64,000 bases of DNA from Maribacter zhoushanensis (GTDB lineage: Bacteria; Bacteroidota; Bacteroidia; Flavobacteriales; Flavobacteriaceae): contig NZ_JARKMR010000008.1 in NCBI RefSeq assembly GCF_029350975.1, positions 1 to 64,000 on the forward strand, given 5' to 3'. The position numbers and the translations under genes are program-made. Shown piece after piece: positions 1 to 64,000 of this stretch. Positions within the stretch are counted from its first letter, which is position 1; every line of letters begins with the position of its first letter. The notes beneath the pieces were generated by a model. It was not told the origin of the DNA and ran no database searches. It was given only the letters and a program-made list of their open reading frames with translations.

Positions 1-77
1 GGCTTTTGGCTTTTGGCTTTTGGCTTTTGGCTTTTGGCTTTTGGCTTTTGGCTTTTGGCTTTTGGCTTTTGGCTTTT
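1..77. repeat. Tandem heptanucleotide repeat (GGCTTTT) x11
   Basis: Eleven exact head-to-tail copies of the 7-base unit GGCTTTT start at the window edge, so the array may be longer. Two more copies of the unit stand alone at about 12137-12150 inside another gene-free block. No reading frame or RNA gene explains it. Seven is not a multiple of three, so it is not a coding repeat, and it is a likely slippage-prone intergenic array. Confidence 0.9.
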
Positions 78-311
78 ACTGATAAAAATTTAGCATAGCT
101 AAATACTTGAAATCAAAAAAGTCTATTTTCTAAACTCTATTTTCTTTATTCCAACCTTATACCTCGTACTTCAGAATTCATACTTACTACTTTATACTCT
201 TTACTTAATACCGGCTTTGGTCGATTTGCGATTTACCCTTGACACCTATAAATTTCTTATCTTAGTCATTGGCTTACAAATCAACTAATTGCTTCAAAAA
301 CACTTAACGCT
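78..311. other. Gene-free AT-rich spacer with degenerate pyrimidine-rich phrases
   Basis: No ORF here has coding character. The block is built of phrases such as TCTATTTTCT, TACTTAATAC and ACTCTTTACT. These recur at about 1670-1760, 1925-2000, 2190-2235 and 12290-12430, so it looks like a dispersed degenerate intergenic repeat. The promoter of the next gene presumably lies in the last 60 bases, but I see no clear Bacteroidetes -7 box. Confidence 0.5.
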
Positions 312-947
312 ATGGACTACCTATCCCCTACCTATTTTTTTGATTTTGAAAGTGACGAGATTCAAGATTTGGTTTCTGAATTTAAAAACACCACACTTTC
401 TGAAAAAGAAATTTCCATTGCACTATACAACACGGTAAGAGATACCTGGCGTTATGACCCCTACAGCTTAAGTTTTAATAAAGAGAAATACCGTGCCAGT
501 GAAATTGTAAAACGCACCAACGGTCATTGTATTGATAAATCTATCATCTTGATTGCCGCACTCCGCGCGCTTGGCATACCTGCACGAATTCACTTGGCGA
601 AAGTTAAAAACCATATTGGTGTAGAACGGCTTATTGAAAAATTTGGCTCTAATGAACTTACTCCCCATGGTATGGTAGATGCTTTTATAAATGGTAAATG
701 GCTGAAACTATCGCCAACCTTCAATACATCTTTATGTGAAATGCTACGTGTGGCTCCTTTAGATTTTGATGGAGAAAATGATGCCGTTTTACAAGAATAC
801 AATGAAGAAGGCACCCAGTTTATGGAATACCTAGAAGATTACGGTCATTTTGAGGACCTCCCTCTAACTTTCATGGAACGGAACGCCCGTGAGCACTATC
901 CTAATATTTTTGACACCGGCACCAACCAAACAGAGTTTCAGTTATAG
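312..947 (+). CDS. Transglutaminase-like superfamily protein
   Basis: A 211-residue protein with no signal peptide, so probably cytoplasmic. The core segment around residues 68-95 (RTNGHCIDKSIILIAALRALGIPARI) is the transglutaminase-like/Cys protease signature, with the candidate nucleophile Cys73. A candidate His119 lies in TPHGMVDAFINGKW. The third triad position, usually Asp in a W-x-x-x-D-P-T context, reads KLSPTF here, so Asp appears replaced by Ser. The fold assignment is fairly safe. Whether it acts as a protease, amidase or transglutaminase cannot be told, and no substrate can be named. It stands alone, and the neighbour downstream starts about 90 bases later. Confidence 0.75.
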   Translation: MDYLSPTYFFDFESDEIQDLVSEFKNTTLSEKEISIALYNTVRDTWRYDPYSLSFNKEKYRASEIVKRTNGHCIDKSIILIAALRALGIPARIHLAKVKNHIGVERLIEKFGSNELTPHGMVDAFINGKWLKLSPTFNTSLCEMLRVAPLDFDGENDAVLQEYNEEGTQFMEYLEDYGHFEDLPLTFMERNAREHYPNIFDTGTNQTEFQL

Positions 948-1033
948 GCTTTAACAAACTTTAATACTCAATTCTATTGAAAGGCGAATTGCGAATTACT
1001 ATTTGTAGTACTTTCGATTCAAAATTGTATCCC

Positions 1034-1621
1034 GTGAAAAACATTTTTCTAGTACTGATAATAGCATTCTCATCATCATTTGCGATAGCACAAGAACCAA
1101 TAGTCTGGAACCCAGATTACGAATTACAGCTAAGCGACTATCAGTCGCCCGAATCAGAAATTAACCCCGCACTTACCTCCTATTCCATTTATTCGGGCTC
1201 AAAAATCGATTTCAGTTTTAATATGAATTCGGTTTCTTTCATGTTCACCAAGAACTTCAACAGCAAGGTCAAAGCTATTTTTCAAAAGAACTTAGCGGTA
1301 TTGGTTGCCCCAGATTCATTAACAGCGAATCAGCTACTACAATTTGGTCGGTATGATTTTGACCTGGTAGAATTGTACTCCAGAAAAATACGCAAGAAGA
1401 TATATGAGGAAAAAGGTGCTTTTAGTGATTCTAGCTTATTTCAACCTATTTTTAATGAGCTACAAAAAGAGATGAATACCGTAAGCGCACAAGTTTTTAA
1501 GGCAACGGATTTTGGTAAAGATGCTGAATTGCTACAAAAAGAACACAACAAAGTCATTGATGAAATTAATACCCTTTCAGATTTTTGTATGACATGCAAG
1601 CCTAAGAAGAATAGGAAGTAG
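1034..1621 (+). CDS. Exported DUF922-like protein with degenerate active site
   Basis: The reading frame is open from a TTG at 977. The GTG at 1034 is the better start because it yields a textbook signal peptide (KNIFLVLIIAFSSSFAIAQ, cleavage after AQ) and a 195-residue precursor. The segment LLQFGRYDFDLVELYSRKIRK aligns by eye with the DUF922 putative metalloprotease motif, usually of the form HEQGHFDI..LYARKLRK. Here the metal-binding His-Glu and the second His are replaced by Phe-Gly and Tyr. It therefore looks like a catalytically dead periplasmic relative. The family link rests on one motif only. Confidence 0.55.
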   Translation: MKNIFLVLIIAFSSSFAIAQEPIVWNPDYELQLSDYQSPESEINPALTSYSIYSGSKIDFSFNMNSVSFMFTKNFNSKVKAIFQKNLAVLVAPDSLTANQLLQFGRYDFDLVELYSRKIRKKIYEEKGAFSDSSLFQPIFNELQKEMNTVSAQVFKATDFGKDAELLQKEHNKVIDEINTLSDFCMTCKPKKNRK

Positions 1622-1755
1622 TTGTTTGTTGATGGTTTTTTTTAACGCTGCGCGTTTTTTTGTATCAGGTAATAAGTACGAAGTATTAAGCCGTTTGCAA
1701 TAAGCTATTGTCTATAAAAATTGGTACTACGCACCTTTTACTATAACGGAACAAA

Positions 1756-1907
1756 ATATCAGTTCGAGTGAATTTTCGAAGTATGAGAAAATTTGCTTGC
1801 ACGCCGACAAGGAGGGTATCGAGAACCTATCGTGTTCCAAACCTGTTCTCGATACAATTTTATGACTCAGCTTTGCTACGTCATAAAACCACTCGAACTG
1901 ACAATAT
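1756..1907. repeat. Nested-hairpin intergenic repeat, copy 1 (complete)
   Basis: The element is bounded by an inverted repeat, CAGTTCGAGTG (1760-1770) and CACTCGAACTG (1890-1900). Inside are a perfect 11-bp inverted pair GTATCGAGAAC (1816-1826) / GTTCTCGATAC (1845-1855) and a further small hairpin TATGAC/GTCATA (1861-1884). The same ends and the core phrase GTGTTCCAAACCTGTT recur in copy 2 and partly near 58.8 kb. No transposase is encoded, so it is a REP/MITE-like non-autonomous repeat. Confidence 0.85.
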
Positions 1908-2010
1908 CACAATTAAAACTTTGTTTTCAATAGATTACCACATTGCTAAAAATCCCCTCGCAAAGACTTTGTACTTTTTACTTAATACTCTTTACCATAT
2001 CAGAACAAAA

Positions 2011-2139
2011 TATCAGTTCGAGTGAATTTTCGAAGTATGAGAAAATTTGCTTGCCCGCCGACAAGGAAGGTATCGAGAACCTATCGTGTTCCAAACCTGT
2101 TGTCGATACATTTTCTTTCAGAAAACACTCGAACTGACA
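2011..2139. repeat. Nested-hairpin intergenic repeat, copy 2 (complete)
   Basis: Near-identical to copy 1 over its left two thirds. The ends are CAGTTCGAGTG (2014-2024) and CACTCGAACTG (2126-2136). The internal pair is GTATCGAGAAC (2070-2080) / GTTGTCGATAC (2099-2109) with one mismatch. The third hairpin is different from copy 1 (TTTCT/AGAAA), so the right-hand variable stem evolves fastest while the termini are conserved. Confidence 0.85.
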
Positions 2140-2334
2140 TAGGTAAATTACATGGAGTGAAAATTCAATAAAACCTCCTCGCAATGACACATACTTTTTA
2201 CTTGTGACTTTGTACTTAATACTCTTTACTTCTCTACCAACACAACTCAGCACCCAAAACTTACAATTGGGTAACTTAACTTATCTTCAAAACAATGATA
2301 CCTCCATCTTTGTAAAACATTAAACCAACCGAAC

Positions 2335-2994
2335 ATGGAAAACATCATTAAAATTTTCATTTACATACACGCCTTTTTTGGAGGAGTAGGACTTATAACG
2401 GGTATTGCCAGCATAATCGTCAGAAAAGGACAACGAAACCATAAACTATTAGGGAAATGGTTTTCTTGGTCTATGATCATTAGCTCTGTAATTTCTTTGG
2501 TAGTCGCCAGAATGCCCAATCACATCAATACCTTTTTATTTTTGATCGGTATTTTTACCATCTACATGGTTTTGGCGGGCAATAGAGCACTTACATTCAA
2601 ATCGACCAAAAAAACAAAAGCAAACTTGACCGATAAACTAGTTTCTGGGATTATGGCTATTTGTGCCCTGCTAATGATCGGCTTTGGTGTCACCGGATTA
2701 CTAAACGGCTATTCTCACAGTATTCTTTATCTGTTCTTCGGGATCATCGGTCTGTTTCTACCTTACGGAGATTACAAGCTCTTTAAGAATACCTTGAACA
2801 ATAGAAAGCTATGGCTCATAAATCACCTAAGCAGAATGTTGGGTGCACTCATTGCATCGGTAACTGCATTTTTTGTTGCCGGTATGCACCAAGACAATCT
2901 ATGGGCATGGATTACTCCGTCCGTACTAGGAACTGCCTATATTATCTACTGGATTAAAAAAACAAAAGGTAAAAAGAAATTGAAAACGGCTTAA
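2335..2994 (+). CDS. Integral membrane protein, DUF2306-like
   Basis: A 219-residue protein almost entirely made of hydrophobic helices (about seven), with conserved-looking loop residues His13, Gly17-Gly20 and the H-x-x-x-G of RNHKLLGKW early in the sequence and NHLSRMLGA near residue 161. This pattern fits the DUF2306 family of uncharacterised inner-membrane proteins. The last two residues, Lys-Thr-Ala, run into a stop that shares a TTAA with the stop of gldC on the opposite strand, so the two genes are tail to tail with a 4-base overlap. No function is known. Confidence 0.6.
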   Translation: MENIIKIFIYIHAFFGGVGLITGIASIIVRKGQRNHKLLGKWFSWSMIISSVISLVVARMPNHINTFLFLIGIFTIYMVLAGNRALTFKSTKKTKANLTDKLVSGIMAICALLMIGFGVTGLLNGYSHSILYLFFGIIGLFLPYGDYKLFKNTLNNRKLWLINHLSRMLGALIASVTAFFVAGMHQDNLWAWITPSVLGTAYIIYWIKKTKGKKKLKTA

Positions 2995-3332
2995 CCTTGA
3001 TCCTTAAGATTTAGATTTTCTGCGAAGTAATCACAAAAATCTTTCATGGTAGCGGTCATTTTTTCGTCTTGTGTTGCCTTTAGAAAAGTATCTGACAAAG
3101 AAACCAAGGTCTGATGAAAGAATGTTTTCATTTCGTCTACAGGCATATCTTTTGTCCACAAATCTATTTTCAAAGACTCTTGGTTCTTGCTATCCCAAAC
3201 GGATAATAACATTGCCTTTGCGGCTTCGTTCTCTATACCGCCGTCTTGTGCAGACCAGTTTAATGTTTCCGGAATTCTATTATCATCTAATCCTACGCGC
3301 AGTGTAATTTCTGAAGTATGTAAATCTGCCAT
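2991..3332 (-). CDS. gldC: Gliding motility protein GldC
   Basis: A 113-residue soluble protein opening MADLHTSEITLRVGLDDNRIPETLNW, which is characteristic of GldC. It contains the conserved stretch MLLSVWDSKNQESLKIDLWTKDMPVDEMK. GldC is a small accessory protein that improves gliding in Flavobacterium johnsoniae and is almost always beside gldB. Here the start codon follows the gldB stop directly with no gap, so the pair is one transcript and probably translationally coupled. Gliding depends on the type IX secretion system, whose core genes are not in this window. Confidence 0.92.
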   Translation of the reverse strand: MADLHTSEITLRVGLDDNRIPETLNWSAQDGGIENEAAKAMLLSVWDSKNQESLKIDLWTKDMPVDEMKTFFHQTLVSLSDTFLKATQDEKMTATMKDFCDYFAENLNLKDQG

Positions 3333-4331
3333 CTAATTTCTCGGTTTGTAATTTGATTTCTTAAATATTTCATCTGCAGGCATTGGCATTAACTGCATCA
3401 TGCTTACATCATTGTTTTCCATAAAGGCACGTACAATTTGCCAGCCTATATAACGACCAAGTCTCCCCGGCGACTCATTATCTAACTCTAAACCGAATTT
3501 AGAAAATGGTGCAGGTTCTAAAAATCGCTGATTCAATTTATTATCGGTACTATATAAATATTCGTTCTCTATAAAATTTCTCCACATTGGCTCTTCATTG
3601 GCAACCGCCCAGTCTATTTCTTCTTGAGAATATCCTATCTTTTTTCCATCGCTTGCCTCAGGCATCAACTTATCCTTAAGGTATAGTTCTTTTCCAAAAT
3701 AAATCATACGGGCAAGATAGCTGCGGTCTCTAGGTCTTGGCACAACCTGCTTTGCAAATGCGCTTGCTACATCGCTAATCAAATAATTGCGATCTAGAGA
3801 TTGCGCTATGTAACGCTGAAAACCACCGTAATACTTATGCTCAGACCCCAAGTAATTATCAAGGCTAATGAACAGTAAACTATCGGTCAAAATAATTCTG
3901 TTGTTGTAATCAACATCATTGGTTACGGTAAGAATTTTTGGAACCTTGTACTGCGGAAAATAATATTTAATGTGCTTAAACAACTGTACCAAACCTTCTT
4001 CCTCATCTTCAAAACTACGAAAGGCATTACCCACCTCTTGAAATAGCTCTATCTGAAGCGAATCTTGCATTTTAGCGATCCAAACACTATCTGGTGCCGG
4101 AAACAAATACGGATATGTTTTACGTAATGCCGGTAAACCTTTTTCACCTGCAGCGGCGAACTCACGATCAAATCGAGATATTTTAAGATCCATTGGTATT
4201 GCGGCAATCTCTTTTGCTACCTTATCACTATCATTACAGCTAGAAAGAATGAAAAAAACTGATAATAGCATAAAAATAGGTTTGACCTTGGCAAGTATTT
4301 TACAATACATTTTATTATTTACAGTGTTCAA
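3333..4331 (-). CDS. gldB: Gliding motility lipoprotein GldB
   Basis: A 332-residue protein with an N-terminal hydrophobic segment ending LSVFFILSSC, a lipobox that predicts an SPII-processed lipoprotein. The mature part has the GldB hallmarks ISRFDREFAAAG, LRKTYPYLFPAPDSVW and GSEHKYYGGFQRYIAQ. GldB is essential for gliding in F. johnsoniae. A later start (MYCKILAK) is possible because the signal sequence is long with the first ATG. It faces nadE across about 50 bases, so the two share a divergent promoter region. Confidence 0.92.
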   Translation of the reverse strand: MNTVNNKMYCKILAKVKPIFMLLSVFFILSSCNDSDKVAKEIAAIPMDLKISRFDREFAAAGEKGLPALRKTYPYLFPAPDSVWIAKMQDSLQIELFQEVGNAFRSFEDEEEGLVQLFKHIKYYFPQYKVPKILTVTNDVDYNNRIILTDSLLFISLDNYLGSEHKYYGGFQRYIAQSLDRNYLISDVASAFAKQVVPRPRDRSYLARMIYFGKELYLKDKLMPEASDGKKIGYSQEEIDWAVANEEPMWRNFIENEYLYSTDNKLNQRFLEPAPFSKFGLELDNESPGRLGRYIGWQIVRAFMENNDVSMMQLMPMPADEIFKKSNYKPRN

Positions 4332-4380
4332 CTTATTTTTAGGGCAAAGTTAATTGATTTTACTAAATAATTAGAGCGGT

Positions 4381-5169
4381 ATGCAAACGGAAAAGGTAAT
4401 TGAGCACATTGTTAAATGGTTAAAAGATTATGCTACAAATGCAAAACAGAAAGGTTTTGTAATTGGCGTGTCTGGCGGAATTGATTCTGCCGTTACCTCA
4501 ACCCTCTGTGCAAAGACGGGTTTAGACCTTCTTTGTTTAGAGATGCCAATTCACCAAGCAGAGAACCAAAGTGACCGTGCTTCTAGACATATTGACTGGT
4601 TAACAGCCAATTTCCCCAACGTAAAAAGACAACCGGTTAACCTTACACCCGTATTTGACAGTTTGGTTGACGCACTACCTAGTGTTGATAATGAGGAAGA
4701 CAGATTTATGTCTTTAGCCAATACACGAGCACGTTTACGTATGACCAGCTTATACTATTTCGCCGCCCTAGAAAGATATTTGGTAGCAGGTACAGGTAAT
4801 AAAGTGGAGGATTTTGGCGTAGGGTTTTATACCAAGTACGGTGATGGCGGGGTAGATTTAAGCCCGATTGCCGATTTAATGAAAACCGAAGTATATGATA
4901 TTGCAAAAGCTTTAGGAGTAAACGAAGAGATTGTAAAGGCCGCACCAACGGATGGTCTATGGGGAGATGACAGAACAGATGAAGATCAGATAGGAGCCTC
5001 TTACCCTGAACTAGAATGGGCAATGAACATGAAAGACGAGGGTAAAAAAATTGATGATTTTGAGGGTAGAAAAAAGGAAGTTTATACTATCTTTACAAAG
5101 TTGAATACCATGAACCAGCATAAAATGCTACCAATTCCGGTTTGTGAGATACCAAACGAGTTAAAATAA
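4381..5169 (+). CDS. nadE: NH3-dependent NAD+ synthetase
   Basis: Converts deamido-NAD+ to NAD+ using ATP and ammonia. The PP-loop ATP-pyrophosphatase motif GVSGGIDSAV is at residues 29-38. LANTRARLRMTSLYYFAA and GTGNKVEDFGVGFYTKYGDGGVDLSPIADLMKTEVY are the substrate-binding segments of this family. At 262 residues it lacks the N-terminal glutaminase/nitrilase domain, so free ammonia is the nitrogen source. It is divergent from gldBC, a neighbourhood that I believe is common in flavobacteria. Confidence 0.95.
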   Translation: MQTEKVIEHIVKWLKDYATNAKQKGFVIGVSGGIDSAVTSTLCAKTGLDLLCLEMPIHQAENQSDRASRHIDWLTANFPNVKRQPVNLTPVFDSLVDALPSVDNEEDRFMSLANTRARLRMTSLYYFAALERYLVAGTGNKVEDFGVGFYTKYGDGGVDLSPIADLMKTEVYDIAKALGVNEEIVKAAPTDGLWGDDRTDEDQIGASYPELEWAMNMKDEGKKIDDFEGRKKEVYTIFTKLNTMNQHKMLPIPVCEIPNELK

Positions 5170-5335
5170 CAACTCAACTAAGAATCAGGGTATTAAATCG
5201 AAAATAAATTCGAAAATTATACGTTAATAATAAAAAAATGCAACTTTGACTTCTAATTTAGAATTTTAAGCCTTACATTGCATGTTGTCTTTTCATACAA
5301 AAGAAGGTCCTGAAATCTATATAAAAAAATAATTA

Positions 5336-5965
5336 ATGATCAAAGTTTTAATAGCGGATAACCATCCTATCATAAGAATGGGAGTTAGGAAGGTTCTAGA
5401 ATCCGCTGAGGGATTTGAACTGATCGATGAGGTAGCTAATACCGAAGAACTTTTTGAAAAACTCAAAGACACAACCCCCGATGTGGTCATGCTAGAAATG
5501 GATATTCCAGATATTAATGGAATAGCGGCATTACGCAAAATCAAAAAAGATTACCCAGACGTAAAAGTTCTTATGTACAGCGGTCAATCTGAAGATGTTT
5601 ATGCACTTAGCGCCATAAGAGCCGGTGCTTTTGGATATTTATCCAAATCATCTGGTGTAGAATACATTACTGCAGCAGTAACGAAAGTTAGCGAAGGTAG
5701 CATGTTCATTACTAACGAACTTGCACAACGTCTTGCTTTTGATGAAGGAACTAAAAAACCAAGAAGGTTCTTTAGAAAATTATCTACTAGAGAAATAGAA
5801 GTACTAAAACTTTTAGCTAGTGGTAAACGTAACAAAGAAGTTGCATTAGGTTTGAACCTAAATGAAAAAACAGTTAGTACCTATAAAGCTCGTTTAATGA
5901 AAAAATTAAATGTAGACAACATGGTAGATTTATTACAACAGGCAAAAGCCTTAGAATTGTACTAA
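5336..5965 (+). CDS. LuxR/NarL-type response regulator with atypical receiver
   Basis: A 209-residue protein with an N-terminal receiver domain (1-125) and a C-terminal GerE/LuxR helix-turn-helix (about 148-205: LSTREIEVLKLLASGKRNKEVALGLNLNEKTVSTYKARLMKKLNV). The receiver is unusual. The acidic pair is Asp8-Asn9 (usually Asp-Asp) and the phosphoacceptor position in LLDxxMP reads MLEMDIP, so Glu54 replaces Asp. The Thr/Ser (MYSGQ) and Lys (YLSKSSG) positions are intact. Glu often mimics phospho-Asp, so the regulator may be constitutively active or phosphorylation-independent. No sensor kinase gene is adjacent. Target genes are unknown. Confidence 0.88.
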   Translation: MIKVLIADNHPIIRMGVRKVLESAEGFELIDEVANTEELFEKLKDTTPDVVMLEMDIPDINGIAALRKIKKDYPDVKVLMYSGQSEDVYALSAIRAGAFGYLSKSSGVEYITAAVTKVSEGSMFITNELAQRLAFDEGTKKPRRFFRKLSTREIEVLKLLASGKRNKEVALGLNLNEKTVSTYKARLMKKLNVDNMVDLLQQAKALELY

Positions 5966-5988
5966 ATTCTTACAACTGTATAAAACAC

Positions 5989-6020
5989 AAAAAAGACCTG
6001 CTATGAGCAGGTCTTTTTAT
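5989..6020. terminator. Bidirectional intrinsic terminator
   Basis: A perfect stem GACCTGCT (5995-6002) / AGCAGGTC (6006-6013) with a 3-base loop is flanked by an A-run on the left and a T-run on the right. It sits between the convergent response regulator and dnaG genes and can serve both. Confidence 0.9.
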
Positions 6021-6039
6021 TTATATACCTTTTACGTTT

Positions 6040-8025
6040 TTAAGACAATACCCTGTTCAGTTTCTTGTTCAACAACTTATTTAACTGAATGTAATTCATA
6101 ATTTCCTCTAACACCTCTCTATGATCTGTAGTAGAATCTTCAGTAGTATTTTGCAAGGTGTTCATTCTCTTTTTAATCAAAAAGCAACGTAAAGTCAATA
6201 TGGTCTCACTTACCAATTGTGCAACACCTATTTCTTTACTCTTCGGAAAAATTTCTTTACGCTCCCAATCATGTAATATGTAACGTTCTTCTTCCATTAA
6301 AATAGAAGATATTTGATTGGCCATTTCTTGCTCTAGACTATTGACGAAGGCTGTTATCGAAAATTCTTCCTTTTCATTTAAAGCCTCTATTAGTCTAGCA
6401 TACATTTTACGAAAATCCTCATTGGCCAATTCTATTTCATCTTCCTGCAAATCCAAGTAGATTTTCTCGTACACTTTAATTTCAGATATTTCTGGCTCCA
6501 ACACTAAATCTCCCGCATCGTTTTCTTTCAATACTAGATCCTCAAACTGTTCTTTGAGATTTCCATACAGCATAAGCGATTCAATAATTTTTCGCTCTAA
6601 TAGATACTGTACATCTACTTTTTCCTGTTTTTCTTGATTGGTATTACGAACAACATCAAAAGCCTTTTGCTCCTCTTTTTGTTGAGCTTGTGCATTCTTG
6701 TCTTCCTTCTTACCGATCTGCGCAAGTGTATTGAACAAAACAGCCTCAGAAATATTCATGATCTGGGCACACTCTTGAATATATATTTCTTTTTGAATAC
6801 GATCTGGAATTTTAGAAATACTATTTACAATATCCCTAACCGTATCTGCTCTTTTAATAGGATCATTATCCGCTTCTTTTACAAGTAGCGATGCCTTAAA
6901 CTGTATAAAATCTTTAGAATTGTCATTTAAATATGTCATGACATCATCTAACTCATTATTCTTGGCAAAACTATCTGGATCCTCACCTTCCGGAAATGTA
7001 CATACACGCACATTCATACCTTGCTCCAAGATTAAATCTATACCACGCAATGATGCACGCAGACCTGCCGCATCTCCATCAAATAACACGGTTATATTTT
7101 TGGTCAATCTGTTGATCAATCTAATTTGTTCCGGAGTCAATGCCGTACCACTAGAAGACACTACGTTATCAATACCGCGCTGCGCAAATTGAATAACATC
7201 TGTATAACCTTCTACCAGATAACAATTATCTTCTTTTGCTATAGATTGCTTTGCATGGTAAATACCGTACAGCACTTTACTCTTATGGTAGATGTCGCTT
7301 TCGGGTGAATTCAGGTATTTAGCCGCTTTTTTATCGTTCGTTAAAATACGCCCTCCAAAACCAAGCACACGACCACTTAAGGAGTGGATAGGAAACATAA
7401 CCCGACCTTTAAATCGGTCAAATTTTCGTGAACCATTTGGGTTGTTGGCATCTTCCTTAACAATGGTGAGCCCTGTTTTTGAAAGGTATTCTAATTTATA
7501 TCCCTTATCTAGAGCCGCTGTGGTAAAACCGTCCCATTGATCTAAGCAATACCCTAACTCAAATTTCTTGATGGTTTCATCTGTAAACCCACGTTCTTTA
7601 AAATAGCTTAAGCCAATTGCTTTACCCAACTCAGACTCCCACAACATTTCTTTAAAATGTGTTTGGGCAAATTCAGATACCAGATACATACTCTCACGCT
7701 CACTGGCCTGTTCTTTTTGCTCGTTAGATTGCTCTGTCTCCTCTACTTCAATATTATATTTTTTAGCTAAATACTTTATAGCCTCTGGATAGGTAAAATG
7801 CTCGTGCTCCATTAAAAAAGCGACCACATTACCACCTTTACCACTACTGAAATCTTTCCAAATCTGTTTTACGGGAGATACCATAAAACTTGGTGAACGT
7901 TCATCTGTAAACGGACTAAGACCTTTGAAGTTAGAGCCTGATTTTTTGAGTTGTACAAAATCACCAATCACCTCTTCTAAACGAGCGGTTTCATAAACTT
8001 TATCTATGGTAATTTTTGAAATCAT
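6040..8025 (-). CDS. dnaG: DNA primase DnaG with altered zinc-binding domain
   Basis: Makes RNA primers at the replication fork. The TOPRIM catalytic core is clear: LVEGYTDVIQFAQ around residue 270 carries the catalytic Glu and LFDGDAAGLRASLRG the DxD-type metal site. At 661 residues it has the usual size, including a C-terminal helicase-binding region. The N-terminal domain keeps the family outline (NFKGLSPFTDERSPSF...WKDFSSGKGGNVVAF). All four canonical Cys-His-Cys-Cys zinc ligands are replaced, namely Ser37, Thr40, Asp58 and Ser61. I recall similar sequences in other Flavobacteriia, so this is probably a lineage trait and not a defect. Confidence 0.95.
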   Translation of the reverse strand: MISKITIDKVYETARLEEVIGDFVQLKKSGSNFKGLSPFTDERSPSFMVSPVKQIWKDFSSGKGGNVVAFLMEHEHFTYPEAIKYLAKKYNIEVEETEQSNEQKEQASERESMYLVSEFAQTHFKEMLWESELGKAIGLSYFKERGFTDETIKKFELGYCLDQWDGFTTAALDKGYKLEYLSKTGLTIVKEDANNPNGSRKFDRFKGRVMFPIHSLSGRVLGFGGRILTNDKKAAKYLNSPESDIYHKSKVLYGIYHAKQSIAKEDNCYLVEGYTDVIQFAQRGIDNVVSSSGTALTPEQIRLINRLTKNITVLFDGDAAGLRASLRGIDLILEQGMNVRVCTFPEGEDPDSFAKNNELDDVMTYLNDNSKDFIQFKASLLVKEADNDPIKRADTVRDIVNSISKIPDRIQKEIYIQECAQIMNISEAVLFNTLAQIGKKEDKNAQAQQKEEQKAFDVVRNTNQEKQEKVDVQYLLERKIIESLMLYGNLKEQFEDLVLKENDAGDLVLEPEISEIKVYEKIYLDLQEDEIELANEDFRKMYARLIEALNEKEEFSITAFVNSLEQEMANQISSILMEEERYILHDWERKEIFPKSKEIGVAQLVSETILTLRCFLIKKRMNTLQNTTEDSTTDHREVLEEIMNYIQLNKLLNKKLNRVLS

Positions 8026-8094
8026 ATTGCTACCTCAGCCCCTTTGAAAAGGGCAAATAAATTTGTGTAAATTAGAACATCAAAAATAGCAATA

Positions 8095-8346
8095 ATGATT
8101 CTATTCTTTGGCACTAGACCTGGAAAGCCCGAAACTAAACATCTTTTTAATTGTACATGCCCTTATTGTCAGCAACATGGAACATTGACAGCTGTTACCC
8201 AAAAGAACTACTTTCATATATTTTGGATCAAGCTTTTTAAGATTTCTAGTTCTACGGTAGCAGAATGCAACCACTGTAAACGTGCATTTTACGAAAATGA
8301 ATTTACCGAGGAAATGAATAGCGAGTTCTCTAAAACAGTTAATTAG
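8095..8346 (+). CDS. Small zinc-ribbon protein
   Basis: An 83-residue protein with two CxxC knuckles, CPYC at residues 23-26 and CNHC at 59-62, spaced as in the zinc-ribbon_15 type family. A hydrophobic stretch, YFHIFWIKLF, lies between them, as is common for this group. It is divergent from dnaG (about 70-base gap) and convergent with the outer-membrane protein gene. Its role is unknown. An RNA- or protein-binding function would be speculation. Confidence 0.7.
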   Translation: MILFFGTRPGKPETKHLFNCTCPYCQQHGTLTAVTQKNYFHIFWIKLFKISSSTVAECNHCKRAFYENEFTEEMNSEFSKTVN

Positions 8347-8386
8347 CTGTAGTAACCGGTTTTTACGCACGGCACCACAGCTAATT
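8341..8386. terminator. Inverted repeat between convergent genes
   Basis: AATTAGCTGT (8341-8350, overlapping the end of the zinc-ribbon gene) pairs perfectly with ACAGCTAATT (8377-8386) over 10 bp, with a 26-base loop that can itself fold (ACCG/CGGC region). Only short T-tracts follow, so a terminator role is plausible but not certain. Confidence 0.5.
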
Positions 8387-8404
8387 TGATTGATGAATAT
8401 TTTG

Positions 8405-9487
8405 CTAAAGGTCGAAACGAAGACCTAAAGAGATATTTCGTTGCTCTACAGCTGCATCTTTAAATATAGGATTCAAATCATACTTTACATATAATAGAAA
8501 ACCATCTACACCTGCATAGGCACTTAATCCATAAATTAAATCATTGGTATTATAGCTACGCTTCAACTTATCTTTTACATTATCGCCATCAAGGTTATAC
8601 TTCAATTTTTGACGCGTGCCAATATTAAATCCACCATAACCACCTATACCTAATCTAAATTGGTTCCTAAGAGAGTACCTCATCTTTTTATCCGTAGTAG
8701 TCTGCTTGGATGGTCCAAACTCTAAATGCAAAGGAAAAACAAAATTATCCATCCTAAATTTAGATTTATCCAAATCATATTGGAACTCTTGAAGTTCTGA
8801 TTGCCCATTTTCTAACGATACTAAGTATTGATTGTTTTTCGCTTTCAAACCATTAAACTGAAATGAAAATCCATAGTTGAATCTTAAAAAATTAGAATTC
8901 TTAAATACACGAGTTCTCCATTGCCAGCCCAATTCAAAAAATCTACTACCTCCTATTTTATAAGGAGAATCATTTAGTGACTGCCCATCGACTATTGCAT
9001 TATTAAGACCCACAGCAACTACCAAATCAGAATATGTTCTTCTATCGTAAATAGGTTCTTTTCTATTCTGGTTTTCATTAAGTCTAAAATCCAGTAGTTT
9101 CCCTCCGTCCTTGTCATCATCACCAAACCCTATTTGAAAAGCAAACTTATAATTCAAGGTATCCAATTCTTTTACATCGCCATTATTTCTTTCTAACAAT
9201 GAAATTTTATTATTGATAATGGCAATTCTATCTTCAATGTTCAGCGCATGCTTTTCAGCTGCTTTCATTTTCAAGGCATCTGCCTCTTCTTGAGTGATTT
9301 CTCCACGCTCTAATTGCTTTACTATTTCCGCTATTTCAAATTTCAAAGCTTCTTTTTCTTGCGTTGTAATATTGAGCTTTTGCTCTTTTAGAGTATCTAT
9401 TGTCTTTTGATAATCTTCTTGCGCTACTGAATTTTGCACCATAAACAGTGTCAGTAACACCATTAAATACATTGTAATTGTTCTCAT
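8405..9487 (-). CDS. Outer-membrane beta-barrel protein with N-terminal coiled coil
   Basis: A 360-residue exported protein with a signal peptide (residues 1-23, ending NSVAQ). Residues 24-115 are highly charged and helical (KEALKFEIAEIVKQLERGEITQEEADALKMKAAEKHAL), probably a periplasmic coiled coil. The rest alternates aromatic and hydrophobic residues as beta-barrel strands and ends in SLGLRFDL, a typical outer-membrane C-terminus with terminal aromatic/hydrophobic pattern. It follows the sigma and anti-sigma genes in the same direction with about 90 bases between, so it is a candidate effector of that regulatory pair. The protein family was not recognised. Confidence 0.6.
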   Translation of the reverse strand: MRTITMYLMVLLTLFMVQNSVAQEDYQKTIDTLKEQKLNITTQEKEALKFEIAEIVKQLERGEITQEEADALKMKAAEKHALNIEDRIAIINNKISLLERNNGDVKELDTLNYKFAFQIGFGDDDKDGGKLLDFRLNENQNRKEPIYDRRTYSDLVVAVGLNNAIVDGQSLNDSPYKIGGSRFFELGWQWRTRVFKNSNFLRFNYGFSFQFNGLKAKNNQYLVSLENGQSELQEFQYDLDKSKFRMDNFVFPLHLEFGPSKQTTTDKKMRYSLRNQFRLGIGGYGGFNIGTRQKLKYNLDGDNVKDKLKRSYNTNDLIYGLSAYAGVDGFLLYVKYDLNPIFKDAAVEQRNISLGLRFDL

Positions 9488-9575
9488 TTCGATTTTGATT
9501 TTTTGATGAATAAAACTCCGCTCCCTGTCCCTATAGCATTTTATAGAGATGAAAGAAAAAACGATTTGTAATTGA

Positions 9576-10328
9576 TTAATTATTGCGGTCTGCCACTGCA
9601 GTACGCACTTTTATAAAACTGGCTTTTAAAGAATTAAAAATTTGGTCTCGGAAGGTTTGATCAAGTTCATCTTCAACCTCTGTTAACAAAGCCATGGCAT
9701 CAACAGATTTATCTTTATTAAATATTCTATCTCGTAAAATTTCATCTTGTGCTCGTTTCAACAACGAATCTACTTCGGCATCAGTTACCGTACTTTGCTG
9801 CTCTAAAACATCTATTTGTGCTACAATATCTGCAACCTTAGAATTTATGATTTCTTCTGACACCGCTAAATTTGTATTAGAATTACCTATAGACACCTGT
9901 TCTACAACTGCTACCCCTACAACATCATTTAATGTCTTGTTCTCTTGTATTTCCTGTGCTTTGTACTGTTCCTTTTTAACAGTAACACTTTCGGTTTTCA
10001 TAGTAGTTTCTACCAAAACTACTTGTTCTTCTTCTTTAAAAAGTACTGGTTCTTTATCAATTACCTCTTCTAAAACTTCTTCTTTTTCAATGTCAACAAT
10101 TTCTGCCGGACTACTATTTACCACAGCACTACCATTAAAGTAAAAGAAGGCAACACCTATTAGCACAACAACACTTGCCGCAATACCCATCCATAAATAC
10201 ACGGGTTTCTTCTTTGCATCGTCATCTTTTAATTCTGAGGCTATTTTAGACCAAGCATTTTCTGAAGGCTTTATCTCGCGTTCTTGAAACTTGGTTTTTA
10301 TATGTTTTTCAAATTTATCGGTTTCCAT
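9576..10328 (-). CDS. Anti-sigma-factor-like single-pass membrane protein
   Basis: A 250-residue protein with a cytoplasmic head of about 40 residues (EKHIKTKFQEREIKPSENAWSKIASELKDDD), one membrane helix at about 43-64, and an acidic periplasmic tail containing runs of Val and Glu. The head has the short amphipathic segment with a conserved Trp seen in Bacteroidetes proteins coupled to ECF sigma factors. Its start overlaps the end of the sigma gene by 14 bases, arguing for co-expression and a sequestering role. It has no FecR domain, so it is not the classic TonB-coupled type. Confidence 0.65.
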   Translation of the reverse strand: METDKFEKHIKTKFQEREIKPSENAWSKIASELKDDDAKKKPVYLWMGIAASVVVLIGVAFFYFNGSAVVNSSPAEIVDIEKEEVLEEVIDKEPVLFKEEEQVVLVETTMKTESVTVKKEQYKAQEIQENKTLNDVVGVAVVEQVSIGNSNTNLAVSEEIINSKVADIVAQIDVLEQQSTVTDAEVDSLLKRAQDEILRDRIFNKDKSVDAMALLTEVEDELDQTFRDQIFNSLKASFIKVRTAVADRNN

Positions 10329-10905
10329 ACCCTATAATATTTTGCTGTCTTAGTTGCTCTTGAAGCAATTTTCTAGCTTTTAGTAATTGTGTCTTTGAAG
10401 TACTTTCAGATATAGAAAGCATTTCTGCTATTTCTTTATGCTTATACCCTTCTACGGTATACAATACAAATACCATTTTATAGCCTTGCGGCAAAGCATC
10501 AATTAATTGTTGAATATGCTCGGTATCCAAATCGGTACTTTGCGATATTTCTTCAGATTGGTTTTTTTCATATACCTCATCATCATATACTACGAACTGT
10601 TGTTTTCTTAAATAAGAAATACTTTCCCTAATCATAATGCGTCTTAACCAGCCCTCAAAACTACCTTCAAACTTAAAAGTGTCTAGCTTAGTGAACATTT
10701 TTAAAAAACCTTGCACCATGACATCTTCCGCAAAATGAATGTCTTTTATGTACTGCCGACAGACACTCAACATTTTGGGAGCATGTTTTTTATACAAACG
10801 CTCTTGAGCATCGCGGTTTCCCGCTGTTGCTTTTTTAATGAGTTGCTTCTCGTTTTTATAAAAAGGTATAATTTTCAAAATATTGGTTTGGTCTTCTATT
10901 AACAT
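10315..10905 (-). CDS. ECF-type RNA polymerase sigma-70 factor
   Basis: A 196-residue protein with sigma region 2 (AQERLYKKHAPKMLSVCRQYIKDIHFAEDVMVQGFLKMFTKL, then FEGWLRRIMIRESISYLRK) and sigma region 4 (DALPQGYKMVFVLYTVEGYKHKEIAEMLSISESTSKTQLLKARKLL, the -35-binding helix-turn-helix). A start further in (KNEKQLIKKATAGN) is possible because the first 16 residues are not typical of the family. It heads a three-gene unit with the anti-sigma-like and outer-membrane proteins, suggesting an envelope-stress or surface regulon. The inducing signal is not visible. Confidence 0.9.
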   Translation of the reverse strand: MLIEDQTNILKIIPFYKNEKQLIKKATAGNRDAQERLYKKHAPKMLSVCRQYIKDIHFAEDVMVQGFLKMFTKLDTFKFEGSFEGWLRRIMIRESISYLRKQQFVVYDDEVYEKNQSEEISQSTDLDTEHIQQLIDALPQGYKMVFVLYTVEGYKHKEIAEMLSISESTSKTQLLKARKLLQEQLRQQNIIGYGNR

Positions 10906-11013
10906 AGACGCAGAAGAAGAAGGTATGGTTGCCTGAAGGTCAATAAAAATTAAAATTAATTTTTAAAATACTGTATTTCAAATACTTAAATAGATAAAAA
11001 AATAGAGTAATAA

Positions 11014-11949
11014 TTACTTTTTACGATCAACTACGTAATTCACCATTAATTCTAAGGCGCTTTTATAGTCAGATTCAGGATATGTACTAAGAAGTTTCAA
11101 AGCTTCATCTCTATACTGTAACATTTTGGTTACCGCATAATCTAGTCCGCCTTTATCTTTCACAAAAGCAATAACTTCTTTGACGCGCTTTTTATCCTTA
11201 TTGTGATTTTTTATGGAATTGATAACCCAGCTTTTCTCTTTCTTGCTGCAATTATTTAAAGCATAAATTAAAGGCAATGTCATTTTCTGCTCTTTTATAT
11301 CTATTCCTGTAGGCTTCCCAATTTTTTCCCCTCCATAGTCAAACAAGTCATCTTTAATTTGAAATGCCATACCACATAGTTCTCCAAATTTTCTAAAGGT
11401 TTCTACATCTGGACTATCCGGCTTTACAGAACAAGCTCCCAAAGAACAACAAGCCGCTATTAAGGTTGCCGTTTTTTGTCTTATAATGTCATAATACACA
11501 TCTTCGGTAATATCTAAGCGCCTTGCTTTCTCTATCTGCAATAATTCGCCTTCGCTCATTTCACGAACGGCAACAGAGATTATTTTAAGTAAATCGAAAT
11601 CTTCATTATCTATGGAAAGCAACAGACCTTTAGAGAGTAAATAATCACCTACTAGAACAGCAATCTTATTTTTCCATAATGCATTTATAGAGAAGAAGCC
11701 CCTGCGTTTATTACTTTCATCTACCACATCATCATGAACTAATGTTGCGGTATGTATTAATTCTATTACAGAAGCACCACGATAGGTTCGTTCATTTACC
11801 TCACCGTTATTCAACATTTTTGCCGTTAGAAAAACGAACATAGGACGCATTTGCTTCCCTTTTCTATTTACGATGTAATGGGTAATTCTATTAAGCAATG
11901 CAACCTTAGAAGTCATTGAATCTCTAAACTTTGATTCAAACAGCTCCAT
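11014..11949 (-). CDS. Polyprenyl diphosphate synthase
   Basis: A trans-isoprenyl diphosphate synthase, probably making the long chain for menaquinone. The first Asp-rich motif is HDDVVDES (Asp73-Asp74) and the second is KDDLFDYGG near residue 200. KGKQMRPMFVFL binds the homoallylic substrate. The ATG at 11949 is the only standard start. The frame continues upstream as KIVAQIKEPVYQE before this Met, matching the N-terminus I remember for flavobacterial homologues (MKIV.QIK.P...EMELFE). The codon before that Lys is CTG (11989-11991), and an in-frame TAA lies at 11998-12000, so translation may really begin at CTG. Confidence 0.9.
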   Translation of the reverse strand: MELFESKFRDSMTSKVALLNRITHYIVNRKGKQMRPMFVFLTAKMLNNGEVNERTYRGASVIELIHTATLVHDDVVDESNKRRGFFSINALWKNKIAVLVGDYLLSKGLLLSIDNEDFDLLKIISVAVREMSEGELLQIEKARRLDITEDVYYDIIRQKTATLIAACCSLGACSVKPDSPDVETFRKFGELCGMAFQIKDDLFDYGGEKIGKPTGIDIKEQKMTLPLIYALNNCSKKEKSWVINSIKNHNKDKKRVKEVIAFVKDKGGLDYAVTKMLQYRDEALKLLSTYPESDYKSALELMVNYVVDRKK

Positions 11950-12000
11950 TTCCTGATAGACAGGTTCCTTTATTTGTGCTACTATTTTCAGTTGCTCTTA

Positions 12001-12433
12001 ATTAGAACGTCAAAATTAGTCAAAAGCTAGCAGTTAACAGTACTCAGAGAAGAGATATTGATATTTGGTTGTTGTGAAATATAAGTTCAAGTTCAAAACT
12101 CAAGTTCAAGTTCAAAAAACAAACTCAATCTCAAAATGGCTTTTGGCTTTTAACTTTGCCGCTTCACGTTTTTTAGTATTAAGTAACAAGTATAAAGTAC
12201 TAAGATGTTACGTTAGCAATTGTTCTAGTAATTGGTTTGACTAAATACGCTATGTACCCTTTTGGAATCTAGCATTACTAATTTTGGACTTCGTACTTAA
12301 TATTCTGTATTTCTTAAGTTTAGCTTTGCTAAATACAACACTTCGTAACAAGTCTATTTTCTATACTCTGTTTTCTCTGTTCAAACTTCAGACTTCTTAC
12401 TTAATACTTTGTACTCTTTACTTTGTACTTAAA
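12001..12433. other. Gene-free spacer made of low-complexity and repeated phrases
   Basis: Holds a short tandem array of AAGTTC-type units (about 12085-12120), two GGCTTTT units (12137-12150) matching the array at the start of the window, and pyrimidine-rich phrases (TCTATTTTCTATACTCT, TACTTAATACTTTGTACT) shared with 78-311 and 1925-2235. No gene or RNA was recognised. The promoter for the prenyl synthase must be at its left end and the terminator of rlmN at its right end, but neither is distinct. Confidence 0.6.
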
Positions 12434-13477
12434 TCAAGATTTATTCGCTAACTGCCCACATGCGGCATCTATATCCTTTCCTCTAGAACGACGAACGGTC
12501 ACTACTATATTATTTTTTTCCAGTGAATTTACATAGCGGTCAATAGCAGCGTTAGAAGCTTGCTTAAACTCGCCGTCATCAATAGGGTTGTATTCTATTA
12601 AATTTACTTTAGATGGTGCAAAACGACAGAATTCTACCAAGGCATCTACATCTTTTTGGGTATCGTTGATTCCGTCCCAAACTACATATTCATAAGTAAT
12701 ACGACTTCTGGTTTTCTCATACCAATATTGAAGAGACTCACGTAAGTCGCTCAATGTAAACTTGGCGTTAAAAGGCATTATAGAAGTACGGATTTCATCA
12801 ACAGCGGAATGTAGCGAAACAGCCAATTTAAATTTCACCTCATCATCTGCCATTTTCCGAATTAACTTGGGCACACCAGAAGTGGAAACCGTTATTCGCT
12901 TTGGAGACATCCCCAATCCGTCAGGAGAAGTTATCTTATCAATTGCCTTTAAGACATTATTATAATTCATTAAAGGCTCTCCCATGCCCATAAAAACTAT
13001 ATTGCTCAAGGGTCTTTCAAAATACAATCTACTTTCATTGTCTATGGCAACTACTTGATCGTAAATTTCATCAGGATTCAAATTACGCATTCGTTTTAAA
13101 CGAGAGGTAGCACAGAACCTACAGTCTAAACTACAACCAACTTGACTAGATACACAGGCAGTAGTTCTTGATTTAGTAGGAATCAATACAGACTCCACAA
13201 TTAAATCGTCATGTAACCTAACGGCATTTTTTATGGTACCGTCACTACTACGCTGCATTTGATCTACCTTAATGTGGTTAATGACAAAATTAGCTTCTAG
13301 CATTTCTCTAGTTTCTTTTGACAGATTTGTCATCACATCAAAAGAATAGGCTGCTTTCTGCCATAGCCATTCATATACCTGGTTACCACGAAAAGCTTTA
13401 TCACCATTAGAAACAAAGAATTCTCTAAGCTGCTCTCGCGTTAGTGCCCGAATGTCTTTTTTCTTTATTTCTTCCAT
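12434..13477 (-). CDS. rlmN: Dual-specificity RNA methyltransferase RlmN
   Basis: A radical SAM enzyme that methylates C2 of A2503 in 23S rRNA and A37 of some tRNAs. The radical SAM cluster motif is Cys115-x3-Cys119-x2-Cys122 (CSLDCRFC). Cys108 is seven residues upstream as in the E. coli enzyme. The methyl-carrying Cys is near the C-terminus in DAACGQLANKS. FMGMGEPLMNY and SLHSAVDEIRTSIMPFNAKF are family signatures. Full length at 347 residues. It lies downstream of queA in the same direction, separated by a terminator hairpin. Confidence 0.97.
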   Translation of the reverse strand: MEEIKKKDIRALTREQLREFFVSNGDKAFRGNQVYEWLWQKAAYSFDVMTNLSKETREMLEANFVINHIKVDQMQRSSDGTIKNAVRLHDDLIVESVLIPTKSRTTACVSSQVGCSLDCRFCATSRLKRMRNLNPDEIYDQVVAIDNESRLYFERPLSNIVFMGMGEPLMNYNNVLKAIDKITSPDGLGMSPKRITVSTSGVPKLIRKMADDEVKFKLAVSLHSAVDEIRTSIMPFNAKFTLSDLRESLQYWYEKTRSRITYEYVVWDGINDTQKDVDALVEFCRFAPSKVNLIEYNPIDDGEFKQASNAAIDRYVNSLEKNNIVVTVRRSRGKDIDAACGQLANKS

Positions 13478-13507
13478 CTTTTTAAAGGTAGGTATTACTA
13501 GTGATAA

Positions 13508-13545
13508 AAATCCCGCTTTCTCAATATGTAGATAAAGCGGGATTT
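13508..13545 (-). terminator. Intrinsic terminator after queA
   Basis: A 12-bp perfect stem AAATCCCGCTTT (13508-13519) / AAAGCGGGATTT (13534-13545) with a 14-base loop. On the minus strand it is followed by a T-run. It separates queA from rlmN, so rlmN probably has its own promoter or depends on read-through. Confidence 0.88.
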
Positions 13546-13582
13546 TTTATTTGTCCTTTTTACAAAGGAATATATTTTGAAC

Positions 13583-14632
13583 TTATATAATCAACATGGC
13601 ATCACCATAAGAATAGAACTTATAGCTTTCCAATATTGCTTCTTTATATGCTTTGTTCATTAAATCATGACCCATAAATGCAGATACCATCATCAATAAC
13701 GTAGATTTTGGTAAGTGGAAATTGGTAATCATGGCATTTGCAATACTAAAATCATATGGAGGGAAAATGAATTTGTTCGTCCAACCTTCATAGGTATTCA
13801 ATGTTTGCTTAGAAGAAACTGCACTTTCTAAACCACGCATTGCCGTTGTACCAACAGCACAAATACGACGCTTTTGCAACTTTGCATTATTAACGATTTC
13901 CGCAGCTTTTTCATCAATGAACATTTCTTCACTGTCCATTTTGTGCTTAGAAAGATCTTCAACCTCTACAGGATTAAAAGTACCTAAACCAACATGCAAT
14001 GTAAGCTCAGCAAAATCTACACCTTTAATTTCTAAACGCTTTAACAAGTGCTTAGAAAAATGAAGACCTGCTGTAGGAGCAGCCACTGCACCTTCATGCT
14101 TTGCATATATTGTCTGGTAACGACCTTCATCTTCTGGCTCAACATCTCTTTTAATATACTTAGGTAACGGAGTTTCACCTAGCTCTCTTAGTTTTCTTCT
14201 GAAATCTAAATAAGCACCATCATATAAGAAACGTAATGTTCTACCTCTAGATGTTGTATTATCAATAACCTCAGCTACCAACGTTTCATCATCACCAAAA
14301 TATAATTTGTTACCAATACGTATTTTACGTGCCGGATCTACAAGAACATCCCATAAACGTTGTTCTTCGTTTAATTCACGTAAAAGAAAAACTTCTATAC
14401 GAGCACCTGTTTTTTCCTTATTTCCGTACAAACGAGCAGGAAAAACTTTAGTGTTATTAAGCACCATCACATCACCTTCATCAAAATAGTCGATCATGTC
14501 TTTGAACATCTTGTGCTCAATTTTTCCGGTTTCTCTGTGGATAACCATTAATTTAGACTCATCTCTATTTTCAGATGGATGCTCCGCCAATAATTCTTCT
14601 GGAAGCTCAAAATTAAAATTTGATAATTTCAT
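13583..14632 (-). CDS. queA: S-adenosylmethionine:tRNA ribosyltransferase-isomerase QueA
   Basis: Adds the epoxycyclopentane precursor of queuosine to 7-aminomethyl-7-deazaguanine at tRNA position 34. Full-length (349 residues) with family signatures: [23 protein letters not shown] at the N-terminus, [43 protein letters not shown] and [20 protein letters not shown]. The gene follows aroA with a gap of about 80 bases in the same direction. Confidence 0.97.
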
Positions 14633-14711
14633 GTAGCTGTTATATTTATTGTAGCAAATTGCGGCTGCAAATATACAATCTGCAGATAGGCCTTGTCAAG
14701 TAAATCCTTAA

Positions 14712-15941
14712 TTATAATTCTTTTATATTGAAATCTAGCTGTTTTAGGTCCTTCCAAAAATCTGGATAAGACTTTGAAACTACCTCTGCATCATTAACAA
14801 CAAGTGTAGTTTTTATAGCCAATGGCGCAAAGGCCATTGCCATTCTATGATCGTTATAAGTATCTATAGCAATATCTGTATTAATCTCTGTAGTTGGCAG
14901 TATAGTTAGCGTTTTATCTGTTACCGAAATATTTGCCCCCAATTTTGAAAGCTCTGTATTTAAAGCTTCCAATCGATCGGTTTCTTTAATCTTCAAGGTG
15001 TGCAAGCCTGTTAAATAACAGCCTACCCCTAGCCCAAAACAAGTTACGGCAATTGTTTGTGCTATATCTGGCGCATTGGCCAAATCGATCTCATTTTCTT
15101 GTAGTACTTTTTTATCGGTCTTTTTTAGTGTAATCCTATTCTCCCCAAAAGTAGTCTCTACTCCAAAAGCCTTATAAATATCTGCAAGAACACTGTCTCC
15201 TTGAAGACTTTTCTTTTTATACGCAGATAAAGAAATTTCTGTTCCTGGAGATGCAAGTGCACAAATACCATAAAAATAAGAGGCAGAACTCCAATCTGAC
15301 TCTACAACCAAGGTCGTTGGAGCAACTTTGTCTTTTGCAGCAACTTTAATCACATTACCTTCAAATGAGGTTGTTACCCCTATTTCCTCAAGCAACGCTA
15401 AAGTCATTTTTATATAGGGCACCGATGTAATTTTACCTACAAGTTCCAATTCTAATCCATTTTCTAAACTTGGAGCAATTAGCAACAATGAGGAAATATA
15501 TTGACTACTAACATTTGCTGGTAGACTAACCTTATCTTTTACAATGCGTTGACCTTTTATCTTTATAGGCGGATACCCTTCTTCTTGCTCATAAGAGATT
15601 TCCGCACCCAATGTTCTCAATGCTTCGACAAGAATTTTAATTGGTCTTTCTGTCATTCTCTTTGATCCCGTAAGAATAACATCTTTACCTTCTTGAGAAG
15701 AAAAATAACCTGTTAAAAAACGCATTGCCGTACCTGCGTGATGAATATCTACAGTACCATTAGAAATATCCAATCCTTTTGCCATTACCTGGGCATCATC
15801 AGAATTTGATATATTCTCTATTTTAATATCTGGAAATAAAGCCGCTAAAAGCAAACTACGGTTAGATTCACTTTTTGAACCTGTTATAGTAATAGTATCA
15901 TTTAGCTTGGCATTAGCTGGACCGGTAAGATGAAGTTTCAA
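14712..15941 (-). CDS. aroA: 3-phosphoshikimate 1-carboxyvinyltransferase (EPSP synthase)
   Basis: Sixth step of the shikimate pathway: shikimate-3-phosphate plus PEP gives EPSP. Signatures seen are TGSKSESNRSLLLAAL, HHAGTAMRFLTGYFSS, KRMTERPIKILVEALRTLGA, SSQYISSLLLIAP, KETDRLEALNTELSKLGA and YNDHRMAMAFAPLA. At 409 residues it is slightly short of the enterobacterial enzyme but complete. It may supply the Phe/Tyr operon at 27-31 kb, which is not linked to it transcriptionally. Confidence 0.95.
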   Translation of the reverse strand: MKLHLTGPANAKLNDTITITGSKSESNRSLLLAALFPDIKIENISNSDDAQVMAKGLDISNGTVDIHHAGTAMRFLTGYFSSQEGKDVILTGSKRMTERPIKILVEALRTLGAEISYEQEEGYPPIKIKGQRIVKDKVSLPANVSSQYISSLLLIAPSLENGLELELVGKITSVPYIKMTLALLEEIGVTTSFEGNVIKVAAKDKVAPTTLVVESDWSSASYFYGICALASPGTEISLSAYKKKSLQGDSVLADIYKAFGVETTFGENRITLKKTDKKVLQENEIDLANAPDIAQTIAVTCFGLGVGCYLTGLHTLKIKETDRLEALNTELSKLGANISVTDKTLTILPTTEINTDIAIDTYNDHRMAMAFAPLAIKTTLVVNDAEVVSKSYPDFWKDLKQLDFNIKEL

Positions 15942-15978
15942 TGCGTGTCGTTTTAAAAATCAAGCGACAAATATACGC

Positions 15979-16305
15979 CTATTTCAACTTTTTATTGTTG
16001 TGATGGCGGTCGTGATCACGCTTTGTTTTTAAATCTAACTTTTTATCAAAAGCTTGTTGTAAATCAATACCAGTCTGATTGGCCAAACACAGCACCACAA
16101 ACATAACATCTGCCAATTCTTCGCCTAAATCTTTGTTCTTATCTGACTCCTTTTCGCTTTGTTCACCATAGCGTCTGGCAATAATTCTTGCAACTTCACC
16201 TACTTCTTCCGTAAGCTGTGCCATATTGGTAAGTTCGTTAAAGTAACGAACACCATGTTCTTTTACCCACTTATCTACTTCTAACTGTGCATTTTCAATG
16301 TTCAT
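15979..16305 (-). CDS. MazG-like nucleotide pyrophosphohydrolase
   Basis: A 108-residue all-alpha NTP-PPase. The metal-binding ExxE..ExxD pattern is visible as LTEEVGEVARIIARRYG (residues 31-47) and LGEELADVMFVVLCLANQTGIDL. Such single-domain MazG relatives hydrolyse non-canonical nucleoside triphosphates to monophosphates. It ends in a basic tail (KRDHDRHHNNKKLK). It lies 37 bases upstream of aroA and 8 bases downstream of a DUF3857 gene, so is probably in a transcript with both. Substrate is unknown. Confidence 0.88.
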   Translation of the reverse strand: MNIENAQLEVDKWVKEHGVRYFNELTNMAQLTEEVGEVARIIARRYGEQSEKESDKNKDLGEELADVMFVVLCLANQTGIDLQQAFDKKLDLKTKRDHDRHHNNKKLK

Positions 16306-16313
16306 ACTGTACT

Positions 16314-18293
16314 TTATTTTTTTTCAAAAACAATCAATGACTGATTTTGACTTTTTACCGCTTCATTAAAAAGCTCTTTTAATCCTTTATAATAACCATT
16401 GGTGTAATGGGCAGAATTCAAATCAAAAGTAAAAAATAAATTAAGGCTTCCCTTATTGTTATCAGATACATTTAGTTTTAGCATTCCACCATTATCCGGC
16501 ATGCTAAAATTTTTATTTTCTGGCAACGACTTTACCTGATATCCTTCTGGTATTTTAACATTGAGAATGTATTGATACTTCATAGGATAACCAAAATCAA
16601 CTGGATAATTTCTTTCTGAAGCAACGAACGGATTTTTATCAAAAAACTTTAATACAAACGGATTTAAATAAATGTTATCGCCCTGAATTAAATTCTCAAT
16701 TTCGAAATTAAATCTCTCTGTAATTTTCTTCTCATTTGTGTATTTTGATATTGTTTCATGAGAAGTAATATAGAAATCATCTGAAATCTCTTCTTCTAAT
16801 TTTTCAATATAACTATCTTCTTTTACAGTTGCCAAAACTTCATCTTGAGCAACCTTTTTGTAACCTGAATTTATTAAATCAAAAACCCCAGACAGCTTAT
16901 TTTCATTTGGATCAATAGTCATTTGAGCGCGTAACATAACAGCATTTGACTTTTCTGGCACAATATCATACCAATAACTATTATTATCAAAATCCATTAC
17001 CCTACCATAATAATTTAAACAACGAAAAGGCAGCATGCCGAAAGGCATATATTTATCAGTAGCATCTAACAAATAAGATTTGCCCTCAATATCAACTTTC
17101 GCAATTATGTAATTAAAATCATTCATAACTGGATGCGTCTTTTTTGGCAACCCTCTTTTCCGTGTAGCCATAACCATCATATTCGCTTTTATGTCTGCCG
17201 CGTTCAAGAGATTTATTAAAGCAATATTAATTTCTGCAACATTACCTTTTTTCTCATCAAAGGCTTTTTTAACCTTATTACCTTGCCAAATGCTATATTT
17301 TTCATTCCAGGTAAAATGATTTTTTACATATTCATAAATATTCTTGGCACGGGTAATTTCATCGCCCTCTGTCAATAAACTTTTATCTACATTTTTTTCA
17401 AAAAAACTCTTTTTACGAAGCTGACTTCCTATGTCCTTATCAGTTTTGAATTCCTTATCCACATCATCCCAAGATTTTGTGTACTTATCCGTACCACCAT
17501 AAAAACTTTTATATTCAGAAAGTTCAAACTCTAACTTAGACCTATAGTTATTAGATGAAAGCATAAACTCCTCAGAATCTTTAAAAGCAGGTATATCATT
17601 CATAACATACTTTAAAGACTCACAATCACTATCATCTTTAGTACCCGGAAAACTAAAACAACCTTTTACAATATCTGCCTCATTAACATCTAAATTCAGC
17701 TCACCTTTTAAACTTCTATTATATAACCAATTACCTGGTATTTTAGCATTGAATTCAGAGTATAATTTGGGAATATCCGATTGAAATTCCCATCCCGTGA
17801 AATTAAAAAAGAAAGGAGATTGCATTTCGTATTCATATTCAATAATTGACCCTTCTTTAACATTAGGAAATGTGAATTTTGTCTGTGTCCATTTTTCATT
17901 GACTTCCTCATTGAAAAACTCACTAGTTTTAACAGAATACTTCATTTCTCCGTTATGTGTAAGCGCCTTTATATTTACAATTTTCTCCTTCCTCTTTTTG
18001 GAACGAAAAAGTGGTATTTCAATATTTGCATATTCAAATCCTTCTTTTTCTAGTATTTTAATTTTAGCATGGTATTTTGTTATTAAGTAGATGTAGTCAT
18101 CTCTAATTTCAAAATAATTATTACCATATTCATAAAGATAAACCGCGGTTGCCTCTGAATCTTTTGCGTAAGAAGTAAATTCACCTTCTGATTTTGAAAT
18201 AGCACCAAACTCTGGTTTTTCTTGGGCAACCATCTGGTTAGCCGAAAATAGTAAGGCAATAACGAGTAATACAAAATAGATGATTTTATACAT
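16314..18293 (-). CDS. DUF3857 / transglutaminase-like exported protein, catalytic Cys absent (paralogue 3)
   Basis: A 659-residue protein with a signal peptide (residues 1-23, ending MVAQ). The N-terminal DUF3857 domain includes the family phrase TFPNVKEGSIIEYEYEM. The middle domain has the transglutaminase-like fold (KNIYEYVKNHFTWNEKYS ... KKGNVAEINIALINLLNAADIKANMMVMATRKRG ... YLLDATDKYMPFG). In active relatives the first motif reads GDCK; here it reads GNVA, so the nucleophilic Cys is missing, while the Asp (LLDAT) is kept. A beta-rich C-terminal region follows. It is the last of three tandem paralogues. Probably periplasmic or surface-associated, with a binding role. Confidence 0.85.
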   Translation of the reverse strand: MYKIIYFVLLVIALLFSANQMVAQEKPEFGAISKSEGEFTSYAKDSEATAVYLYEYGNNYFEIRDDYIYLITKYHAKIKILEKEGFEYANIEIPLFRSKKRKEKIVNIKALTHNGEMKYSVKTSEFFNEEVNEKWTQTKFTFPNVKEGSIIEYEYEMQSPFFFNFTGWEFQSDIPKLYSEFNAKIPGNWLYNRSLKGELNLDVNEADIVKGCFSFPGTKDDSDCESLKYVMNDIPAFKDSEEFMLSSNNYRSKLEFELSEYKSFYGGTDKYTKSWDDVDKEFKTDKDIGSQLRKKSFFEKNVDKSLLTEGDEITRAKNIYEYVKNHFTWNEKYSIWQGNKVKKAFDEKKGNVAEINIALINLLNAADIKANMMVMATRKRGLPKKTHPVMNDFNYIIAKVDIEGKSYLLDATDKYMPFGMLPFRCLNYYGRVMDFDNNSYWYDIVPEKSNAVMLRAQMTIDPNENKLSGVFDLINSGYKKVAQDEVLATVKEDSYIEKLEEEISDDFYITSHETISKYTNEKKITERFNFEIENLIQGDNIYLNPFVLKFFDKNPFVASERNYPVDFGYPMKYQYILNVKIPEGYQVKSLPENKNFSMPDNGGMLKLNVSDNNKGSLNLFFTFDLNSAHYTNGYYKGLKELFNEAVKSQNQSLIVFEKK

Positions 18294-18384
18294 TTGAGTT
18301 GATTGGTTTATTTTTCTAATTAGAAATTAGCTGTTGAATAATTAAGGTTATATATTTCTTTATGCTCTTAATAGCAGTTTCTTT

Positions 18385-20412
18385 CTATATTTTAGTTAAT
18401 ACTACTTTTTCTGTTTGTTTCTGTACAATTTGATTATAAAACTCTTTTATTGAAGTATAATAATCAGGAGAGAACATTGCATTTTTAATTTCATAACTAC
18501 TAACCAATTGTATGTTATTTCCATTCTCTTTCATGGTGAAATTATAGATTCCTTTACCCTCAGGTAAACCAATCGCTAAATTCTCTGGCAAGTATTCTAC
18601 TTTATATCCTTCAGGTATATTTAAACTGATGTTAATTTTCTCTGCTCTTGGAAATATAAAATCTATAGGGTACTCTCTTTTCTCCATTTTGAACGGATTT
18701 TCTTTTATTGCCAAAAACAACATAGGATCTACATATATTTTTTCTCCAATACGTTCTAATCCATTTTCATTTTCAAAAGAAATAGTTTCTACCATTGACA
18801 AACCAGGTACATTTAGATTCTTTACTTCTAAATTTAAAATTTCGGTATATGTTAACAATTCTGATTTTTCCTCCTTAATATCTTCAATACTTTTACTGCC
18901 ATTCGTATCTCTATAATCATATGCTAAATTATCTGTTAAACTGGTTCGCATATTTCCATTAACCAAGCCATCTTCCTGAAGTTTAACATTCATAAAAATA
19001 GTTTTCGAAGAAATTTTCTTAGGACTAAGATCAATGGAAGTTGAAGTACCATCTTCCCTTACTAAACGTCCATACCAATTTATAGCCCGATTAGGCAGCT
19101 CATTTACTGCCAACATATTATTCGTAGCATCTAGCAAAATATAATCTCCATCATTTTCAATGGCAGCTATAACATAATTAAAACCATTAGTAGTAGGAAA
19201 TAACGGGATACCATGTTTTTTGGTAGATACCAGTACAGGGTTTGCCTTAAAACCCGCGTACCTCAACATAGATGTCAACATTAAATTAATATCGGCAACG
19301 TTTCCTTTTTGCTCTTCAAGAGTTTTTTCAAATCCATTTTCACAGCCAAAACCATAATAACCATCCCAAACGATTTTCTCTTTCACATAATTATAAATCG
19401 ACGCTGCCGGCTCTGCTTTATCTGTATATTTTGAAATTAATATATCGATATCTTTTCTAAAAACTTTATCCTTACTTAACTCTCCACCGAAATCATCATA
19501 CTTGTAAATTACATTTGCAACATCTCCCCATGTTTGACTATACATTCTATAGCCTTCACTTGGAAATTTTGTAGATTCTAATTCAAAAACTATTGCACTT
19601 CTATAATTTTCAATATTATCTGTGTATTGTTCTTCTTTAAAAGCAGGAATATTATTAGCTGTAATACTATAATCTGTTTCAAAGTATTCGAGATTACCTC
19701 TTCTAATTCCTTGAGACTGCTCACCACCACCAAGAAATGCTTTAGTATCTCGTTCTTCTCTATACTGAAAATCAATCTTCTTTTTCTCTGTTACCTCACC
19801 AATTTTAACAGGATAAAACCCTCTAGTATTTTTCTTATAATTAAAATATTCTGGTATTTCAACCTTTATATCCACTAGGTTAACCGGTATGCCATACTGA
19901 ACAACAAATGGCGCAATAGATCCTACAAAATCTGATGCAATTTCATATTCTATATCTATAATACTTCCTTCTTTGACATTTGGCAAAGTGATGGAAACTT
20001 TATCCTCATATTTATTAATATTTTGCGTAAACACACCGTCTTTCTTCAGTTTATCTTTGACTATTTTATTATTCTGAATATTAAATGTCAAACCCTCAAC
20101 CCCATAAATTTTCTGTTTTAAAGCACCGTTATTACGTAACGGAACCGTTATAGTTGACCAACTCAATCCCGACTTTTTGTAAATTTTAATTCTATAATGG
20201 ACCTTACGTGAATAGTTAAAACCTTTTTCCGGATTATAGTCGTAAACTAAGCGCTCTTTTTGAAATAAAATAGCTGCATCGGCTTCTTTGTCAAGGCTAT
20301 GCTCCTTCTGCCTTACCTCGTCCATAGATACCTTGCCAAATTTCACTTCACTGGATTGTGCATTTACAAAAAAGGAACATAAAGCTAAGATGATTGTAAT
20401 ATGTAATTTCAT
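18385..20412 (-). CDS. DUF3857 / transglutaminase-like exported protein, catalytic Cys absent (paralogue 2)
   Basis: The frame is open from 20493, but the Met at 20412 is preferred. It starts a clean signal peptide (MKLHITIILALCSFFVNAQ) 8 bases after the stop of the gene upstream, and the extra 27 residues would overlap that gene. This gives a 675-residue precursor. DUF3857 includes ITLPNVKEGSIIDIEYEI. The transglutaminase-like middle domain reads QKGNVADINLMLTSMLRYAGFKANPVLVSTKKHG and LLDATNNMLAVNELP. As in the next gene, GNVA replaces the GDCK nucleophile motif, so it is predicted inactive. It is closer to the 659-residue neighbour than to the 630-residue one. Confidence 0.85.
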   Translation of the reverse strand: MKLHITIILALCSFFVNAQSSEVKFGKVSMDEVRQKEHSLDKEADAAILFQKERLVYDYNPEKGFNYSRKVHYRIKIYKKSGLSWSTITVPLRNNGALKQKIYGVEGLTFNIQNNKIVKDKLKKDGVFTQNINKYEDKVSITLPNVKEGSIIDIEYEIASDFVGSIAPFVVQYGIPVNLVDIKVEIPEYFNYKKNTRGFYPVKIGEVTEKKKIDFQYREERDTKAFLGGGEQSQGIRRGNLEYFETDYSITANNIPAFKEEQYTDNIENYRSAIVFELESTKFPSEGYRMYSQTWGDVANVIYKYDDFGGELSKDKVFRKDIDILISKYTDKAEPAASIYNYVKEKIVWDGYYGFGCENGFEKTLEEQKGNVADINLMLTSMLRYAGFKANPVLVSTKKHGIPLFPTTNGFNYVIAAIENDGDYILLDATNNMLAVNELPNRAINWYGRLVREDGTSTSIDLSPKKISSKTIFMNVKLQEDGLVNGNMRTSLTDNLAYDYRDTNGSKSIEDIKEEKSELLTYTEILNLEVKNLNVPGLSMVETISFENENGLERIGEKIYVDPMLFLAIKENPFKMEKREYPIDFIFPRAEKINISLNIPEGYKVEYLPENLAIGLPEGKGIYNFTMKENGNNIQLVSSYEIKNAMFSPDYYTSIKEFYNQIVQKQTEKVVLTKI

Positions 20413-20419
20413 TGATTTT

Positions 20420-22312
20420 TTACTTTTTAATAAATACAATTTTAGATGCGTCAACTCTAGAAATAGTTTTTCTGAAATCTCTATAATTATCATAGTTGAT
20501 TTTTGAAAATTTACCAGGCTTCAATAATAATTTTCTCTTATAGCGTAATGTTGATTCTGATATTTGCTCAACACTAACTTCAAATTCACCAAACTCATTA
20601 CTTAATTTAGTCTGCTTTAAATTTGACTCTATTTTATAACCTGCTGGTATTATTATCTCAAAATCATCTTCATCTAAATACCCTCTTTTAATTACTACAT
20701 CGCGCTTTCTATCTTTACTTCTTTTAGGAACATATTCATTTCTATTTAACATGTTTGGAGCAAACAGTAGACGCTCACCCGCCCTTGATAAATAACCAGA
20801 TGTTATAATATCAATATTTTCCGTTGTGATAATATTATCCCTGTCGTTTTCGATACTATGGTTTAGAATATGAACGTCATTAACATAATCCCAATAATCT
20901 TTGTAATATTTCTCTACATCTTCTTTACTTTCATTAGACAGACCATATTTTTGATTATACTGTATTCCTGTACTTTTTATTTCTACTCGTGCCTTAACCT
21001 CACTTTCGCTAATTGTAATTTTAGCTTTTGTAATTTGCTTACTTTGTTCTGGAGCATAATGTCTAGACTTTACCATTTCACCACCATTAGGACCCACTTT
21101 TAACACATACCTATCGTCAGTAAATGTGCCTGAAAAATTTGCCGGTACTACTTGACTTGTGCATTCCAACCAAAGTTCTTCATCGGCTAACGGAACATTC
21201 AAAAAGGCATGATTCCCTTGTAATGAAGGAAAATCAAAATCTAAACTCCGCATATTTGGACCTGCCGAAACAATGGTATAATAAGATTCAACACCTACGG
21301 CTTTCAATAAAGACATCGTATAATTCGTTAACCCTTTACAATCACCATACTTTACTCTATCCACTTCTTTAGCACTAATAGGCTCCCAACCACCTATGCC
21401 CATTTGTACACTGATATACCGCGTATTGTCTTGAACAAATTGATATATTATTTTTATCTTTTCTTTTGGGTCGTTTACACCTCTTACCAAAGTCTGTACT
21501 TTTTGAATGGTTGATGGACTAAGCTCTCCTCGCCCCTTTAATAGAGAGTTGTATATCCAACCTCCGAATTCTTTCCAAGTTGTTGCATGACCATCTACCC
21601 CTTTTAGATGAAAATCTTCTAATGCGAATTGAACATTAGGAGCAAAATCTATTAGTGCTGGGTCCAAATCTTCTGAAGTTATAGCTGGAATATTTTTTAC
21701 AGAATAATTTACACCCGTTCCACTTACATTACCTGTAACACCAAAAGATTCTAAATTATTTTCTTTGTGACGAAACTTTAAATTAGAAGGTAAATTAAGG
21801 GTAAACTCACTTATTTCTACACTAACCTTATAACCATCTAAAAAATACCATCTTGGCATAAAAGCAGTGTCAGAAGTAGTGTATTTGGTAATAACTTCAG
21901 CTGTATATGGGTATTTTGTGGGCGTATAATTAAGATATTTTATACGTGAATCTGAATATAACGTACCCTCTCCAGTAGCTGTTTGGTCAACGAAATCTTT
22001 TTCTTTATAACTTTCAATTTCTTTACCATTAGCATCGTAAATGGTTAAAGATAATTTTTTAATTGAGGTTTCTTTATCGTAATAAGCCATAGCATGCACG
22101 GCCTCTACTCCTTCTTCATTTAAAACAGTTACAATTCTTGATGAATTAACCTCCATAAAATCTGAAGATTTTACATCGACAGTCATTTGGTCCAATCGCA
22201 CAATTGCGTCAGCATTTTTTAAAAGCGAAAGGTTTAATTTAGAAAAGTTATTATCTTGAGCGGATATAGTATCGCATGATACTATAAAAATTAGTAATAA
22301 GAAAATGCGCAT
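20420..22312 (-). CDS. DUF3857 / transglutaminase-like exported protein with catalytic Cys (paralogue 1)
   Basis: A 630-residue protein with an N-terminal signal (FIVSCDTISAQ), which could be an SPI signal or, through Cys13, an SPII lipoprotein signal. DUF3857 occupies about 50-210. The transglutaminase-like domain (about 270-390) keeps the nucleophile motif KYGDCKGLTN (Cys325) and His368 (QGNHAFLNVP). The third position is Glu383 (LWLECT), where most relatives have Asp. It is therefore the only one of the three tandem paralogues that could be catalytic. It is first in the transcript. Substrate unknown; outer envelope is the likely location. Confidence 0.87.
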   Translation of the reverse strand: MRIFLLLIFIVSCDTISAQDNNFSKLNLSLLKNADAIVRLDQMTVDVKSSDFMEVNSSRIVTVLNEEGVEAVHAMAYYDKETSIKKLSLTIYDANGKEIESYKEKDFVDQTATGEGTLYSDSRIKYLNYTPTKYPYTAEVITKYTTSDTAFMPRWYFLDGYKVSVEISEFTLNLPSNLKFRHKENNLESFGVTGNVSGTGVNYSVKNIPAITSEDLDPALIDFAPNVQFALEDFHLKGVDGHATTWKEFGGWIYNSLLKGRGELSPSTIQKVQTLVRGVNDPKEKIKIIYQFVQDNTRYISVQMGIGGWEPISAKEVDRVKYGDCKGLTNYTMSLLKAVGVESYYTIVSAGPNMRSLDFDFPSLQGNHAFLNVPLADEELWLECTSQVVPANFSGTFTDDRYVLKVGPNGGEMVKSRHYAPEQSKQITKAKITISESEVKARVEIKSTGIQYNQKYGLSNESKEDVEKYYKDYWDYVNDVHILNHSIENDRDNIITTENIDIITSGYLSRAGERLLFAPNMLNRNEYVPKRSKDRKRDVVIKRGYLDEDDFEIIIPAGYKIESNLKQTKLSNEFGEFEVSVEQISESTLRYKRKLLLKPGKFSKINYDNYRDFRKTISRVDASKIVFIKK

Positions 22313-22391
22313 GTAGTTTGGTAAGCTGGTTTTTAACAGAACGTTAAAATAGGCATATTTCTTACAAAATATTAAGAAAAATTTTCAAATC

Positions 22392-22844
22392 CTAAGTTTT
22401 ATGCTTCGTATCTATAAGTATAGTAACCGGTCCGTCATTCAACAGTTCCACCTTCATATCTGCTCCAAAAATTCCGGTTCCTATTTGTTTGCCGAGCTTA
22501 TTTTCTAAGGTTTTTATGAAAGACTCATATAGAGGTATAGCCACCTCAGGCCCTGCTGCTCTTATGTATGAAGGGCGATTTCCCTTTTTAGTGCTGGCAT
22601 GTAAGGTAAATTGACTTACCACAATGGCATCTCCATTTATAGAAAGCAAAGAGTTGTTCATGACACCTTCATCATCATTAAAAATACGAAGGTTAGCTAT
22701 CTTATTCGTTAACCAGTCAATATCAACTTGAGTATCTTCATTCTCAATTCCTACAAAAATGAGCACTCCTTCATTTATGGAACTGATCTTTTTTTCTTCA
22801 ACCGTTACACTGGCTTTTGATACGCGTTGTATTACTGCTCTCAT
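22392..22844 (-). CDS. dtd: D-aminoacyl-tRNA deacylase
   Basis: Hydrolyses D-aminoacyl-tRNAs and mischarged Gly-tRNA(Ala) as a proofreading step. The 150-residue length and motifs are standard: MRAVIQRVSKASVTV, the SQFTLHA catalytic loop, KKGNRPSY, and the C-terminal NDGPVTILIDT carrying the Gly-Pro cis motif. Its start overlaps the stop of rsgA in an ATGA arrangement, indicating translational coupling. Confidence 0.96.
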   Translation of the reverse strand: MRAVIQRVSKASVTVEEKKISSINEGVLIFVGIENEDTQVDIDWLTNKIANLRIFNDDEGVMNNSLLSINGDAIVVSQFTLHASTKKGNRPSYIRAAGPEVAIPLYESFIKTLENKLGKQIGTGIFGADMKVELLNDGPVTILIDTKHKT

Positions 22845-23794
22845 TTTTTCTCGTCGTGTATATCTACCCTATAATTCTCATCTTCACCTTTTATCATCTG
22901 TAAGTAACTATTATACCTACTCCATGCAATATCACCAACATCTAAGGCATCTTTTACGGCACATTTTGGCTCATCTACATGAATGCAATTATTAAATTTA
23001 CAGTCTTGCTTCAGTTCAAAAAACTCAGGAAAGTAGTTTCCTATTTCCTCTTTTTCCATATCTACAATTCCGAATCCTTTTATGCCTGGCGTATCAATAA
23101 TCCGCGCGTTAAAACTTAGATCGAACATCTCTGCAAAAGTTGTTGTATGCTGTCCTTGTGCGTGTTGTTGAGAAATTTGTTTGGTCTTAATATCTAAATC
23201 TGGCTCTATGGCATTTACCAAGGTAGATTTACCAACCCCAGAATGACCGGAAAACATTGAAGTCTTACCCGCCATCATTTCTTTGACCTTATCTACATTT
23301 TTCCCTGTTGCCGCAGAAATACCTATACAGGTATAACCTATATTACGATATAATGCCGCCAAAAACTTAATTTCATCTAACTCTTCTGGAGCATACGTAT
23401 CTACCTTATTGAAAAGCAGTACTACAGGAATTTCATAAGCCTCTGCTGTAATTAAAAAACGATCTATAAAAACTGGATAGGTAGGCGGATTGTTCAAAGT
23501 GACCAATAAAAAAACTTGATCCAAATTAGCTGCTATAATATGTGTCTGTTTAGAAAGGTTCACAGACTTGCGAATAATATAGTTTTTACGGGTTTCAATT
23601 TCATTGATAATACCAATGGTATCATCTCCAATGGTCTCAACCTCAAAGCGAACGCTATCACCAACAGCAACCGGATTTGTACTTTTAATTCCCTTTATTC
23701 TAAACTTACCTTTTATTCTACATTCATAAAAATCGCCATTTTCTGCCTTGACAGTATACCAACTTCCCGTAGATTTATAAACAATTCCTACCAT
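22841..23794 (-). CDS. rsgA: Ribosome small-subunit-dependent GTPase A
   Basis: A late-stage 30S assembly GTPase. It has an N-terminal OB-fold (TVKAENGDFYECRIKGKFR...), then the circularly permuted GTPase domain with G4 (LFNKVD) ahead of G1 (GHSGVGKSTLVNAI) and G3 (DTPGIKGFG). A C-terminal zinc-binding segment follows (CKFNNCIHVDEPKC). 317 residues, full length. It is first of a short operon with dtd. Confidence 0.97.
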   Translation of the reverse strand: MVGIVYKSTGSWYTVKAENGDFYECRIKGKFRIKGIKSTNPVAVGDSVRFEVETIGDDTIGIINEIETRKNYIIRKSVNLSKQTHIIAANLDQVFLLVTLNNPPTYPVFIDRFLITAEAYEIPVVLLFNKVDTYAPEELDEIKFLAALYRNIGYTCIGISAATGKNVDKVKEMMAGKTSMFSGHSGVGKSTLVNAIEPDLDIKTKQISQQHAQGQHTTTFAEMFDLSFNARIIDTPGIKGFGIVDMEKEEIGNYFPEFFELKQDCKFNNCIHVDEPKCAVKDALDVGDIAWSRYNSYLQMIKGEDENYRVDIHDEKK

Positions 23795-23851
23795 TTACCC
23801 TAAAATCCTTCCTTTTATACAAAGTAACTGCTTTAAATATAAAAATTAATA

Positions 23852-23859
23852 TAAATTTG
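23852..23859 (+). promoter_or_regulatory. Putative Bacteroidetes -7 promoter element
   Basis: TAAATTTG is an exact match to the Bacteroidetes -7 consensus TAnnTTTG, 42 bases ahead of the exported-protein gene at 23902 in a very AT-rich leader. No convincing TTG at -33 was found, so the call is tentative. Confidence 0.45.
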
Positions 23860-23901
23860 AGATTAGAACTATTATATTAAATAATAACCAAATTCAAGAA
23901 A

Positions 23902-24714
23902 ATGAAATTCATTAAAAAATCACTGCTGATATTAACTCTATCTGTATTCACTTTTGGTACGGCCCAAGAAACCATAACCAATGAATCTGTTATACAAATG
24001 GTTGAACTTGGTTTCGACGATTATATGATCATTGATAAGATAAATACTTCTGATGTAAAATTTGACGCCTCTATTACCGCGCTTGGTCAAATGAAAAATG
24101 CTGGTGTTTCTTCTGAGGTGTTATCATTGATAATGGACAAATCGAAGCAGAATACTAAATCTAAAACTGGTATCTATTATACAGATGCTAGCGGAGCTGA
24201 TAAATTAGTACAGCCTAGTGTATTTTCTGGATCAAACTCTAACCAAGTTGCCCAAAAATTAGTTTCTGGTTTAATCAATGCCAAGAAAAAGGCACAATTA
24301 CCAAAAACAAAATCTAACAATGTCATTCATCAAAGTCAACCTGAGTTTACTTTCATATTCGACCCTAGTGTAACCGAAGTTGACAACATGCAGAACAACC
24401 AAGGTAACAATGCAGGTATTTTTAACTGGTGGTTTAGAATGGCCAGTAACCCTAACGAGTTTGTTTTAGTAAAACTTACGGTTAAAGAGAAAAAGAACCT
24501 TAGAGAGGTAATTACAGGAAAAAGTAGTTGGATTACAAGTAGCAGCGGTATTGACCCTAAATACGCACTTAACTTTGCCATTGAAGAAATTGAAGGTAAT
24601 AAGTTCAAGGTTACTCCAGATAGTTTAGAGCCAGGTGAATATTGCTTTATTTACCAAGGTCAAGTACCTCAAGGTAGAGAGAACCAATCTGTTTTTGATT
24701 TCTCTATTCAATAA
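23902..24714 (+). CDS. Exported protein of unknown function
   Basis: A 270-residue precursor with a signal peptide (KKSLLILTLSVFTFGTAQ). The early mature part (ESVIQMVELGFDDYMIIDKINTSDVKFDASITALGQMKNAGVSSEVLSLIM) is a helical segment seen in several Bacteroidetes exported proteins that sense or bind at the envelope. The C-terminal half is beta-rich (VLVKLTVKEKKNLREV ... EGNKFKVTPDSLEPGEYCFIYQGQVP). Not recognised beyond that. It is divergent from rsgA and has its own terminator. Confidence 0.7.
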   Translation: MKFIKKSLLILTLSVFTFGTAQETITNESVIQMVELGFDDYMIIDKINTSDVKFDASITALGQMKNAGVSSEVLSLIMDKSKQNTKSKTGIYYTDASGADKLVQPSVFSGSNSNQVAQKLVSGLINAKKKAQLPKTKSNNVIHQSQPEFTFIFDPSVTEVDNMQNNQGNNAGIFNWWFRMASNPNEFVLVKLTVKEKKNLREVITGKSSWITSSSGIDPKYALNFAIEEIEGNKFKVTPDSLEPGEYCFIYQGQVPQGRENQSVFDFSIQ

Positions 24715-24732
24715 ACAAAACATACTTCATTA

Positions 24733-24760
24733 AAAAAGCCCGGTACAAACCGGGCTTTTT
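24733..24760. terminator. Intrinsic terminator between convergent genes
   Basis: The stem AAAAAGCCCGGT / ACCGGGCTTTTT with a 4-5 base loop has A/T runs on both sides and lies between the exported-protein gene and the OmpA-family gene. It can act in both directions. Confidence 0.92.
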
Positions 24761-24778
24761 ATTTTTACTTATTTAAGA

Positions 24779-26869
24779 CTATTGCGCTAAATTAATTTCA
24801 ACACGTCTGTTTTTCTGTCTTCCGTCTTTATACATATTTGTGGCAATTGGTTTGCTTTCGCCGTATCCCACTGCAGTTAATCTTGCTGGAGAAATACCAC
24901 CGTTAATCAAAAACTGTAATACTGCCTGAGCTCTTTTCTCAGATAACTTTTGGTTAGTAACTTCTGAACCAATACTATCTGTATGGCCTTCAATAGTAAA
25001 ATTGGCATTAGGATATTCATTTAAGATACTTATGATATCTACTAATACAGGTGTAGATGCATCTTTAATAGTAGATTTACCTGTATTGAACAAAATGGTC
25101 TTGGCATATTCGTTCAATGATTTTTGAACCTCCGCAGTAACTACAGGCTCTGGACAACCGTTGTTTGCCACCGTACCCATTTCATTAGGACATTTGTCAT
25201 CTTTATCAATTACTGAATCACCATCAGAATCTGTCCAAGGACATCCATTATTCTCTACCGAACCAGCTTCGTCCGGACAATTATCTTCGTTATCCAAAAT
25301 AGTATCACCATCACTATCTACCCATGGGCATCCGTTATTTTCTACCGGACCAACTTCATCTGGGCATTGATCTTCATTATCTAAAACAGAATCACCATCT
25401 GTATCTCCCCAAGGACAACCGTTATTTTCAATAGGACCCGCCTTTTTAGGACAACCGTCTTCTTTGTTTGGTATACCGTCCCCATCAGAATCTTTAGGTT
25501 GACCATAATATACAGGCACTTTTAATCCTGCATACACATCTGCTCCTTGAATTTCATTTTTAGTGAACGTAGAAATTAATGACCCTGAACCTATATACAA
25601 AGGTCCGGCACGCAATCCTGCACCTACTTGCAGACCGCTATATTGGTAGCTACTTACCGGTAAGTAAAAGCTAAACCATTTACTTTCAAAACGTGGCGTC
25701 AATGAAAATACATTCGCTGTTCTTAGATTATTTTCACCTGCAGAACGCATTGACAGATCGGTATTAAAATTCAAGTAAAAATTGTTCTTAATATTCCAAT
25801 CTGCATTAAAATGTAATGCCGTAGGCAAACCCGCCTTTAAATCCTCTGTAGCTTGGGTAAATGTATATAAGTTCTGTAAATCATCAGAATCTTCAATATT
25901 ATCATAATCATCTTGGGTGATGGTATTGTTAATATTATAAGTATCTACCAAGCTACCCTTATAATTTACCGAACCTACATCTGTAAGGGACAAACCAAAT
26001 TTAAGTTTGTACTTATTTTTATCTTTCATTACGGTTTTCTCGCCGTCAGCACCTGTAACAACATAGTCTTCATAATCTGGTCTCCACTCGTAAACGAAAC
26101 CTAAGTCGAAACCGAATCCGTTTACGTTTGGCACTTCATAATCATAACCATCTGCATCGTAATCATCTGCACGACCATAAATTAGATCTCCTGTAGATTC
26201 TAATGTTCCAATAGTAGAGTTATCTGGCAAGGTGGCACCATCTGCATCATAATCTATGGTTACATTTCTACCTGTTACATAGGCATTACCAAATCCCTTT
26301 AAGTATTTTAATGAAAGTCCACCTTTTAAAAAGTGTTCTTCGTTATTCATTAATTCTTGCGCATAGGTAATACCTACTTCTGCCCAACCGTGACCCGCCG
26401 CAAAAAAGTCGCCCTCGTTCACTAAAAAATCTTGACTTTCATCAATACTATCATCTAGGTCATCAATGCTTTCCCCGTTAAATTCATTGCCGGTCACAAA
26501 ACTTCTTGCCCTAGTAAAAACGGCAATGGAAGATTTCTTACCTATATTGAACATAAACGAAGGACCTAAAATATCTACATTACCCGAAAAATTGTTGTTA
26601 TCTGAAAGAGATAATGTGGCGTCCGTATCATACTCAAAATCGCTAGAAATTAAGTTAGAATAGCCAACACCTACATAATCATTCGCTAAAAATGCACTTA
26701 CACCAACTAAATTTATATCTGTCTTAAAACGGCTATCGGCAATATTCGCCGGATTGGAAATTACACTGTTGACTCCACTATAATTATCTGTCAAATAACC
26801 TACGTAAGACTGTGCTTTAATGGATACCGTAGCAACCAACATTATGGCAACTAAAATTACTTTCTTCAT
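24779..26869 (-). CDS. OmpA-family outer-membrane protein with DUF5723-like barrel and TSP3 repeats
   Basis: A 696-residue protein. After a signal peptide (ending SIKAQ), residues 20-450 form a DUF5723-like beta-barrel region (SYVGYLTDNYSGVNSVISNPANIADSRFK). Four calcium-binding thrombospondin type-3 repeats follow at about 460-585, each of the form DSDGDxxxDxxDxCPxxxGxxxNNGCP. The C-terminal OmpA peptidoglycan-binding domain is ILFNTGKSTI ... IEGHTDSIGSEVTNQKLSEKRAQAV ... VGYGESKP. It anchors the outer membrane to peptidoglycan. The repeats are also visible in the DNA as imperfect tandem units of about 108-111 bases at 25170-25490. Confidence 0.9.
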   Translation of the reverse strand: MKKVILVAIMLVATVSIKAQSYVGYLTDNYSGVNSVISNPANIADSRFKTDINLVGVSAFLANDYVGVGYSNLISSDFEYDTDATLSLSDNNNFSGNVDILGPSFMFNIGKKSSIAVFTRARSFVTGNEFNGESIDDLDDSIDESQDFLVNEGDFFAAGHGWAEVGITYAQELMNNEEHFLKGGLSLKYLKGFGNAYVTGRNVTIDYDADGATLPDNSTIGTLESTGDLIYGRADDYDADGYDYEVPNVNGFGFDLGFVYEWRPDYEDYVVTGADGEKTVMKDKNKYKLKFGLSLTDVGSVNYKGSLVDTYNINNTITQDDYDNIEDSDDLQNLYTFTQATEDLKAGLPTALHFNADWNIKNNFYLNFNTDLSMRSAGENNLRTANVFSLTPRFESKWFSFYLPVSSYQYSGLQVGAGLRAGPLYIGSGSLISTFTKNEIQGADVYAGLKVPVYYGQPKDSDGDGIPNKEDGCPKKAGPIENNGCPWGDTDGDSVLDNEDQCPDEVGPVENNGCPWVDSDGDTILDNEDNCPDEAGSVENNGCPWTDSDGDSVIDKDDKCPNEMGTVANNGCPEPVVTAEVQKSLNEYAKTILFNTGKSTIKDASTPVLVDIISILNEYPNANFTIEGHTDSIGSEVTNQKLSEKRAQAVLQFLINGGISPARLTAVGYGESKPIATNMYKDGRQKNRRVEINLAQ

Positions 26870-26975
26870 ACTTTTGTTTGGTTAAAAATGGTTCTTTAAT
26901 CCCCTTAACGACTCTTATTTAAGGATATTGTTAAAATGTAGCATTTTTCTTACTTTTTAAAATTTGAACATAAAA

Positions 26976-27000
26976 AAACATCCGCATATTACGGATGTTT
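26976..27000 (-). terminator. Terminator of the Phe/Tyr operon
   Basis: The stem AAACATCCG (26976-26984) / CGGATGTTT (26992-27000) has a 7-base loop and is followed on the minus strand by a T-run. It lies 25 bases after the DAHP synthase stop and closes the pheA operon. Confidence 0.88.
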
Positions 27001-27024
27001 TGTTTTTATAAAGTTAAGCCAACT

Positions 27025-28107
27025 TTAAGCGTTTACTATCTTCTCTTGGTGGTTGATAGACTCTTGGTGAATAGCCTTGAACATACGAAGAACAAACTCT
27101 TCACTTAGTCCTTTACTTTCCCCTTCTAGAATCATTGCCCCTAGAATTTGATTCCATCTATTAGATTGAAGTACTGCTACGTTCTTTTGCTTTTTAAGTG
27201 CTCCAATACCATCAGAAACCTTCATTCTTTTTCCTAAAGTCTCTATTAGCTGATTATCGATGATATCAATTTGAGCTCTTAGGTTACTTAATTCTGAATT
27301 GTATTCCGCTTCTGGATCACTTTCTTTTCTGATTCTAAGATCTCTCATGATCTGAACCAATTTCTCTGGTGTAACCTGTTGTGCAGCATCACTCCATGCG
27401 TTATCTGGATCGTGGTGTGTTTCAATCATCAACCCGTCAAAGTTCAAATCTAAAGCTGTTTGCGATACATCAAAAATCATATCTCTCTTACCTGTAATAT
27501 GCGAAGGATCGTTTATTAACGGAAGATCAGGGAACTTGTTCTGAAATTCAATAGCAACTTGCCATTCAGGTATATTTCTATATTTTGTTTTCTCGTAAGT
27601 AGAAAAACCCCTGTGTATTGCTCCTAATTTTTTAATACCTGCAGTATGCAATCTTTCAATACCACCTAACCATAGCGCTAAATCTGGATTTACCGGATTT
27701 TTAACTAATACAATCTTGTCTGTACCTTGTAAAGCATCTGCCAATTCTTGCATGATAAACGGACTAACGGTTGATCTTGCTCCGATCCACAATAAATCGA
27801 TATCATGCTCTAACGCCAACTCTACGTGTGCACGGTTTGCAACTTCCGTAGCTGTCTTTAAACCTGTTTCTTCCTTAACTTTTTGCAACCATTTTAGCCC
27901 TAAAGCACCAACACCTTCAAAATTTCCTGGGCGAGTACGAGGTTTCCAAATACCAGCTCTGTAATAGTTTACATCGGTATCTTTTAGAGAGTGTGCTATA
28001 CCTAACACTTGTTCCTCTGTTTCCGCACTACATGGCCCTGCTATTACTAGTGGATGGTCAAGGTTTAAATCATCCAACCATGTTCTCATTTGTTTTGAAT
28101 TTTCCAT
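27025..28107 (-). CDS. Bifunctional DAHP synthase / chorismate mutase
   Basis: Condenses PEP and erythrose-4-phosphate (first shikimate step) and converts chorismate to prephenate. Residues 1-265 are a type I-beta DAHP synthase (HPLVIAGPCSAETEEQ, GIWKPRTRPGNFEGVG, LLWIGARSTVSPF, VKNPVNPD, GAIHRGFSTY, LPLINDPSHITGKRD). Residues about 270-360 are an AroQ-type chorismate mutase (LSNLRAQIDIIDNQLIETLGKRMKVSDGIGALKK). The fused mutase often serves as the allosteric sensor of the synthase. It is the last gene of the operon, 6 bases after tyrA. Confidence 0.95.
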   Translation of the reverse strand: MENSKQMRTWLDDLNLDHPLVIAGPCSAETEEQVLGIAHSLKDTDVNYYRAGIWKPRTRPGNFEGVGALGLKWLQKVKEETGLKTATEVANRAHVELALEHDIDLLWIGARSTVSPFIMQELADALQGTDKIVLVKNPVNPDLALWLGGIERLHTAGIKKLGAIHRGFSTYEKTKYRNIPEWQVAIEFQNKFPDLPLINDPSHITGKRDMIFDVSQTALDLNFDGLMIETHHDPDNAWSDAAQQVTPEKLVQIMRDLRIRKESDPEAEYNSELSNLRAQIDIIDNQLIETLGKRMKVSDGIGALKKQKNVAVLQSNRWNQILGAMILEGESKGLSEEFVLRMFKAIHQESINHQEKIVNA

Positions 28108-28113
28108 TTTTAC

Positions 28114-28980
28114 TTATTCTATTTCTTGTTTAACGGTATTTCTTTTTAATATTCCTTTAATCTTATTCGTATTATTCATTTCATTATAAATGCCTTCATA
28201 ATCATCTTTCAACAACAATTCTTTAAACGCCGTAAGATTTTGAATGTACTCTTCTAATGTCTCTACTACATTCTCTTTGTTCTGTTTAAAAATTGGTGTC
28301 CACATGGCTGGCGAACTCTTTGCCAAACGCACCGTACTTTCAAATCCACTACCAGCCATATCAAAAATATCGCGCTCGTTCTTTTCTTTTTCTATTACTG
28401 TTTTACCCAACATAAATGAACTTATGTGAGATAAATGAGATACGTATGCTATGTGCTTATCATGTGCTACAGGGTTCATATAGCGTATTCTCATACCTAT
28501 TGCTTGAAAAACCTTTAAAGCTCTTTCCTGAAGCTTAAATGCTGTTAATTCAACCTCGCAAATAATATTTGTTTTATCCTTGAACAGATTATTAATAGCT
28601 GCAGACGGACCTGAAAACTCTGTTCCTGCAATAGGGTGGCAAGCCAAAAAATTTCTTCTCTTTGGATGATGCTCCAACACCTTACAGATCATAGATTTCG
28701 TTGATCCAACATCAAAAACCACACAATCTTCATGAACGGCATCTAAGATCACCGGCAACTCCTTTACCATTACATCTACAGGTATACTAACAATTACCAT
28801 ATCAGCAGATGGCAAATCCTTGTAACTTGCTTTTTTATCTATGACACCCAAACTGATAGCTTCTGTTAAGTGACCGTCATTGGTATCTATACCATAAATA
28901 GTAACGTTTTCTTGAGTAGACTTTATGTCTTTTACCAGAGAACCTCCTATTAAACCAATACCAATTACAAATACATTCAT
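28114..28980 (-). CDS. tyrA: Prephenate dehydrogenase
   Basis: Oxidatively decarboxylates prephenate to 4-hydroxyphenylpyruvate for tyrosine. The N-terminal Rossmann motif is VIGIGLIGGSLVKDI, and family motifs include FDVGSTKSMIC, ACHPIAGTEFSGP, HDKHIAYVSHLSHISSFML and AGSGFESTVRLAKSSPAMW. 288 residues with no fused mutase or ACT domain. The mutase is on the next gene of the same operon. Confidence 0.94.
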   Translation of the reverse strand: MNVFVIGIGLIGGSLVKDIKSTQENVTIYGIDTNDGHLTEAISLGVIDKKASYKDLPSADMVIVSIPVDVMVKELPVILDAVHEDCVVFDVGSTKSMICKVLEHHPKRRNFLACHPIAGTEFSGPSAAINNLFKDKTNIICEVELTAFKLQERALKVFQAIGMRIRYMNPVAHDKHIAYVSHLSHISSFMLGKTVIEKEKNERDIFDMAGSGFESTVRLAKSSPAMWTPIFKQNKENVVETLEEYIQNLTAFKELLLKDDYEGIYNEMNNTNKIKGILKRNTVKQEIE

Positions 28981-29030
28981 TTTAAAGCTACGCTTACGTT
29001 ATTACTCTATTTTATTTCAAATAATCCAGA

Positions 29031-30179
29031 TTACTCAAATCTGCTTATTGCTTCCTCTATTTTATCTTTTGGTATACAAAGTGAAAAACGAATATAACCT
29101 TCGCCATTACTTCCAAATATGGTTCCTGGGGTAATGAACAGATCTTTTGTATACAATATATTATCTATAAACTCTTCTGACGACACACTATCTTCAGGTA
29201 GTTTTGCCCAAACGAACAACCCTACGGCATTTCGGTCATATGTACAACCTAGCTTATCTACCAATTTAAAAATCAACTCTCTACGTGAATTATATACAGC
29301 GTTTAAATCAGCAAACCAGTCTTCACTACTTTCCAATGCTGCTATAGCTCCTTTTTGTATTCCGTAGAACATACCAGAATCCATATTACTTTTCACCTTC
29401 AAAATTGCATTAATATGCTCTTCGCTACCCAATACAAAACCTACACGCCAACCGGCCATATTAAAGGTCTTGCTCAATGAATTTAATTCTAAACAAACCT
29501 CCTTTGCATTAGGAATACTTAATATACTTGCCGGCTTATCATTTAAGATAAAGCTATACGGATTATCGTTTACCAATAGAATACCATGCTTTTTGGCAAA
29601 GGCTACTATTTTTACAAACTGCTCTTTTGTTGCCGTAGCACCTGTTGGCATATGTGGGTAACTTAACCACATAATTTTCACCTTTGATAAATCTTGCTTA
29701 CCCAAAGCCTCTAAATCTGGAAACCACCCAGTATCTGCGGTTAGGTCATAATACTTAGGTAACGCACCTACCAATTTCGTTACTGACGTATAAGTAGGAT
29801 AACCAGGATTAGGTATTAATACCTCATCACCTTCATTTAAAAAAGCAAGACTGATATGCATAATACCTTCTTTTGACCCCATTAAAGGCAAAATCTCGGT
29901 ATCTGGGTCAGCAACTACATCAAATCTATTCTTATAAAAATTAGCAATGGCACCTCTTAATTGAGGTAAACCTTGATAACTTTGATATTGATGCGCTCCA
30001 TTATCCAATACAGCTTCCTGTATTGCATTCAATACTTGCTGGGAAGGAGCCAAATCTGGACTACCAATACCCATATTAATGATAGCCTTACCCTGAGCCA
30101 TTAAACCACGTACCTCTCTCAATTTTTTTGAGAAGTAGTATTCTTGTACGGTTTCTAACCTTTTAGCGGTTTGTATCAT
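29031..30179 (-). CDS. PLP-dependent class I/II aminotransferase (aromatic pathway)
   Basis: A 382-residue fold-type I aminotransferase. The PLP-binding Lys is in ELNSLSKTFNMAGWRVGF. Other conserved segments are INMGIGSPDLAPSQ at the N-terminus, NPGYPTYTSV, SYPHMPTGATA and the C-terminal YIRFSLC. From its position between pheA and tyrA it most likely transaminates phenylpyruvate and 4-hydroxyphenylpyruvate (or prephenate), which is an inference from context. It overlaps pheA by 4 bases. Confidence 0.9.
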   Translation of the reverse strand: MIQTAKRLETVQEYYFSKKLREVRGLMAQGKAIINMGIGSPDLAPSQQVLNAIQEAVLDNGAHQYQSYQGLPQLRGAIANFYKNRFDVVADPDTEILPLMGSKEGIMHISLAFLNEGDEVLIPNPGYPTYTSVTKLVGALPKYYDLTADTGWFPDLEALGKQDLSKVKIMWLSYPHMPTGATATKEQFVKIVAFAKKHGILLVNDNPYSFILNDKPASILSIPNAKEVCLELNSLSKTFNMAGWRVGFVLGSEEHINAILKVKSNMDSGMFYGIQKGAIAALESSEDWFADLNAVYNSRRELIFKLVDKLGCTYDRNAVGLFVWAKLPEDSVSSEEFIDNILYTKDLFITPGTIFGSNGEGYIRFSLCIPKDKIEEAISRFE

Positions 30180-31003
30180 TGTCTTACATTTTTATATTCA
30201 CCCAAAATCTTAAAGTCTTCTGCCATGATGTTCAATAGACTTTTTGCCTTTGAGAAATCAGCATAATCAGTAAATGTTACATCCACAAAAAATGCATATT
30301 TCCATGGTGTTTCTATTACTGGTAACGACTGTATTTTTGTCAAGTTCAATCGGCAATCGCTCATAACATTAAGCACAGCAGCCAAACTTCCCCTTTTATG
30401 GTCGGTAATGAACCTTAATGAAGCCTTGGTAATCTCTACCTCTGGCAATGCATCATTTTTTGTTTTTACAATGATAAAACGAGTGGCATTATTTTTAATA
30501 GTCTGTATGTCGCTCGCTACGATGTCCAACCCATATAATTCTGCCGCAACGTTTGGTGCTATGGCAGCTACATGCTTTAATTCCTGTTCTTGAATTCTCT
30601 TTGCAGTCTCGGCCGTATCTACATCTTCTACCAATTTTATATCTGGATATTGCCTAAAATATTCTTTACACTGCAGTAATGCCATTGGGTGAGAACTAAC
30701 TTCTTTAATATCTTCTATTTTTTGCCCTTTCAGCATCATTAAATTATGATGGATGTTTAAATAATACTCCCCGATAATATGTAGGTCATTATGATTTACC
30801 AATGCGTAATTCGGTATTATTGAACCCGCAATAGAATTCTCGATTGCCATTACACCTTGGTCAGCTTCTTTAGATAATAATTTATCTACCAAAGCATCAA
30901 AAGAAAGACACTCTATCAACTCTATATCATCACCAAAACAATCTTTTGCTACTTGATGGTGGTTGCTTCCTTTAATTCCCTGAATGGCTATTTTTAAACT
31001 CAT
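30176..31003 (-). CDS. pheA: Prephenate dehydratase
   Basis: Converts prephenate to phenylpyruvate. The catalytic domain (1-180) shows IAQGIKGSNHHQ-type N-terminus, MAIENSIAGSIIPNY, VSSHPMALLQCKEY and the TRF motif (NATRFIIVKTKND). The C-terminal ACT domain (about 195-270) has GSLAAVLNVMSDCRLNLTKIQSLPVIETPWKY. The Phe-binding ESRP motif of other PDTs reads QSLP here, so Phe feedback inhibition may be altered. It is the first gene of the Phe/Tyr operon, and its 5' leader carries the attenuator listed separately. Confidence 0.94.
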   Translation of the reverse strand: MSLKIAIQGIKGSNHHQVAKDCFGDDIELIECLSFDALVDKLLSKEADQGVMAIENSIAGSIIPNYALVNHNDLHIIGEYYLNIHHNLMMLKGQKIEDIKEVSSHPMALLQCKEYFRQYPDIKLVEDVDTAETAKRIQEQELKHVAAIAPNVAAELYGLDIVASDIQTIKNNATRFIIVKTKNDALPEVEITKASLRFITDHKRGSLAAVLNVMSDCRLNLTKIQSLPVIETPWKYAFFVDVTFTDYADFSKAKSLLNIMAEDFKILGEYKNVRQ

Positions 31004-31105
31004 AATTCTAATTTCTACTAACCTGCAAACCTTTTCAACTTTATCAAAACCCCAACTTTAAAATTTACTGTTGGTGCTTATATGATTTGACTTTTGAACA
31101 AAAAA

Positions 31106-31129
31106 AAGTTCCGATACATATCGGAACTT
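31106..31129 (-). terminator. Attenuator terminator of the pheA leader
   Basis: A perfect 11-bp inverted repeat AAGTTCCGATA / TATCGGAACTT with a 2-base centre. On the minus strand it runs straight into eight U residues (31100-31107 on the plus strand is all A). It lies 27 bases after the leader peptide stop and upstream of pheA, so it terminates within the leader and not after a gene. Confidence 0.9.
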
Positions 31130-31155
31130 AGATTCTATTTTATATTTAAAATATA

Positions 31156-31227
31156 CTACAACAGTCCCGTACCTCTCTTAAAAAAGAAGTAAAAATAAAA
31201 ACCGTTCCAGAAATATTGTTTTGTCAT
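31156..31227 (-). CDS. Phe/Tyr-rich leader peptide (pheL-like)
   Basis: An ORF of 23 codons plus TAG. It begins MTKQ, its residues 5-16 read YFWNGFYFYFFF and it ends KRGTGLL. It thus has six Phe, three Tyr and one Trp among 12 consecutive residues. The ORF lies about 150 bases upstream of pheA, with a U-tract terminator between. The aromatic run stops 10 bases before the antiterminator segment, a spacing suitable for ribosome-stalling control. Such a run by chance, upstream of exactly this operon, is very unlikely. Function is by analogy with E. coli pheL; the sequence itself is unrelated. Confidence 0.82.
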   Translation of the reverse strand: MTKQYFWNGFYFYFFFKRGTGLL

Positions 31228-31266
31228 TGTGCTTGTAAACTTTAGCTAATGTAGTAATTATATTTA

Positions 31267-31287
31267 AAAACGGTCGTTTTCCGTTTT
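31267..31287. terminator. Hairpin between lipoprotein terminator and pheA leader
   Basis: AAAACGG (31267-31273) pairs with CCGTTTT (31281-31287) and a T-rich run follows on the plus strand. No plus-strand gene ends here, so it may be incidental or part of the pheA promoter region. Confidence 0.4.
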
Positions 31288-31374
31288 ATTTTTTTAAAAA
31301 ATTCAATATCTATCTCAAAAAGTGAAGTTTTTGTGTTAAAAATTAAATTAAACATGAATTACTCATTAAAATAA

Positions 31375-31400
31375 AAAAGACCTCTAATTAGAGGTCTTTT
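31375..31400 (-). terminator. Terminator of the lipoprotein gene
   Basis: A perfect 26-base palindrome AAAAGACCTCTAA/TTAGAGGTCTTTT lies 23 bases after the lipoprotein stop, with T-runs on both strands. It insulates the pheA leader from upstream transcription. Confidence 0.92.
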
Positions 31401-31422
31401 AAATATAATCAAGAGTTACGTT

Positions 31423-32532
31423 TTATTTTTTATTGAAAAAATATTCGTAAAGTTCTGTTTCACCATTAAAAGTATCTGATTCTGAAATAATTAATTCATT
31501 GGCTGAAAGTCTTATTTCTCCTTCTAACAATAAGTAACCTTCCGGCTCTACATCCGTATAAGTTTCACCGTCTTCCGTTTCTGTATATTCAAATTCAACC
31601 AAGGTCAAAACATTCTCCTCTTCGTTAAAAGCCCAGTTACCTGATGATGTATAAGACTCTCCACCATCTTCTTCATATATAACCTCACAAGCTTCATTAG
31701 ATGCTGTGTAATCCAAGTTTTTATAATCAGATTCTTGGCTAAAGAAATAAGTCCCGTTTTCATTAAATGTAATTAGTAAATTATCAAGGGTATAGCAATC
31801 ATCCAATTCCACATCTAATTGAGTTCCATTATCGCAAAATAACGTAGAATCATAACTATCACATGATTCTTCACCAACGGCAATTGTTTCTCCATTATCT
31901 ATTTGTTTTGTAAAATCCCAGTCGCCCACAAGATTAACATTACCTCCCCATGATTCAACTGTTACACAAACTTCTACTGGCTGACTAATGTTACCTTGGC
32001 TGTCATATACACAAATTGCATAACAAAATGTTCCGGCAGGAACAGTATTAGAAAAATTGACATCAATTACAGTATCCTCATCTTTTTGAGTCGATGCACC
32101 TTTTTTTGTGAAAATATCTTTTCTTTCTTTTGATAAAAATTTACCTCCATAATAATTATCTGTAGCACTTGATGGCACATCAATATAACTATCAGCCATA
32201 CCATTTTCATCAAACAATTGGATATAGGCTCCGGCAAAATCTGTAGGCGCATCAAATATGATTTCAAAACCATAATCTTGAAATGCGGTTTGTTTAGAAT
32301 AATCTAAATTGAAGTCTATACCTCCCGTTGGCGTTACGCCACCATCATTCATTGTAGCACCATCAATTGCAATACCTGAGGAAGTAGCATTAATATCTAA
32401 TAAATCTTCTTCTACTACATTAACTCCGTCTGGATCAATTTCATCGGATAGACTCTCATTAGCATCATCACTAGAACAAGAAAAGATGATCATACTTAAA
32501 AAGAACAGAATAAATAAATTGGTTTTTTTCAT
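31423..32532 (-). CDS. Lipoprotein with C-terminal lipocalin-like domain
   Basis: A 369-residue protein with an SPII signal (LFFLSMIIFSC, lipidated Cys19). The mature N-terminus is very acidic. Residues about 70-200 form a beta-rich domain, and from about residue 205 (GDWDFTKQIDNGETI...LLITFNENGTYFFSQES ... YTSSGNWAFNEEENVLTLVEF) the pattern is that of lipocalin-like domains common in Bacteroidetes lipoproteins. No specific ligand can be inferred. It is a monocistronic unit with its own terminator. Confidence 0.75.
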   Translation of the reverse strand: MKKTNLFILFFLSMIIFSCSSDDANESLSDEIDPDGVNVVEEDLLDINATSSGIAIDGATMNDGGVTPTGGIDFNLDYSKQTAFQDYGFEIIFDAPTDFAGAYIQLFDENGMADSYIDVPSSATDNYYGGKFLSKERKDIFTKKGASTQKDEDTVIDVNFSNTVPAGTFCYAICVYDSQGNISQPVEVCVTVESWGGNVNLVGDWDFTKQIDNGETIAVGEESCDSYDSTLFCDNGTQLDVELDDCYTLDNLLITFNENGTYFFSQESDYKNLDYTASNEACEVIYEEDGGESYTSSGNWAFNEEENVLTLVEFEYTETEDGETYTDVEPEGYLLLEGEIRLSANELIISESDTFNGETELYEYFFNKK

Positions 32533-32729
32533 AATTAAAAATTGGTTAACATTTAATATTTACTAAACTAATATTAAGTACTAACTGTAAACTTGATTGA
32601 AAATTGTAAAAAACAAAGCAATATGTACCAAAGACGACTTTATAAAATTGAAATTAAATCTGATGAATACTTTAACAACATAAGCCTTAATTTAGGTCTA
32701 ACCTAGTTCAATGTTCTCATAACAGCACC

Positions 32730-34031
32730 CTACTGAAAGTAAAAAGGTATAGTCCAAGTGAACTCTTTCACATCGCCCAAAGCTTTAGTGACAACCAAAG
32801 TATTGTTGCCTTTCTTTAATACATCTTTATCTATAAAACCAAGGATACCAAATTGCTCTGTAACAGCATGATCTTTCTTTAGAAAATTGATATTTAATAA
32901 TTGACCGTTCAACATAATAGAATGGTATTTCTCATAACAATTGAGATAAAACTGGCGACCTTTTACAAGGTTTTCATCCGTACCTAAATTCTTATTATCA
33001 ATGAATTCACCACATTTATCTTTTTGATAACTACGTTCATGACGAAAAACAGGAATAAATAACTTGACAGTTTCACTCTCTATAAGATCAGATTGAATTT
33101 GCGGAGTAAGCAAAAAAGTTTTATCAGGATTTTGATCAAAATAATAATTAGAATACATATACTCTTGATCATTTGGTTGTTGAAAAAAAAGATATAGAAT
33201 ATTAGTATCTACTATCTTTACAGCCGCCACAAACATCCCAGAAAACAAAAAGACTATAATTAAATATACTAACGATTTTTTCTTTTTAAAATTAGAACCA
33301 AACACCATGAAGACTTGCATAAAATAACGGTATAGAGGACCATAAGTTACCATTGATGTTAATTTAACTAGTTTAAACATCCAAGTTTGTACCCATACAT
33401 TAGACTTATACTTTTTTAAATTTCCAATGACATTAAAAATCATTTGTAACACAAGCAGACCTGAAATTATAAATAGAGGTATTAGCAATATATAACTTGG
33501 AACATAATCTAATAACAAATTATAGATAAGCATGTAAACACTTAAAAACAAAGACATGTAGGAGTAAATCAAAAGAATAGTAAATGCCGCTGAAAAAATG
33601 ACACTACATAATTCATCTACTTTTTGAATAGTATCTTCTTGTTTAGGTATTATCCCTAAAATCTTTTCAGTATAAATTTTGGAGTATATACTATCCTCAA
33701 CACTATAATCTGAAAAAACTGAATTTAAACCAACTAATCCTATCCAATACGCACGTAAAAAGAAGTGAATTACAAACATTGATACAAGAACACTAATAGC
33801 AGCTAGCCCCATAAAAGAAATCATATATCCATAGATATACTGTTCAATAGGCAATAAATCTATGTATTTATTTGTAGCCCATTCTATCAACCCAAATAGT
33901 TGAAACGTACCAAAAATAGCAATTGCAGAGACTAGCAATTCTGCTTCCCAACTTTCTTCTTTAAGTCGTTGCAGCCATTTTATATTCTTTTTATTTTCTA
34001 CAATTGGTGTGGTTTCTGGTGGTAAGCTCAT
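32730..34031 (-). CDS. Multi-pass membrane protein of unknown function
   Basis: A 433-residue protein with about six hydrophobic helices (for example 37-52, 69-94, 140-165, 170-200, 262-280) and a C-terminal globular segment of about 150 residues rich in Lys, Tyr and Phe. The N-terminal cytoplasmic part contains WLQRLKEESWEAELLVSAIAIFGTFQLF, a segment I have seen only in uncharacterised Bacteroidetes membrane proteins. No known transporter or enzyme motif is seen. About 200 bases upstream of the lipoprotein it points the same way. Confidence 0.6.
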   Translation of the reverse strand: MSLPPETTPIVENKKNIKWLQRLKEESWEAELLVSAIAIFGTFQLFGLIEWATNKYIDLLPIEQYIYGYMISFMGLAAISVLVSMFVIHFFLRAYWIGLVGLNSVFSDYSVEDSIYSKIYTEKILGIIPKQEDTIQKVDELCSVIFSAAFTILLIYSYMSLFLSVYMLIYNLLLDYVPSYILLIPLFIISGLLVLQMIFNVIGNLKKYKSNVWVQTWMFKLVKLTSMVTYGPLYRYFMQVFMVFGSNFKKKKSLVYLIIVFLFSGMFVAAVKIVDTNILYLFFQQPNDQEYMYSNYYFDQNPDKTFLLTPQIQSDLIESETVKLFIPVFRHERSYQKDKCGEFIDNKNLGTDENLVKGRQFYLNCYEKYHSIMLNGQLLNINFLKKDHAVTEQFGILGFIDKDVLKKGNNTLVVTKALGDVKEFTWTIPFYFQ

Positions 34032-34102
34032 TCTGTATTAAAAATCTCACGGTTAGTGAGACTAATATACCCTTTCTTTAAAAATTAAAAAACATTAAAT
34101 CA

Positions 34103-35230
34103 CTAAGAATCAACTTCGTCAAAAAAGGAATTGATTACAACATCTAACTCTCGTTGTATTTTTGAATCGGTACTATTAATCAGTATGGAGAATACCAATT
34201 GCTCTTCTGGATAAACAAAAAAATTTGAATAACCACCAACTCCGCTACCCACATGACCATAGAACTTTCTGCCCTTTGCATCTTCACTTACCTGCCAACC
34301 TAATCCGTAATATGTAGAATTATCATTTATGTGCTGAGCAGTTAAAAATTGATTTAAAATCCCATCATCGATTTGAACCGTTTTATCTAAAAATGCTTGT
34401 CCGAAATTTACAATATCTTCTGACGTAGACAAATAACCGCCACCTGCTAATTTGTAAAAATTATCTACAGGTATCGCTTTTCTAAATCCTGAAAAGGCTT
34501 TTGTATAAAATGTGGTGACATGGTGCCTATCATTGGATGCTGTAATAGCATTAACCGTAATATCAGTTTGACTACGCTCCGGGTGACAGGCCGGAGTATA
34601 CGTATTCAACAACCCTAAAGAATTTAACACCTTTTCTTGTACATATTCTTCAAAAGGAATTCCGCTAGCTCCTTGCATAGCTGCAGAAATCATCACCCAA
34701 TCAAAACTATTATACAAATACTCGGTTCCTGGTTTATACACCAATGGGTCATTAGCTAATAACACAAGACTATCCGTTATACTAAAAGGCTCGTTCAAAG
34801 CAAATTCCTTTCCTCTGTAAACACGAATACCTGCGGTATGACTTGCTAATTGCCTAATGGTAAAATCCCATTCTTTTCTAGGGAAATCTGGCACATAAGA
34901 ATAGAATGATTCATCCAAATCAATTAGCCCATCTTGTACCATGTGTGCCAACGCAGTTGCCGCAATAGGTTTAGAAACACTGGCTACCCTAAAAACTGAT
35001 TGTTTAGGATCAATTCTTTTTTTCTGTTCCAAATCAGCATAGCCAAAACCTTTTTGAAAAATTGTTTTCCCTCCTTTTAAAACGGTAATTGCAATACCTG
35101 GTACTTTTTCGGCATTGACTAATTCTTGTAATAAAAAATCCGCTTTCACTAAACCTTTTAAATGAGCATCATTGGCTAAAACACGTTTAGCAGCAAATAC
35201 ATTTTTCAAGTATTTAATGATTGGGTTCAT
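34103..35230 (-). CDS. Serine hydrolase of the beta-lactamase / class C family
   Basis: A 375-residue protein. The catalytic SxxK is SVSK in VFRVASVSKPIAATALAHMV (about residue 84), the YxN motif is YLYNSFDW, and the third motif is GHVGSGVGGYSNFF (His-x-Gly). The family includes class C beta-lactamases, DD-peptidases and esterases. This kind, with no clear beta-lactamase features, is more likely a peptidase or esterase. No signal peptide is obvious, so location is uncertain. It overlaps the lipoprotein gene upstream by 4 bases. Confidence 0.85.
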   Translation of the reverse strand: MNPIIKYLKNVFAAKRVLANDAHLKGLVKADFLLQELVNAEKVPGIAITVLKGGKTIFQKGFGYADLEQKKRIDPKQSVFRVASVSKPIAATALAHMVQDGLIDLDESFYSYVPDFPRKEWDFTIRQLASHTAGIRVYRGKEFALNEPFSITDSLVLLANDPLVYKPGTEYLYNSFDWVMISAAMQGASGIPFEEYVQEKVLNSLGLLNTYTPACHPERSQTDITVNAITASNDRHHVTTFYTKAFSGFRKAIPVDNFYKLAGGGYLSTSEDIVNFGQAFLDKTVQIDDGILNQFLTAQHINDNSTYYGLGWQVSEDAKGRKFYGHVGSGVGGYSNFFVYPEEQLVFSILINSTDSKIQRELDVVINSFFDEVDS

Positions 35231-36030
35231 TCCACAAAAATAAGTTTGCCATTAAACAACTCTTCTATTTCTACCGTAGGCGGCCTATTATAACTTTTTA
35301 AATCTCCAGTACCTCTTAGCACTCCAGTTAAACTTTCTTGCGGATTTACCAGAATATCATTAGACCCTCTATGATTAACGCTTACACGCTGTGTCAACAA
35401 TTCTTGAGCCTCTATTCTTGAATCTCCTGCCGCTATGCTTATAGTAAAGCTCTCTGCATTTCCTTTTAAATTGAAATAAGAAATTCCGTTGCTGGTAATA
35501 CTCAAACTCGCTACATCTAATTCTAAATTAAATTCCCCGTCTGTGGTTTCAGCCTCTGGATCAGTAAAACTCTCTGACAGCAAGCTTAATCTCTCAAAGG
35601 CTAATACTCCTTCACTCTGAATAGGTGAACCCGTGCTACTGCGAATACTAGTCAAATTTGGAGTGGTTACATAAACGACGGTAGTGCCATAATCCCGCAC
35701 ATAATTACAGTCGTTGGTATCGGTCAACAACAATTGTCCTTCTTCAACAACGGCTGATACTTCATTGCGAAGATTTTCTCCTGTTTCAATTTCTACTTTT
35801 TGATTATCGCCTTGCTTTACAACCAGGGAAACATTTTCAAAAACCGTTATAGAAGTAAATTCATCTACTACAACCTCTTCACGAAATATCTCTCCAGTAC
35901 TTTGAAAACAATCTGAAGCATTTTCAGAATCGCACGCAATAAAAAACAGCAACAGCATAGATAAAGCAATTAGGCTACCTACCGGTTCCAATCCCTTAAA
36001 ATTCAATTTCAGTTTTTTAGTTTTCAACAT
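35227..36030 (-). CDS. DUF2807 lipoprotein (head GIN domain)
   Basis: A 267-residue protein with a long N-terminal basic region, then a hydrophobic segment and lipobox (LLLFFIAC). The mature part is a DUF2807 / putative auto-transporter adhesin head domain, with repeated beta-helix-like units (FTSITVFENVSLVVKQGDNQKVEIETGENL ... SITSNGISYFNLKGNAESFTISIAAGDSRIEAQEL). Function is unknown and an envelope structural role is likely. It sits between the PagL-like and serine hydrolase genes with minimal gaps. Confidence 0.82.
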   Translation of the reverse strand: MLKTKKLKLNFKGLEPVGSLIALSMLLLFFIACDSENASDCFQSTGEIFREEVVVDEFTSITVFENVSLVVKQGDNQKVEIETGENLRNEVSAVVEEGQLLLTDTNDCNYVRDYGTTVVYVTTPNLTSIRSSTGSPIQSEGVLAFERLSLLSESFTDPEAETTDGEFNLELDVASLSITSNGISYFNLKGNAESFTISIAAGDSRIEAQELLTQRVSVNHRGSNDILVNPQESLTGVLRGTGDLKSYNRPPTVEIEELFNGKLIFVE

Positions 36031-36037
36031 CTTATCT

Positions 36038-37135
36038 CTACAATCTTATTCCTATTCCAAATTCTACCGCCTCAGCCTTTGCCCCATGAGATTTAAGCGT
36101 TACCGCTCCAAAAATCTTATCTCCAAAATAACGTTTTAGACCCATTCTTAAATATGTACGCCCTTCAAAATCAAATGGATAATAGACATAATAACCAAAC
36201 TGAGAAATTACCGACATTTTGTTAAGGAATAATTCATGACCAGCGAATACCCCTACTCTTTTATAATCATCATCTGCATTAACTCCGTTCTCAGGAAAAG
36301 CTATACTTTGATAACGAATTAATTCTTTTAAAAAACTAGAAAAGTAAACATCTGCACCTACTTGAAGAGCACTTTTTCTACTCAAACGTTTATCGGCGTA
36401 AGCAGATAAAACTACAAAACCATATTGACCTGAATCTATGACATCACTCTCGTTAAGCCCTGCTCTTAAAGCTAAATTATAACGCACGGGTTCTGTCATT
36501 TTTTCTTTCTCTCTGTGTATATATTCTAGTTCTTTACCTCCGTCCAAATCATAAATAAAACCGGCATTAAAAGCTAGAGTATTAGTAGATGTATTTGGTG
36601 CCCTAAAGTTGGCATTAGAATAATGAATTATAGAAACACCCGCTTTAAAACCTAGCCCCTTAACAATATTTTCTTTATGAAAATTAAACATTAAATAAGT
36701 AGAACTTAGTATATCAGAACCATAGGCATTATTTCTAAAGTTGGTTACCTTGTCATAGGGATTTGTAGCGTATGATATCCCCTGCCCTATTCGTAACTGC
36801 ATGTTACGCCTAAAAAAATAAAAATTATAATGTGCGTACAGTCCGTAATTATCACCTAGCGTACTATTATTAGAATTTTGATAGATAAAAGAATACCCTA
36901 AATCAGGATAGTTATATGCTTCTTCCCAAGATTCTAAACCATAGGTTTTACGATTATAACTTAGAATTACACCCGCAGGGTGCTCCGTAATTAAGTGAGA
37001 TATATCTGGATTGTGAAGAATTATAGAACCGTAAAACTGATTGGCGTCTAGCGTGTACTTTTTAGACTCCCCAGGTTCTTGACCAAAACAATTGGCTGCG
37101 ATGATCAATAAAGCGAATAATAACTTGAAATTCAT
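36038..37135 (-). CDS. Acyloxyacyl hydrolase / lipid A 3-O-deacylase (PagL-like)
   Basis: The frame is open from 37177, but the Met at 37135 starts a proper signal peptide (NFKLLFALLIIAANCFGQ) and gives a 365-residue precursor. The active-site region reads IHYSNANFRAPNTSTNTLAFNAGFIYDL, matching the PagL His-x-Ser-Asn...Pro-Asn pattern. The remainder alternates like an outer-membrane beta-barrel and ends GIGIRL. It would remove the 3-O acyl chain from lipid A. At 365 residues it is longer than PagL (about 150) but like the acyloxyacyl hydrolases annotated in Bacteroidetes. Confidence 0.75.
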   Translation of the reverse strand: MNFKLLFALLIIAANCFGQEPGESKKYTLDANQFYGSIILHNPDISHLITEHPAGVILSYNRKTYGLESWEEAYNYPDLGYSFIYQNSNNSTLGDNYGLYAHYNFYFFRRNMQLRIGQGISYATNPYDKVTNFRNNAYGSDILSSTYLMFNFHKENIVKGLGFKAGVSIIHYSNANFRAPNTSTNTLAFNAGFIYDLDGGKELEYIHREKEKMTEPVRYNLALRAGLNESDVIDSGQYGFVVLSAYADKRLSRKSALQVGADVYFSSFLKELIRYQSIAFPENGVNADDDYKRVGVFAGHELFLNKMSVISQFGYYVYYPFDFEGRTYLRMGLKRYFGDKIFGAVTLKSHGAKAEAVEFGIGIRL

Positions 37136-37226
37136 TGAGGGCAAAAATAAGTAGTAAGTGCGAAGTACAACGCACAAAACTCAAAGTTCTTTCTCACAAT
37201 TACTTTAATTTCTAGAGCAAGAATGT

Positions 37227-37348
37227 AAGTTCAACTGAATTTATAATGCACGAAGAAATTTTTACCGAGAAGCTGTTATGTTCAAAAGGTTCCCGGTATA
37301 TTTTAACATCTCCGATACTCTGCGATATAAAAACACTCGAACTGACAA
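37227..37348. repeat. Nested-hairpin intergenic repeat, copy 3 (degenerate)
   Basis: The right end CACTCGAACTGACAAT (37334-37349) is identical to copy 1. The left end AAGTTCAACTGAAT (37227-37240) is diverged. The internal pair TACCGAGAA / TTCCCGGTA (about 37263-37298) is kept as a stem with one G-U pair although its sequence differs from copies 1 and 2. Compensating change with conserved fold suggests structure matters. Confidence 0.7.
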
Positions 37349-37364
37349 TCTAGCTACCCAAAGA

Positions 37365-38318
37365 CTAAAACAATGCTTCAGCTATCGCTTTAATATTATC
37401 AGACTTACCCATAGAATAGTAATGTAGTACAGGTACGCCCGCCGCTTTTAATTCCTTAGACTGTTGTATTGCCCATTCAATACCTACTTTACGTACATCT
37501 TTATTGGTAGCACAGCCATCAACCGCTTCAATTAAATCTTGGGGCATATCTATTCTAAATACTTGCGGCAATAACTGCATATGCCTTTTTACGGCAATAG
37601 GCTTAATACCAGGTATAATTGGCACTGTAATACCCATGTTTTTAGCTGCCTCAACAAATTCAAAATACTTTTTATTATCGAAGAACATTTGCGTAACCAC
37701 ATAATCTGCACCGGCATCTACCTTTTCTTTCAAGCGCTTTAAATCTGATTGTAAAGAAGGTGACTCCAAATGTTTTTCAGGATACCCAGCTACACCAATA
37801 CAAAAATCACTGCAATGCTCGCTTTCTATAGTTTCGTGTAAATATTTACCACAATTTAATGCTTGTACTTGCTTCACCAAATCAATAGCAAATGGATGAC
37901 CGCCATCTGTAGGTTCAAAATATTTCTGCTCGCTACGGGCGTCACCACGTAAAGCCATTACATTTTCTATTCCTAAATAATGACAATCTACCAGCATGTA
38001 TTCTGTCTCTTCTTTTGTAAACCCACCACATAGCACATGCGGTACCGTATCTACGTTATATTTATGCTGAATAGAAGCACATATACCCACCGTACCAGGT
38101 CTCATACGTGTGGTTTTCTTATCTAGAAGTCCTTCTTTTTTCACGTAAATTGTCTCTTCTCTTGAGGTTGTAACGTCTATAAAAGGAGGGTTGAACTCCA
38201 TCAGAGGATCAATATTGTTATACAATTCTTGAATATTACGCCCCTTTACCGGCGGTACAATTTCAAAGGAAAAAAGTGTTTTTCCTTTTGCGTTATTAAT
38301 ATGGTCTGTTACTTTCAT
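37365..38318 (-). CDS. metF: 5,10-methylenetetrahydrofolate reductase
   Basis: Supplies 5-methyl-THF to MetH. A 317-residue TIM-barrel flavoprotein. Motifs are FSFEIVPPVKGRNIQELYNNID, FIDVTTSREE, CASIQHKYNVDTVPHVLCGG, NVMALRGDARSEQKYF, HLESPSLQSDLKRLKEKVDAGADYVVTQMFFDNKKYFEF and PIIPGIKPI. It follows metH in the same direction after 171 bases that hold a possible structured repeat, so it probably shares the SAM-riboswitch transcript. Confidence 0.96.
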   Translation of the reverse strand: MKVTDHINNAKGKTLFSFEIVPPVKGRNIQELYNNIDPLMEFNPPFIDVTTSREETIYVKKEGLLDKKTTRMRPGTVGICASIQHKYNVDTVPHVLCGGFTKEETEYMLVDCHYLGIENVMALRGDARSEQKYFEPTDGGHPFAIDLVKQVQALNCGKYLHETIESEHCSDFCIGVAGYPEKHLESPSLQSDLKRLKEKVDAGADYVVTQMFFDNKKYFEFVEAAKNMGITVPIIPGIKPIAVKRHMQLLPQVFRIDMPQDLIEAVDGCATNKDVRKVGIEWAIQQSKELKAAGVPVLHYYSMGKSDNIKAIAEALF

Positions 38319-38386
38319 TTTCTAATCTATTCCTCAGTTCAAGAGTAAACCTTTAACAGGTATTTTTACTTCTATTCTATTCTTTT

Positions 38387-38437
38387 GGGCGTTCTAGCGG
38401 GCTTTTCGCTGTATTTTTTCTGTTTCATCTACTGCCC
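38387..38437. repeat. Possible structured element with 18-residue ORF between metH and metF
   Basis: GGGC (38387-38390) and GCCC (38434-38437) could close a stem around an inner AGCG/CGCT hairpin and a T-rich stretch. On the minus strand an ORF at 38372-38428 encodes MKQKKYSEKPARTPKRIE. I recall similar GGGCGTTC...GGGCTTTTCGCTGTAT phrases as dispersed repeats in other Bacteroidetes, so a mobile intergenic repeat is the simplest reading. A metF-specific leader cannot be excluded. Confidence 0.4.
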
Positions 38438-38489
38438 TTCAAATCAATATACGAACACAGAAAAAGATGCCGCTTCAATCCCTAACGCA

Positions 38490-41249
38490 CTAAACTTCTA
38501 CTATATTCGGCGCTAACCATCTTTCAGCATCCTCTAAAGACATGCCTTTTCGTTCTGCAAAATCTTTTACTTGATCTTCCTTAATTTTTCCTAATCCGAA
38601 ATAACGTGCTTCGGGATTCCCGAAATAATACCCACTTACAGATGCCGCTGGCCACATGGCTAAACTATCCGTTAGTTCTACACCAATGGTTTCCTTTACT
38701 TTCAACAACTCCCAAATGGTCAATTTCTCTAAATGATCCGGGCACGCAGGGTAACCTGGCGCAGGTCTAATACCTTTATACGACTCCTTAATTAAATCTT
38801 CATTACTTAAATCCTCATTAGCGGCATAACCCCAATGTTTCATACGTACCTCTTTATGTAGGTACTCTGCAAAAGCTTCTGCCAAACGATCTGCAATTGC
38901 TTTTACCATAATAGAATTATAATCATCTAAATCCTCTTCATACTTTGCTGCCAATTCAGCGGTTCCAAACCCTGTTGACACACAGAAACAACCTATATAA
39001 TCTTGCTTGTTAGAATCTTCTGGGGCAATAAAATCTGCCAAAGCATAATCAGCAACACCTTCTCTACGCTCCAATTGTTGGCGAAGGGTACGGAAAGTAT
39101 GACTCTCCTTCGCTTCGGCTCCGCTCAGCGACCCGATGTTCTCATCTAGATTTGAGCTTGTGTCAACTAAAATATCATCATCATTAATTGAATTTGCCGG
39201 AAACAACCCAAAAATTCCTTTTGCCTTCAATTTTTTCTCGGTAATAATTTTTTGAAGCATCTCTTGAGCATCTGCAAATAAATCCGTAGCCTGAACACCT
39301 ACCACCTCATCGGTTAGAATTGCCGGGTATTTACCGTGCAATTCCCAGCTTCTAAAAAAGGGTGTCCAATCTATAAACGGAACCAACAGATTTAAATCTA
39401 AATCTTTAATTACCTGTATCCCCAATTTGTTCGGTTTTACAATTTCAGATGTATTCCAATCAATCTTAAACTTATTTCTTCTCGCAGCGCTTATAGGTTT
39501 ATAGGTTTTACTAGAAGAACGATTCAAGAATTTCTCCCTGAATACATCATAATCATCCTTTATACTTTTTTTATAGGCTTTTGAAGTTTCTTTTTGCAAC
39601 AAATCCCCGACAACGGTCACCGCCCTAGATGCATCATTAACATGTACGACAGACTCATTGTATTGCGGATCAATTTTTACTGCGGTATGGGCTTTACTTG
39701 TAGTTGCACCACCGATCAATAACGGAATCTTAAAATCTTTACGCGCCATTTCTTTGGCTAAATGTACCATTTCATCTAACGAGGGCGTAATCAAACCACT
39801 TAGTCCAATAATATCAACGTTATGCTCAATTGCCGCCGCTATAATTTTTTCGGGCGGAACCATTACCCCCAAGTCAACAATCTCATAATTGTTACATGCC
39901 AATACAACACCTACAATATTCTTACCAATATCATGTACATCTCCTTTCACGGTTGCCATTAATATTTTACCGGCATTGTCAGAATCACCACTTTGTGGAT
40001 TCAGCAATTTTTCTTCTTCAATATATGGCAATAAGTATGCTACTGCCTTTTTCATTACTCGCGCAGATTTCACCACTTGTGGCAAAAACATTTTACCACT
40101 CCCAAAGAGATCTCCCACCACGTTCATACCAGTCATTAAATTACCTTCAATAACCTCTATTGGTTTATCGGCAGCTACTCTGGCTTCTTCTACATCTTCA
40201 ACAATATATTGATCAATACCTTTTACCAAGGCACGTGTAATTCTATCCTGTAAAGGTTCTTCTCTCCAGGATAGATCTATTTTACTTTCCTTGGTTTTAC
40301 CGACTACAGATTCTGCAAAATCTAATAAGCGCTCTGTTGCATCATCTCTTCTATTTAAGATAACGTCTTCTACATGTTCCAATAAATCTTTAGGAATATC
40401 ATCGTATACCTCTAACATACTAGGGTTTACAATACCCATATTCATACCTGCTTTTATGGCATGATACAAGAAAACGGAGTGCATAGCTTCACGCACAGGA
40501 TTATTTCCCCTGAACGAAAATGACACATTACTTACCCCACCACTTACACTGGCATGTGGTAAATTTTCACGCACCCATCTGGTAGCTTCAATAAAATCAA
40601 TGGCATTGAGCTTATGCTCGTCCATACCTGTAGCAACAGGGAATATGTTTAAATCGAAAATAATATCTTCTGGAGCAAAGTTTACCTTGTTCACCAACAC
40701 ATCATAAGAGCGCTTGGCAATTTCTATACGACGATCATAATTATCTGCTTGCCCTACTTCATCAAAAGCCATAACGATTACTGCCGCCCCATATCTTTTA
40801 ATCAGCTTTGCATGATGAATAAACTGTTCTTCACCCTCTTTTAAACTTATGGAATTTACAACACATTTACCTTGAACCACTTGTAAACCAGCTTCAATGA
40901 TTTCCCATTTAGAGCTATCTATCATAATAGGCACACGAGAAATATCAGGCTCAGAAATTACCAAGTTTAAAAACTTGACCATTGCCTGCTTGCCATCGAT
41001 AAGCCCGTCATCCATATTAATATCGATCACCTGAGCACCATTCTCCACTTGCTCTCTGGCAACTGCCAATGCCTCCTCAAATTTCTCTTCCTTTACAAGA
41101 CGTAGAAACTTTTTAGAACCTGCAACGTTTGTACGCTCACCAACGTTTATGAAGTTCGTTTCTGGGGTAACTATTAGGGGTTCTAAACCGCTTAATTTTA
41201 AAAAGCGTTGTTCGTTGTTCATTATTCGTTGTTCGTTTTCTATACTCAT
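38490..41249 (-). CDS. metH: Methionine synthase, cobalamin-dependent, C-terminal part
   Basis: A 919-residue protein carrying the pterin-binding domain ([40 protein letters not shown]), the B12-cap and B12-binding domain ([30 protein letters not shown], where DxHxxG provides the cobalt-ligating His), and the SAM-activation domain ([27 protein letters not shown]). The homocysteine-binding part is encoded separately upstream. Residues about 706-714 (GSLSGAEAK) come from a dispersed palindromic repeat read in frame. The first 19 residues ([13 protein letters not shown]) also look like repeat DNA. It starts in an ATGA overlap with the four-helix-bundle gene. Confidence 0.96.
39108..39133 (-). 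repeat. Dispersed palindromic repeat inside metH coding sequence
   Basis: On the minus strand this reads GCTGAGCGGAGCCGAAGCG, sharing the 16 bases CTGAGCGGAGCCGAAG with the intergenic unit at 53553-53576. It is in frame and adds GSLSGAEAK in a loop of the SAM-activation domain of MetH. The other copies in the window are intergenic or overlap a gene end. Confidence 0.75.
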
Positions 41250-41593
41250 AATTTCTTGTGATAATTTATGAATCCGTTCAACAACTTTTTCACTCTTTCT
41301 ATTTCTTTCAAAACGTTATCTATATCTGAAATATAATTTAAATCTCCTGCTAAAATCAACTGAGTTTCTAACTCAAATAATGAGCCTCTTGCTATGTGTA
41401 AAAAATGGATTGTTTCTTTATTGGACTGTCTTCCGCAACCTTCAGCAATATTTGACGGAACAGAAATAACACATCGTCTAACCTGCGAGGTTAGAGAAAA
41501 TTGTTCATCACGAGGAAAGGACTTAGTCAAAACATAAACTGTTTTCACTAGCATTCTAGCCTGCACCCAAATATCTAATTCTTTATAATCCAT
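41246..41593 (-). CDS. Four-helix-bundle protein (23S rRNA IVS / S23 family)
   Basis: A 115-residue protein with the family hallmarks [69 protein letters not shown] and LLNGFI. This TIGR02436-type family is best known from insertions in 23S rRNA genes and as scattered single genes. Here it is exactly between the two halves of metH. Its stop overlaps the metH-C start (ATGA), so ribosomes that finish it should re-initiate on metH. Function is unknown and it may have arrived as a small mobile gene. Confidence 0.92.
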
Positions 41594-41656
41594 TTACTAT
41601 TTAAAAACTACGATAAACCATTAACGAGAAACGAAAAACGATTTATTTACCAGCAA

Positions 41657-42673
41657 CTAAAATTGACGTGGAGCGAAATTTCCCACCACCTCAGCAATTG
41701 CCGTAATGTGTTCCGGAGTAGTTCCGCAACATCCACCAACTATATTAACTAGCCCCTTCTCTGCGTATTCTTTTATTTGTTCTGCCATTTGCTCAGGGGT
41801 TTCATCATACTCCCCAAATGCATTTGGTAATCCTGCGTTTGGATGTGCGGATACGGCATGCTCACTTTTGGAAGCAATCACCTCTAAATGTGGCACTAAT
41901 TGATTGGCTCCTAAAGCACAGTTAAACCCCACCGATAAAATTGGAATATGGGATATTGAGATCAAAAAAGCTTCTGCCGTTTGCCCTGACAATGTTCTAC
42001 CAGACGCATCGGTAATAGTACCGCTTACCATAATGGGCACATCTACATTTCTTTCTTCTTTTACTTCTTCAATAGCAAACAATGCCGCCTTTGCATTTAG
42101 CGTATCAAAAATGGTTTCTACCAATAATATATCTGATCCGCCATCTAAAAGCGCCTCTACTTGTTGTTTATATGCAATACGCAACTCATCAAAAGAAACT
42201 GCTCTATAACCAGGATCGTTAACATCTGGCGACATACTGGCCGTTTTGTTTGTTGGACCTATACTACCCGCTACAAAACGTGGCTTATTCGGCTCTTTTT
42301 GTGTAAACTCTTCCGCTACCATTTTTGCTATACGTGCAGATTCATAGTTCAGCTCGTACACCAAGTCTTCCATATAATAATCTGCCATTGCAATCGTGGT
42401 ACCTGAGAATGTATTTGTTTCTACAATATCAGCACCTGCTGCAAAATATTTACGGTGCACTTCAGCAATTGCTTCTGGTTGGGTAAGTGACAATAAATCA
42501 TTGTTACCCTGCAACGGATGTTCATAATCTTTAAAACGCTCCCCTCTAAAATCTTCTTCCGTAAATTTATAACGCTGAAGCATGGTACCCATAGCACCGT
42601 CAAGTATAAGAATTCGCTCTTTTAATATTTCTTTTATATCCTTCATTTTACGCTGTAAAATATTATGGTCCAA
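41657..42673 (-). CDS. metH: Methionine synthase, homocysteine S-methyltransferase part
   Basis: A 338-residue homocysteine-binding module ([79 protein letters not shown]). The three zinc ligands are Cys in GFNCALGA and the Cys-Cys of [11 protein letters not shown]. It is the N-terminal quarter of E. coli MetH, as a separate gene. The start used is the first Met; a later Met at [13 protein letters not shown] (24 bases in) is equally plausible. First coding gene after the SAM-I riboswitch. Confidence 0.95.
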
Positions 42674-42784
42674 TAAAAAGTTAATTCGAAATCAAGTAAG
42701 GAAAGTTCGGCTAGGTGCCTTATCTTTTGTTATCTGTCTTTGTTTGTACTGTAAAATAACAGCTTAAGTTTGCTATTGCGAACA

Positions 42785-42872
42785 AAGATAGAATGTAGCA
42801 CCTTCTTTTCCGTAGAGGAAAGGGTTGCCAAGGTTTCAATGGGTCTAGTCCCTCCACCTTTCTTGATAACGA
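42785..42872 (-). promoter_or_regulatory. SAM-I (S-box) riboswitch upstream of metH
   Basis: Read on the minus strand the segment matches the SAM-I core, with GTTATCAAGAAAGGTGGAGG first, then GGGACTAGACCC, TTGAAACCTTGGCAACC and finally GAAGGTGCTACATTCT. P2, P3 and P4 elements are recognisable. The 3' half of P1 is unclear: a GATAAC complementary to GTTATC lies further down (42729-42734) beyond another small hairpin. No strong U-tract terminator follows before metH, so control may be translational. Confidence 0.92.
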
Positions 42873-42976
42873 GTCAATTTATATATGAACTGTTTGCAAA
42901 GTAACGGCACAACATACTCTTATCCAAGAGTAATCTTGTTTTTTAGCAAACGAATTTTTTAAAATATGTCATAAAA

Positions 42977-43010
42977 AAAGCCTCTAAATCAAATATGAAG
43001 TAGAGGCTTT
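42977..43010 (-). terminator. Terminator after ferredoxin-NADP reductase gene
   Basis: The stem AAAGCCTCTA (42977-42986) / TAGAGGCTTT (43001-43010) has a 14-base loop and a T-run follows on the minus strand. It ends the cobA-FNR side of the sulfur cluster before the metH riboswitch. Confidence 0.88.
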
Positions 43011-43028
43011 AAATACTAATTTTTGATT

Positions 43029-44090
43029 TTATGCAATACTTTGCACCACTTCTTTTTTGGCTTCTTTCTTAGAACCATCAAATCCTTCAACACCGCCAAC
43101 AGTCGTATATTTCATTACATAGCGCTTACCTGGGTTGATTTGTTGGTATGCAAACTGACACATTACCGCCGCTTCATGGAAACCTGAAAGTATTAATTTT
43201 AGTTTACCTTCATAGGTGTTTACATCACCAATAGCATATACACCCGGTATATTGGTTTGGTAATCTTTTGCGTTATTTACCTTAATGGCGTTTTTTTGAA
43301 TCTCCAAGCCCCAATCACCGATCGGACCTAATTTTGGAGATAGACCAAACAAAGGAATAAAATTATCTACTTCTAAATAAGTATCTTCTTTCTCTTTATC
43401 CGTATGCTTAATAACAACAGCCTCAAGACTATCCTTACCATGTAATTCTTTAACCTCAGCCTTTGTAATCAGTTTAATTTTACCAAGCTTTGCCAATTCA
43501 GATGCTTTTTCAACAGAATCTAAAGCTCCTCTAAACTCATCCCTTCTATGTACAAGGGTTACTTCTGATGCTACATCGGTTAAAAATATGGCCCAATCCA
43601 AAGCAGAATCACCACCACCGGCAATCACCACTTTTTTATCGCGATATACTTCTGGATCTTTAATCATGTAAGACACACCTGCGTCTTCAAAATTTACAAT
43701 GTTTTCAATAGGTGGTTTTCTTGGTTCAAAAGAACCTAGACCACCAGCAATTACCACTACCGGAGCATTGTGCTTTGTTCCTTTATTCGTAGTTACTACA
43801 AATGAACCGTCTTCTAACTTATCTAAAGTTTCTGCTCTTTCACCTAGCGTAAATCCTGGCTCAAAAGGTTTAATCTGCTCCATTAGATTATCTACTAATG
43901 TACCTGCCAATATTTCTGGAAATGCCGGAATATCATAAATTGGTTTTTTAGGATATATCTCTGAACACTGCCCGCCTGGCTGAGGCAATGCATCTATTAA
44001 ATGCGTTTTTAATTTCAATAATCCCGCTTCAAATACCGTAAACAATCCGGTAGGTCCCGCTCCTATAATGAGCATATCTGTTTTAATCAT
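43029..44090 (-). CDS. Thioredoxin-reductase-like ferredoxin-NADP(+) reductase
   Basis: A 353-residue FAD protein with two Rossmann motifs: MLIIGAGPTGLFTVFEAGL for FAD and KVVIAGGGDSALDWAIFL for NAD(P), then GVYAIGDVN. It lacks the redox CxxC of thioredoxin reductase and has LPQPGGQCSEIYPKKPIYDIPAFPE, as in the YumC/FNR2 group. In this cluster it most likely reduces the ferredoxin that feeds sulfite reductase two genes upstream, which is inferred from context. Confidence 0.88.
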   Translation of the reverse strand: MIKTDMLIIGAGPTGLFTVFEAGLLKLKTHLIDALPQPGGQCSEIYPKKPIYDIPAFPEILAGTLVDNLMEQIKPFEPGFTLGERAETLDKLEDGSFVVTTNKGTKHNAPVVVIAGGLGSFEPRKPPIENIVNFEDAGVSYMIKDPEVYRDKKVVIAGGGDSALDWAIFLTDVASEVTLVHRRDEFRGALDSVEKASELAKLGKIKLITKAEVKELHGKDSLEAVVIKHTDKEKEDTYLEVDNFIPLFGLSPKLGPIGDWGLEIQKNAIKVNNAKDYQTNIPGVYAIGDVNTYEGKLKLILSGFHEAAVMCQFAYQQINPGKRYVMKYTTVGGVEGFDGSKKEAKKEVVQSIA

Positions 44091-44220
44091 AGCTTTTTTT
44101 TTGATAAAAAGTAATACGCTTTAAGTACATGGTTACCAATATACCGTTCATCACTTTCCTCTTCTTTAATTTTACTTAATCTATATACACTAAACTCTTT
44201 ACTTTGTTTTAATTCTATTA

Positions 44221-45060
44221 CTAAGAACCAACTTCATTTAACCTAGCATTCTTATTTGAATACTGATTTTTTGCATTTAACAACGCTTCGCGATGCCTTA
44301 CAACCTCACCTATTATTATAATAGCTGGGTTGGACAGCTTTTCTTTTTCAACTACATCTACTATAGTAGACATGATAGCAATACCGATTTTCTCGTTCTT
44401 GCGTGTACCGTTCTGGATTATGGCAATGGGCATATTTGATTTGCCTTCCTCCTTAAATAATTCTACTATTTGTGGAAGTTTAGACATACCCATTAATATA
44501 ACCACTGTTGCGTTGCTTTTAGCAGCCAAAGCAACATCAGCAGATAATTTATGCTCTTTAGTAGTTCCTGTAATTACCCAAAAACTTTCTGACGAACCTC
44601 TTTTTGTAACTGGTATGTTTTGATATGCGGGTACACTTAAACTTGATGAAATACCAGGCACCATGGCAACTTCCAATCCGTGAGAGGCAGCATATTCCAT
44701 CTCCTCAGACCCACGACCAAATACGAAAGGATCACCACCTTTTAACCGTACTACGTGTCCTGCAGATTTTGCCCTGCTAACAATCAACTCATTTATTTGT
44801 TCTTGCTGATATGCATAGCAACCTTTTCGTTTACCCACAAAAATTAACTCTGCGTTCTGGGCATACTTCAACAACTCTTCGTTGACCAAGGCATCATACA
44901 AAACCACATTGGCATTTTCCAAAGTCTTGATTGCTTTTAAAGTAATCAACTCTACATCACCAGGTCCGGCACCTACAACAGTTAATCTCCCTTGACCTTG
45001 CGAGGGAGTATCAACTATTGAATTGATTGTTTTTTGATTGGATAGATTATTGGTATGCAT
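44221..45060 (-). CDS. cobA: Uroporphyrinogen-III C-methyltransferase (siroheme synthesis)
   Basis: Makes precorrin-2, the precursor of siroheme needed by the adjacent sulfite reductase. Tetrapyrrole methylase motifs are TVVGAGPGDVELITLKAIKTL, VVLYDALVNEELL, RLKGGDPFVFGRGSEEMEYA, VPGISSSLSVPAYQNIPVTKRG and VILMGMSKLPQIV. 279 residues with no fused CysG oxidase/chelatase domain, so precorrin-2 oxidase/ferrochelatase must be elsewhere. One base separates its start from the sulfite reductase stop. Confidence 0.93.
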   Translation of the reverse strand: MHTNNLSNQKTINSIVDTPSQGQGRLTVVGAGPGDVELITLKAIKTLENANVVLYDALVNEELLKYAQNAELIFVGKRKGCYAYQQEQINELIVSRAKSAGHVVRLKGGDPFVFGRGSEEMEYAASHGLEVAMVPGISSSLSVPAYQNIPVTKRGSSESFWVITGTTKEHKLSADVALAAKSNATVVILMGMSKLPQIVELFKEEGKSNMPIAIIQNGTRKNEKIGIAIMSTIVDVVEKEKLSNPAIIIIGEVVRHREALLNAKNQYSNKNARLNEVGS

Positions 45061-45061
45061 G

Positions 45062-47152
45062 TTATGCTTCTGCTAATTCTTGTTCTCTAAATTTCGCTAC
45101 AGTCTCTAAAAATGCTTTTGCATCTTTAATATAAGATGTTGCAAATTCTTTTGTTGGTGCATTTTGATTCAATTGAAGTACCAATTTTTCAAATCCGCCA
45201 GCAACAGCAATTCGACCTTCGGCAACAAATTTCTCATCAAAATCCTTAATGATACTTGCGTGTGTATTTACTTTTGTATTCTCTGACGTCAACATAGCCT
45301 TTGCAGAGTTTACCATTGAAGAATATGCGTGATAGATACTTGCAGACCATTTTTCATCTTTGAACATATGCTCAGCGTTCTGTATTTTCTCCTCACTTTC
45401 AAAAAGTAACGTTGCAATTAAATCGATAACCACACCTGCACATTCACCTACACCAATTGCTTTCTCATAGCGTTCAGTATTACCCCAATCGATAAAATCT
45501 TCTGGCGTTAAATCATCTATAGAAGATAATGGTGTTAGAAAGTCATAAAAGTACATTTGACCTTTTTCTGCATAATAATCCGGGAAAGATAAGTCTCCGC
45601 CATTAGCATCAAAATCATTAAGAATTAAACGCAAAGCTTCAGGACCTCTTTTACTTGGCACTTTCACAACCTTATCCGCAAAACGACCTTGACCGTTACC
45701 ATCCGTACTACCACCTAACAATACTTGTAATGCCGGGGCTACCAATTTATCTTTTGTACGAACGGACATTCCTTGAAAACCAATATTCGCCATATTGTGT
45801 TGACCACAAGCGTTCATACAACCGCTGATTTTTATAACAACATCTTCGTTATTGATATAATCAGGATATTCTGTTTTTATAACTCTTTCCAATTCTTCGG
45901 CTATACCTGTACTACTGGCAATACCTAAATTACAAGTATCAGTACCTGGACAAGCAGTAATATCCAATGCCTTATTATAACCGGCATCAGTAAAACCTAA
46001 TTTTTTTAATTCTGTATAGAAAAAGGCTATATTTTCTTGTTTTACAAACGGGATCAATATGTTTTGACGCAATGACAACCTCAACTCCCCAGCAGCATAT
46101 TTCTGAACTAAATTTGCTAGTAAACGCGCCTTATCCGTATAAAAATCACCTAATAGCACTTTAATACCCAAAGCGACATAACCTGGTTGTTTTTGTGCAA
46201 TAACATTTGTTGACCTCCACAATTCAAACTCTTTTTCATCCTCTATTTCAACTGCAGGAACTTCTAAACTAGAAACTTCTGTTTTTGGGTAGTCTTCTGG
46301 ATTTATTGGAAAAGAATCAAAAGGGACAGCAGTCTTTTCTGCAGCCAACAATTCTTTGAAACCATCTAAACCTAAATCCTTTAACAAGAATTTCATTCTT
46401 GCTTTAGCTCTACTCTTACGTTCACCGTAGCGATCAAAAACACGTACAACTGTTTCCATCAAAGGAATGATTTGATCTGCCGGTAAAAAGCTATATAGCT
46501 CATCTGCATGTCTTGGCTGTGAACCTAATCCGCCACCCAACATGACCTTAAAACCAACTTCTCCATTTTCAATTTTAGCAATAAACCCTAAATCATGCAT
46601 GTAAGACAAACCAGTATCTGCATCACTAGCGGAGAAAGAAACCTTGAACTTACGTCCCATTTCTTGACTGACAGGATTTCTAAGAAAATATTGGAACAAT
46701 GCATGCGCATATGGTGAAACATCAAAAGGTTCGTCTACATCTATCCCTGCAGTTTCACTTGCCGTTACATTACGTACAGTATTACCGCAAGCTTCCCTTA
46801 AAGTAATATCATCCTTTTCTAATTCTGACCAAAGCTCTGGTGTTCTATTCAGATCTACATAATGAATCTGTATATCTTGACGTGTAGTAATATGTAACCT
46901 ACCTGTAGAATATTCATCCGATACATCACAAATACGTAACAATTGCTTGGAAGTAACTTTACCATATGGCAATTTAATACGAATCATCTGAACCCCTTCT
47001 TGACGCTGACCGTATACTCCACGGGCCAAACGTAGGCTTCTAAATTTCTCCTCATCTAATTTGCCGCCGTGAAACTCATGAATCTTGCGTTCCAATTCTA
47101 AAATATCATTCGCAACTACTTGATTCTCTATTTCTGTTCTAAAACTCTGCAT
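45062..47152 (-). CDS. Ferredoxin-dependent sulfite reductase fused to a C-terminal HEPN domain
   Basis: Six-electron reduction of sulfite to sulfide. Residues about 1-565 are a siroheme/4Fe-4S reductase with two ferredoxin-like halves. The cluster ligands are CPGTDTC (C-x5-C) and CMNAC (C-x3-C) in the second half. RLHITTRQDIQIHYV and NILIPFV are half-repeat signatures. Residues about 570-696 form a separate helical HEPN-like region (GVVIDLIATLLFESEEKIQNAEHMFKDEKWSASIYHAYSSMVNSAKAML). Nitrite reductase is an alternative, but linkage to cysDNH and cobA favours sulfite. A candidate operator lies upstream at 47209-47225. Confidence 0.92.
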   Translation of the reverse strand: MQSFRTEIENQVVANDILELERKIHEFHGGKLDEEKFRSLRLARGVYGQRQEGVQMIRIKLPYGKVTSKQLLRICDVSDEYSTGRLHITTRQDIQIHYVDLNRTPELWSELEKDDITLREACGNTVRNVTASETAGIDVDEPFDVSPYAHALFQYFLRNPVSQEMGRKFKVSFSASDADTGLSYMHDLGFIAKIENGEVGFKVMLGGGLGSQPRHADELYSFLPADQIIPLMETVVRVFDRYGERKSRAKARMKFLLKDLGLDGFKELLAAEKTAVPFDSFPINPEDYPKTEVSSLEVPAVEIEDEKEFELWRSTNVIAQKQPGYVALGIKVLLGDFYTDKARLLANLVQKYAAGELRLSLRQNILIPFVKQENIAFFYTELKKLGFTDAGYNKALDITACPGTDTCNLGIASSTGIAEELERVIKTEYPDYINNEDVVIKISGCMNACGQHNMANIGFQGMSVRTKDKLVAPALQVLLGGSTDGNGQGRFADKVVKVPSKRGPEALRLILNDFDANGGDLSFPDYYAEKGQMYFYDFLTPLSSIDDLTPEDFIDWGNTERYEKAIGVGECAGVVIDLIATLLFESEEKIQNAEHMFKDEKWSASIYHAYSSMVNSAKAMLTSENTKVNTHASIIKDFDEKFVAEGRIAVAGGFEKLVLQLNQNAPTKEFATSYIKDAKAFLETVAKFREQELAEA

Positions 47153-47208
47153 CGTTAGGTATTAAGTATTCAGCACCAAGTACTGATATAAATTATTACT
47201 ATATTTTG

Positions 47209-47225
47209 CCTATAGATTTTATAGA
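47209..47225. promoter_or_regulatory. Candidate Rrf2-type operator upstream of sulfite reductase
   Basis: CTATAGATTTTATAG (47210-47224) is an inverted repeat with 5-base arms CTATA/TATAG. It is very similar to the two sites ahead of the DUF2061/cysH unit at 50538-50555 and 50616-50633. It lies in the 113-base gap between cysN and the sulfite reductase start. Confidence 0.5.
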
Positions 47226-47265
47226 CTTAATGGAAACGGTCAATATTAAAATTGACCTTTTATAT

Positions 47266-48513
47266 TTAACTAATGAATCCGGCTCCTACCGTACTATTAG
47301 ATTTAGTATCTATTAATATGAACGAACCATTTGTTCTATGATCTTTAAATTGATCGTAAAAAATTGGCTTATTTAATCGAAAACTTACTTGTGCAATATC
47401 ATTCATACCCAATGCATCTGTTTCCGTATCTATACCTGAATAATCAGGAGCAATTTTATGATGAACCTGTTCAACTTTAGCCAACACCTTATTTACACCA
47501 TGTTGCACTATGTATTTATTTCCAGCAGCTAATGGCAATGAATCCATCCAAGATATTGTTGCCGTAAACTGCTTGTCTACCGTTGGCAAATCATCAGCTT
47601 TTACTAACATGTCTCCACGGCTTAGATTAATCTCATCATTTAAAGTGATAGTAACCGAAGAACGTCTTGATGCCGTTTTATACTTCTTATCGTGAAAGTA
47701 TATATCTTTTATAGTAGAACGTGTTTGTGACGGAAGCGCTACTACCTCATCACCTACACTTAACTCCCCACCATAGACTTTACCTGCAAAACCTCTAAAA
47801 TCATGATGCTCATCGGTCTTTGGGCGGATAACATATTGTACCGGAAAACGTGGTGTACCTACATTGAAGATATCTTTTCTATCCAAAGCTTCAAAATGCT
47901 CTAACAAAGACTGCCCTTTGTACCATGGCGTCTTATCTGAAAGATTTACTACGTTATCACCTTTTAAGGCACTTACCGGAATAAATGTGATTTTTTGATC
48001 TTGATAATCTCTTTTAGACATTAATTCCTCAAAATCTGCTTTGATGGCATTATATGTTTCTTCAGAATAATCTACCAAATCCATCTTATTAATCGCTACT
48101 ACCACATCTTTAATGCGTAGTAGGTTATTAATGAAAAAATGTCTGTTTGTTTGCTCGATTACACCCTTACGCGCATCGATCAATATAATTGCTGCTTGAG
48201 ATGTAGATGCACCTGTAACCATGTTACGGGTATACTCTACGTGCCCAGGAGTATCTGCAATAATGTAACTTTTCTTAGCCGTTGAGAAATAAATATGAGC
48301 AACATCTATGGTAATACCTTGCTCACGCTCTGCTACCAAACCATCTGTAGCCAAAGAGAAATCTAAATAATCATATCCCTTTTGCTTACTGGTTTTTTCT
48401 ATTGCTTCTAACTTGTCGCTGGTCAAAGATTTTGTATCATAAAGCATTCTACCAATCAAGGTACTTTTACCATCATCTACACTACCTGCCGTTGCTATTT
48501 TTAGTACTTCCAT
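47266..48513 (-). CDS. cysN: Sulfate adenylyltransferase subunit 1 (GTPase)
   Basis: GTP-hydrolysing subunit of ATP sulfurylase that drives APS formation by CysD. G1 is GSVDDGKSTLIGRMLYD, G3 is DTPGHVEYTRNM and G4 is NKMDLVDY. The C-terminal EF-Tu-like beta-barrel domains follow. At 415 residues it has no fused CysC APS kinase domain. It is downstream of cysD with a gap of about 100 bases. Confidence 0.96.
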   Translation of the reverse strand: MEVLKIATAGSVDDGKSTLIGRMLYDTKSLTSDKLEAIEKTSKQKGYDYLDFSLATDGLVAEREQGITIDVAHIYFSTAKKSYIIADTPGHVEYTRNMVTGASTSQAAIILIDARKGVIEQTNRHFFINNLLRIKDVVVAINKMDLVDYSEETYNAIKADFEELMSKRDYQDQKITFIPVSALKGDNVVNLSDKTPWYKGQSLLEHFEALDRKDIFNVGTPRFPVQYVIRPKTDEHHDFRGFAGKVYGGELSVGDEVVALPSQTRSTIKDIYFHDKKYKTASRRSSVTITLNDEINLSRGDMLVKADDLPTVDKQFTATISWMDSLPLAAGNKYIVQHGVNKVLAKVEQVHHKIAPDYSGIDTETDALGMNDIAQVSFRLNKPIFYDQFKDHRTNGSFILIDTKSNSTVGAGFIS

Positions 48514-48615
48514 TTTTATGCTGTTAGCCCTTAGCTTATAGCTTTAGACTTTTAATATTATTGTTATTGCTAGCAGGTAATTATTAAACTGCCTACTGCT
48601 ACTGAATACTGCTTT

Positions 48616-49566
48616 CTAGAAGTACCCTTGTTGTTTTCTTTTCTCCATTGCCGCTTCAGATCGTTTATCATCTATACGTGCACCACGTTCTGAAATTGAC
48701 GAATCCCTTATTTCCTCTACAACTTTATCAATTGTTTCTGCATCTGAAAGTACCGCAGCAGTACAAGACATATCGCCCACTGTACGGAAACGAACCAATC
48801 TTTCTTCTACCACTTCATCTTCTTCCCTAAATACAATACCATCTTCTGCCGACCATATCATACCATCTCTCAAGAATGTTTTTCTTTTATGTGCAAAGTA
48901 GATTGACGGAATTTCTATTTGCTCTTCTTTAATGTAAGACCACACATCTAATTCTGTCCAGTTGGATATTGGAAAAACTCTTACGTTCTGACCCAATTCT
49001 ATTTGTCCGTTCAACATATCAAACAACTCTGGGCGTTGATTACGCTCATCCCACTGACCAAAATCATCACGAACAGAAAAAATACGTTCTTTAGCACGAG
49101 CCTTTTCTTCATCTCTACGTGCACCACCAATACAAGCATCGAACTTAAATTCTTCAATGGCATCTAATAAAGTTGTGGTCTGCAGGCTATTTCTACTAGA
49201 GTATCTACCTGATTCTTCTTTTACTTTACCCTGATCAATTGAATCTTGTACATTACGTACAATCAACTCCAATCCTAATTCTTCTACCAATCTATCTCTA
49301 AACTCAATAGTTTCCGGAAAGTTATGACCCGTATCAATGTGCATTAATGGGAAAGGAATTTTTGATGGCCAAAACGCTTTTTGCGCCAAACGAACCAATG
49401 TAATTGAATCTTTTCCTCCTGAAAATAAAAGAACCGGCTTCTCAAACTGAGCAGCAACTTCCCTTATGATATAAATAGCCTCATTTTCAAGCGCATTTAT
49501 ATGGGCAGTATCTTTTAAAAGTTCTTGGGATGGTGTTACTTCCAATTCCGTACTTGTATTACTCAT
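48616..49566 (-). CDS. cysD: Sulfate adenylyltransferase subunit 2
   Basis: Catalytic subunit forming APS from sulfate and ATP. PP-loop VLLFSGGKDSITLVRLA, then HIDTGHNFPETIEFRD, GGARRDEEKARAKERIFSVRDDFGQWDERNQRPELFD and PISNWTELDVWSYI are family signatures. It is full length at 316 residues and lies 48 bases downstream of cysH. Confidence 0.97.
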   Translation of the reverse strand: MSNTSTELEVTPSQELLKDTAHINALENEAIYIIREVAAQFEKPVLLFSGGKDSITLVRLAQKAFWPSKIPFPLMHIDTGHNFPETIEFRDRLVEELGLELIVRNVQDSIDQGKVKEESGRYSSRNSLQTTTLLDAIEEFKFDACIGGARRDEEKARAKERIFSVRDDFGQWDERNQRPELFDMLNGQIELGQNVRVFPISNWTELDVWSYIKEEQIEIPSIYFAHKRKTFLRDGMIWSAEDGIVFREEDEVVEERLVRFRTVGDMSCTAAVLSDAETIDKVVEEIRDSSISERGARIDDKRSEAAMEKRKQQGYF

Positions 49567-49614
49567 TCTATATTTTCTTAGATAAATTATCTTATTCTTT
49601 TCTACGACCTCAGC

Positions 49615-50238
49615 TTAACTATGCAGTCCACACTCCCTGTTTTCCAAAACTTTGGTAGGATCAAAGTAGTTATGCTCGTTAGGTAGCTTATATTTTCTTA
49701 AATAGGCATCTAATTGTGTATCGTTCCAGTGGTAAAAAGGACTCACCTTTAACACGCCGTCTTTGCTTAGACTTAAAATATCTAAACTATCTCGATGTGC
49801 AGTCTGCCCTTTTCTCAGGTTCGTAAACCATACATCTGGCTTAAATTCTGCCATAGCTCTTTTAAAAGGCTCCAACTTAACCTGCTCAGTAAATAATGCA
49901 TGTCTTGGATCATCAATTTGTGGAATACCCATAACAGCATCTCTATGCGCAGTAGTCTGCTTAGGAACAAACAATTTTACGTTCAAATTCAATTTATTGA
50001 TTACCTCATCTGCATGTTTGTACGTTTTAGGAGTATTGTAACCCGTATCGCACCAAACTACTGGAATATCTTTTTTTACACCAGATACCGCATGTAAAAT
50101 AGCCACTTCATATGGTCTAAAGTTTGTTGTTACTACGGGAGTAGTAGCATGCTTTACTGCCCAAGAAATAATTTCTTCCGGCGGTATACCCTTAAATTGA
50201 ATGTTCAACTTTTGAACCTGTGCTTCTGTCAATGCCAT
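49615..50238 (-). CDS. cysH: Phosphoadenylyl-sulfate reductase (CysH family)
   Basis: Reduces activated sulfate to sulfite with thioredoxin. PP-loop-like fold, with VVWCDTGYNTPKTYKHADE, NLRKGQTAHRDSLDIL, SPFYHWNDTQLDAYL and the catalytic C-terminal ECGLHS. The Cys-Cys pair plus CxxC that bind a 4Fe-4S cluster in APS reductases are absent, so by sequence it resembles the PAPS-specific type. That requires an APS kinase, and none is in the window. 207 residues is short but typical of this group. Confidence 0.92.
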   Translation of the reverse strand: MALTEAQVQKLNIQFKGIPPEEIISWAVKHATTPVVTTNFRPYEVAILHAVSGVKKDIPVVWCDTGYNTPKTYKHADEVINKLNLNVKLFVPKQTTAHRDAVMGIPQIDDPRHALFTEQVKLEPFKRAMAEFKPDVWFTNLRKGQTAHRDSLDILSLSKDGVLKVSPFYHWNDTQLDAYLRKYKLPNEHNYFDPTKVLENRECGLHS

Positions 50239-50252
50239 AATCCTTCTCTTTA

Positions 50253-50516
50253 TTATTTACCCCACTTTACTAAATTCCAAAAACGCTCGTGAAAGAAATA
50301 CAATATCATTTTTGTTACAAAATCTATAGAGGCAATTGATGCTGCTACCGAAAACTTACCCGTAAGTAAATAGGATATAACCAATGTATCTACGGTACCT
50401 ATCACTCTCCAACTGAAAGCTTTGGCAATACTACGAATTGGCTTTTCAGATGTTTTATCATCTTGATACGTAGTTTTGTTTTCCTTTTTATTTAATACAA
50501 GTTGATCTGCAATCAT
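50253..50516 (-). CDS. DUF2061 small membrane protein
   Basis: An 87-residue protein matching DUF2061: KAFSWRVIGTVDTLVISYLLTGKFSVAASIASIDFVTKMILYFFHERFWNLVKWG. It has two membrane helices and ends in the conserved HERxW segment. It is 14 bases upstream of cysH and is the first gene of the cysH-cysD-cysN transcript, immediately behind the promoter with two candidate Rrf2 operators. A role in sulfate or sulfite handling is suggested only by this linkage. Confidence 0.9.
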   Translation of the reverse strand: MIADQLVLNKKENKTTYQDDKTSEKPIRSIAKAFSWRVIGTVDTLVISYLLTGKFSVAASIASIDFVTKMILYFFHERFWNLVKWGK

Positions 50517-50537
50517 CTTTTACTTAATTTTTATTAC

Positions 50538-50555
50538 CCTACTAATTTAATAGAG
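50538..50555. promoter_or_regulatory. Candidate Rrf2-type operator 1 at the cysH operon promoter
   Basis: CCTACTAATTTAATAGAG contains the dyad CTAcTAa...TtAaTAG. It begins 5 bases downstream (in transcription direction) of a -7-like box, so it would cover the transcription start. It resembles the sites at 50616-50633 and 47209-47225. The presumed regulator is the Rrf2 protein encoded next door. Confidence 0.5.
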
Positions 50556-50559
50556 TTTT

Positions 50560-50567
50560 CAAAAATA
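50560..50567 (-). promoter_or_regulatory. Putative -7 element of the DUF2061-cysHDN operon
   Basis: On the minus strand this reads TATTTTTG, matching TAnnTTTG, 44 bases before the DUF2061 start. A TTG at the ideal -33 spacing is not evident. Confidence 0.5.
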
Positions 50568-50615
50568 GTATTATTTTCCAATGTAGTCGCCCTAATTTTA
50601 GATAAATTTCATTTA

Positions 50616-50633
50616 CCCTATAGATTTAGTAGA
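50616..50633. promoter_or_regulatory. Candidate Rrf2-type operator 2 upstream of the cysH operon
   Basis: CCCTATAGATTTAGTAGA, with dyad CTAtA....TAgTAG, shares the frame TTACCCTA..A.TTTA.TAG with operator 1, about 80 bases away. The two lie on either side of the -7 box. Confidence 0.5.
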
Positions 50634-50715
50634 TTATTAACAAATGGGCGTGAAAAATTTATAATTCGCAATGAACTGATGCCCTGCGCATTAAGAATTT
50701 ATTGAAAAACAGAAT

Positions 50716-51126
50716 TTAGGAGATGATATCCTTTAAAGTATTATTTCGGTATACATCTAAAGCGCTATCCCTAACTTGAAGCATTAATTTGTGAACAGAG
50801 CAAGTATTCTCATCAGGACAATCATCACAAGTTTCATAGAAATTAAGACTTACACAGGGTACCATAGCAATTGGACCTTCCAAAACTCTCATAACATCTG
50901 TCATGGAAATCTCTTCTGGGGTTTTCAACAAATAATAACCACCGCCTTTGCCTTTTTTAGAACCTAAAAAACCTGTCTTTCTTAAGCTTAGGAGTATACT
51001 CTCCAAGAATTTTTGAGAGATATTCTCCTTTTCAGCGATTTCTGAAATTTGTACGGGTTTCTTATCAGGCTGCGACGCTAAATACGCCAATGCCTTTAAA
51101 CCATATTTTGTCTTTTTCGAGAGCAT
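50716..51126 (-). CDS. Rrf2-family transcriptional regulator
   Basis: The frame is open from 51213, but the standard Rrf2 N-terminus MLSKKTKYGLKALAYLA starts at 51126, giving 136 residues. The winged helix-turn-helix covers PVQISEIAEKENISQKFLESILLSLRKTGFLGSKKGKGGGYYL. Four Cys near the C-terminus (CVSLNFYETCDDCPDENTC) are in the position of the Fe-S ligands of IscR-type members, so it may sense Fe-S status or thiols. Beside the cys operon and with candidate operators nearby, it is a likely regulator of sulfur assimilation like CymR. That role is inferred. Confidence 0.88.
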   Translation of the reverse strand: MLSKKTKYGLKALAYLASQPDKKPVQISEIAEKENISQKFLESILLSLRKTGFLGSKKGKGGGYYLLKTPEEISMTDVMRVLEGPIAMVPCVSLNFYETCDDCPDENTCSVHKLMLQVRDSALDVYRNNTLKDIIS

Positions 51127-51215
51127 GTTGCTAAGATAGCCAAATAAAAAAATATGTATCAAATACTTGAAGATGCAATTTTTACGTTGTAGACTCTCAT
51201 GATCCCAAATCATCT

Positions 51216-51743
51216 ATGAAAAAAATACACCTATTATTCGTTGTTATAACGTACGCTATAGCGCTCTCATCATGTTCTAATGATGAAGATGCCGTTTCAA
51301 ACGCCAGTGAATCTCAAATTACAGGTACATGGAACCTTACCGCACTTGAATCTAATGATGGTCAATCAGACACCAATTTTGACGGCACCTCCATACTCAC
51401 AACTTTCACCGAAGTGGGCAAAGATTTTGATACCGTAATTACTTTTACAGAAAACCCTAACATAGTCACTAGTGAAGGTAACTACACTACAGTAACCACT
51501 ACTACAATAATGGGAGAAACATCGACCGAAGAAGTAATTGGTGAAGACTTTTTTGAAAATAACGAATGGAGGCTAGAAGGAAATATTCTTTATTTTGGTT
51601 CTGGCGAAGAAGAAGTTGGTTTTACGATTACAGAATTATCAGATTCTAGAATGTCATTACGATATGAGTTGGATGAAACCGTAGATTTTTTAGGATTCGA
51701 AACTAGTGTTAGCGCAACCTACAATATGAAGTTAAGTAAATAA
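51216..51743 (+). CDS. Lipocalin-like lipoprotein
   Basis: A 175-residue precursor with SPII signal (FVVITYAIALSSC, lipidated Cys20). The mature chain begins with a low-complexity linker, then GTWNLTALESNDGQSDTNFDG ... DTVITFTENPNIVTSEGNYTT ... WRLEGNILYFGSGEEEVGFTITELSDSRMSLRYELD, a lipocalin-like beta-barrel pattern usual in flavobacterial lipoproteins. No function can be assigned. Divergent from the Rrf2 gene. Confidence 0.78.
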   Translation: MKKIHLLFVVITYAIALSSCSNDEDAVSNASESQITGTWNLTALESNDGQSDTNFDGTSILTTFTEVGKDFDTVITFTENPNIVTSEGNYTTVTTTTIMGETSTEEVIGEDFFENNEWRLEGNILYFGSGEEEVGFTITELSDSRMSLRYELDETVDFLGFETSVSATYNMKLSK

Positions 51744-51764
51744 TCACAATATATATTTATTTAA

Positions 51765-51790
51765 AAATGCCCGGTTAATACCGGGCATTT
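51765..51790. terminator. Bidirectional terminator
   Basis: An 11-bp perfect stem AAATGCCCGGT / ACCGGGCATTT with a 4-base loop and T-run on both strands lies between the lipoprotein and the convergent metZ-like gene. Confidence 0.93.
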
Positions 51791-51811
51791 TTTATTTCTA
51801 ATATTTTACGA

Positions 51812-52984
51812 TTATCCTAGTGCCTGAGCAATATCTGCTATAATATCATCTATATGCTCTAACCCTACCGAAATACGAACCGTACCGTCAGAAATACCTA
51901 CTGCAGCGCGTTCTTCAACACTCAATTTACTATGTGTTGTAGATGCCGGGTGCGTTACTATGGTTCTTGAATCTCCTAAATTGGCAGAAAGAGATAACAA
52001 CTTAATAGAATCGAAAAATTCTCTACCTGCTTCTAAACCTCCTTTTACTTCAAAAGCTACAACGCAACCACCTGCTTTCATTTGCTTTTTGGCAATCTCA
52101 TATTTAGGGTGCGATTTTAAGAATGGATATTTCACCCAATTCACCTTATCATTAGCTTCCAAGAATTCAGCTAATTTTAAAGCATTATCACAGTGTCTAT
52201 CTACACGTATTGCCAGTGTCTCTAAACTTTTGGAAAGTACCCATGCATTAAATGGCGATAACGCGGGACCTGTTATACGTGAAAAACGATAAACTTTATC
52301 CATCAATTCTGCACTACCTACCGTAATACCTGCCAATACCCTACCTTGACCATCCATCAATTTTGTTCCTGAGTGAATAACCAAATCCGCACCGAACTTA
52401 ATGGGCTGCTGTAAATAGGGAGATGCAAAGCAGTTATCAATTACCAAAATCAAATTATTCTTTTTGGCAATCTTTCCCAATTCTTCCAAATCCAACACAT
52501 CTACACCAGGATTCGTAGGCGTTTCCGCATATATTATTTTTGTTTTTGGAGTAATTAGACTTTCAATTTTGTCCAATTCATCTATCTTAAAATAGGTATG
52601 GTCAATATTCCATTTCGGAAAGAAATTCGTAAACAATGAATGCGTAGAACCAAATATACTTCTTGCCGACAATACATGATCACCACTATCTAACAATGCC
52701 GCCAACGTAGAAAAAACAGCAGCCATACCAGATGCAAATGCAAAACCGCTTTCCGCACCTTCCATTTGGCAAACCTTATCTATAAACTCAGATGAATTTG
52801 GGTTAGAGTATCGAGAATAAATATTACGCTCTTTCTCTTCTGCAAACGACGCTCGCATATCTTCTGCATCTTCAAACACAAAACTAGAGGTCAAATACAA
52901 AGGAACGGAATGCTCCAAGTTCTCACTTCGTTTTAACTGTGTACGTATTGCGTTCGTTTCAAATTTATTATTGTTCTTGCTCAT
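51812..52984 (-). CDS. O-succinylhomoserine sulfhydrylase (MetZ-like), Cys/Met metabolism PLP enzyme
   Basis: A 390-residue fold-type I PLP enzyme. The PLP Lys is in VIHSGTKLMDGQGRVLAG. Other signatures are HSVPLYLTSSFVFEDAEDM, YSRYSNPNSSEF, ASGMAAVFSTLAALL, ETPTNPGVDVLDL and VTHPASTTHSKLS. In sequence style it matches MetZ (direct sulfhydrylation) better than cystathionine gamma-synthase, though substrate choice cannot be read from sequence. It is the last gene of the SAM-riboswitch-headed methionine cluster, separated from the GIY-YIG gene by palindromic repeats. Confidence 0.88.
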   Translation of the reverse strand: MSKNNNKFETNAIRTQLKRSENLEHSVPLYLTSSFVFEDAEDMRASFAEEKERNIYSRYSNPNSSEFIDKVCQMEGAESGFAFASGMAAVFSTLAALLDSGDHVLSARSIFGSTHSLFTNFFPKWNIDHTYFKIDELDKIESLITPKTKIIYAETPTNPGVDVLDLEELGKIAKKNNLILVIDNCFASPYLQQPIKFGADLVIHSGTKLMDGQGRVLAGITVGSAELMDKVYRFSRITGPALSPFNAWVLSKSLETLAIRVDRHCDNALKLAEFLEANDKVNWVKYPFLKSHPKYEIAKKQMKAGGCVVAFEVKGGLEAGREFFDSIKLLSLSANLGDSRTIVTHPASTTHSKLSVEERAAVGISDGTVRISVGLEHIDDIIADIAQALG

Positions 52985-52994
52985 TATTTTTCTT

Positions 52995-53102
52995 TTCGGC
53001 TTCGGCTATGCTCAACCACCTAATTTCAATATACTTTCTACTAATCAACCTTTTTGGCTTCGGCTACGCTCAGCCACCTTATTTCGGCTACGCTCAGCCA
53101 CC
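52995..53102 (+). repeat. Cluster of three palindromic repeat units downstream of the GIY-YIG gene
   Basis: Units at 52995-53020 (TTCGGCTATGCTCAACCACC), 53054-53078 and 53083-53102 (TTCGGCTACGCTCAGCCACC) are in the same orientation with short spacers. Consensus is CTTCGGCTACGCTCAGCCACC-like. Units of the same family lie on the other side of the GIY-YIG gene and elsewhere in the window. Confidence 0.85.
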
Positions 53103-53107
53103 ACATT

Positions 53108-53419
53108 TCACTTTTCTTTAAAATATCTATAGTGTGTATCGTTTATACATTCCGCTAAACTAGGCAACTTCTCTAATTCACCATTTATTAAAGCTTGTTT
53201 CTTTTCCCTTCTCCAACCTTGTATTTGCTTCTCTCTATAAAATGCCGAATCAACACCTAAATACTCTTCTACATAAACCAACTTCACAGGTAATCTTTTC
53301 CTTGTATGATTGGCACCTTTACCTTCATGATGCTCTGCTATTCTCTTATCTAGGTCTTTTGTACTACCCGTATAATAACTTCCGTCTGAACATTTTAAAA
53401 TATACATGAATCCTGACAT
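53108..53419 (-). CDS. GIY-YIG nuclease-superfamily protein
   Basis: A 103-residue single-domain GIY-YIG protein (UPF0213 type). FMYILKCSDGSYYTGSTKDLDKRIAEHH contains the YIL/YTG form of the GIY-YIG motif and the catalytic Arg. EYLGVDSAFYREKQIQGWRREKKQALI carries the catalytic Glu region. It interrupts the metX-thrA to metZ spacing and is bracketed by palindromic repeats on both sides. The family includes DNA nucleases in repair and homing. A link to the repeats is an open question treated in the findings. Confidence 0.9.
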   Translation of the reverse strand: MSGFMYILKCSDGSYYTGSTKDLDKRIAEHHEGKGANHTRKRLPVKLVYVEEYLGVDSAFYREKQIQGWRREKKQALINGELEKLPSLAECINDTHYRYFKEK

Positions 53420-53433
53420 ACGATTATCATTTA

Positions 53434-53522
53434 TCGGCTTCGGCTTCGGCTACGCTCAGCCACCAACATTAAACTTTCTTACTTTTATCTATCTTATTTG
53501 GTTTCGACTTCGCTCAGCTACC
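53434..53522 (+). repeat. Palindromic repeat units upstream of the GIY-YIG gene
   Basis: One unit at 53434-53464 (with an extra CGGCTT duplication) and one at 53500-53522 (TTCGACTTCGCTCAGCTACC) have the same orientation as the downstream cluster. The second can pair with the inverted unit at 53553-53576 to make a long imperfect hairpin. Confidence 0.82.
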
Positions 53523-53552
53523 AGCAATTAATCTAATTTTATGTTTTTAGGC

Positions 53553-53576
53553 GGTGACTGAGCGGAGCCGAAGTCA
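53553..53576 (-). repeat. Inverted palindromic repeat unit overlapping the thrA stop codon
   Basis: The plus strand reads GACTGAGCGGAGCCGAAG within this unit, opposite in orientation to the neighbours. The last three bases supply the TGA stop of the metX-thrA gene, so the repeat inserted at or defines its 3' end. With the unit at 53500-53522 it forms a hairpin that could act as a transcription barrier. Confidence 0.8.
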
Positions 53577-56500
53577 TCCTTTCTCCGCAATCCTTAATAT
53601 ATCTCCAAATACGCCTCTGGCGGTAACTGCCGCTCCTGCGCCTGCGCCTTGTATTACTAACGGATTTTCTCCATAAGACTCCGTGTATATTTCTATGATG
53701 GAATCTGAACCTTTTACTTGCCCTAAAGCACTTTCTTTAGGTACTGAAATCAGTTGTACGTCTAGTTCTCCCCTTTCTTTTTGCAAGTTACCATGCAAAT
53801 CGCCAACATAACGCAATACGTGATTTGGTTTCTGATTCTTTTTTATTTTATCGAATTTGGCATCCAATACATCTAAATTTTCTAAGAACAATGCAACCTC
53901 TCCATCCTGTAATTTCTGTGGGATAAGATTATCAATATTTATATCTGCAAACTCATTATGCAAATCCAACTCTCTTGCCAAAATCAACAACTTTCTACCG
54001 ACATCATTCCCTGATAAATCTTCACGAGGATCTGGCTCAGTAAAACCTTGTTCCATAGCATCTTTTAAAATAGATGAAAATGGCACATCTGATTCTGAAA
54101 AGGTATTGAATATATAACTCAATGATCCTGAGAATACTCCTTTTATTCTGGTAATATTCTCACCGGACAAATGCAATAACTTAATCGTATCTATCAAAGG
54201 TAACCCTGCACCAACATTGGTCTCATACAAATACTGCTTCTGATTTTTCTGTAACTCTTCGCGTAGCAATTGATAAAAATCGTATCGTAAGGTATTGGCA
54301 ATTTTGTTCGATGACACAATATCAAATCCGCGTTCTACAAATTCAAAATAATTAGCTACAAAATCTTTACTTGCCGTATTGTCTATAACTATTAAGTTTT
54401 CTAAATGATGACGTTTTGCAAAGTCAAATACTTCATCAACTTTATATGGTTTTCCTTTTTGTTTTAGATTCGTTTTCCAGTTTTTGGTAATTCCTTTCTC
54501 ATTCAATAAAATCTTTCTAGAATTGGCGATTCCAAATACACGTAAATCTAGTTTTTTACGATCCTTAATAGTTTTGGCAGACTTGAGAATTTGATCGATT
54601 AACGTACCTCCTACATTACCATGTCCAAAGACAAGAATGTTTATCCTTTTACTGATGCCAAATACTTGACCGTGCATAACGTTTACAGCCTTATGTAAGT
54701 CGGACTTTTTAACCACCAAACTTACATTATTACCTGACACCGTGTTATTGAATAACAAAGGCACGATCTGGTTTTTAATCAATGCATTAAATGGATTATG
54801 GAAGGTACTTAAATCTTGACCTACAATAGATATGATAGAAACATCATCTATCACCGTAATCATATTCACATCTTTAGATTCAAAATCATTACTGAATTCA
54901 TTCTCCAATGCCAATTTTGCCCTTTTTGCCTTATCTTTCTTTACTACAAGACCGATACCTCTCTCAGAAGAACCCTGAGAAATAATACTAACACTAATAT
55001 TACTTGACTGTAACGCCTTAAATATTCTAGCATCTACACCTACCTTACCTAACAAACCACGACCTTCAATATTGATCATAGCAACATCTTCTATCACTGA
55101 AAGCGATTTAATACCTTCTTTGCTAGATTTTGCACTGATCAAGGTTCCTTCATTATCATCGTTATACGTATTTAAAATACGCAACGGAATGTTCTTTTCT
55201 ATAAGGGGAATTATCGTTTTAGCGTGCAATATGGTAGCTCCAAAATTTGCTAGCTCATTGGCTTCTTCATATGACAGATTTTCAAGCTTTTTAGCTTCTG
55301 GCACATAATCAGGATTTGCCGTGTAAATTCCGTCAACATGCGTGTAGTTCTGTAATTCTTCCGCGTCTAAAAAATTAGCTAATAAAGCTGCGGAATAATT
55401 ACTACCGTTTCTTCCTAAGGTAGTAGTTTCCCCATCTAAAGTTGATGAAATAAAACCGGTTACAACTGCTACGGTATCTTTAGGAATTTCAGCAAATTTC
55501 AACAATACCTGTTCTTTTGATTCTGCTTCTAACACTTTGGCATCACCAAATGTATTGTCGGTTTTAATAACATCGCGCGTGTCTACCAATTTTGCTTTGA
55601 TGCCTTTACCTATCAATAATTTCGTAACCAATTTCGCTGAAATCAACTCGCCGTAAGCAAGTACCTCATCTTTGATTTTTGCACTGTAATCTCCCAATAA
55701 TGAAACACCTTCATATAACTTTGCCAAGCCTTTAAACTCTGCAGATAAGCTGATGTTCTTATAGGTATGCTTCTGGTATTTTTCTAACGCCTCAAAATCA
55801 GCTATATAATCTTTGCCCTTCGCTGCTTTCTCCAACATCTCTTCTAACTGATCTGTTGCCTTTTCCCTAGCGGATAAAACAATGGCAATGTTCTCGTCAT
55901 TCTTCACCTTATTGGCAACAATATCTAAAACGCGCTCTAGTCCTTCTCCATTACTTAAGGACTTACCACCGAACTTCAAGATTTTAATTTTCTTAATGTT
56001 GCCGTTGGTATTGAATATACCACCTAGCAATTTTTCCATTTGGTCAAACTCGATTAAAAAGGCATCATGCCCATGTAAAGATTGTACTTCGCCATAGGTT
56101 ACGTTGCTCTTTGCCTGCGCCAATTGCTTAAATGTATCTTTATTTTCTTGTGCGGTAAAGAACATGTCAGAATCAACACCAATGATATGTATGTTGGTAT
56201 CACTATTTTGCAGCTTAATGAAATTTTCATCTCCACCTCTTGTAACATCAATTGTCTTCAATAACTGATTCATCAACTTGTAAGCCGATAATTGAAAACG
56301 CTCTTGCAGCTTATCACCATGATGCATTAACCAGCTCTCTACATTAAAAACCTTTAGCTCTTCGTTCGTACTTCTTTTGAATCGCTCTTTAAAAGAAGCC
56401 GGTGTTCTATAACACAACATTGCATGCATACGAGCATCATGTACAGGCTGCTTAGAATTCACCAGAAATTGCTCTTGAATCTGACAATTGGCAATTAACC

Positions 56501-56960
56501 AGTCGGTAGATTTCCAATCTGATGCTACAGGTATTAAATGCTCTGTCAGTTCTGGCTGCAATGCCGCCATTTCCCAAGCTATACCACCACCTAATGACCC
56601 ACCAATCAAAGCAAACAAACGGTGTACTTTCAACTGCTGCAGACCTAACAAAAACATTCTTGCTACATCACCCGCCACAAAATCCTTATAGTTTTCAATC
56701 ACAAACTTATCATGACCGTTACCGGGAATATTGAACGCCAAAATGGTATACTTTTGGGTATCTATACATTTCTCATCACCTATAAGTGCAGACCACCAAC
56801 CATCTTCACCTGTAACATTAGAATTACCGGTGAGGGCATGATTTACCAAAATTATAGGCGCTGTGTGCAGCTCTTTACCAAATACCTGATAAGATAATTG
56901 TATGTCTTGAGAAGCACCGCTTAAGGTCTTATATTTCTTAATCTGTAATTGATGTAGCAT
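53574..56960 (-). CDS. Trifunctional homoserine O-acetyltransferase / aspartokinase / homoserine dehydrogenase
   Basis: An 1128-residue fusion. Residues 1-315 are a MetX-type alpha/beta hydrolase (nucleophile IGGSLGGGIAWEM, Asp in GVDSDMFF, His in LHGHDAFL). Residues about 325-600 are aspartokinase (KILKFGGKSLSNGEG, TLGRNGSNYSAALLA), followed by ACT domains with two regulatory repeats (about 615-760). Residues about 770-1128 are homoserine dehydrogenase (NILVFGHGNVGGTLIDQI, SNKIANTLRYDFYQLL, EGDVGAGLPLI-like ETNVGAGLPLI, FSGSLSYIFNTF). The fusion makes homoserine and esterifies it, committing carbon to methionine. It follows metY, probably under the SAM riboswitch. Confidence 0.93.
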   Translation of the reverse strand: MLHQLQIKKYKTLSGASQDIQLSYQVFGKELHTAPIILVNHALTGNSNVTGEDGWWSALIGDEKCIDTQKYTILAFNIPGNGHDKFVIENYKDFVAGDVARMFLLGLQQLKVHRLFALIGGSLGGGIAWEMAALQPELTEHLIPVASDWKSTDWLIANCQIQEQFLVNSKQPVHDARMHAMLCYRTPASFKERFKRSTNEELKVFNVESWLMHHGDKLQERFQLSAYKLMNQLLKTIDVTRGGDENFIKLQNSDTNIHIIGVDSDMFFTAQENKDTFKQLAQAKSNVTYGEVQSLHGHDAFLIEFDQMEKLLGGIFNTNGNIKKIKILKFGGKSLSNGEGLERVLDIVANKVKNDENIAIVLSAREKATDQLEEMLEKAAKGKDYIADFEALEKYQKHTYKNISLSAEFKGLAKLYEGVSLLGDYSAKIKDEVLAYGELISAKLVTKLLIGKGIKAKLVDTRDVIKTDNTFGDAKVLEAESKEQVLLKFAEIPKDTVAVVTGFISSTLDGETTTLGRNGSNYSAALLANFLDAEELQNYTHVDGIYTANPDYVPEAKKLENLSYEEANELANFGATILHAKTIIPLIEKNIPLRILNTYNDDNEGTLISAKSSKEGIKSLSVIEDVAMINIEGRGLLGKVGVDARIFKALQSSNISVSIISQGSSERGIGLVVKKDKAKRAKLALENEFSNDFESKDVNMITVIDDVSIISIVGQDLSTFHNPFNALIKNQIVPLLFNNTVSGNNVSLVVKKSDLHKAVNVMHGQVFGISKRINILVFGHGNVGGTLIDQILKSAKTIKDRKKLDLRVFGIANSRKILLNEKGITKNWKTNLKQKGKPYKVDEVFDFAKRHHLENLIVIDNTASKDFVANYFEFVERGFDIVSSNKIANTLRYDFYQLLREELQKNQKQYLYETNVGAGLPLIDTIKLLHLSGENITRIKGVFSGSLSYIFNTFSESDVPFSSILKDAMEQGFTEPDPREDLSGNDVGRKLLILARELDLHNEFADINIDNLIPQKLQDGEVALFLENLDVLDAKFDKIKKNQKPNHVLRYVGDLHGNLQKERGELDVQLISVPKESALGQVKGSDSIIEIYTESYGENPLVIQGAGAGAAVTARGVFGDILRIAEKG

Positions 56961-56980
56961 CTATTTCAAAATCAATTTAT

Positions 56981-57063
56981 GGCTTGGCTTCGACTTCGCT
57001 CAGCCACCAGCACTAGTATTTTATTTTCAAATAATCGGTTACTTGAGCTTTACTCAGCAACCG
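56981..57063. repeat. Palindromic repeat units between metY and metX-thrA
   Basis: GGCTTCGACTTCGCTCAGCCACC lies at about 56986-57008 (preceded by GGCTT). A degenerate self-complementary unit sits at 57036-57063, CGGTT..TTGAG ... CTCAG.ACCG. Both belong to the family that surrounds the GIY-YIG gene. They lie within the presumed operon and could attenuate transcription into metX-thrA. Confidence 0.7.
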
Positions 57064-57106
57064 ATTGTTCTGTTTTTTTTGCTTATAACTTGTTCAGCAG
57101 TCTAAA

Positions 57107-58381
57107 TTAAAGACTAGCAAACGCCTGTTCTAAATCGGCTTTTAAATCTTCAATATCCTCAAGACCAACCGACAAACGAATTAAGTCTTGACCTACACCG
57201 GCGCTTTCTTGCTGTTCTGCCGTTAATTGCTGGTGTGTTGTACTTGCCGGATGAATGATCAATGACTTTGTATCACCAATATTAGCCAACAGTGAGAATA
57301 TCTTAGTAGCATCGGTTACTTTCTTGGCAGCTTCAAACCCACCTTTAACACCAAAAGTTACCAAACCGCTTTGTCCTTTTGGCAAATATTCTTTTGACAA
57401 CTCATTGTACTTATTGCTTTTTAGTCCAGGATAATTCACCCATTCTACTTCTTTTCTACCTTCTAACCAAGTAGCCAATTCTAATGCATTTGCACTGTGC
57501 TGCTTGATACGAACCGGCAAGGTTTCCAAACCTTGAATAATCTGGAATGCGTTAAACGGACTCAATGCTCCACCAAAATCACGCAAACCTTCTAATATCA
57601 ATTTAAAGGTAAATGCAGCAGCACCCAATGCTTCGCTATACACCAAACCGTGGTAACCTGCAGATGGTTCTGTAAACTCAGGGAATTTTCCGTTGGTCCA
57701 GTCAAACGTACCTGCATCAATAATGGCACCACCTAATGATGTTCCTTGCCCTCCAATATATTTTGTTAATGAATGAATAACCAAGTTTGCTCCGTGCTCT
57801 ATAGGGTTTAATAAAGATGGCGTAGCCACTGTATTATCTACTATAAATGGAACACCTGCCGCTTTAGATTCTTTTGAGATTCCTTTCAAGTCCAATACAT
57901 CTAACTTTGGGTTCCCTAATGATTCTACAAAGAATGCCCTAGTGTTATCTTGTACCGCTTTTCCAAAATTTTCAGGATCTGAAGCATCTACAAAAGTTGT
58001 TGTAATACCCAATCTTGGTAAGGTTACATTCAATAAATTAAACGTACCACCATACAAACTACTTGACGCCACAATGTGATCGCCCGCTTTTAATAAGGTC
58101 AATAAACCTGTTGAGATCGCCGCTGTTCCTGAAGCAAAAACTACTGCTCCTACCCCGCCTTCTACTGCAGCTAATCTGTCCTGTAAAATTTGATTGGTAG
58201 GATTATTCAATCTTGTATAAATGAAACCTAATTCACCTAGTGAAAATAAATTTGCCGCATGATCCGTATCATTAAATACATACGATGATGTCTGATAAAT
58301 AGGCACTGCTCTAGTACCACCGTTAGTAGTTGTGTCGTGACCTGCGTGTAATGCGTTTGTTGCTAATTTGTGATTACTCAT
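57107..58381 (-). CDS. metY: O-acetylhomoserine aminocarboxypropyltransferase (sulfhydrylase)
   Basis: A 424-residue PLP enzyme that makes homocysteine from O-acetylhomoserine and sulfide. Signatures are TNALHAGHDTTTNGGTRAVPIYQTSSYVF, YTRLNNPTNQILQDRLAAVEGG, the PLP Lys region VIHSLTKYIGGQGTSLGG and IHPASTTHQQL. The 30-residue longer body compared with MetZ and the insert GTFDWTNGKFPEFTEPSAGYHG are typical of the acetylhomoserine enzyme (Met17/MetY). A SAM-I riboswitch lies upstream. Confidence 0.94.
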   Translation of the reverse strand: MSNHKLATNALHAGHDTTTNGGTRAVPIYQTSSYVFNDTDHAANLFSLGELGFIYTRLNNPTNQILQDRLAAVEGGVGAVVFASGTAAISTGLLTLLKAGDHIVASSSLYGGTFNLLNVTLPRLGITTTFVDASDPENFGKAVQDNTRAFFVESLGNPKLDVLDLKGISKESKAAGVPFIVDNTVATPSLLNPIEHGANLVIHSLTKYIGGQGTSLGGAIIDAGTFDWTNGKFPEFTEPSAGYHGLVYSEALGAAAFTFKLILEGLRDFGGALSPFNAFQIIQGLETLPVRIKQHSANALELATWLEGRKEVEWVNYPGLKSNKYNELSKEYLPKGQSGLVTFGVKGGFEAAKKVTDATKIFSLLANIGDTKSLIIHPASTTHQQLTAEQQESAGVGQDLIRLSVGLEDIEDLKADLEQAFASL

Positions 58382-58500
58382 GATTTTGTTGTTTTAAAAA
58401 TTGTTTAAATAATTAAAAGCCAAACCTTGACCAGCATACTATGCGGGTAGGTAAAATCAAAAAGTTATAAGAAAGTAATATCGAAGAAAATTCGATTACT

Positions 58501-58605
58501 GTTATCCATCCCCTAAGGGTAGAATGTAGCACCTTCTTTGTATAGAACAAAGGGTTGCTAAGGTTTCAAAGGGTCTAATCCCTCCACCTTTCTTGATAAC
58601 TATTC
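58501..58605 (-). promoter_or_regulatory. SAM-I (S-box) riboswitch upstream of metY
   Basis: On the minus strand the core reads GTTATCAAGAAAGGTGGAGG, then GGGATTAGACCC, TTTGAAACCTTAGCAACC and GAAGGTGCTACATTCT. P1 is visible here: GTTATC (58595-58600) pairs with GATAAC (58501-58506 on the plus strand as GTTATC). The sequence is closely similar to the aptamer ahead of metH. About 120 bases separate it from metY, with no obvious U-tract terminator. Confidence 0.93.
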
Positions 58606-58793
58606 AATACGTGTTTGAACTTTGAGGTACAAATATTAGCCAGAAGTTTGTAATAACCTAAGATTTTAAGAAAAAAATATAATTCTAGGTTGTGTTGTTA
58701 TTTTTCTGTGGGTCTTTAAAATTAAAACATGCGTGGTTCAAAATATTCTAGAATGTCAATATAGATCTGTTTTTTAAAGTAAAAAAAGAAGCA

Positions 58794-58869
58794 CACGTGT
58801 TCCAAACCTGTTCTCGATACACTTTCTACCTCATGAAAATGAGGTGGAAAGCACTCGAACTGACAATAT
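58794..58869. repeat. Nested-hairpin intergenic repeat, copy 4 (right half only)
   Basis: Begins at CGTGTTCCAAACCTGTTCTCGATAC-type sequence (58796 onward), has a private hairpin ACCTCAT/ATGAGGT and ends with CACTCGAACTGACAATAT identical to copy 1. The left half, including one arm of the internal stem, is missing. Confidence 0.85.
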
Positions 58870-58910
58870 GGTTATTTGAATTTTAAAAACTTTACAAAAC
58901 TAAGTACGGA

Positions 58911-58958
58911 TGACACTTCGAGTGATTTTTACGACCTTTTTCGGGAAGAAAAATTATG
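58911..58958. repeat. Nested-hairpin intergenic repeat, copy 5 (end fragment)
   Basis: TGACACTTCGAGTGATTTTT resembles the element end TGTCAGTTCGAGTG with two differences, and the following sequence folds (ATTTTT.../...GAAGAAAAAT). It abuts the point where the sulfatase pseudogene stops. Confidence 0.6.
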
Positions 58959-59188
58959 TTAAATAGAGTTGGTAACGCTAGCATTTTTAAACAACATACC
59001 CTCTTTTGCCAAGCAATCAATATTAGGTGTTTGCAGTAACTTATCATCATACGCGCTAATAGCTTGGTAGGCATGATCATCGACATGATGAAAATGATAT
59101 TCGGCTTTTTATTACTACTTTTTTGTGCTTCGCCACTAATTGGCAACAGGAAAAACAAACCTACTATGACTAAGATTAGTTTATTCAT
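58959..59188 (-). pseudogene. Sulfatase remnant, frameshifted and truncated
   Basis: Begins with a signal peptide (NKLILVIVGLFFLLPISGEAQ) and the sulfatase N-terminal strand KKPNIIFIMS. One base is then missing. In the shifted frame the sulfatase sequence continues DDHAYQAISAYDD...QTPNIDCLAKEG MLFKNASVTNSI and ends in TAA. In intact sulfatases the next residues would be the active-site C-x-P-S-R, so the fragment stops just before the catalytic Cys. A repeat end lies at the break. Only about 75 of some 500 residues remain, so it is non-functional. Confidence 0.85.
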
Positions 59189-59269
59189 TTTGGTTGTTGT
59201 TTGGTGGAAATAAAATTAGATATGTAGTAACGTTTTGATTTATATGTCAAGGTTAATTTGAATTAGTCT

Positions 59270-59929
59270 TTAATATCTATTTAATTTATTCTCAATTCTT
59301 TTCAAAATCCCATAAACGCAATTAAAATAATCAAATGAATGATTTTTAGCCAATTCAGATTTTGCAAGTCCTTGAAATTGTGGAATATCTGAAATACTAC
59401 ACTCTTTAAAATTAAGAGGTTCCTTATTGATATTTCCAAAACTCCCCATATAAAATGGCACTTTTATATCCTTGAAAATTTTTCTAGAATCTGAATGTGA
59501 AAAACCGTTTCTTAAACGTTCTCTAAATTCGTGTAAAATTTTCTTTTCCGGTTTTGTTATTAAACCTTTACTGCAAGACCTATTGATAGTACCACTTAAA
59601 TCCAAACTACTGTATTTATCGAGTCCTTCTTTATAAAATGTATCCATTTCATTTAAATCATCTAATAGTTTAACTCCATATTCAGAATATAGTAAGCCAG
59701 TTTTCAAAGTATCCTCTAATAAATGGTTAGTCAAGGTAATTGCCGCCTGATGCAAACCAAAGAAAATACAATAGCATATTTCAGTACGAACCTCTTTTAA
59801 GTTATCTAGTATAGTTAATTCATCTTCAAAAAATGGTTTTATTTTTGCTACTTCACGTGGATCAAAATCCAACTTAGAATTAACCTTTTCTGCAATAAAT
59901 TTTTTAATTACCTCTTCTAAATTCTCCAA
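59270..59929 (-). CDS. Hypothetical protein with HEPN-like motif
   Basis: A 219-residue, mostly helical soluble protein that I do not recognise. The segment KKILHEFRERLRNGFSHSDSRKIF carries R-N-G-F-S-H, which fits the R-x4-H motif of HEPN domains. The helices upstream (EICYCIFFGLHQAAITLTNHLLEDTLKTGLL) look like the partner helices of such a fold. Some HEPN proteins are RNases in defence or toxin systems, but no antitoxin-like gene is adjacent. The family link is an inference from one motif. Confidence 0.6.
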   Translation of the reverse strand: MENLEEVIKKFIAEKVNSKLDFDPREVAKIKPFFEDELTILDNLKEVRTEICYCIFFGLHQAAITLTNHLLEDTLKTGLLYSEYGVKLLDDLNEMDTFYKEGLDKYSSLDLSGTINRSCSKGLITKPEKKILHEFRERLRNGFSHSDSRKIFKDIKVPFYMGSFGNINKEPLNFKECSISDIPQFQGLAKSELAKNHSFDYFNCVYGILKRIENKLNRY

Positions 59930-59971
59930 ACTGAATATAAAATTATATTTTAATTATAAATAAGTGTACAA

Positions 59972-61921
59972 CTACTCCAACACTGAAAACTCAATACTAG
60001 AATCTGTAAATACCGTGTGTGTTTGAGTTTTAAAATCAGACTCATCTGCTTTAAAGATGTTATCTACATACGTCTGTGGATTCAAATCTATTAACGGAAA
60101 CCATGTGCTCTGTACTTGTACTTGCAGCTTATGACCTTTTTTAATGGTATGGAACACATCTTGCAACTTAATTGTAACATCTGTCTTTTGGTTCGCTACA
60201 AATGGTTCTGGGTTGGCAAAACTATTTCTAAAGCGACCTCTTAACACCTCGCTACGTACCATTAAATGATAATTGCTCATTTTCAAATGGTCTTGCATGC
60301 CTTCATAGGCTGGTTCATTAGCTGGGTGTACATCGATTATTTTAACAATCCAATCTGCCGCAGTTCCTGTAGTGGCTACTTTTAGCTTTGCCAAAATATC
60401 ACCCGCCAAGGTCATATCATTTTCCATCACCTCAGTTTCAAAAACCAATACATCACCACGACGTGCCGCAAAACGTTGGTCGTCTGTCATGTATTTTCTT
60501 GGTGTAAACACCGTTTTAATATCTTCTGAATACGGAACCGGTTTTTTAATATCGCTAATGAACTTTACTTTTTCCACTTCTTTTGGCTCAAAAGTCAATT
60601 CTTGATCTACAGATAAGTACATGTCTTTTTTGACTACGCCTGCTGGTGGCCATGTATCATAAGTCTTCCAATCTTTACGGCCAGTATCAAAAACATAGGC
60701 TTCCGGAAGTCCACTATTTTTATCTCCGTTTCCTTTTAAGAAATGTTCAAAGAACTTGGTCTCTATATTCTCTTGAAAAAATTCCGATATTCCGTCACCA
60801 AAATAATAGTTACCTACAATATTCTGACCTTTTCTACGCGCCCAAGCACCATGATCCCATGGTCCAAAAACTAAGGTATTGTAATTGTCGGCATTGTACT
60901 TTTCTATATTCTTATAGGTTTCTAATGGTCCGTATAAATCTTCGGCATCAAACTCTCCTGCAACGACCATTGTTGCCACGCTAGACTTTACATTTTTCAA
61001 ATGCTGAATCAAGCCCTTACTCTGCCACATTTCATCATAATTTGGGTGTTCTTTAAGTTCATTCCAAAAATAATCATCAGTAACACCTTCTTTTGCCATA
61101 CGTGGCGTATCTGTAGTTTCATATTCAAAGAAACGATCTAAATTCTTTAGAGGTCCTTCATCCAAGAAAAACTGATATTGATCTTCAGTAGGCAAATCTG
61201 GTAGTGTATACCACGCCGTATCTATAGGTTTATCACCATCTGGTCTTGGAGTTCCGAATAACGACGTTGCTCTAAAATAACTTAGCAAATATGCTCCATT
61301 ATGGTGGAAATCGTCAAAAAAGAAATCGGCTATACTTGCTTGTGGTGATGCTGCTTTTAACGCTGGGTGTGCATCTACAACGGCATAGGTGGAATAATAT
61401 CCGGGATACGAAATTCCCCATATACCAACATTACCATTGTTATTTTCAACATTGTTTACCAACCAATCAATGGTATCATAAGTATCTGAACTTTCATCAA
61501 TATCTTTCTCAGATTCTTTATTCGGCTTAAAAGCACGCATGTTTTCATAATGGCCTTCACTTAACCAACGACCACGAACATCTTGGTAGACCACAATGTA
61601 GCCATCTTGCATCATGTGAATATTTGGACCAATTTTCGACTTGAATTCTCCTTCTCCGTATGGTTGTGAACTATATGGAGTTCGTTGCATAATAATTGGG
61701 TATTCTTTTGAAGTATCTTTAGGAGAATAAATGGTGGCATGAAGTTTAATACCATCTCTCATGGTGATATCTACTTCTTTTTTCGTGTAGTTATCTTGAA
61801 CATAGGTTTCAGAAACTTCTGGTTCAGCCTTTGCTACTTTAGGTGCTGTTTTTCTACAAGAAACCATTACTGTAGCTAGTAAAATAAAGGTAAAAAAATG
61901 TTTAATGGTAATCTTTGGCAT
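59972..61921 (-). CDS. CocE/NonD-family hydrolase (X-Pro dipeptidyl-peptidase-like) lipoprotein
   Basis: A 649-residue protein with an SPII signal (FILLATVMVSC). The alpha/beta hydrolase domain starts with VDITMRDGIKLHATIYSPKD and has the nucleophile in GIWGISYPGYYSTY. The Asp is in VAGEFDAEDLYGP and the His in FGPWDHGAW. A C-terminal jelly-roll domain (about 430-649) completes the CocE/X-Pro architecture (TDVTIKLQDVFHTIKKGHKLQVQVQSTWFPLIDLN). Probably a periplasmic or surface peptidase or acylase. Substrate not determinable. Confidence 0.9.
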   Translation of the reverse strand: MPKITIKHFFTFILLATVMVSCRKTAPKVAKAEPEVSETYVQDNYTKKEVDITMRDGIKLHATIYSPKDTSKEYPIIMQRTPYSSQPYGEGEFKSKIGPNIHMMQDGYIVVYQDVRGRWLSEGHYENMRAFKPNKESEKDIDESSDTYDTIDWLVNNVENNNGNVGIWGISYPGYYSTYAVVDAHPALKAASPQASIADFFFDDFHHNGAYLLSYFRATSLFGTPRPDGDKPIDTAWYTLPDLPTEDQYQFFLDEGPLKNLDRFFEYETTDTPRMAKEGVTDDYFWNELKEHPNYDEMWQSKGLIQHLKNVKSSVATMVVAGEFDAEDLYGPLETYKNIEKYNADNYNTLVFGPWDHGAWARRKGQNIVGNYYFGDGISEFFQENIETKFFEHFLKGNGDKNSGLPEAYVFDTGRKDWKTYDTWPPAGVVKKDMYLSVDQELTFEPKEVEKVKFISDIKKPVPYSEDIKTVFTPRKYMTDDQRFAARRGDVLVFETEVMENDMTLAGDILAKLKVATTGTAADWIVKIIDVHPANEPAYEGMQDHLKMSNYHLMVRSEVLRGRFRNSFANPEPFVANQKTDVTIKLQDVFHTIKKGHKLQVQVQSTWFPLIDLNPQTYVDNIFKADESDFKTQTHTVFTDSSIEFSVLE

Positions 61922-62304
61922 GTCTTAAGAATTTGAATTCTTAAAGCTAAGAAAGTTTACTCGATTTTTGAAGGTTTATATAAAGGTAGACGCAAGAAAA
62001 TGTGGTCTTACTTAAATACCCTGACAGAAGTGTACCAAATTACATCACGGTTCAGTAATCTGCATTAGAAATTAATAAGCAGGCTCAATAATATTCAAAT
62101 AAACGGTGTGGTGTAAAAAAGAAAAATACTTCATAAATGCTATCAAAAGCCAGCATTTATGAAGCAATTGTGAACAAGTTTATATCATGAACAATTTTCT
62201 TACAAGCATAAGTATGCCGGTAAAAAAATCACCTTTATATTCTTGAACAGTAGTTTCTTGGAGTAATTGTTTTTTCATATGGTTAGTGTTTAGCGGGATG
62301 GAAT
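61922..62304. other. Mostly non-coding interval with one possible small ORF
   Basis: About 380 bases between the hydrolase start and the small lipoprotein. Apart from the small minus-strand ORF listed separately I see no gene, repeat or RNA structure. Confidence 0.5.
62180..62278 (-). CDS. Possible 32-residue small protein
   Basis: ATG at 62276-62278, TAA at 62180-62182. The product begins MKKQLLQETT and has a charged N-terminal half (VQEYKGDFF) and a hydrophobic C-terminal helix (TGILMLVRKLFMI). It starts 27 bases after the stop of the 65-residue lipoprotein, in the same direction. Codon pattern is compatible with coding, but there is no homologue that I know and no clear ribosome site, so it may be chance. 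Confidence 0.3.
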   Translation of the reverse strand: MKKQLLQETTVQEYKGDFFTGILMLVRKLFMI

Positions 62305-62502
62305 TTAATCAGAAAAAGGAATTAATGCAACTGTTTTTTCAGATTTTTCCAAATCAAAGTCCGCACTGATTTTTACGGCACGGTACTCTTTTTTTGATGC
62401 ATCAAGAACCACAAATTCAGAAATAAGGTCTGTATCTTTTGAACAAGATTGCAGGGCTACACAAACCAAAATGGCTAGGATAATTCTGTGGGGTTTTGAC
62501 AT
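62305..62502 (-). CDS. Small lipoprotein
   Basis: A 65-residue precursor with an SPII signal (ILAILVCVALQSC, lipidated Cys20) and a mature part of 46 residues (SKDTDLISEFVVLDASKKEYRAVKISADFDLEKSEKTVALIPFSD). It is short but has a complete lipobox and a strand-like mature segment, so it is probably real. Function is unknown. Confidence 0.55.
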   Translation of the reverse strand: MSKPHRIILAILVCVALQSCSKDTDLISEFVVLDASKKEYRAVKISADFDLEKSEKTVALIPFSD

Positions 62503-62850
62503 GGCATTCGCAGGTTAAGTTATTACTTTAATATGTTTTTCAAAGATGTTACACTTCTGAACAGTGTTAAAAACAAGTTGATATTTGGGACTTCAACCTG
62601 TACTTGACGCTGTGCATTTTTTGTTTGTACTACAACTATATATTTCATCTTCTGTAGGTGGCGAGATTTGGGATTCTCTAATTATTACATTTCAAATATA
62701 TGTAATCCTTTTCCTACAAAATATAATTTGTGGTCAAACCATATTAAGTTGTTGTGAAGGTATGTTAATTGGCTTGTGAGGTAAAATCAGTATATAAAAA
62801 AAGCTCCTTAAAAGGAGCTTCTTATTTATTTACAGAACAGTATTATAATT
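62503..62850. other. Spacer between metK and small lipoprotein gene
   Basis: About 350 bases. Its right end holds the metK terminator. A 64-residue plus-strand frame (62585-62779) and short minus-strand frames have no start-signal or family support. Nothing else was identified. Confidence 0.5.
62801..62820 (-). terminator. Terminator of metK
   Basis: The 9-bp perfect stem AAGCTCCTT / AAGGAGCTT has a 2-base centre, with an A-run on its left that gives a T-run on the minus strand. It lies 31 bases after the metK stop. Confidence 0.9.
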
Positions 62851-64000
62851 CTAAAGACCAAACACTGATTTTATCTCTGCTACTTTATCTAATTTTTCCC
62901 AAGTAAACAATTCTACCTCTTTTTCGATACGACCGTTATAAGGCGATTCAAAAACCTTGGTAACCATAGTGGGTTGTTTACCCATATGACCATAAGCTGC
63001 GGTTTCCAAGTAAATTGGGTTTCTTAACTTCAATCTATCTTCAATAGCAAAAGGTCTCATATCAAACAACTCTGCTACTTTCTTTGCAATGTCACCATCG
63101 CTCAACCCAACTTTAGATGTACCGTAGGTATCTACAAAAATAGATGTAGGTTCTACCACACCTATAGCATAACTTACTTGTACTAAAATCTCTGTTGCTA
63201 CACCTGCAGCCACTAAATTCTTAGCTGCATGACGTGCCGCATATGCCGCACTACGATCTACTTTACTTGGGTCCTTACCACTAAAGGCACCACCACCGTG
63301 GGCTCCTTTACCACCATAAGTATCAACAATAATCTTACGACCCGTTAAACCGGTATCTCCATGAGGACCACCAATTACAAACTTACCTGTTGGATTAATA
63401 TGATATTTGATCTGATTATCAAATAACTTCTGAGTTGCTACCGGAAGTTGCTCTTTTACTTTTGGAATTAATATTGAAATAATGTCCGACTTTATCTTAG
63501 CCAACATTTTTTCATCATCTGCATCAAAAGCATCGTGTTGTGTAGAGACTACAATAGTATCTATACGAATTGGCTCATTGGCATCTGAATATTCTATAGT
63601 AACCTGCGCCTTTGCATCTGGTCTTAAGTATGCAATTTCTTTTCCCGCACGACGTAGTTCTGCCAACGTGTGCAGAATTTTATGCGAAATATCCAAAGCT
63701 AATGGCATATAATTCTCGGTCTCGCTAGTTGCGTAACCAAACATCATACCTTGGTCACCTGCTCCTTGTTCTTCTTTTGAACCACGGTCTACACCTTGGC
63801 TAATATCTTGAGACTGCTCGTGTATTAATGATATCACCCCGCAAGAATCTCCACTAAACTGATATTCTCCTTTTGTATACCCTATTTTATTAATGACTTC
63901 ACGGGCAATGTTCTGTACATCTAAATAGGTACCGCTCTTTACTTCACCTGCCAATACAACTTGACCAGTAGTCACCAAAGTTTCACAGGCAACCTTACTC
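62851..64000 (-). CDS. metK: S-adenosylmethionine synthetase (5' end outside the window)
   Basis: Makes SAM from methionine and ATP. The frame continues past an internal Met at 63978 to the window edge as [15 protein letters not shown], so the true start is beyond 64000 and only the start is missing. Signatures are [22 protein letters not shown], the nucleotide-binding hexapeptide-like [18 protein letters not shown] and [23 protein letters not shown]. At least 380 of about 415 residues are present. It completes the methionine-SAM pathway of the window. Confidence 0.97.

Follow-up and report, generated by a model that had tools for sequence, protein, structure and literature searches.

A very probable ribosome-mediated attenuator with Phe and Tyr codons upstream of pheA in Maribacter zhoushanensis and its relatives

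Attenuators of the pheL, trpL and hisL kind combine a leader open reading frame (ORF) rich in codons for the pathway product with a terminator, an antiterminator, a protector stem (pairing of segments 1 and 2) and an upstream promoter, and their read-through responds to charged tRNA. In the enteric pheL system, a Phe-rich leader peptide, an antiterminator and a terminator precede pheA. Comparative papers on attenuation have reportedly been published by Vitreschak, Lopatovskaya and Lyubetsky. Rfam family RF01692 (Bacteroid-trp) represents a trp leader of Bacteroidetes (PMC2864571), and in Bacteroides thetaiotaomicron, long 5' regions have been noted to contain short ORFs that resemble leader peptides (PMC7366714). 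A structured 5' element upstream of pheA is conserved in Flavobacteriaceae, including Flavobacterium psychrophilum, and was listed among the conserved elements without Rfam hits in a study that also reported strong clues for leader-peptide attenuation upstream of amino-acid operons (PMC9723704, 2021).

The locus described here lies in a window of 64,000 nucleotides from Maribacter zhoushanensis (assembly GCF_029350975.1, contig NZ_JARKMR010000008.1, positions 1 to 64,000 of the forward strand), in which a leader ORF rich in codons for the pathway product is placed before the first gene of an operon, with an intrinsic terminator in the 152 nt between the leader stop and pheA (Table 1). This arrangement is very probably a classical ribosome-mediated attenuator of transcription; stalling, sensing and the direction of control are inferred from its anatomy, conservation, co-variation and spacing. 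The first-pass annotation had proposed a classical Phe/Tyr attenuator, a reading that conservation, co-variation and spacing bear out in substance. The 23-codon minus-strand ORF at 31156-31227 (MTKQYFWNGFYFYFFFKRGTGLL) is present where it had been placed, and residues 5-16 read YFWNGFYFYFFF as claimed. The inner hairpin, a promoter-like box, the probable protector stem, a Trp codon and a wide taxonomic reach are added by the present analysis. The operon had been given as pheA, an aminotransferase, tyrA and a DAHP synthase-chorismate mutase; the four genes look so, but the NCBIfam cut-off is passed by the prephenate dehydrogenase only, and the substrate of the aminotransferase is left unassigned because this protein falls below its cut-off. 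The upstream neighbour gene ends in a terminator-like hairpin of its own (31375-31400).

Table 1. Features of the pheA leader and operon, in positions of the window
Feature	Position	Strand	Remarks
Promoter-like box	31246-31253	minus	TACATTAG; 18 nt 5' of leader ATG
Leader ORF	31156-31227	minus	MTKQYFWNGFYFYFFFKRGTGLL, then stop; ATG + 22 sense codons + TAG
Probable segment 1	31198-31206	minus	AACGGTTTT, Asn-Gly-Phe codons; can pair with 31160-31168 (protector stem)
Inner hairpin	31170-31191	minus	Tyr-Phe-Phe codons 31183-31191 with Lys-Arg-Gly codons 31170-31178; abuts segment 2
Segment 2, antiterminator strand	31163-31169	minus	CGGGACT; within last leader codons
Terminator hairpin	31106-31129	minus	AAGTTCCGAT(ATGT)ATCGGAACTT; 10 bp, 4-nt loop
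Run of eight T	31100-31107	minus	
pheA, prephenate dehydratase	30176-31003	minus	
Class I aminotransferase	29031-30179	minus	
tyrA, prephenate dehydrogenase	28114-28980	minus	
DAHP synthase with chorismate mutase domain	27025-28107	minus	

Aromatic-rich short ORFs (ATG start, 8-60 amino acids, at least seven F, Y or W in 12 residues) occur 22 times on both strands of 444 kb of the same genome, comprising the window and 19 stretches of 20 kb, and just one of the 22, the pheA leader, has a terminator within 95 nt. A covariance model built on 31 leaders, the window leader among them, gave the pheA leader site 122.3 bits and the runner-up in the genome 39.8 bits, with 150 of 6023 candidates scored.

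Among the genomes listed, 199 belong to the family, nearly all of them to different genera, and at least 186 have a PheA match. From these, 110 loci were taken, comprising the 30 most similar PheA and 80 of the next, with the least similar under-sampled; they represent 109 genera, as L001 (the window) and L031 share one. Leader, terminator and antiterminator segment were detected by script in 104 of the 110 loci, and leader and terminator in 109 once inspection and the covariance model were added. The loci gained in this way include L111 and L139, in which leader and hairpin were seen by eye, and L052 (G109), L104 (G191) and L099 (G051), in which leader and terminator are located farther upstream. 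The exception is L124 (G059), with no leader by inspection and none by the model among 150 scored candidates. In a set of 80 named loci, several of which come from the same genomes as the 110, an aromatic ORF was found in 79, and the 80th begins at the gene with no upstream DNA. Within the genus of the window, the leader is present in 23/23 loci (L001-L023), and L027, the 24th, has a split pheA and only the hairpin within view.

Some of these loci show further peculiarities. In L104 and L099, DNA that looks repeat-like by eye occupies some 240-600 bases between the leader terminator and pheA, which raises the question of whether control still reaches the gene. In L027 (G012) and L023 (G010), of the same genus, pheA appears as two overlapping partial matches, as if split over two frames.

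Aligning relatives had been suggested as a check on the first-pass annotation, and the aromatic leader, the U-tract hairpin and a co-varying antiterminator are indeed kept despite sequence drift: across genera, the peptide varies in length and residues but keeps its aromatic content, and the RNA keeps its pairing and spacing. Among the 104 leaders, the final aromatic codon ahead of segment 2 encodes Phe in 92 and Tyr in 12.

The hairpin and eight U residues that had been placed at 31100-31129 are both there, but the stem has 10 bp rather than the 11 claimed, as an eleventh would shrink the loop to 2 nt. Of the eight T (31107-31100), two belong to the terminator stem, the 5' arm of which (31120-31129) is common to terminator and antiterminator. 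The CGGGACT strand pairs with this arm, as had been proposed, but lies inside the last ORF codons and not beside the stop; with AGTTCCG of the arm it forms 7 bp, including one G-U. In the 104 family loci, the leader tail pairs with the terminator 5' arm of its own locus at -11.30 kcal/mol, compared with -9.10 kcal/mol for swapped arms (sd 0.19; 0/2000), and in 22 further loci at -12.91 compared with -8.99 (sd 0.59; 0/2000), counts that are not probabilities, since the loci share kinship. Shuffled leader tails pair at -5.41 (104 loci) and -5.87 (22 loci), and the own value is reached by at most 2/50 tail shuffles in 96/104 and 19/22 loci. The 22 further loci were hand-picked, 17 from other families and five from Flavobacteriaceae; L161, L179, L180, L183 and L187 were left out although they passed the script, and a further six loci of Flavobacterium (L142, L143, L145, L147, L148 and L150) were left out as well. 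Segment 2 and the arm change jointly between loci, as in CGGGACT/AGTCCCG, CGAGAC/GTCTCG, GAGGCTTT/AAAGCCTC and GCCGGG/CCCGGC, with the scripted choice of segment 2 doubtful in L043, L044, L119, L132 and L163.

The position of segment 2 relative to the regulatory codons is also maintained. Counting from the first nucleotide of the last aromatic codon, segment 2 begins after 11-15 nt in 94 of the 104 loci (14 nt in 45 and 13 nt in 21) and, in the window, 13 nt from the last Phe codon; in the set of 22 further loci, the distance is 9-15 nt in 21. The footprint of a ribosome extends up to about 12 nt downstream (PMC4833913), so that with a spacing of 11-15 nt segment 2 would remain just free during a stall at the last Phe codon. 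The antiterminator excludes the terminator by pairing, and its placement fits such an exposure by a stalled ribosome. This geometry suggests a search rule for similar leaders: the antiterminator strand would lie within the last codons of the leader or directly behind them, at about 11-15 nt from the last regulatory codon.

Upstream of the leader ORF, a promoter-like box resembles the Bacteroidota -7 consensus TAnnTTTG (PMC9723704), and transcription is predicted to start near 31239. The pattern TAnnTT[TA]G occurs in the 90 nt or less upstream in 97/104 loci, compared with 12.6% of shuffled sequences. A transcription start downstream of 31156, which the first-pass annotation had named as an observation that would speak against it, looks unlikely given this box 5' of the ORF, judged by motif only.

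In the mechanism proposed, a shortage of charged tRNA-Phe or tRNA-Tyr, and in many genera perhaps also of charged tRNA-Trp, would stall the ribosome on the aromatic codons with its front edge just short of segment 2, which would then pair with the terminator 5' arm and let RNA polymerase continue through pheA and the operon genes behind it. With ample charged tRNA, the ribosome would reach the stop codon and cover segment 2, and the terminator would form. Where there is no ribosome, segment 1 may hold segment 2 around the inner hairpin, favouring termination, which is the least certain step. Folding of the full window leader favours the terminator at every ribosome placement; when transcription has got no further than the 5' arm, folding favours the antiterminator, so the read-through decision must be kinetic. 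The terminated leader RNA or its peptide might in addition act in trans, which is compatible with attenuation, and both a short RNA and a peptide would presumably be released under rich supply; rnTrpL and peTrpL of Sinorhizobium reportedly act in this way, and such a second role is here considered quite improbable.

Two further elements are located within the leader ORF. The inner hairpin has a folding energy of -5.00, compared with -1.25 after synonymous recoding, and is more stable than its synonymously recoded versions in each of the four groups of leaders (mean z -2.95, -1.32, -2.38 and -3.91). The full-length fold of the window leader encloses it in a stem between AACGGUUUU (31198-31206) and GGGACUGUU (31160-31168); in their consensus folds, 39 window-type leaders share a similar structure, and 29 KRNE-type leaders the inner hairpin only. 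For the core of segment 2 alone, no upstream partner was found (-3.87 own compared with -4.37 shuffled), and a longer tail was used in a repeat of the protector test because the leader fold suggested that pairing extends past the core. With this tail, segment 1 pairs at -10.36 in the 39 window-type leaders, compared with -5.62 when codon order is shuffled, and the own value is reached by 0/2000 permutations in three groups (these leaders, 36 others of the family, and the 22 further loci); the signal is absent in the 29 KRNE-type leaders, in which 611/2000 permutations reach it. When the window leader is folded with the 5' arm but not yet the 3' arm, and with no ribosome, the antiterminator is preferred to the protector, which weakens the protector step. 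With this mixed support, the pairing of segment 1 with the tail is considered a probable protector stem.

Pairs with two-sided change were counted in alignment A3 only, which comprises 31 close leaders of equal length, because alignment A1 (106 loci) mis-registers segment 2 between leader types; in A3, two rows, those of L001 (the window) and of L031, are shifted by one column in the terminator arm and are scored as broken. Pairing across these leaders is 94-96% in each of the four helices. The terminator helix has three pairs with two-sided change, a result reached by 0/500 shuffles, and the inner hairpin is marginal (14/500). The antiterminator has one such pair and the protector none (covariation score reached by 131/500 and 216/500 shuffles, respectively), and these two near-invariant helices say little within the 31 close leaders.

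Conservation within the genus bears on attenuation and on another reading. In favour of attenuation, codons 13-16 are invariant in 24 same-genus leaders and codon 22 is always CTG, although this triplet makes up 3.8% of Leu codons in eight window genes; against it, codon 5, which lies outside all helices, is invariant too. In the other reading, the ORF encodes a small membrane peptide that is functional and followed by a terminator of its own, but does not regulate pheA. In its favour, the peptide is hydrophobic and nearly invariant in the genus, also at codons that the helices do not cover. Across genera, however, residues and length drift while aromatic content, pairing and spacing are kept, the inner hairpin exceeds synonymous recoding, and the covariance model finds no second strong leader copy among the 150 of 6023 candidates scored in the genome, which makes a membrane peptide highly improbable.

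A ligand-binding riboswitch, a T-box or a protein-bound leader that merely contains an ORF would also have a structured 5' region with a terminator. The Rfam library includes T-box and riboswitch families, yet no Rfam family matches the window leader at E<=1, the T-box model included, and conservation falls on codons and on helices that exclude each other, so that this reading, too, is very unlikely. The trp leader model RF01692 (gathering score 49) matches neither the window leader at E<=1 nor the leaders of 18 pheA loci, and at the gathering threshold Rfam 15 has no match over these 18 leaders. RF01859 (Phe_leader) leaves the window leader unmatched, its lone match of 28.1 bits (gathering score 55) being at 31371-31427, over the terminator of the neighbouring gene. 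The sole Rfam hit in the 18 loci is outside the leader, a Flavo-1 RNA (RF01705, 78.6 bits) in L077 at 446-523 (plus strand), 5' of the pheA leader and on the opposite strand. Translational re-initiation, in which the leader ORF would feed ribosomes to pheA and which has been proposed for leader ORFs near genes, Bacteroidetes included, is scarcely credible for a leader separated from pheA by 152 nt and a terminator that is kept across loci, compared with 11-14 bp in the Bacteroidetes proposal (PMC4833913).

The attenuator design extends beyond Flavobacteriaceae. In other families of the order, it is present in 4/6 loci (L024, L025 and L026, and L029 by eye), and no leader was found in L028 and L030. 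Beyond the order, the script finds it in 19 of 31 loci (L156-L161, L163-L167 and L174-L193), which are the better PheA matches and four weaker ones, so that this frequency is not that of the phylum. A further five of these loci have an aromatic ORF and hairpin by eye (L165, L181, L186, L188 and L189), and the other seven (L156-L158 and L190-L193) are without a leader; in L156-L158, apparent coding sequence reaches pheA, judged by eye. According to kinship labels, L163, L174, L176 and L182 are from outside the class, and either age or transfer must therefore be considered. In family f23, all 30 best-matching loci have at least one aromatic leader ORF, and 11 of them (L294-L299, L304, L306, L314, L315 and L317) have two in series before pheA, with both hairpins detected by script in eight of the 11. 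Two aromatic leaders are also present in L180, from another family.

The reading that aromatic ribosome-sensing attenuators are ancestral to pheA operons in much of Bacteroidota and near relatives, in tandem in one family, is slightly favoured. If it is true, transcription and translation would be closely coupled in Bacteroidota, in which translation starts largely without Shine-Dalgarno sites. Attenuation works only with a ribosome close behind RNA polymerase, so a reporter could test this coupling. The pheA leader also provides a well-preserved example, with its helices named, of apparent ribosome-mediated attenuation outside proteobacteria, and the leader alignments are ready for a new RNA family.

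The same genome has leaders before other amino-acid genes, which were judged by eye and, for trp, also by Rfam. The trpE leader (L173, G000:C15, minus strand, 2132-2017) encodes MKNLIANTWWWNNLRKTS with a WWW run, is followed by a hairpin and matches RF01692 with 51.4 bits against a cut-off of 49. Upstream of hisG (L168, G000:C11, minus strand, 2208-2155), a His-rich leader (MKNRTTHHHFHIHAQAR) precedes a hairpin near 2124-2094 and then TTTTGTATTT, with no run of five T; this is likely a His attenuator. Before both genes, the gene strand lacks five T in a row, and the terminator script therefore detected no hairpin there. In a family genome without a PheA match (G069), a leader (MTNNNTWWSNSKFYLKR) with a hairpin (L329) looks like a Trp leader. 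A sensor of three amino acids, including Trp, is a possible reading of the pheA leader: a Trp codon is present in 74 of 104 leaders, but the Flavobacterium leaders examined are without Trp. Sensing of Trp by the pheA leader is weakened by the presence of the separate WWW leader before trpE.

The kind of attenuator and the family-level pheA element were already known, and the novelty is modest. The element reported previously concerns the same gene and family as the window leader, and the passages that describe it give no peptide, helices or taxonomic limits (PMC9723704). A search of the open-access literature, with most subscription journals outside its scope, found no detailed description of this Phe/Tyr leader; as far as that literature tells, what is new is the detailed anatomy together with the spacing, the tandem copies and the wider taxonomic reach. 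The tandem leaders of f23 resemble the tandem attenuators of Salmonella mgtCBR in having two leader ORFs in series, but genes and signals differ (PMC3641672). Bacteroid-trp (RF01692) is a leader of the same phylum, but with Trp codons and before the trp operon. Like enteric pheL (RF01859), the window leader combines a Phe-rich peptide with an antiterminator and a terminator before pheA; unlike enteric pheL, leaders of the present kind also have Tyr and often Trp codons, and the operon that follows also includes tyrA and DAHP synthase.
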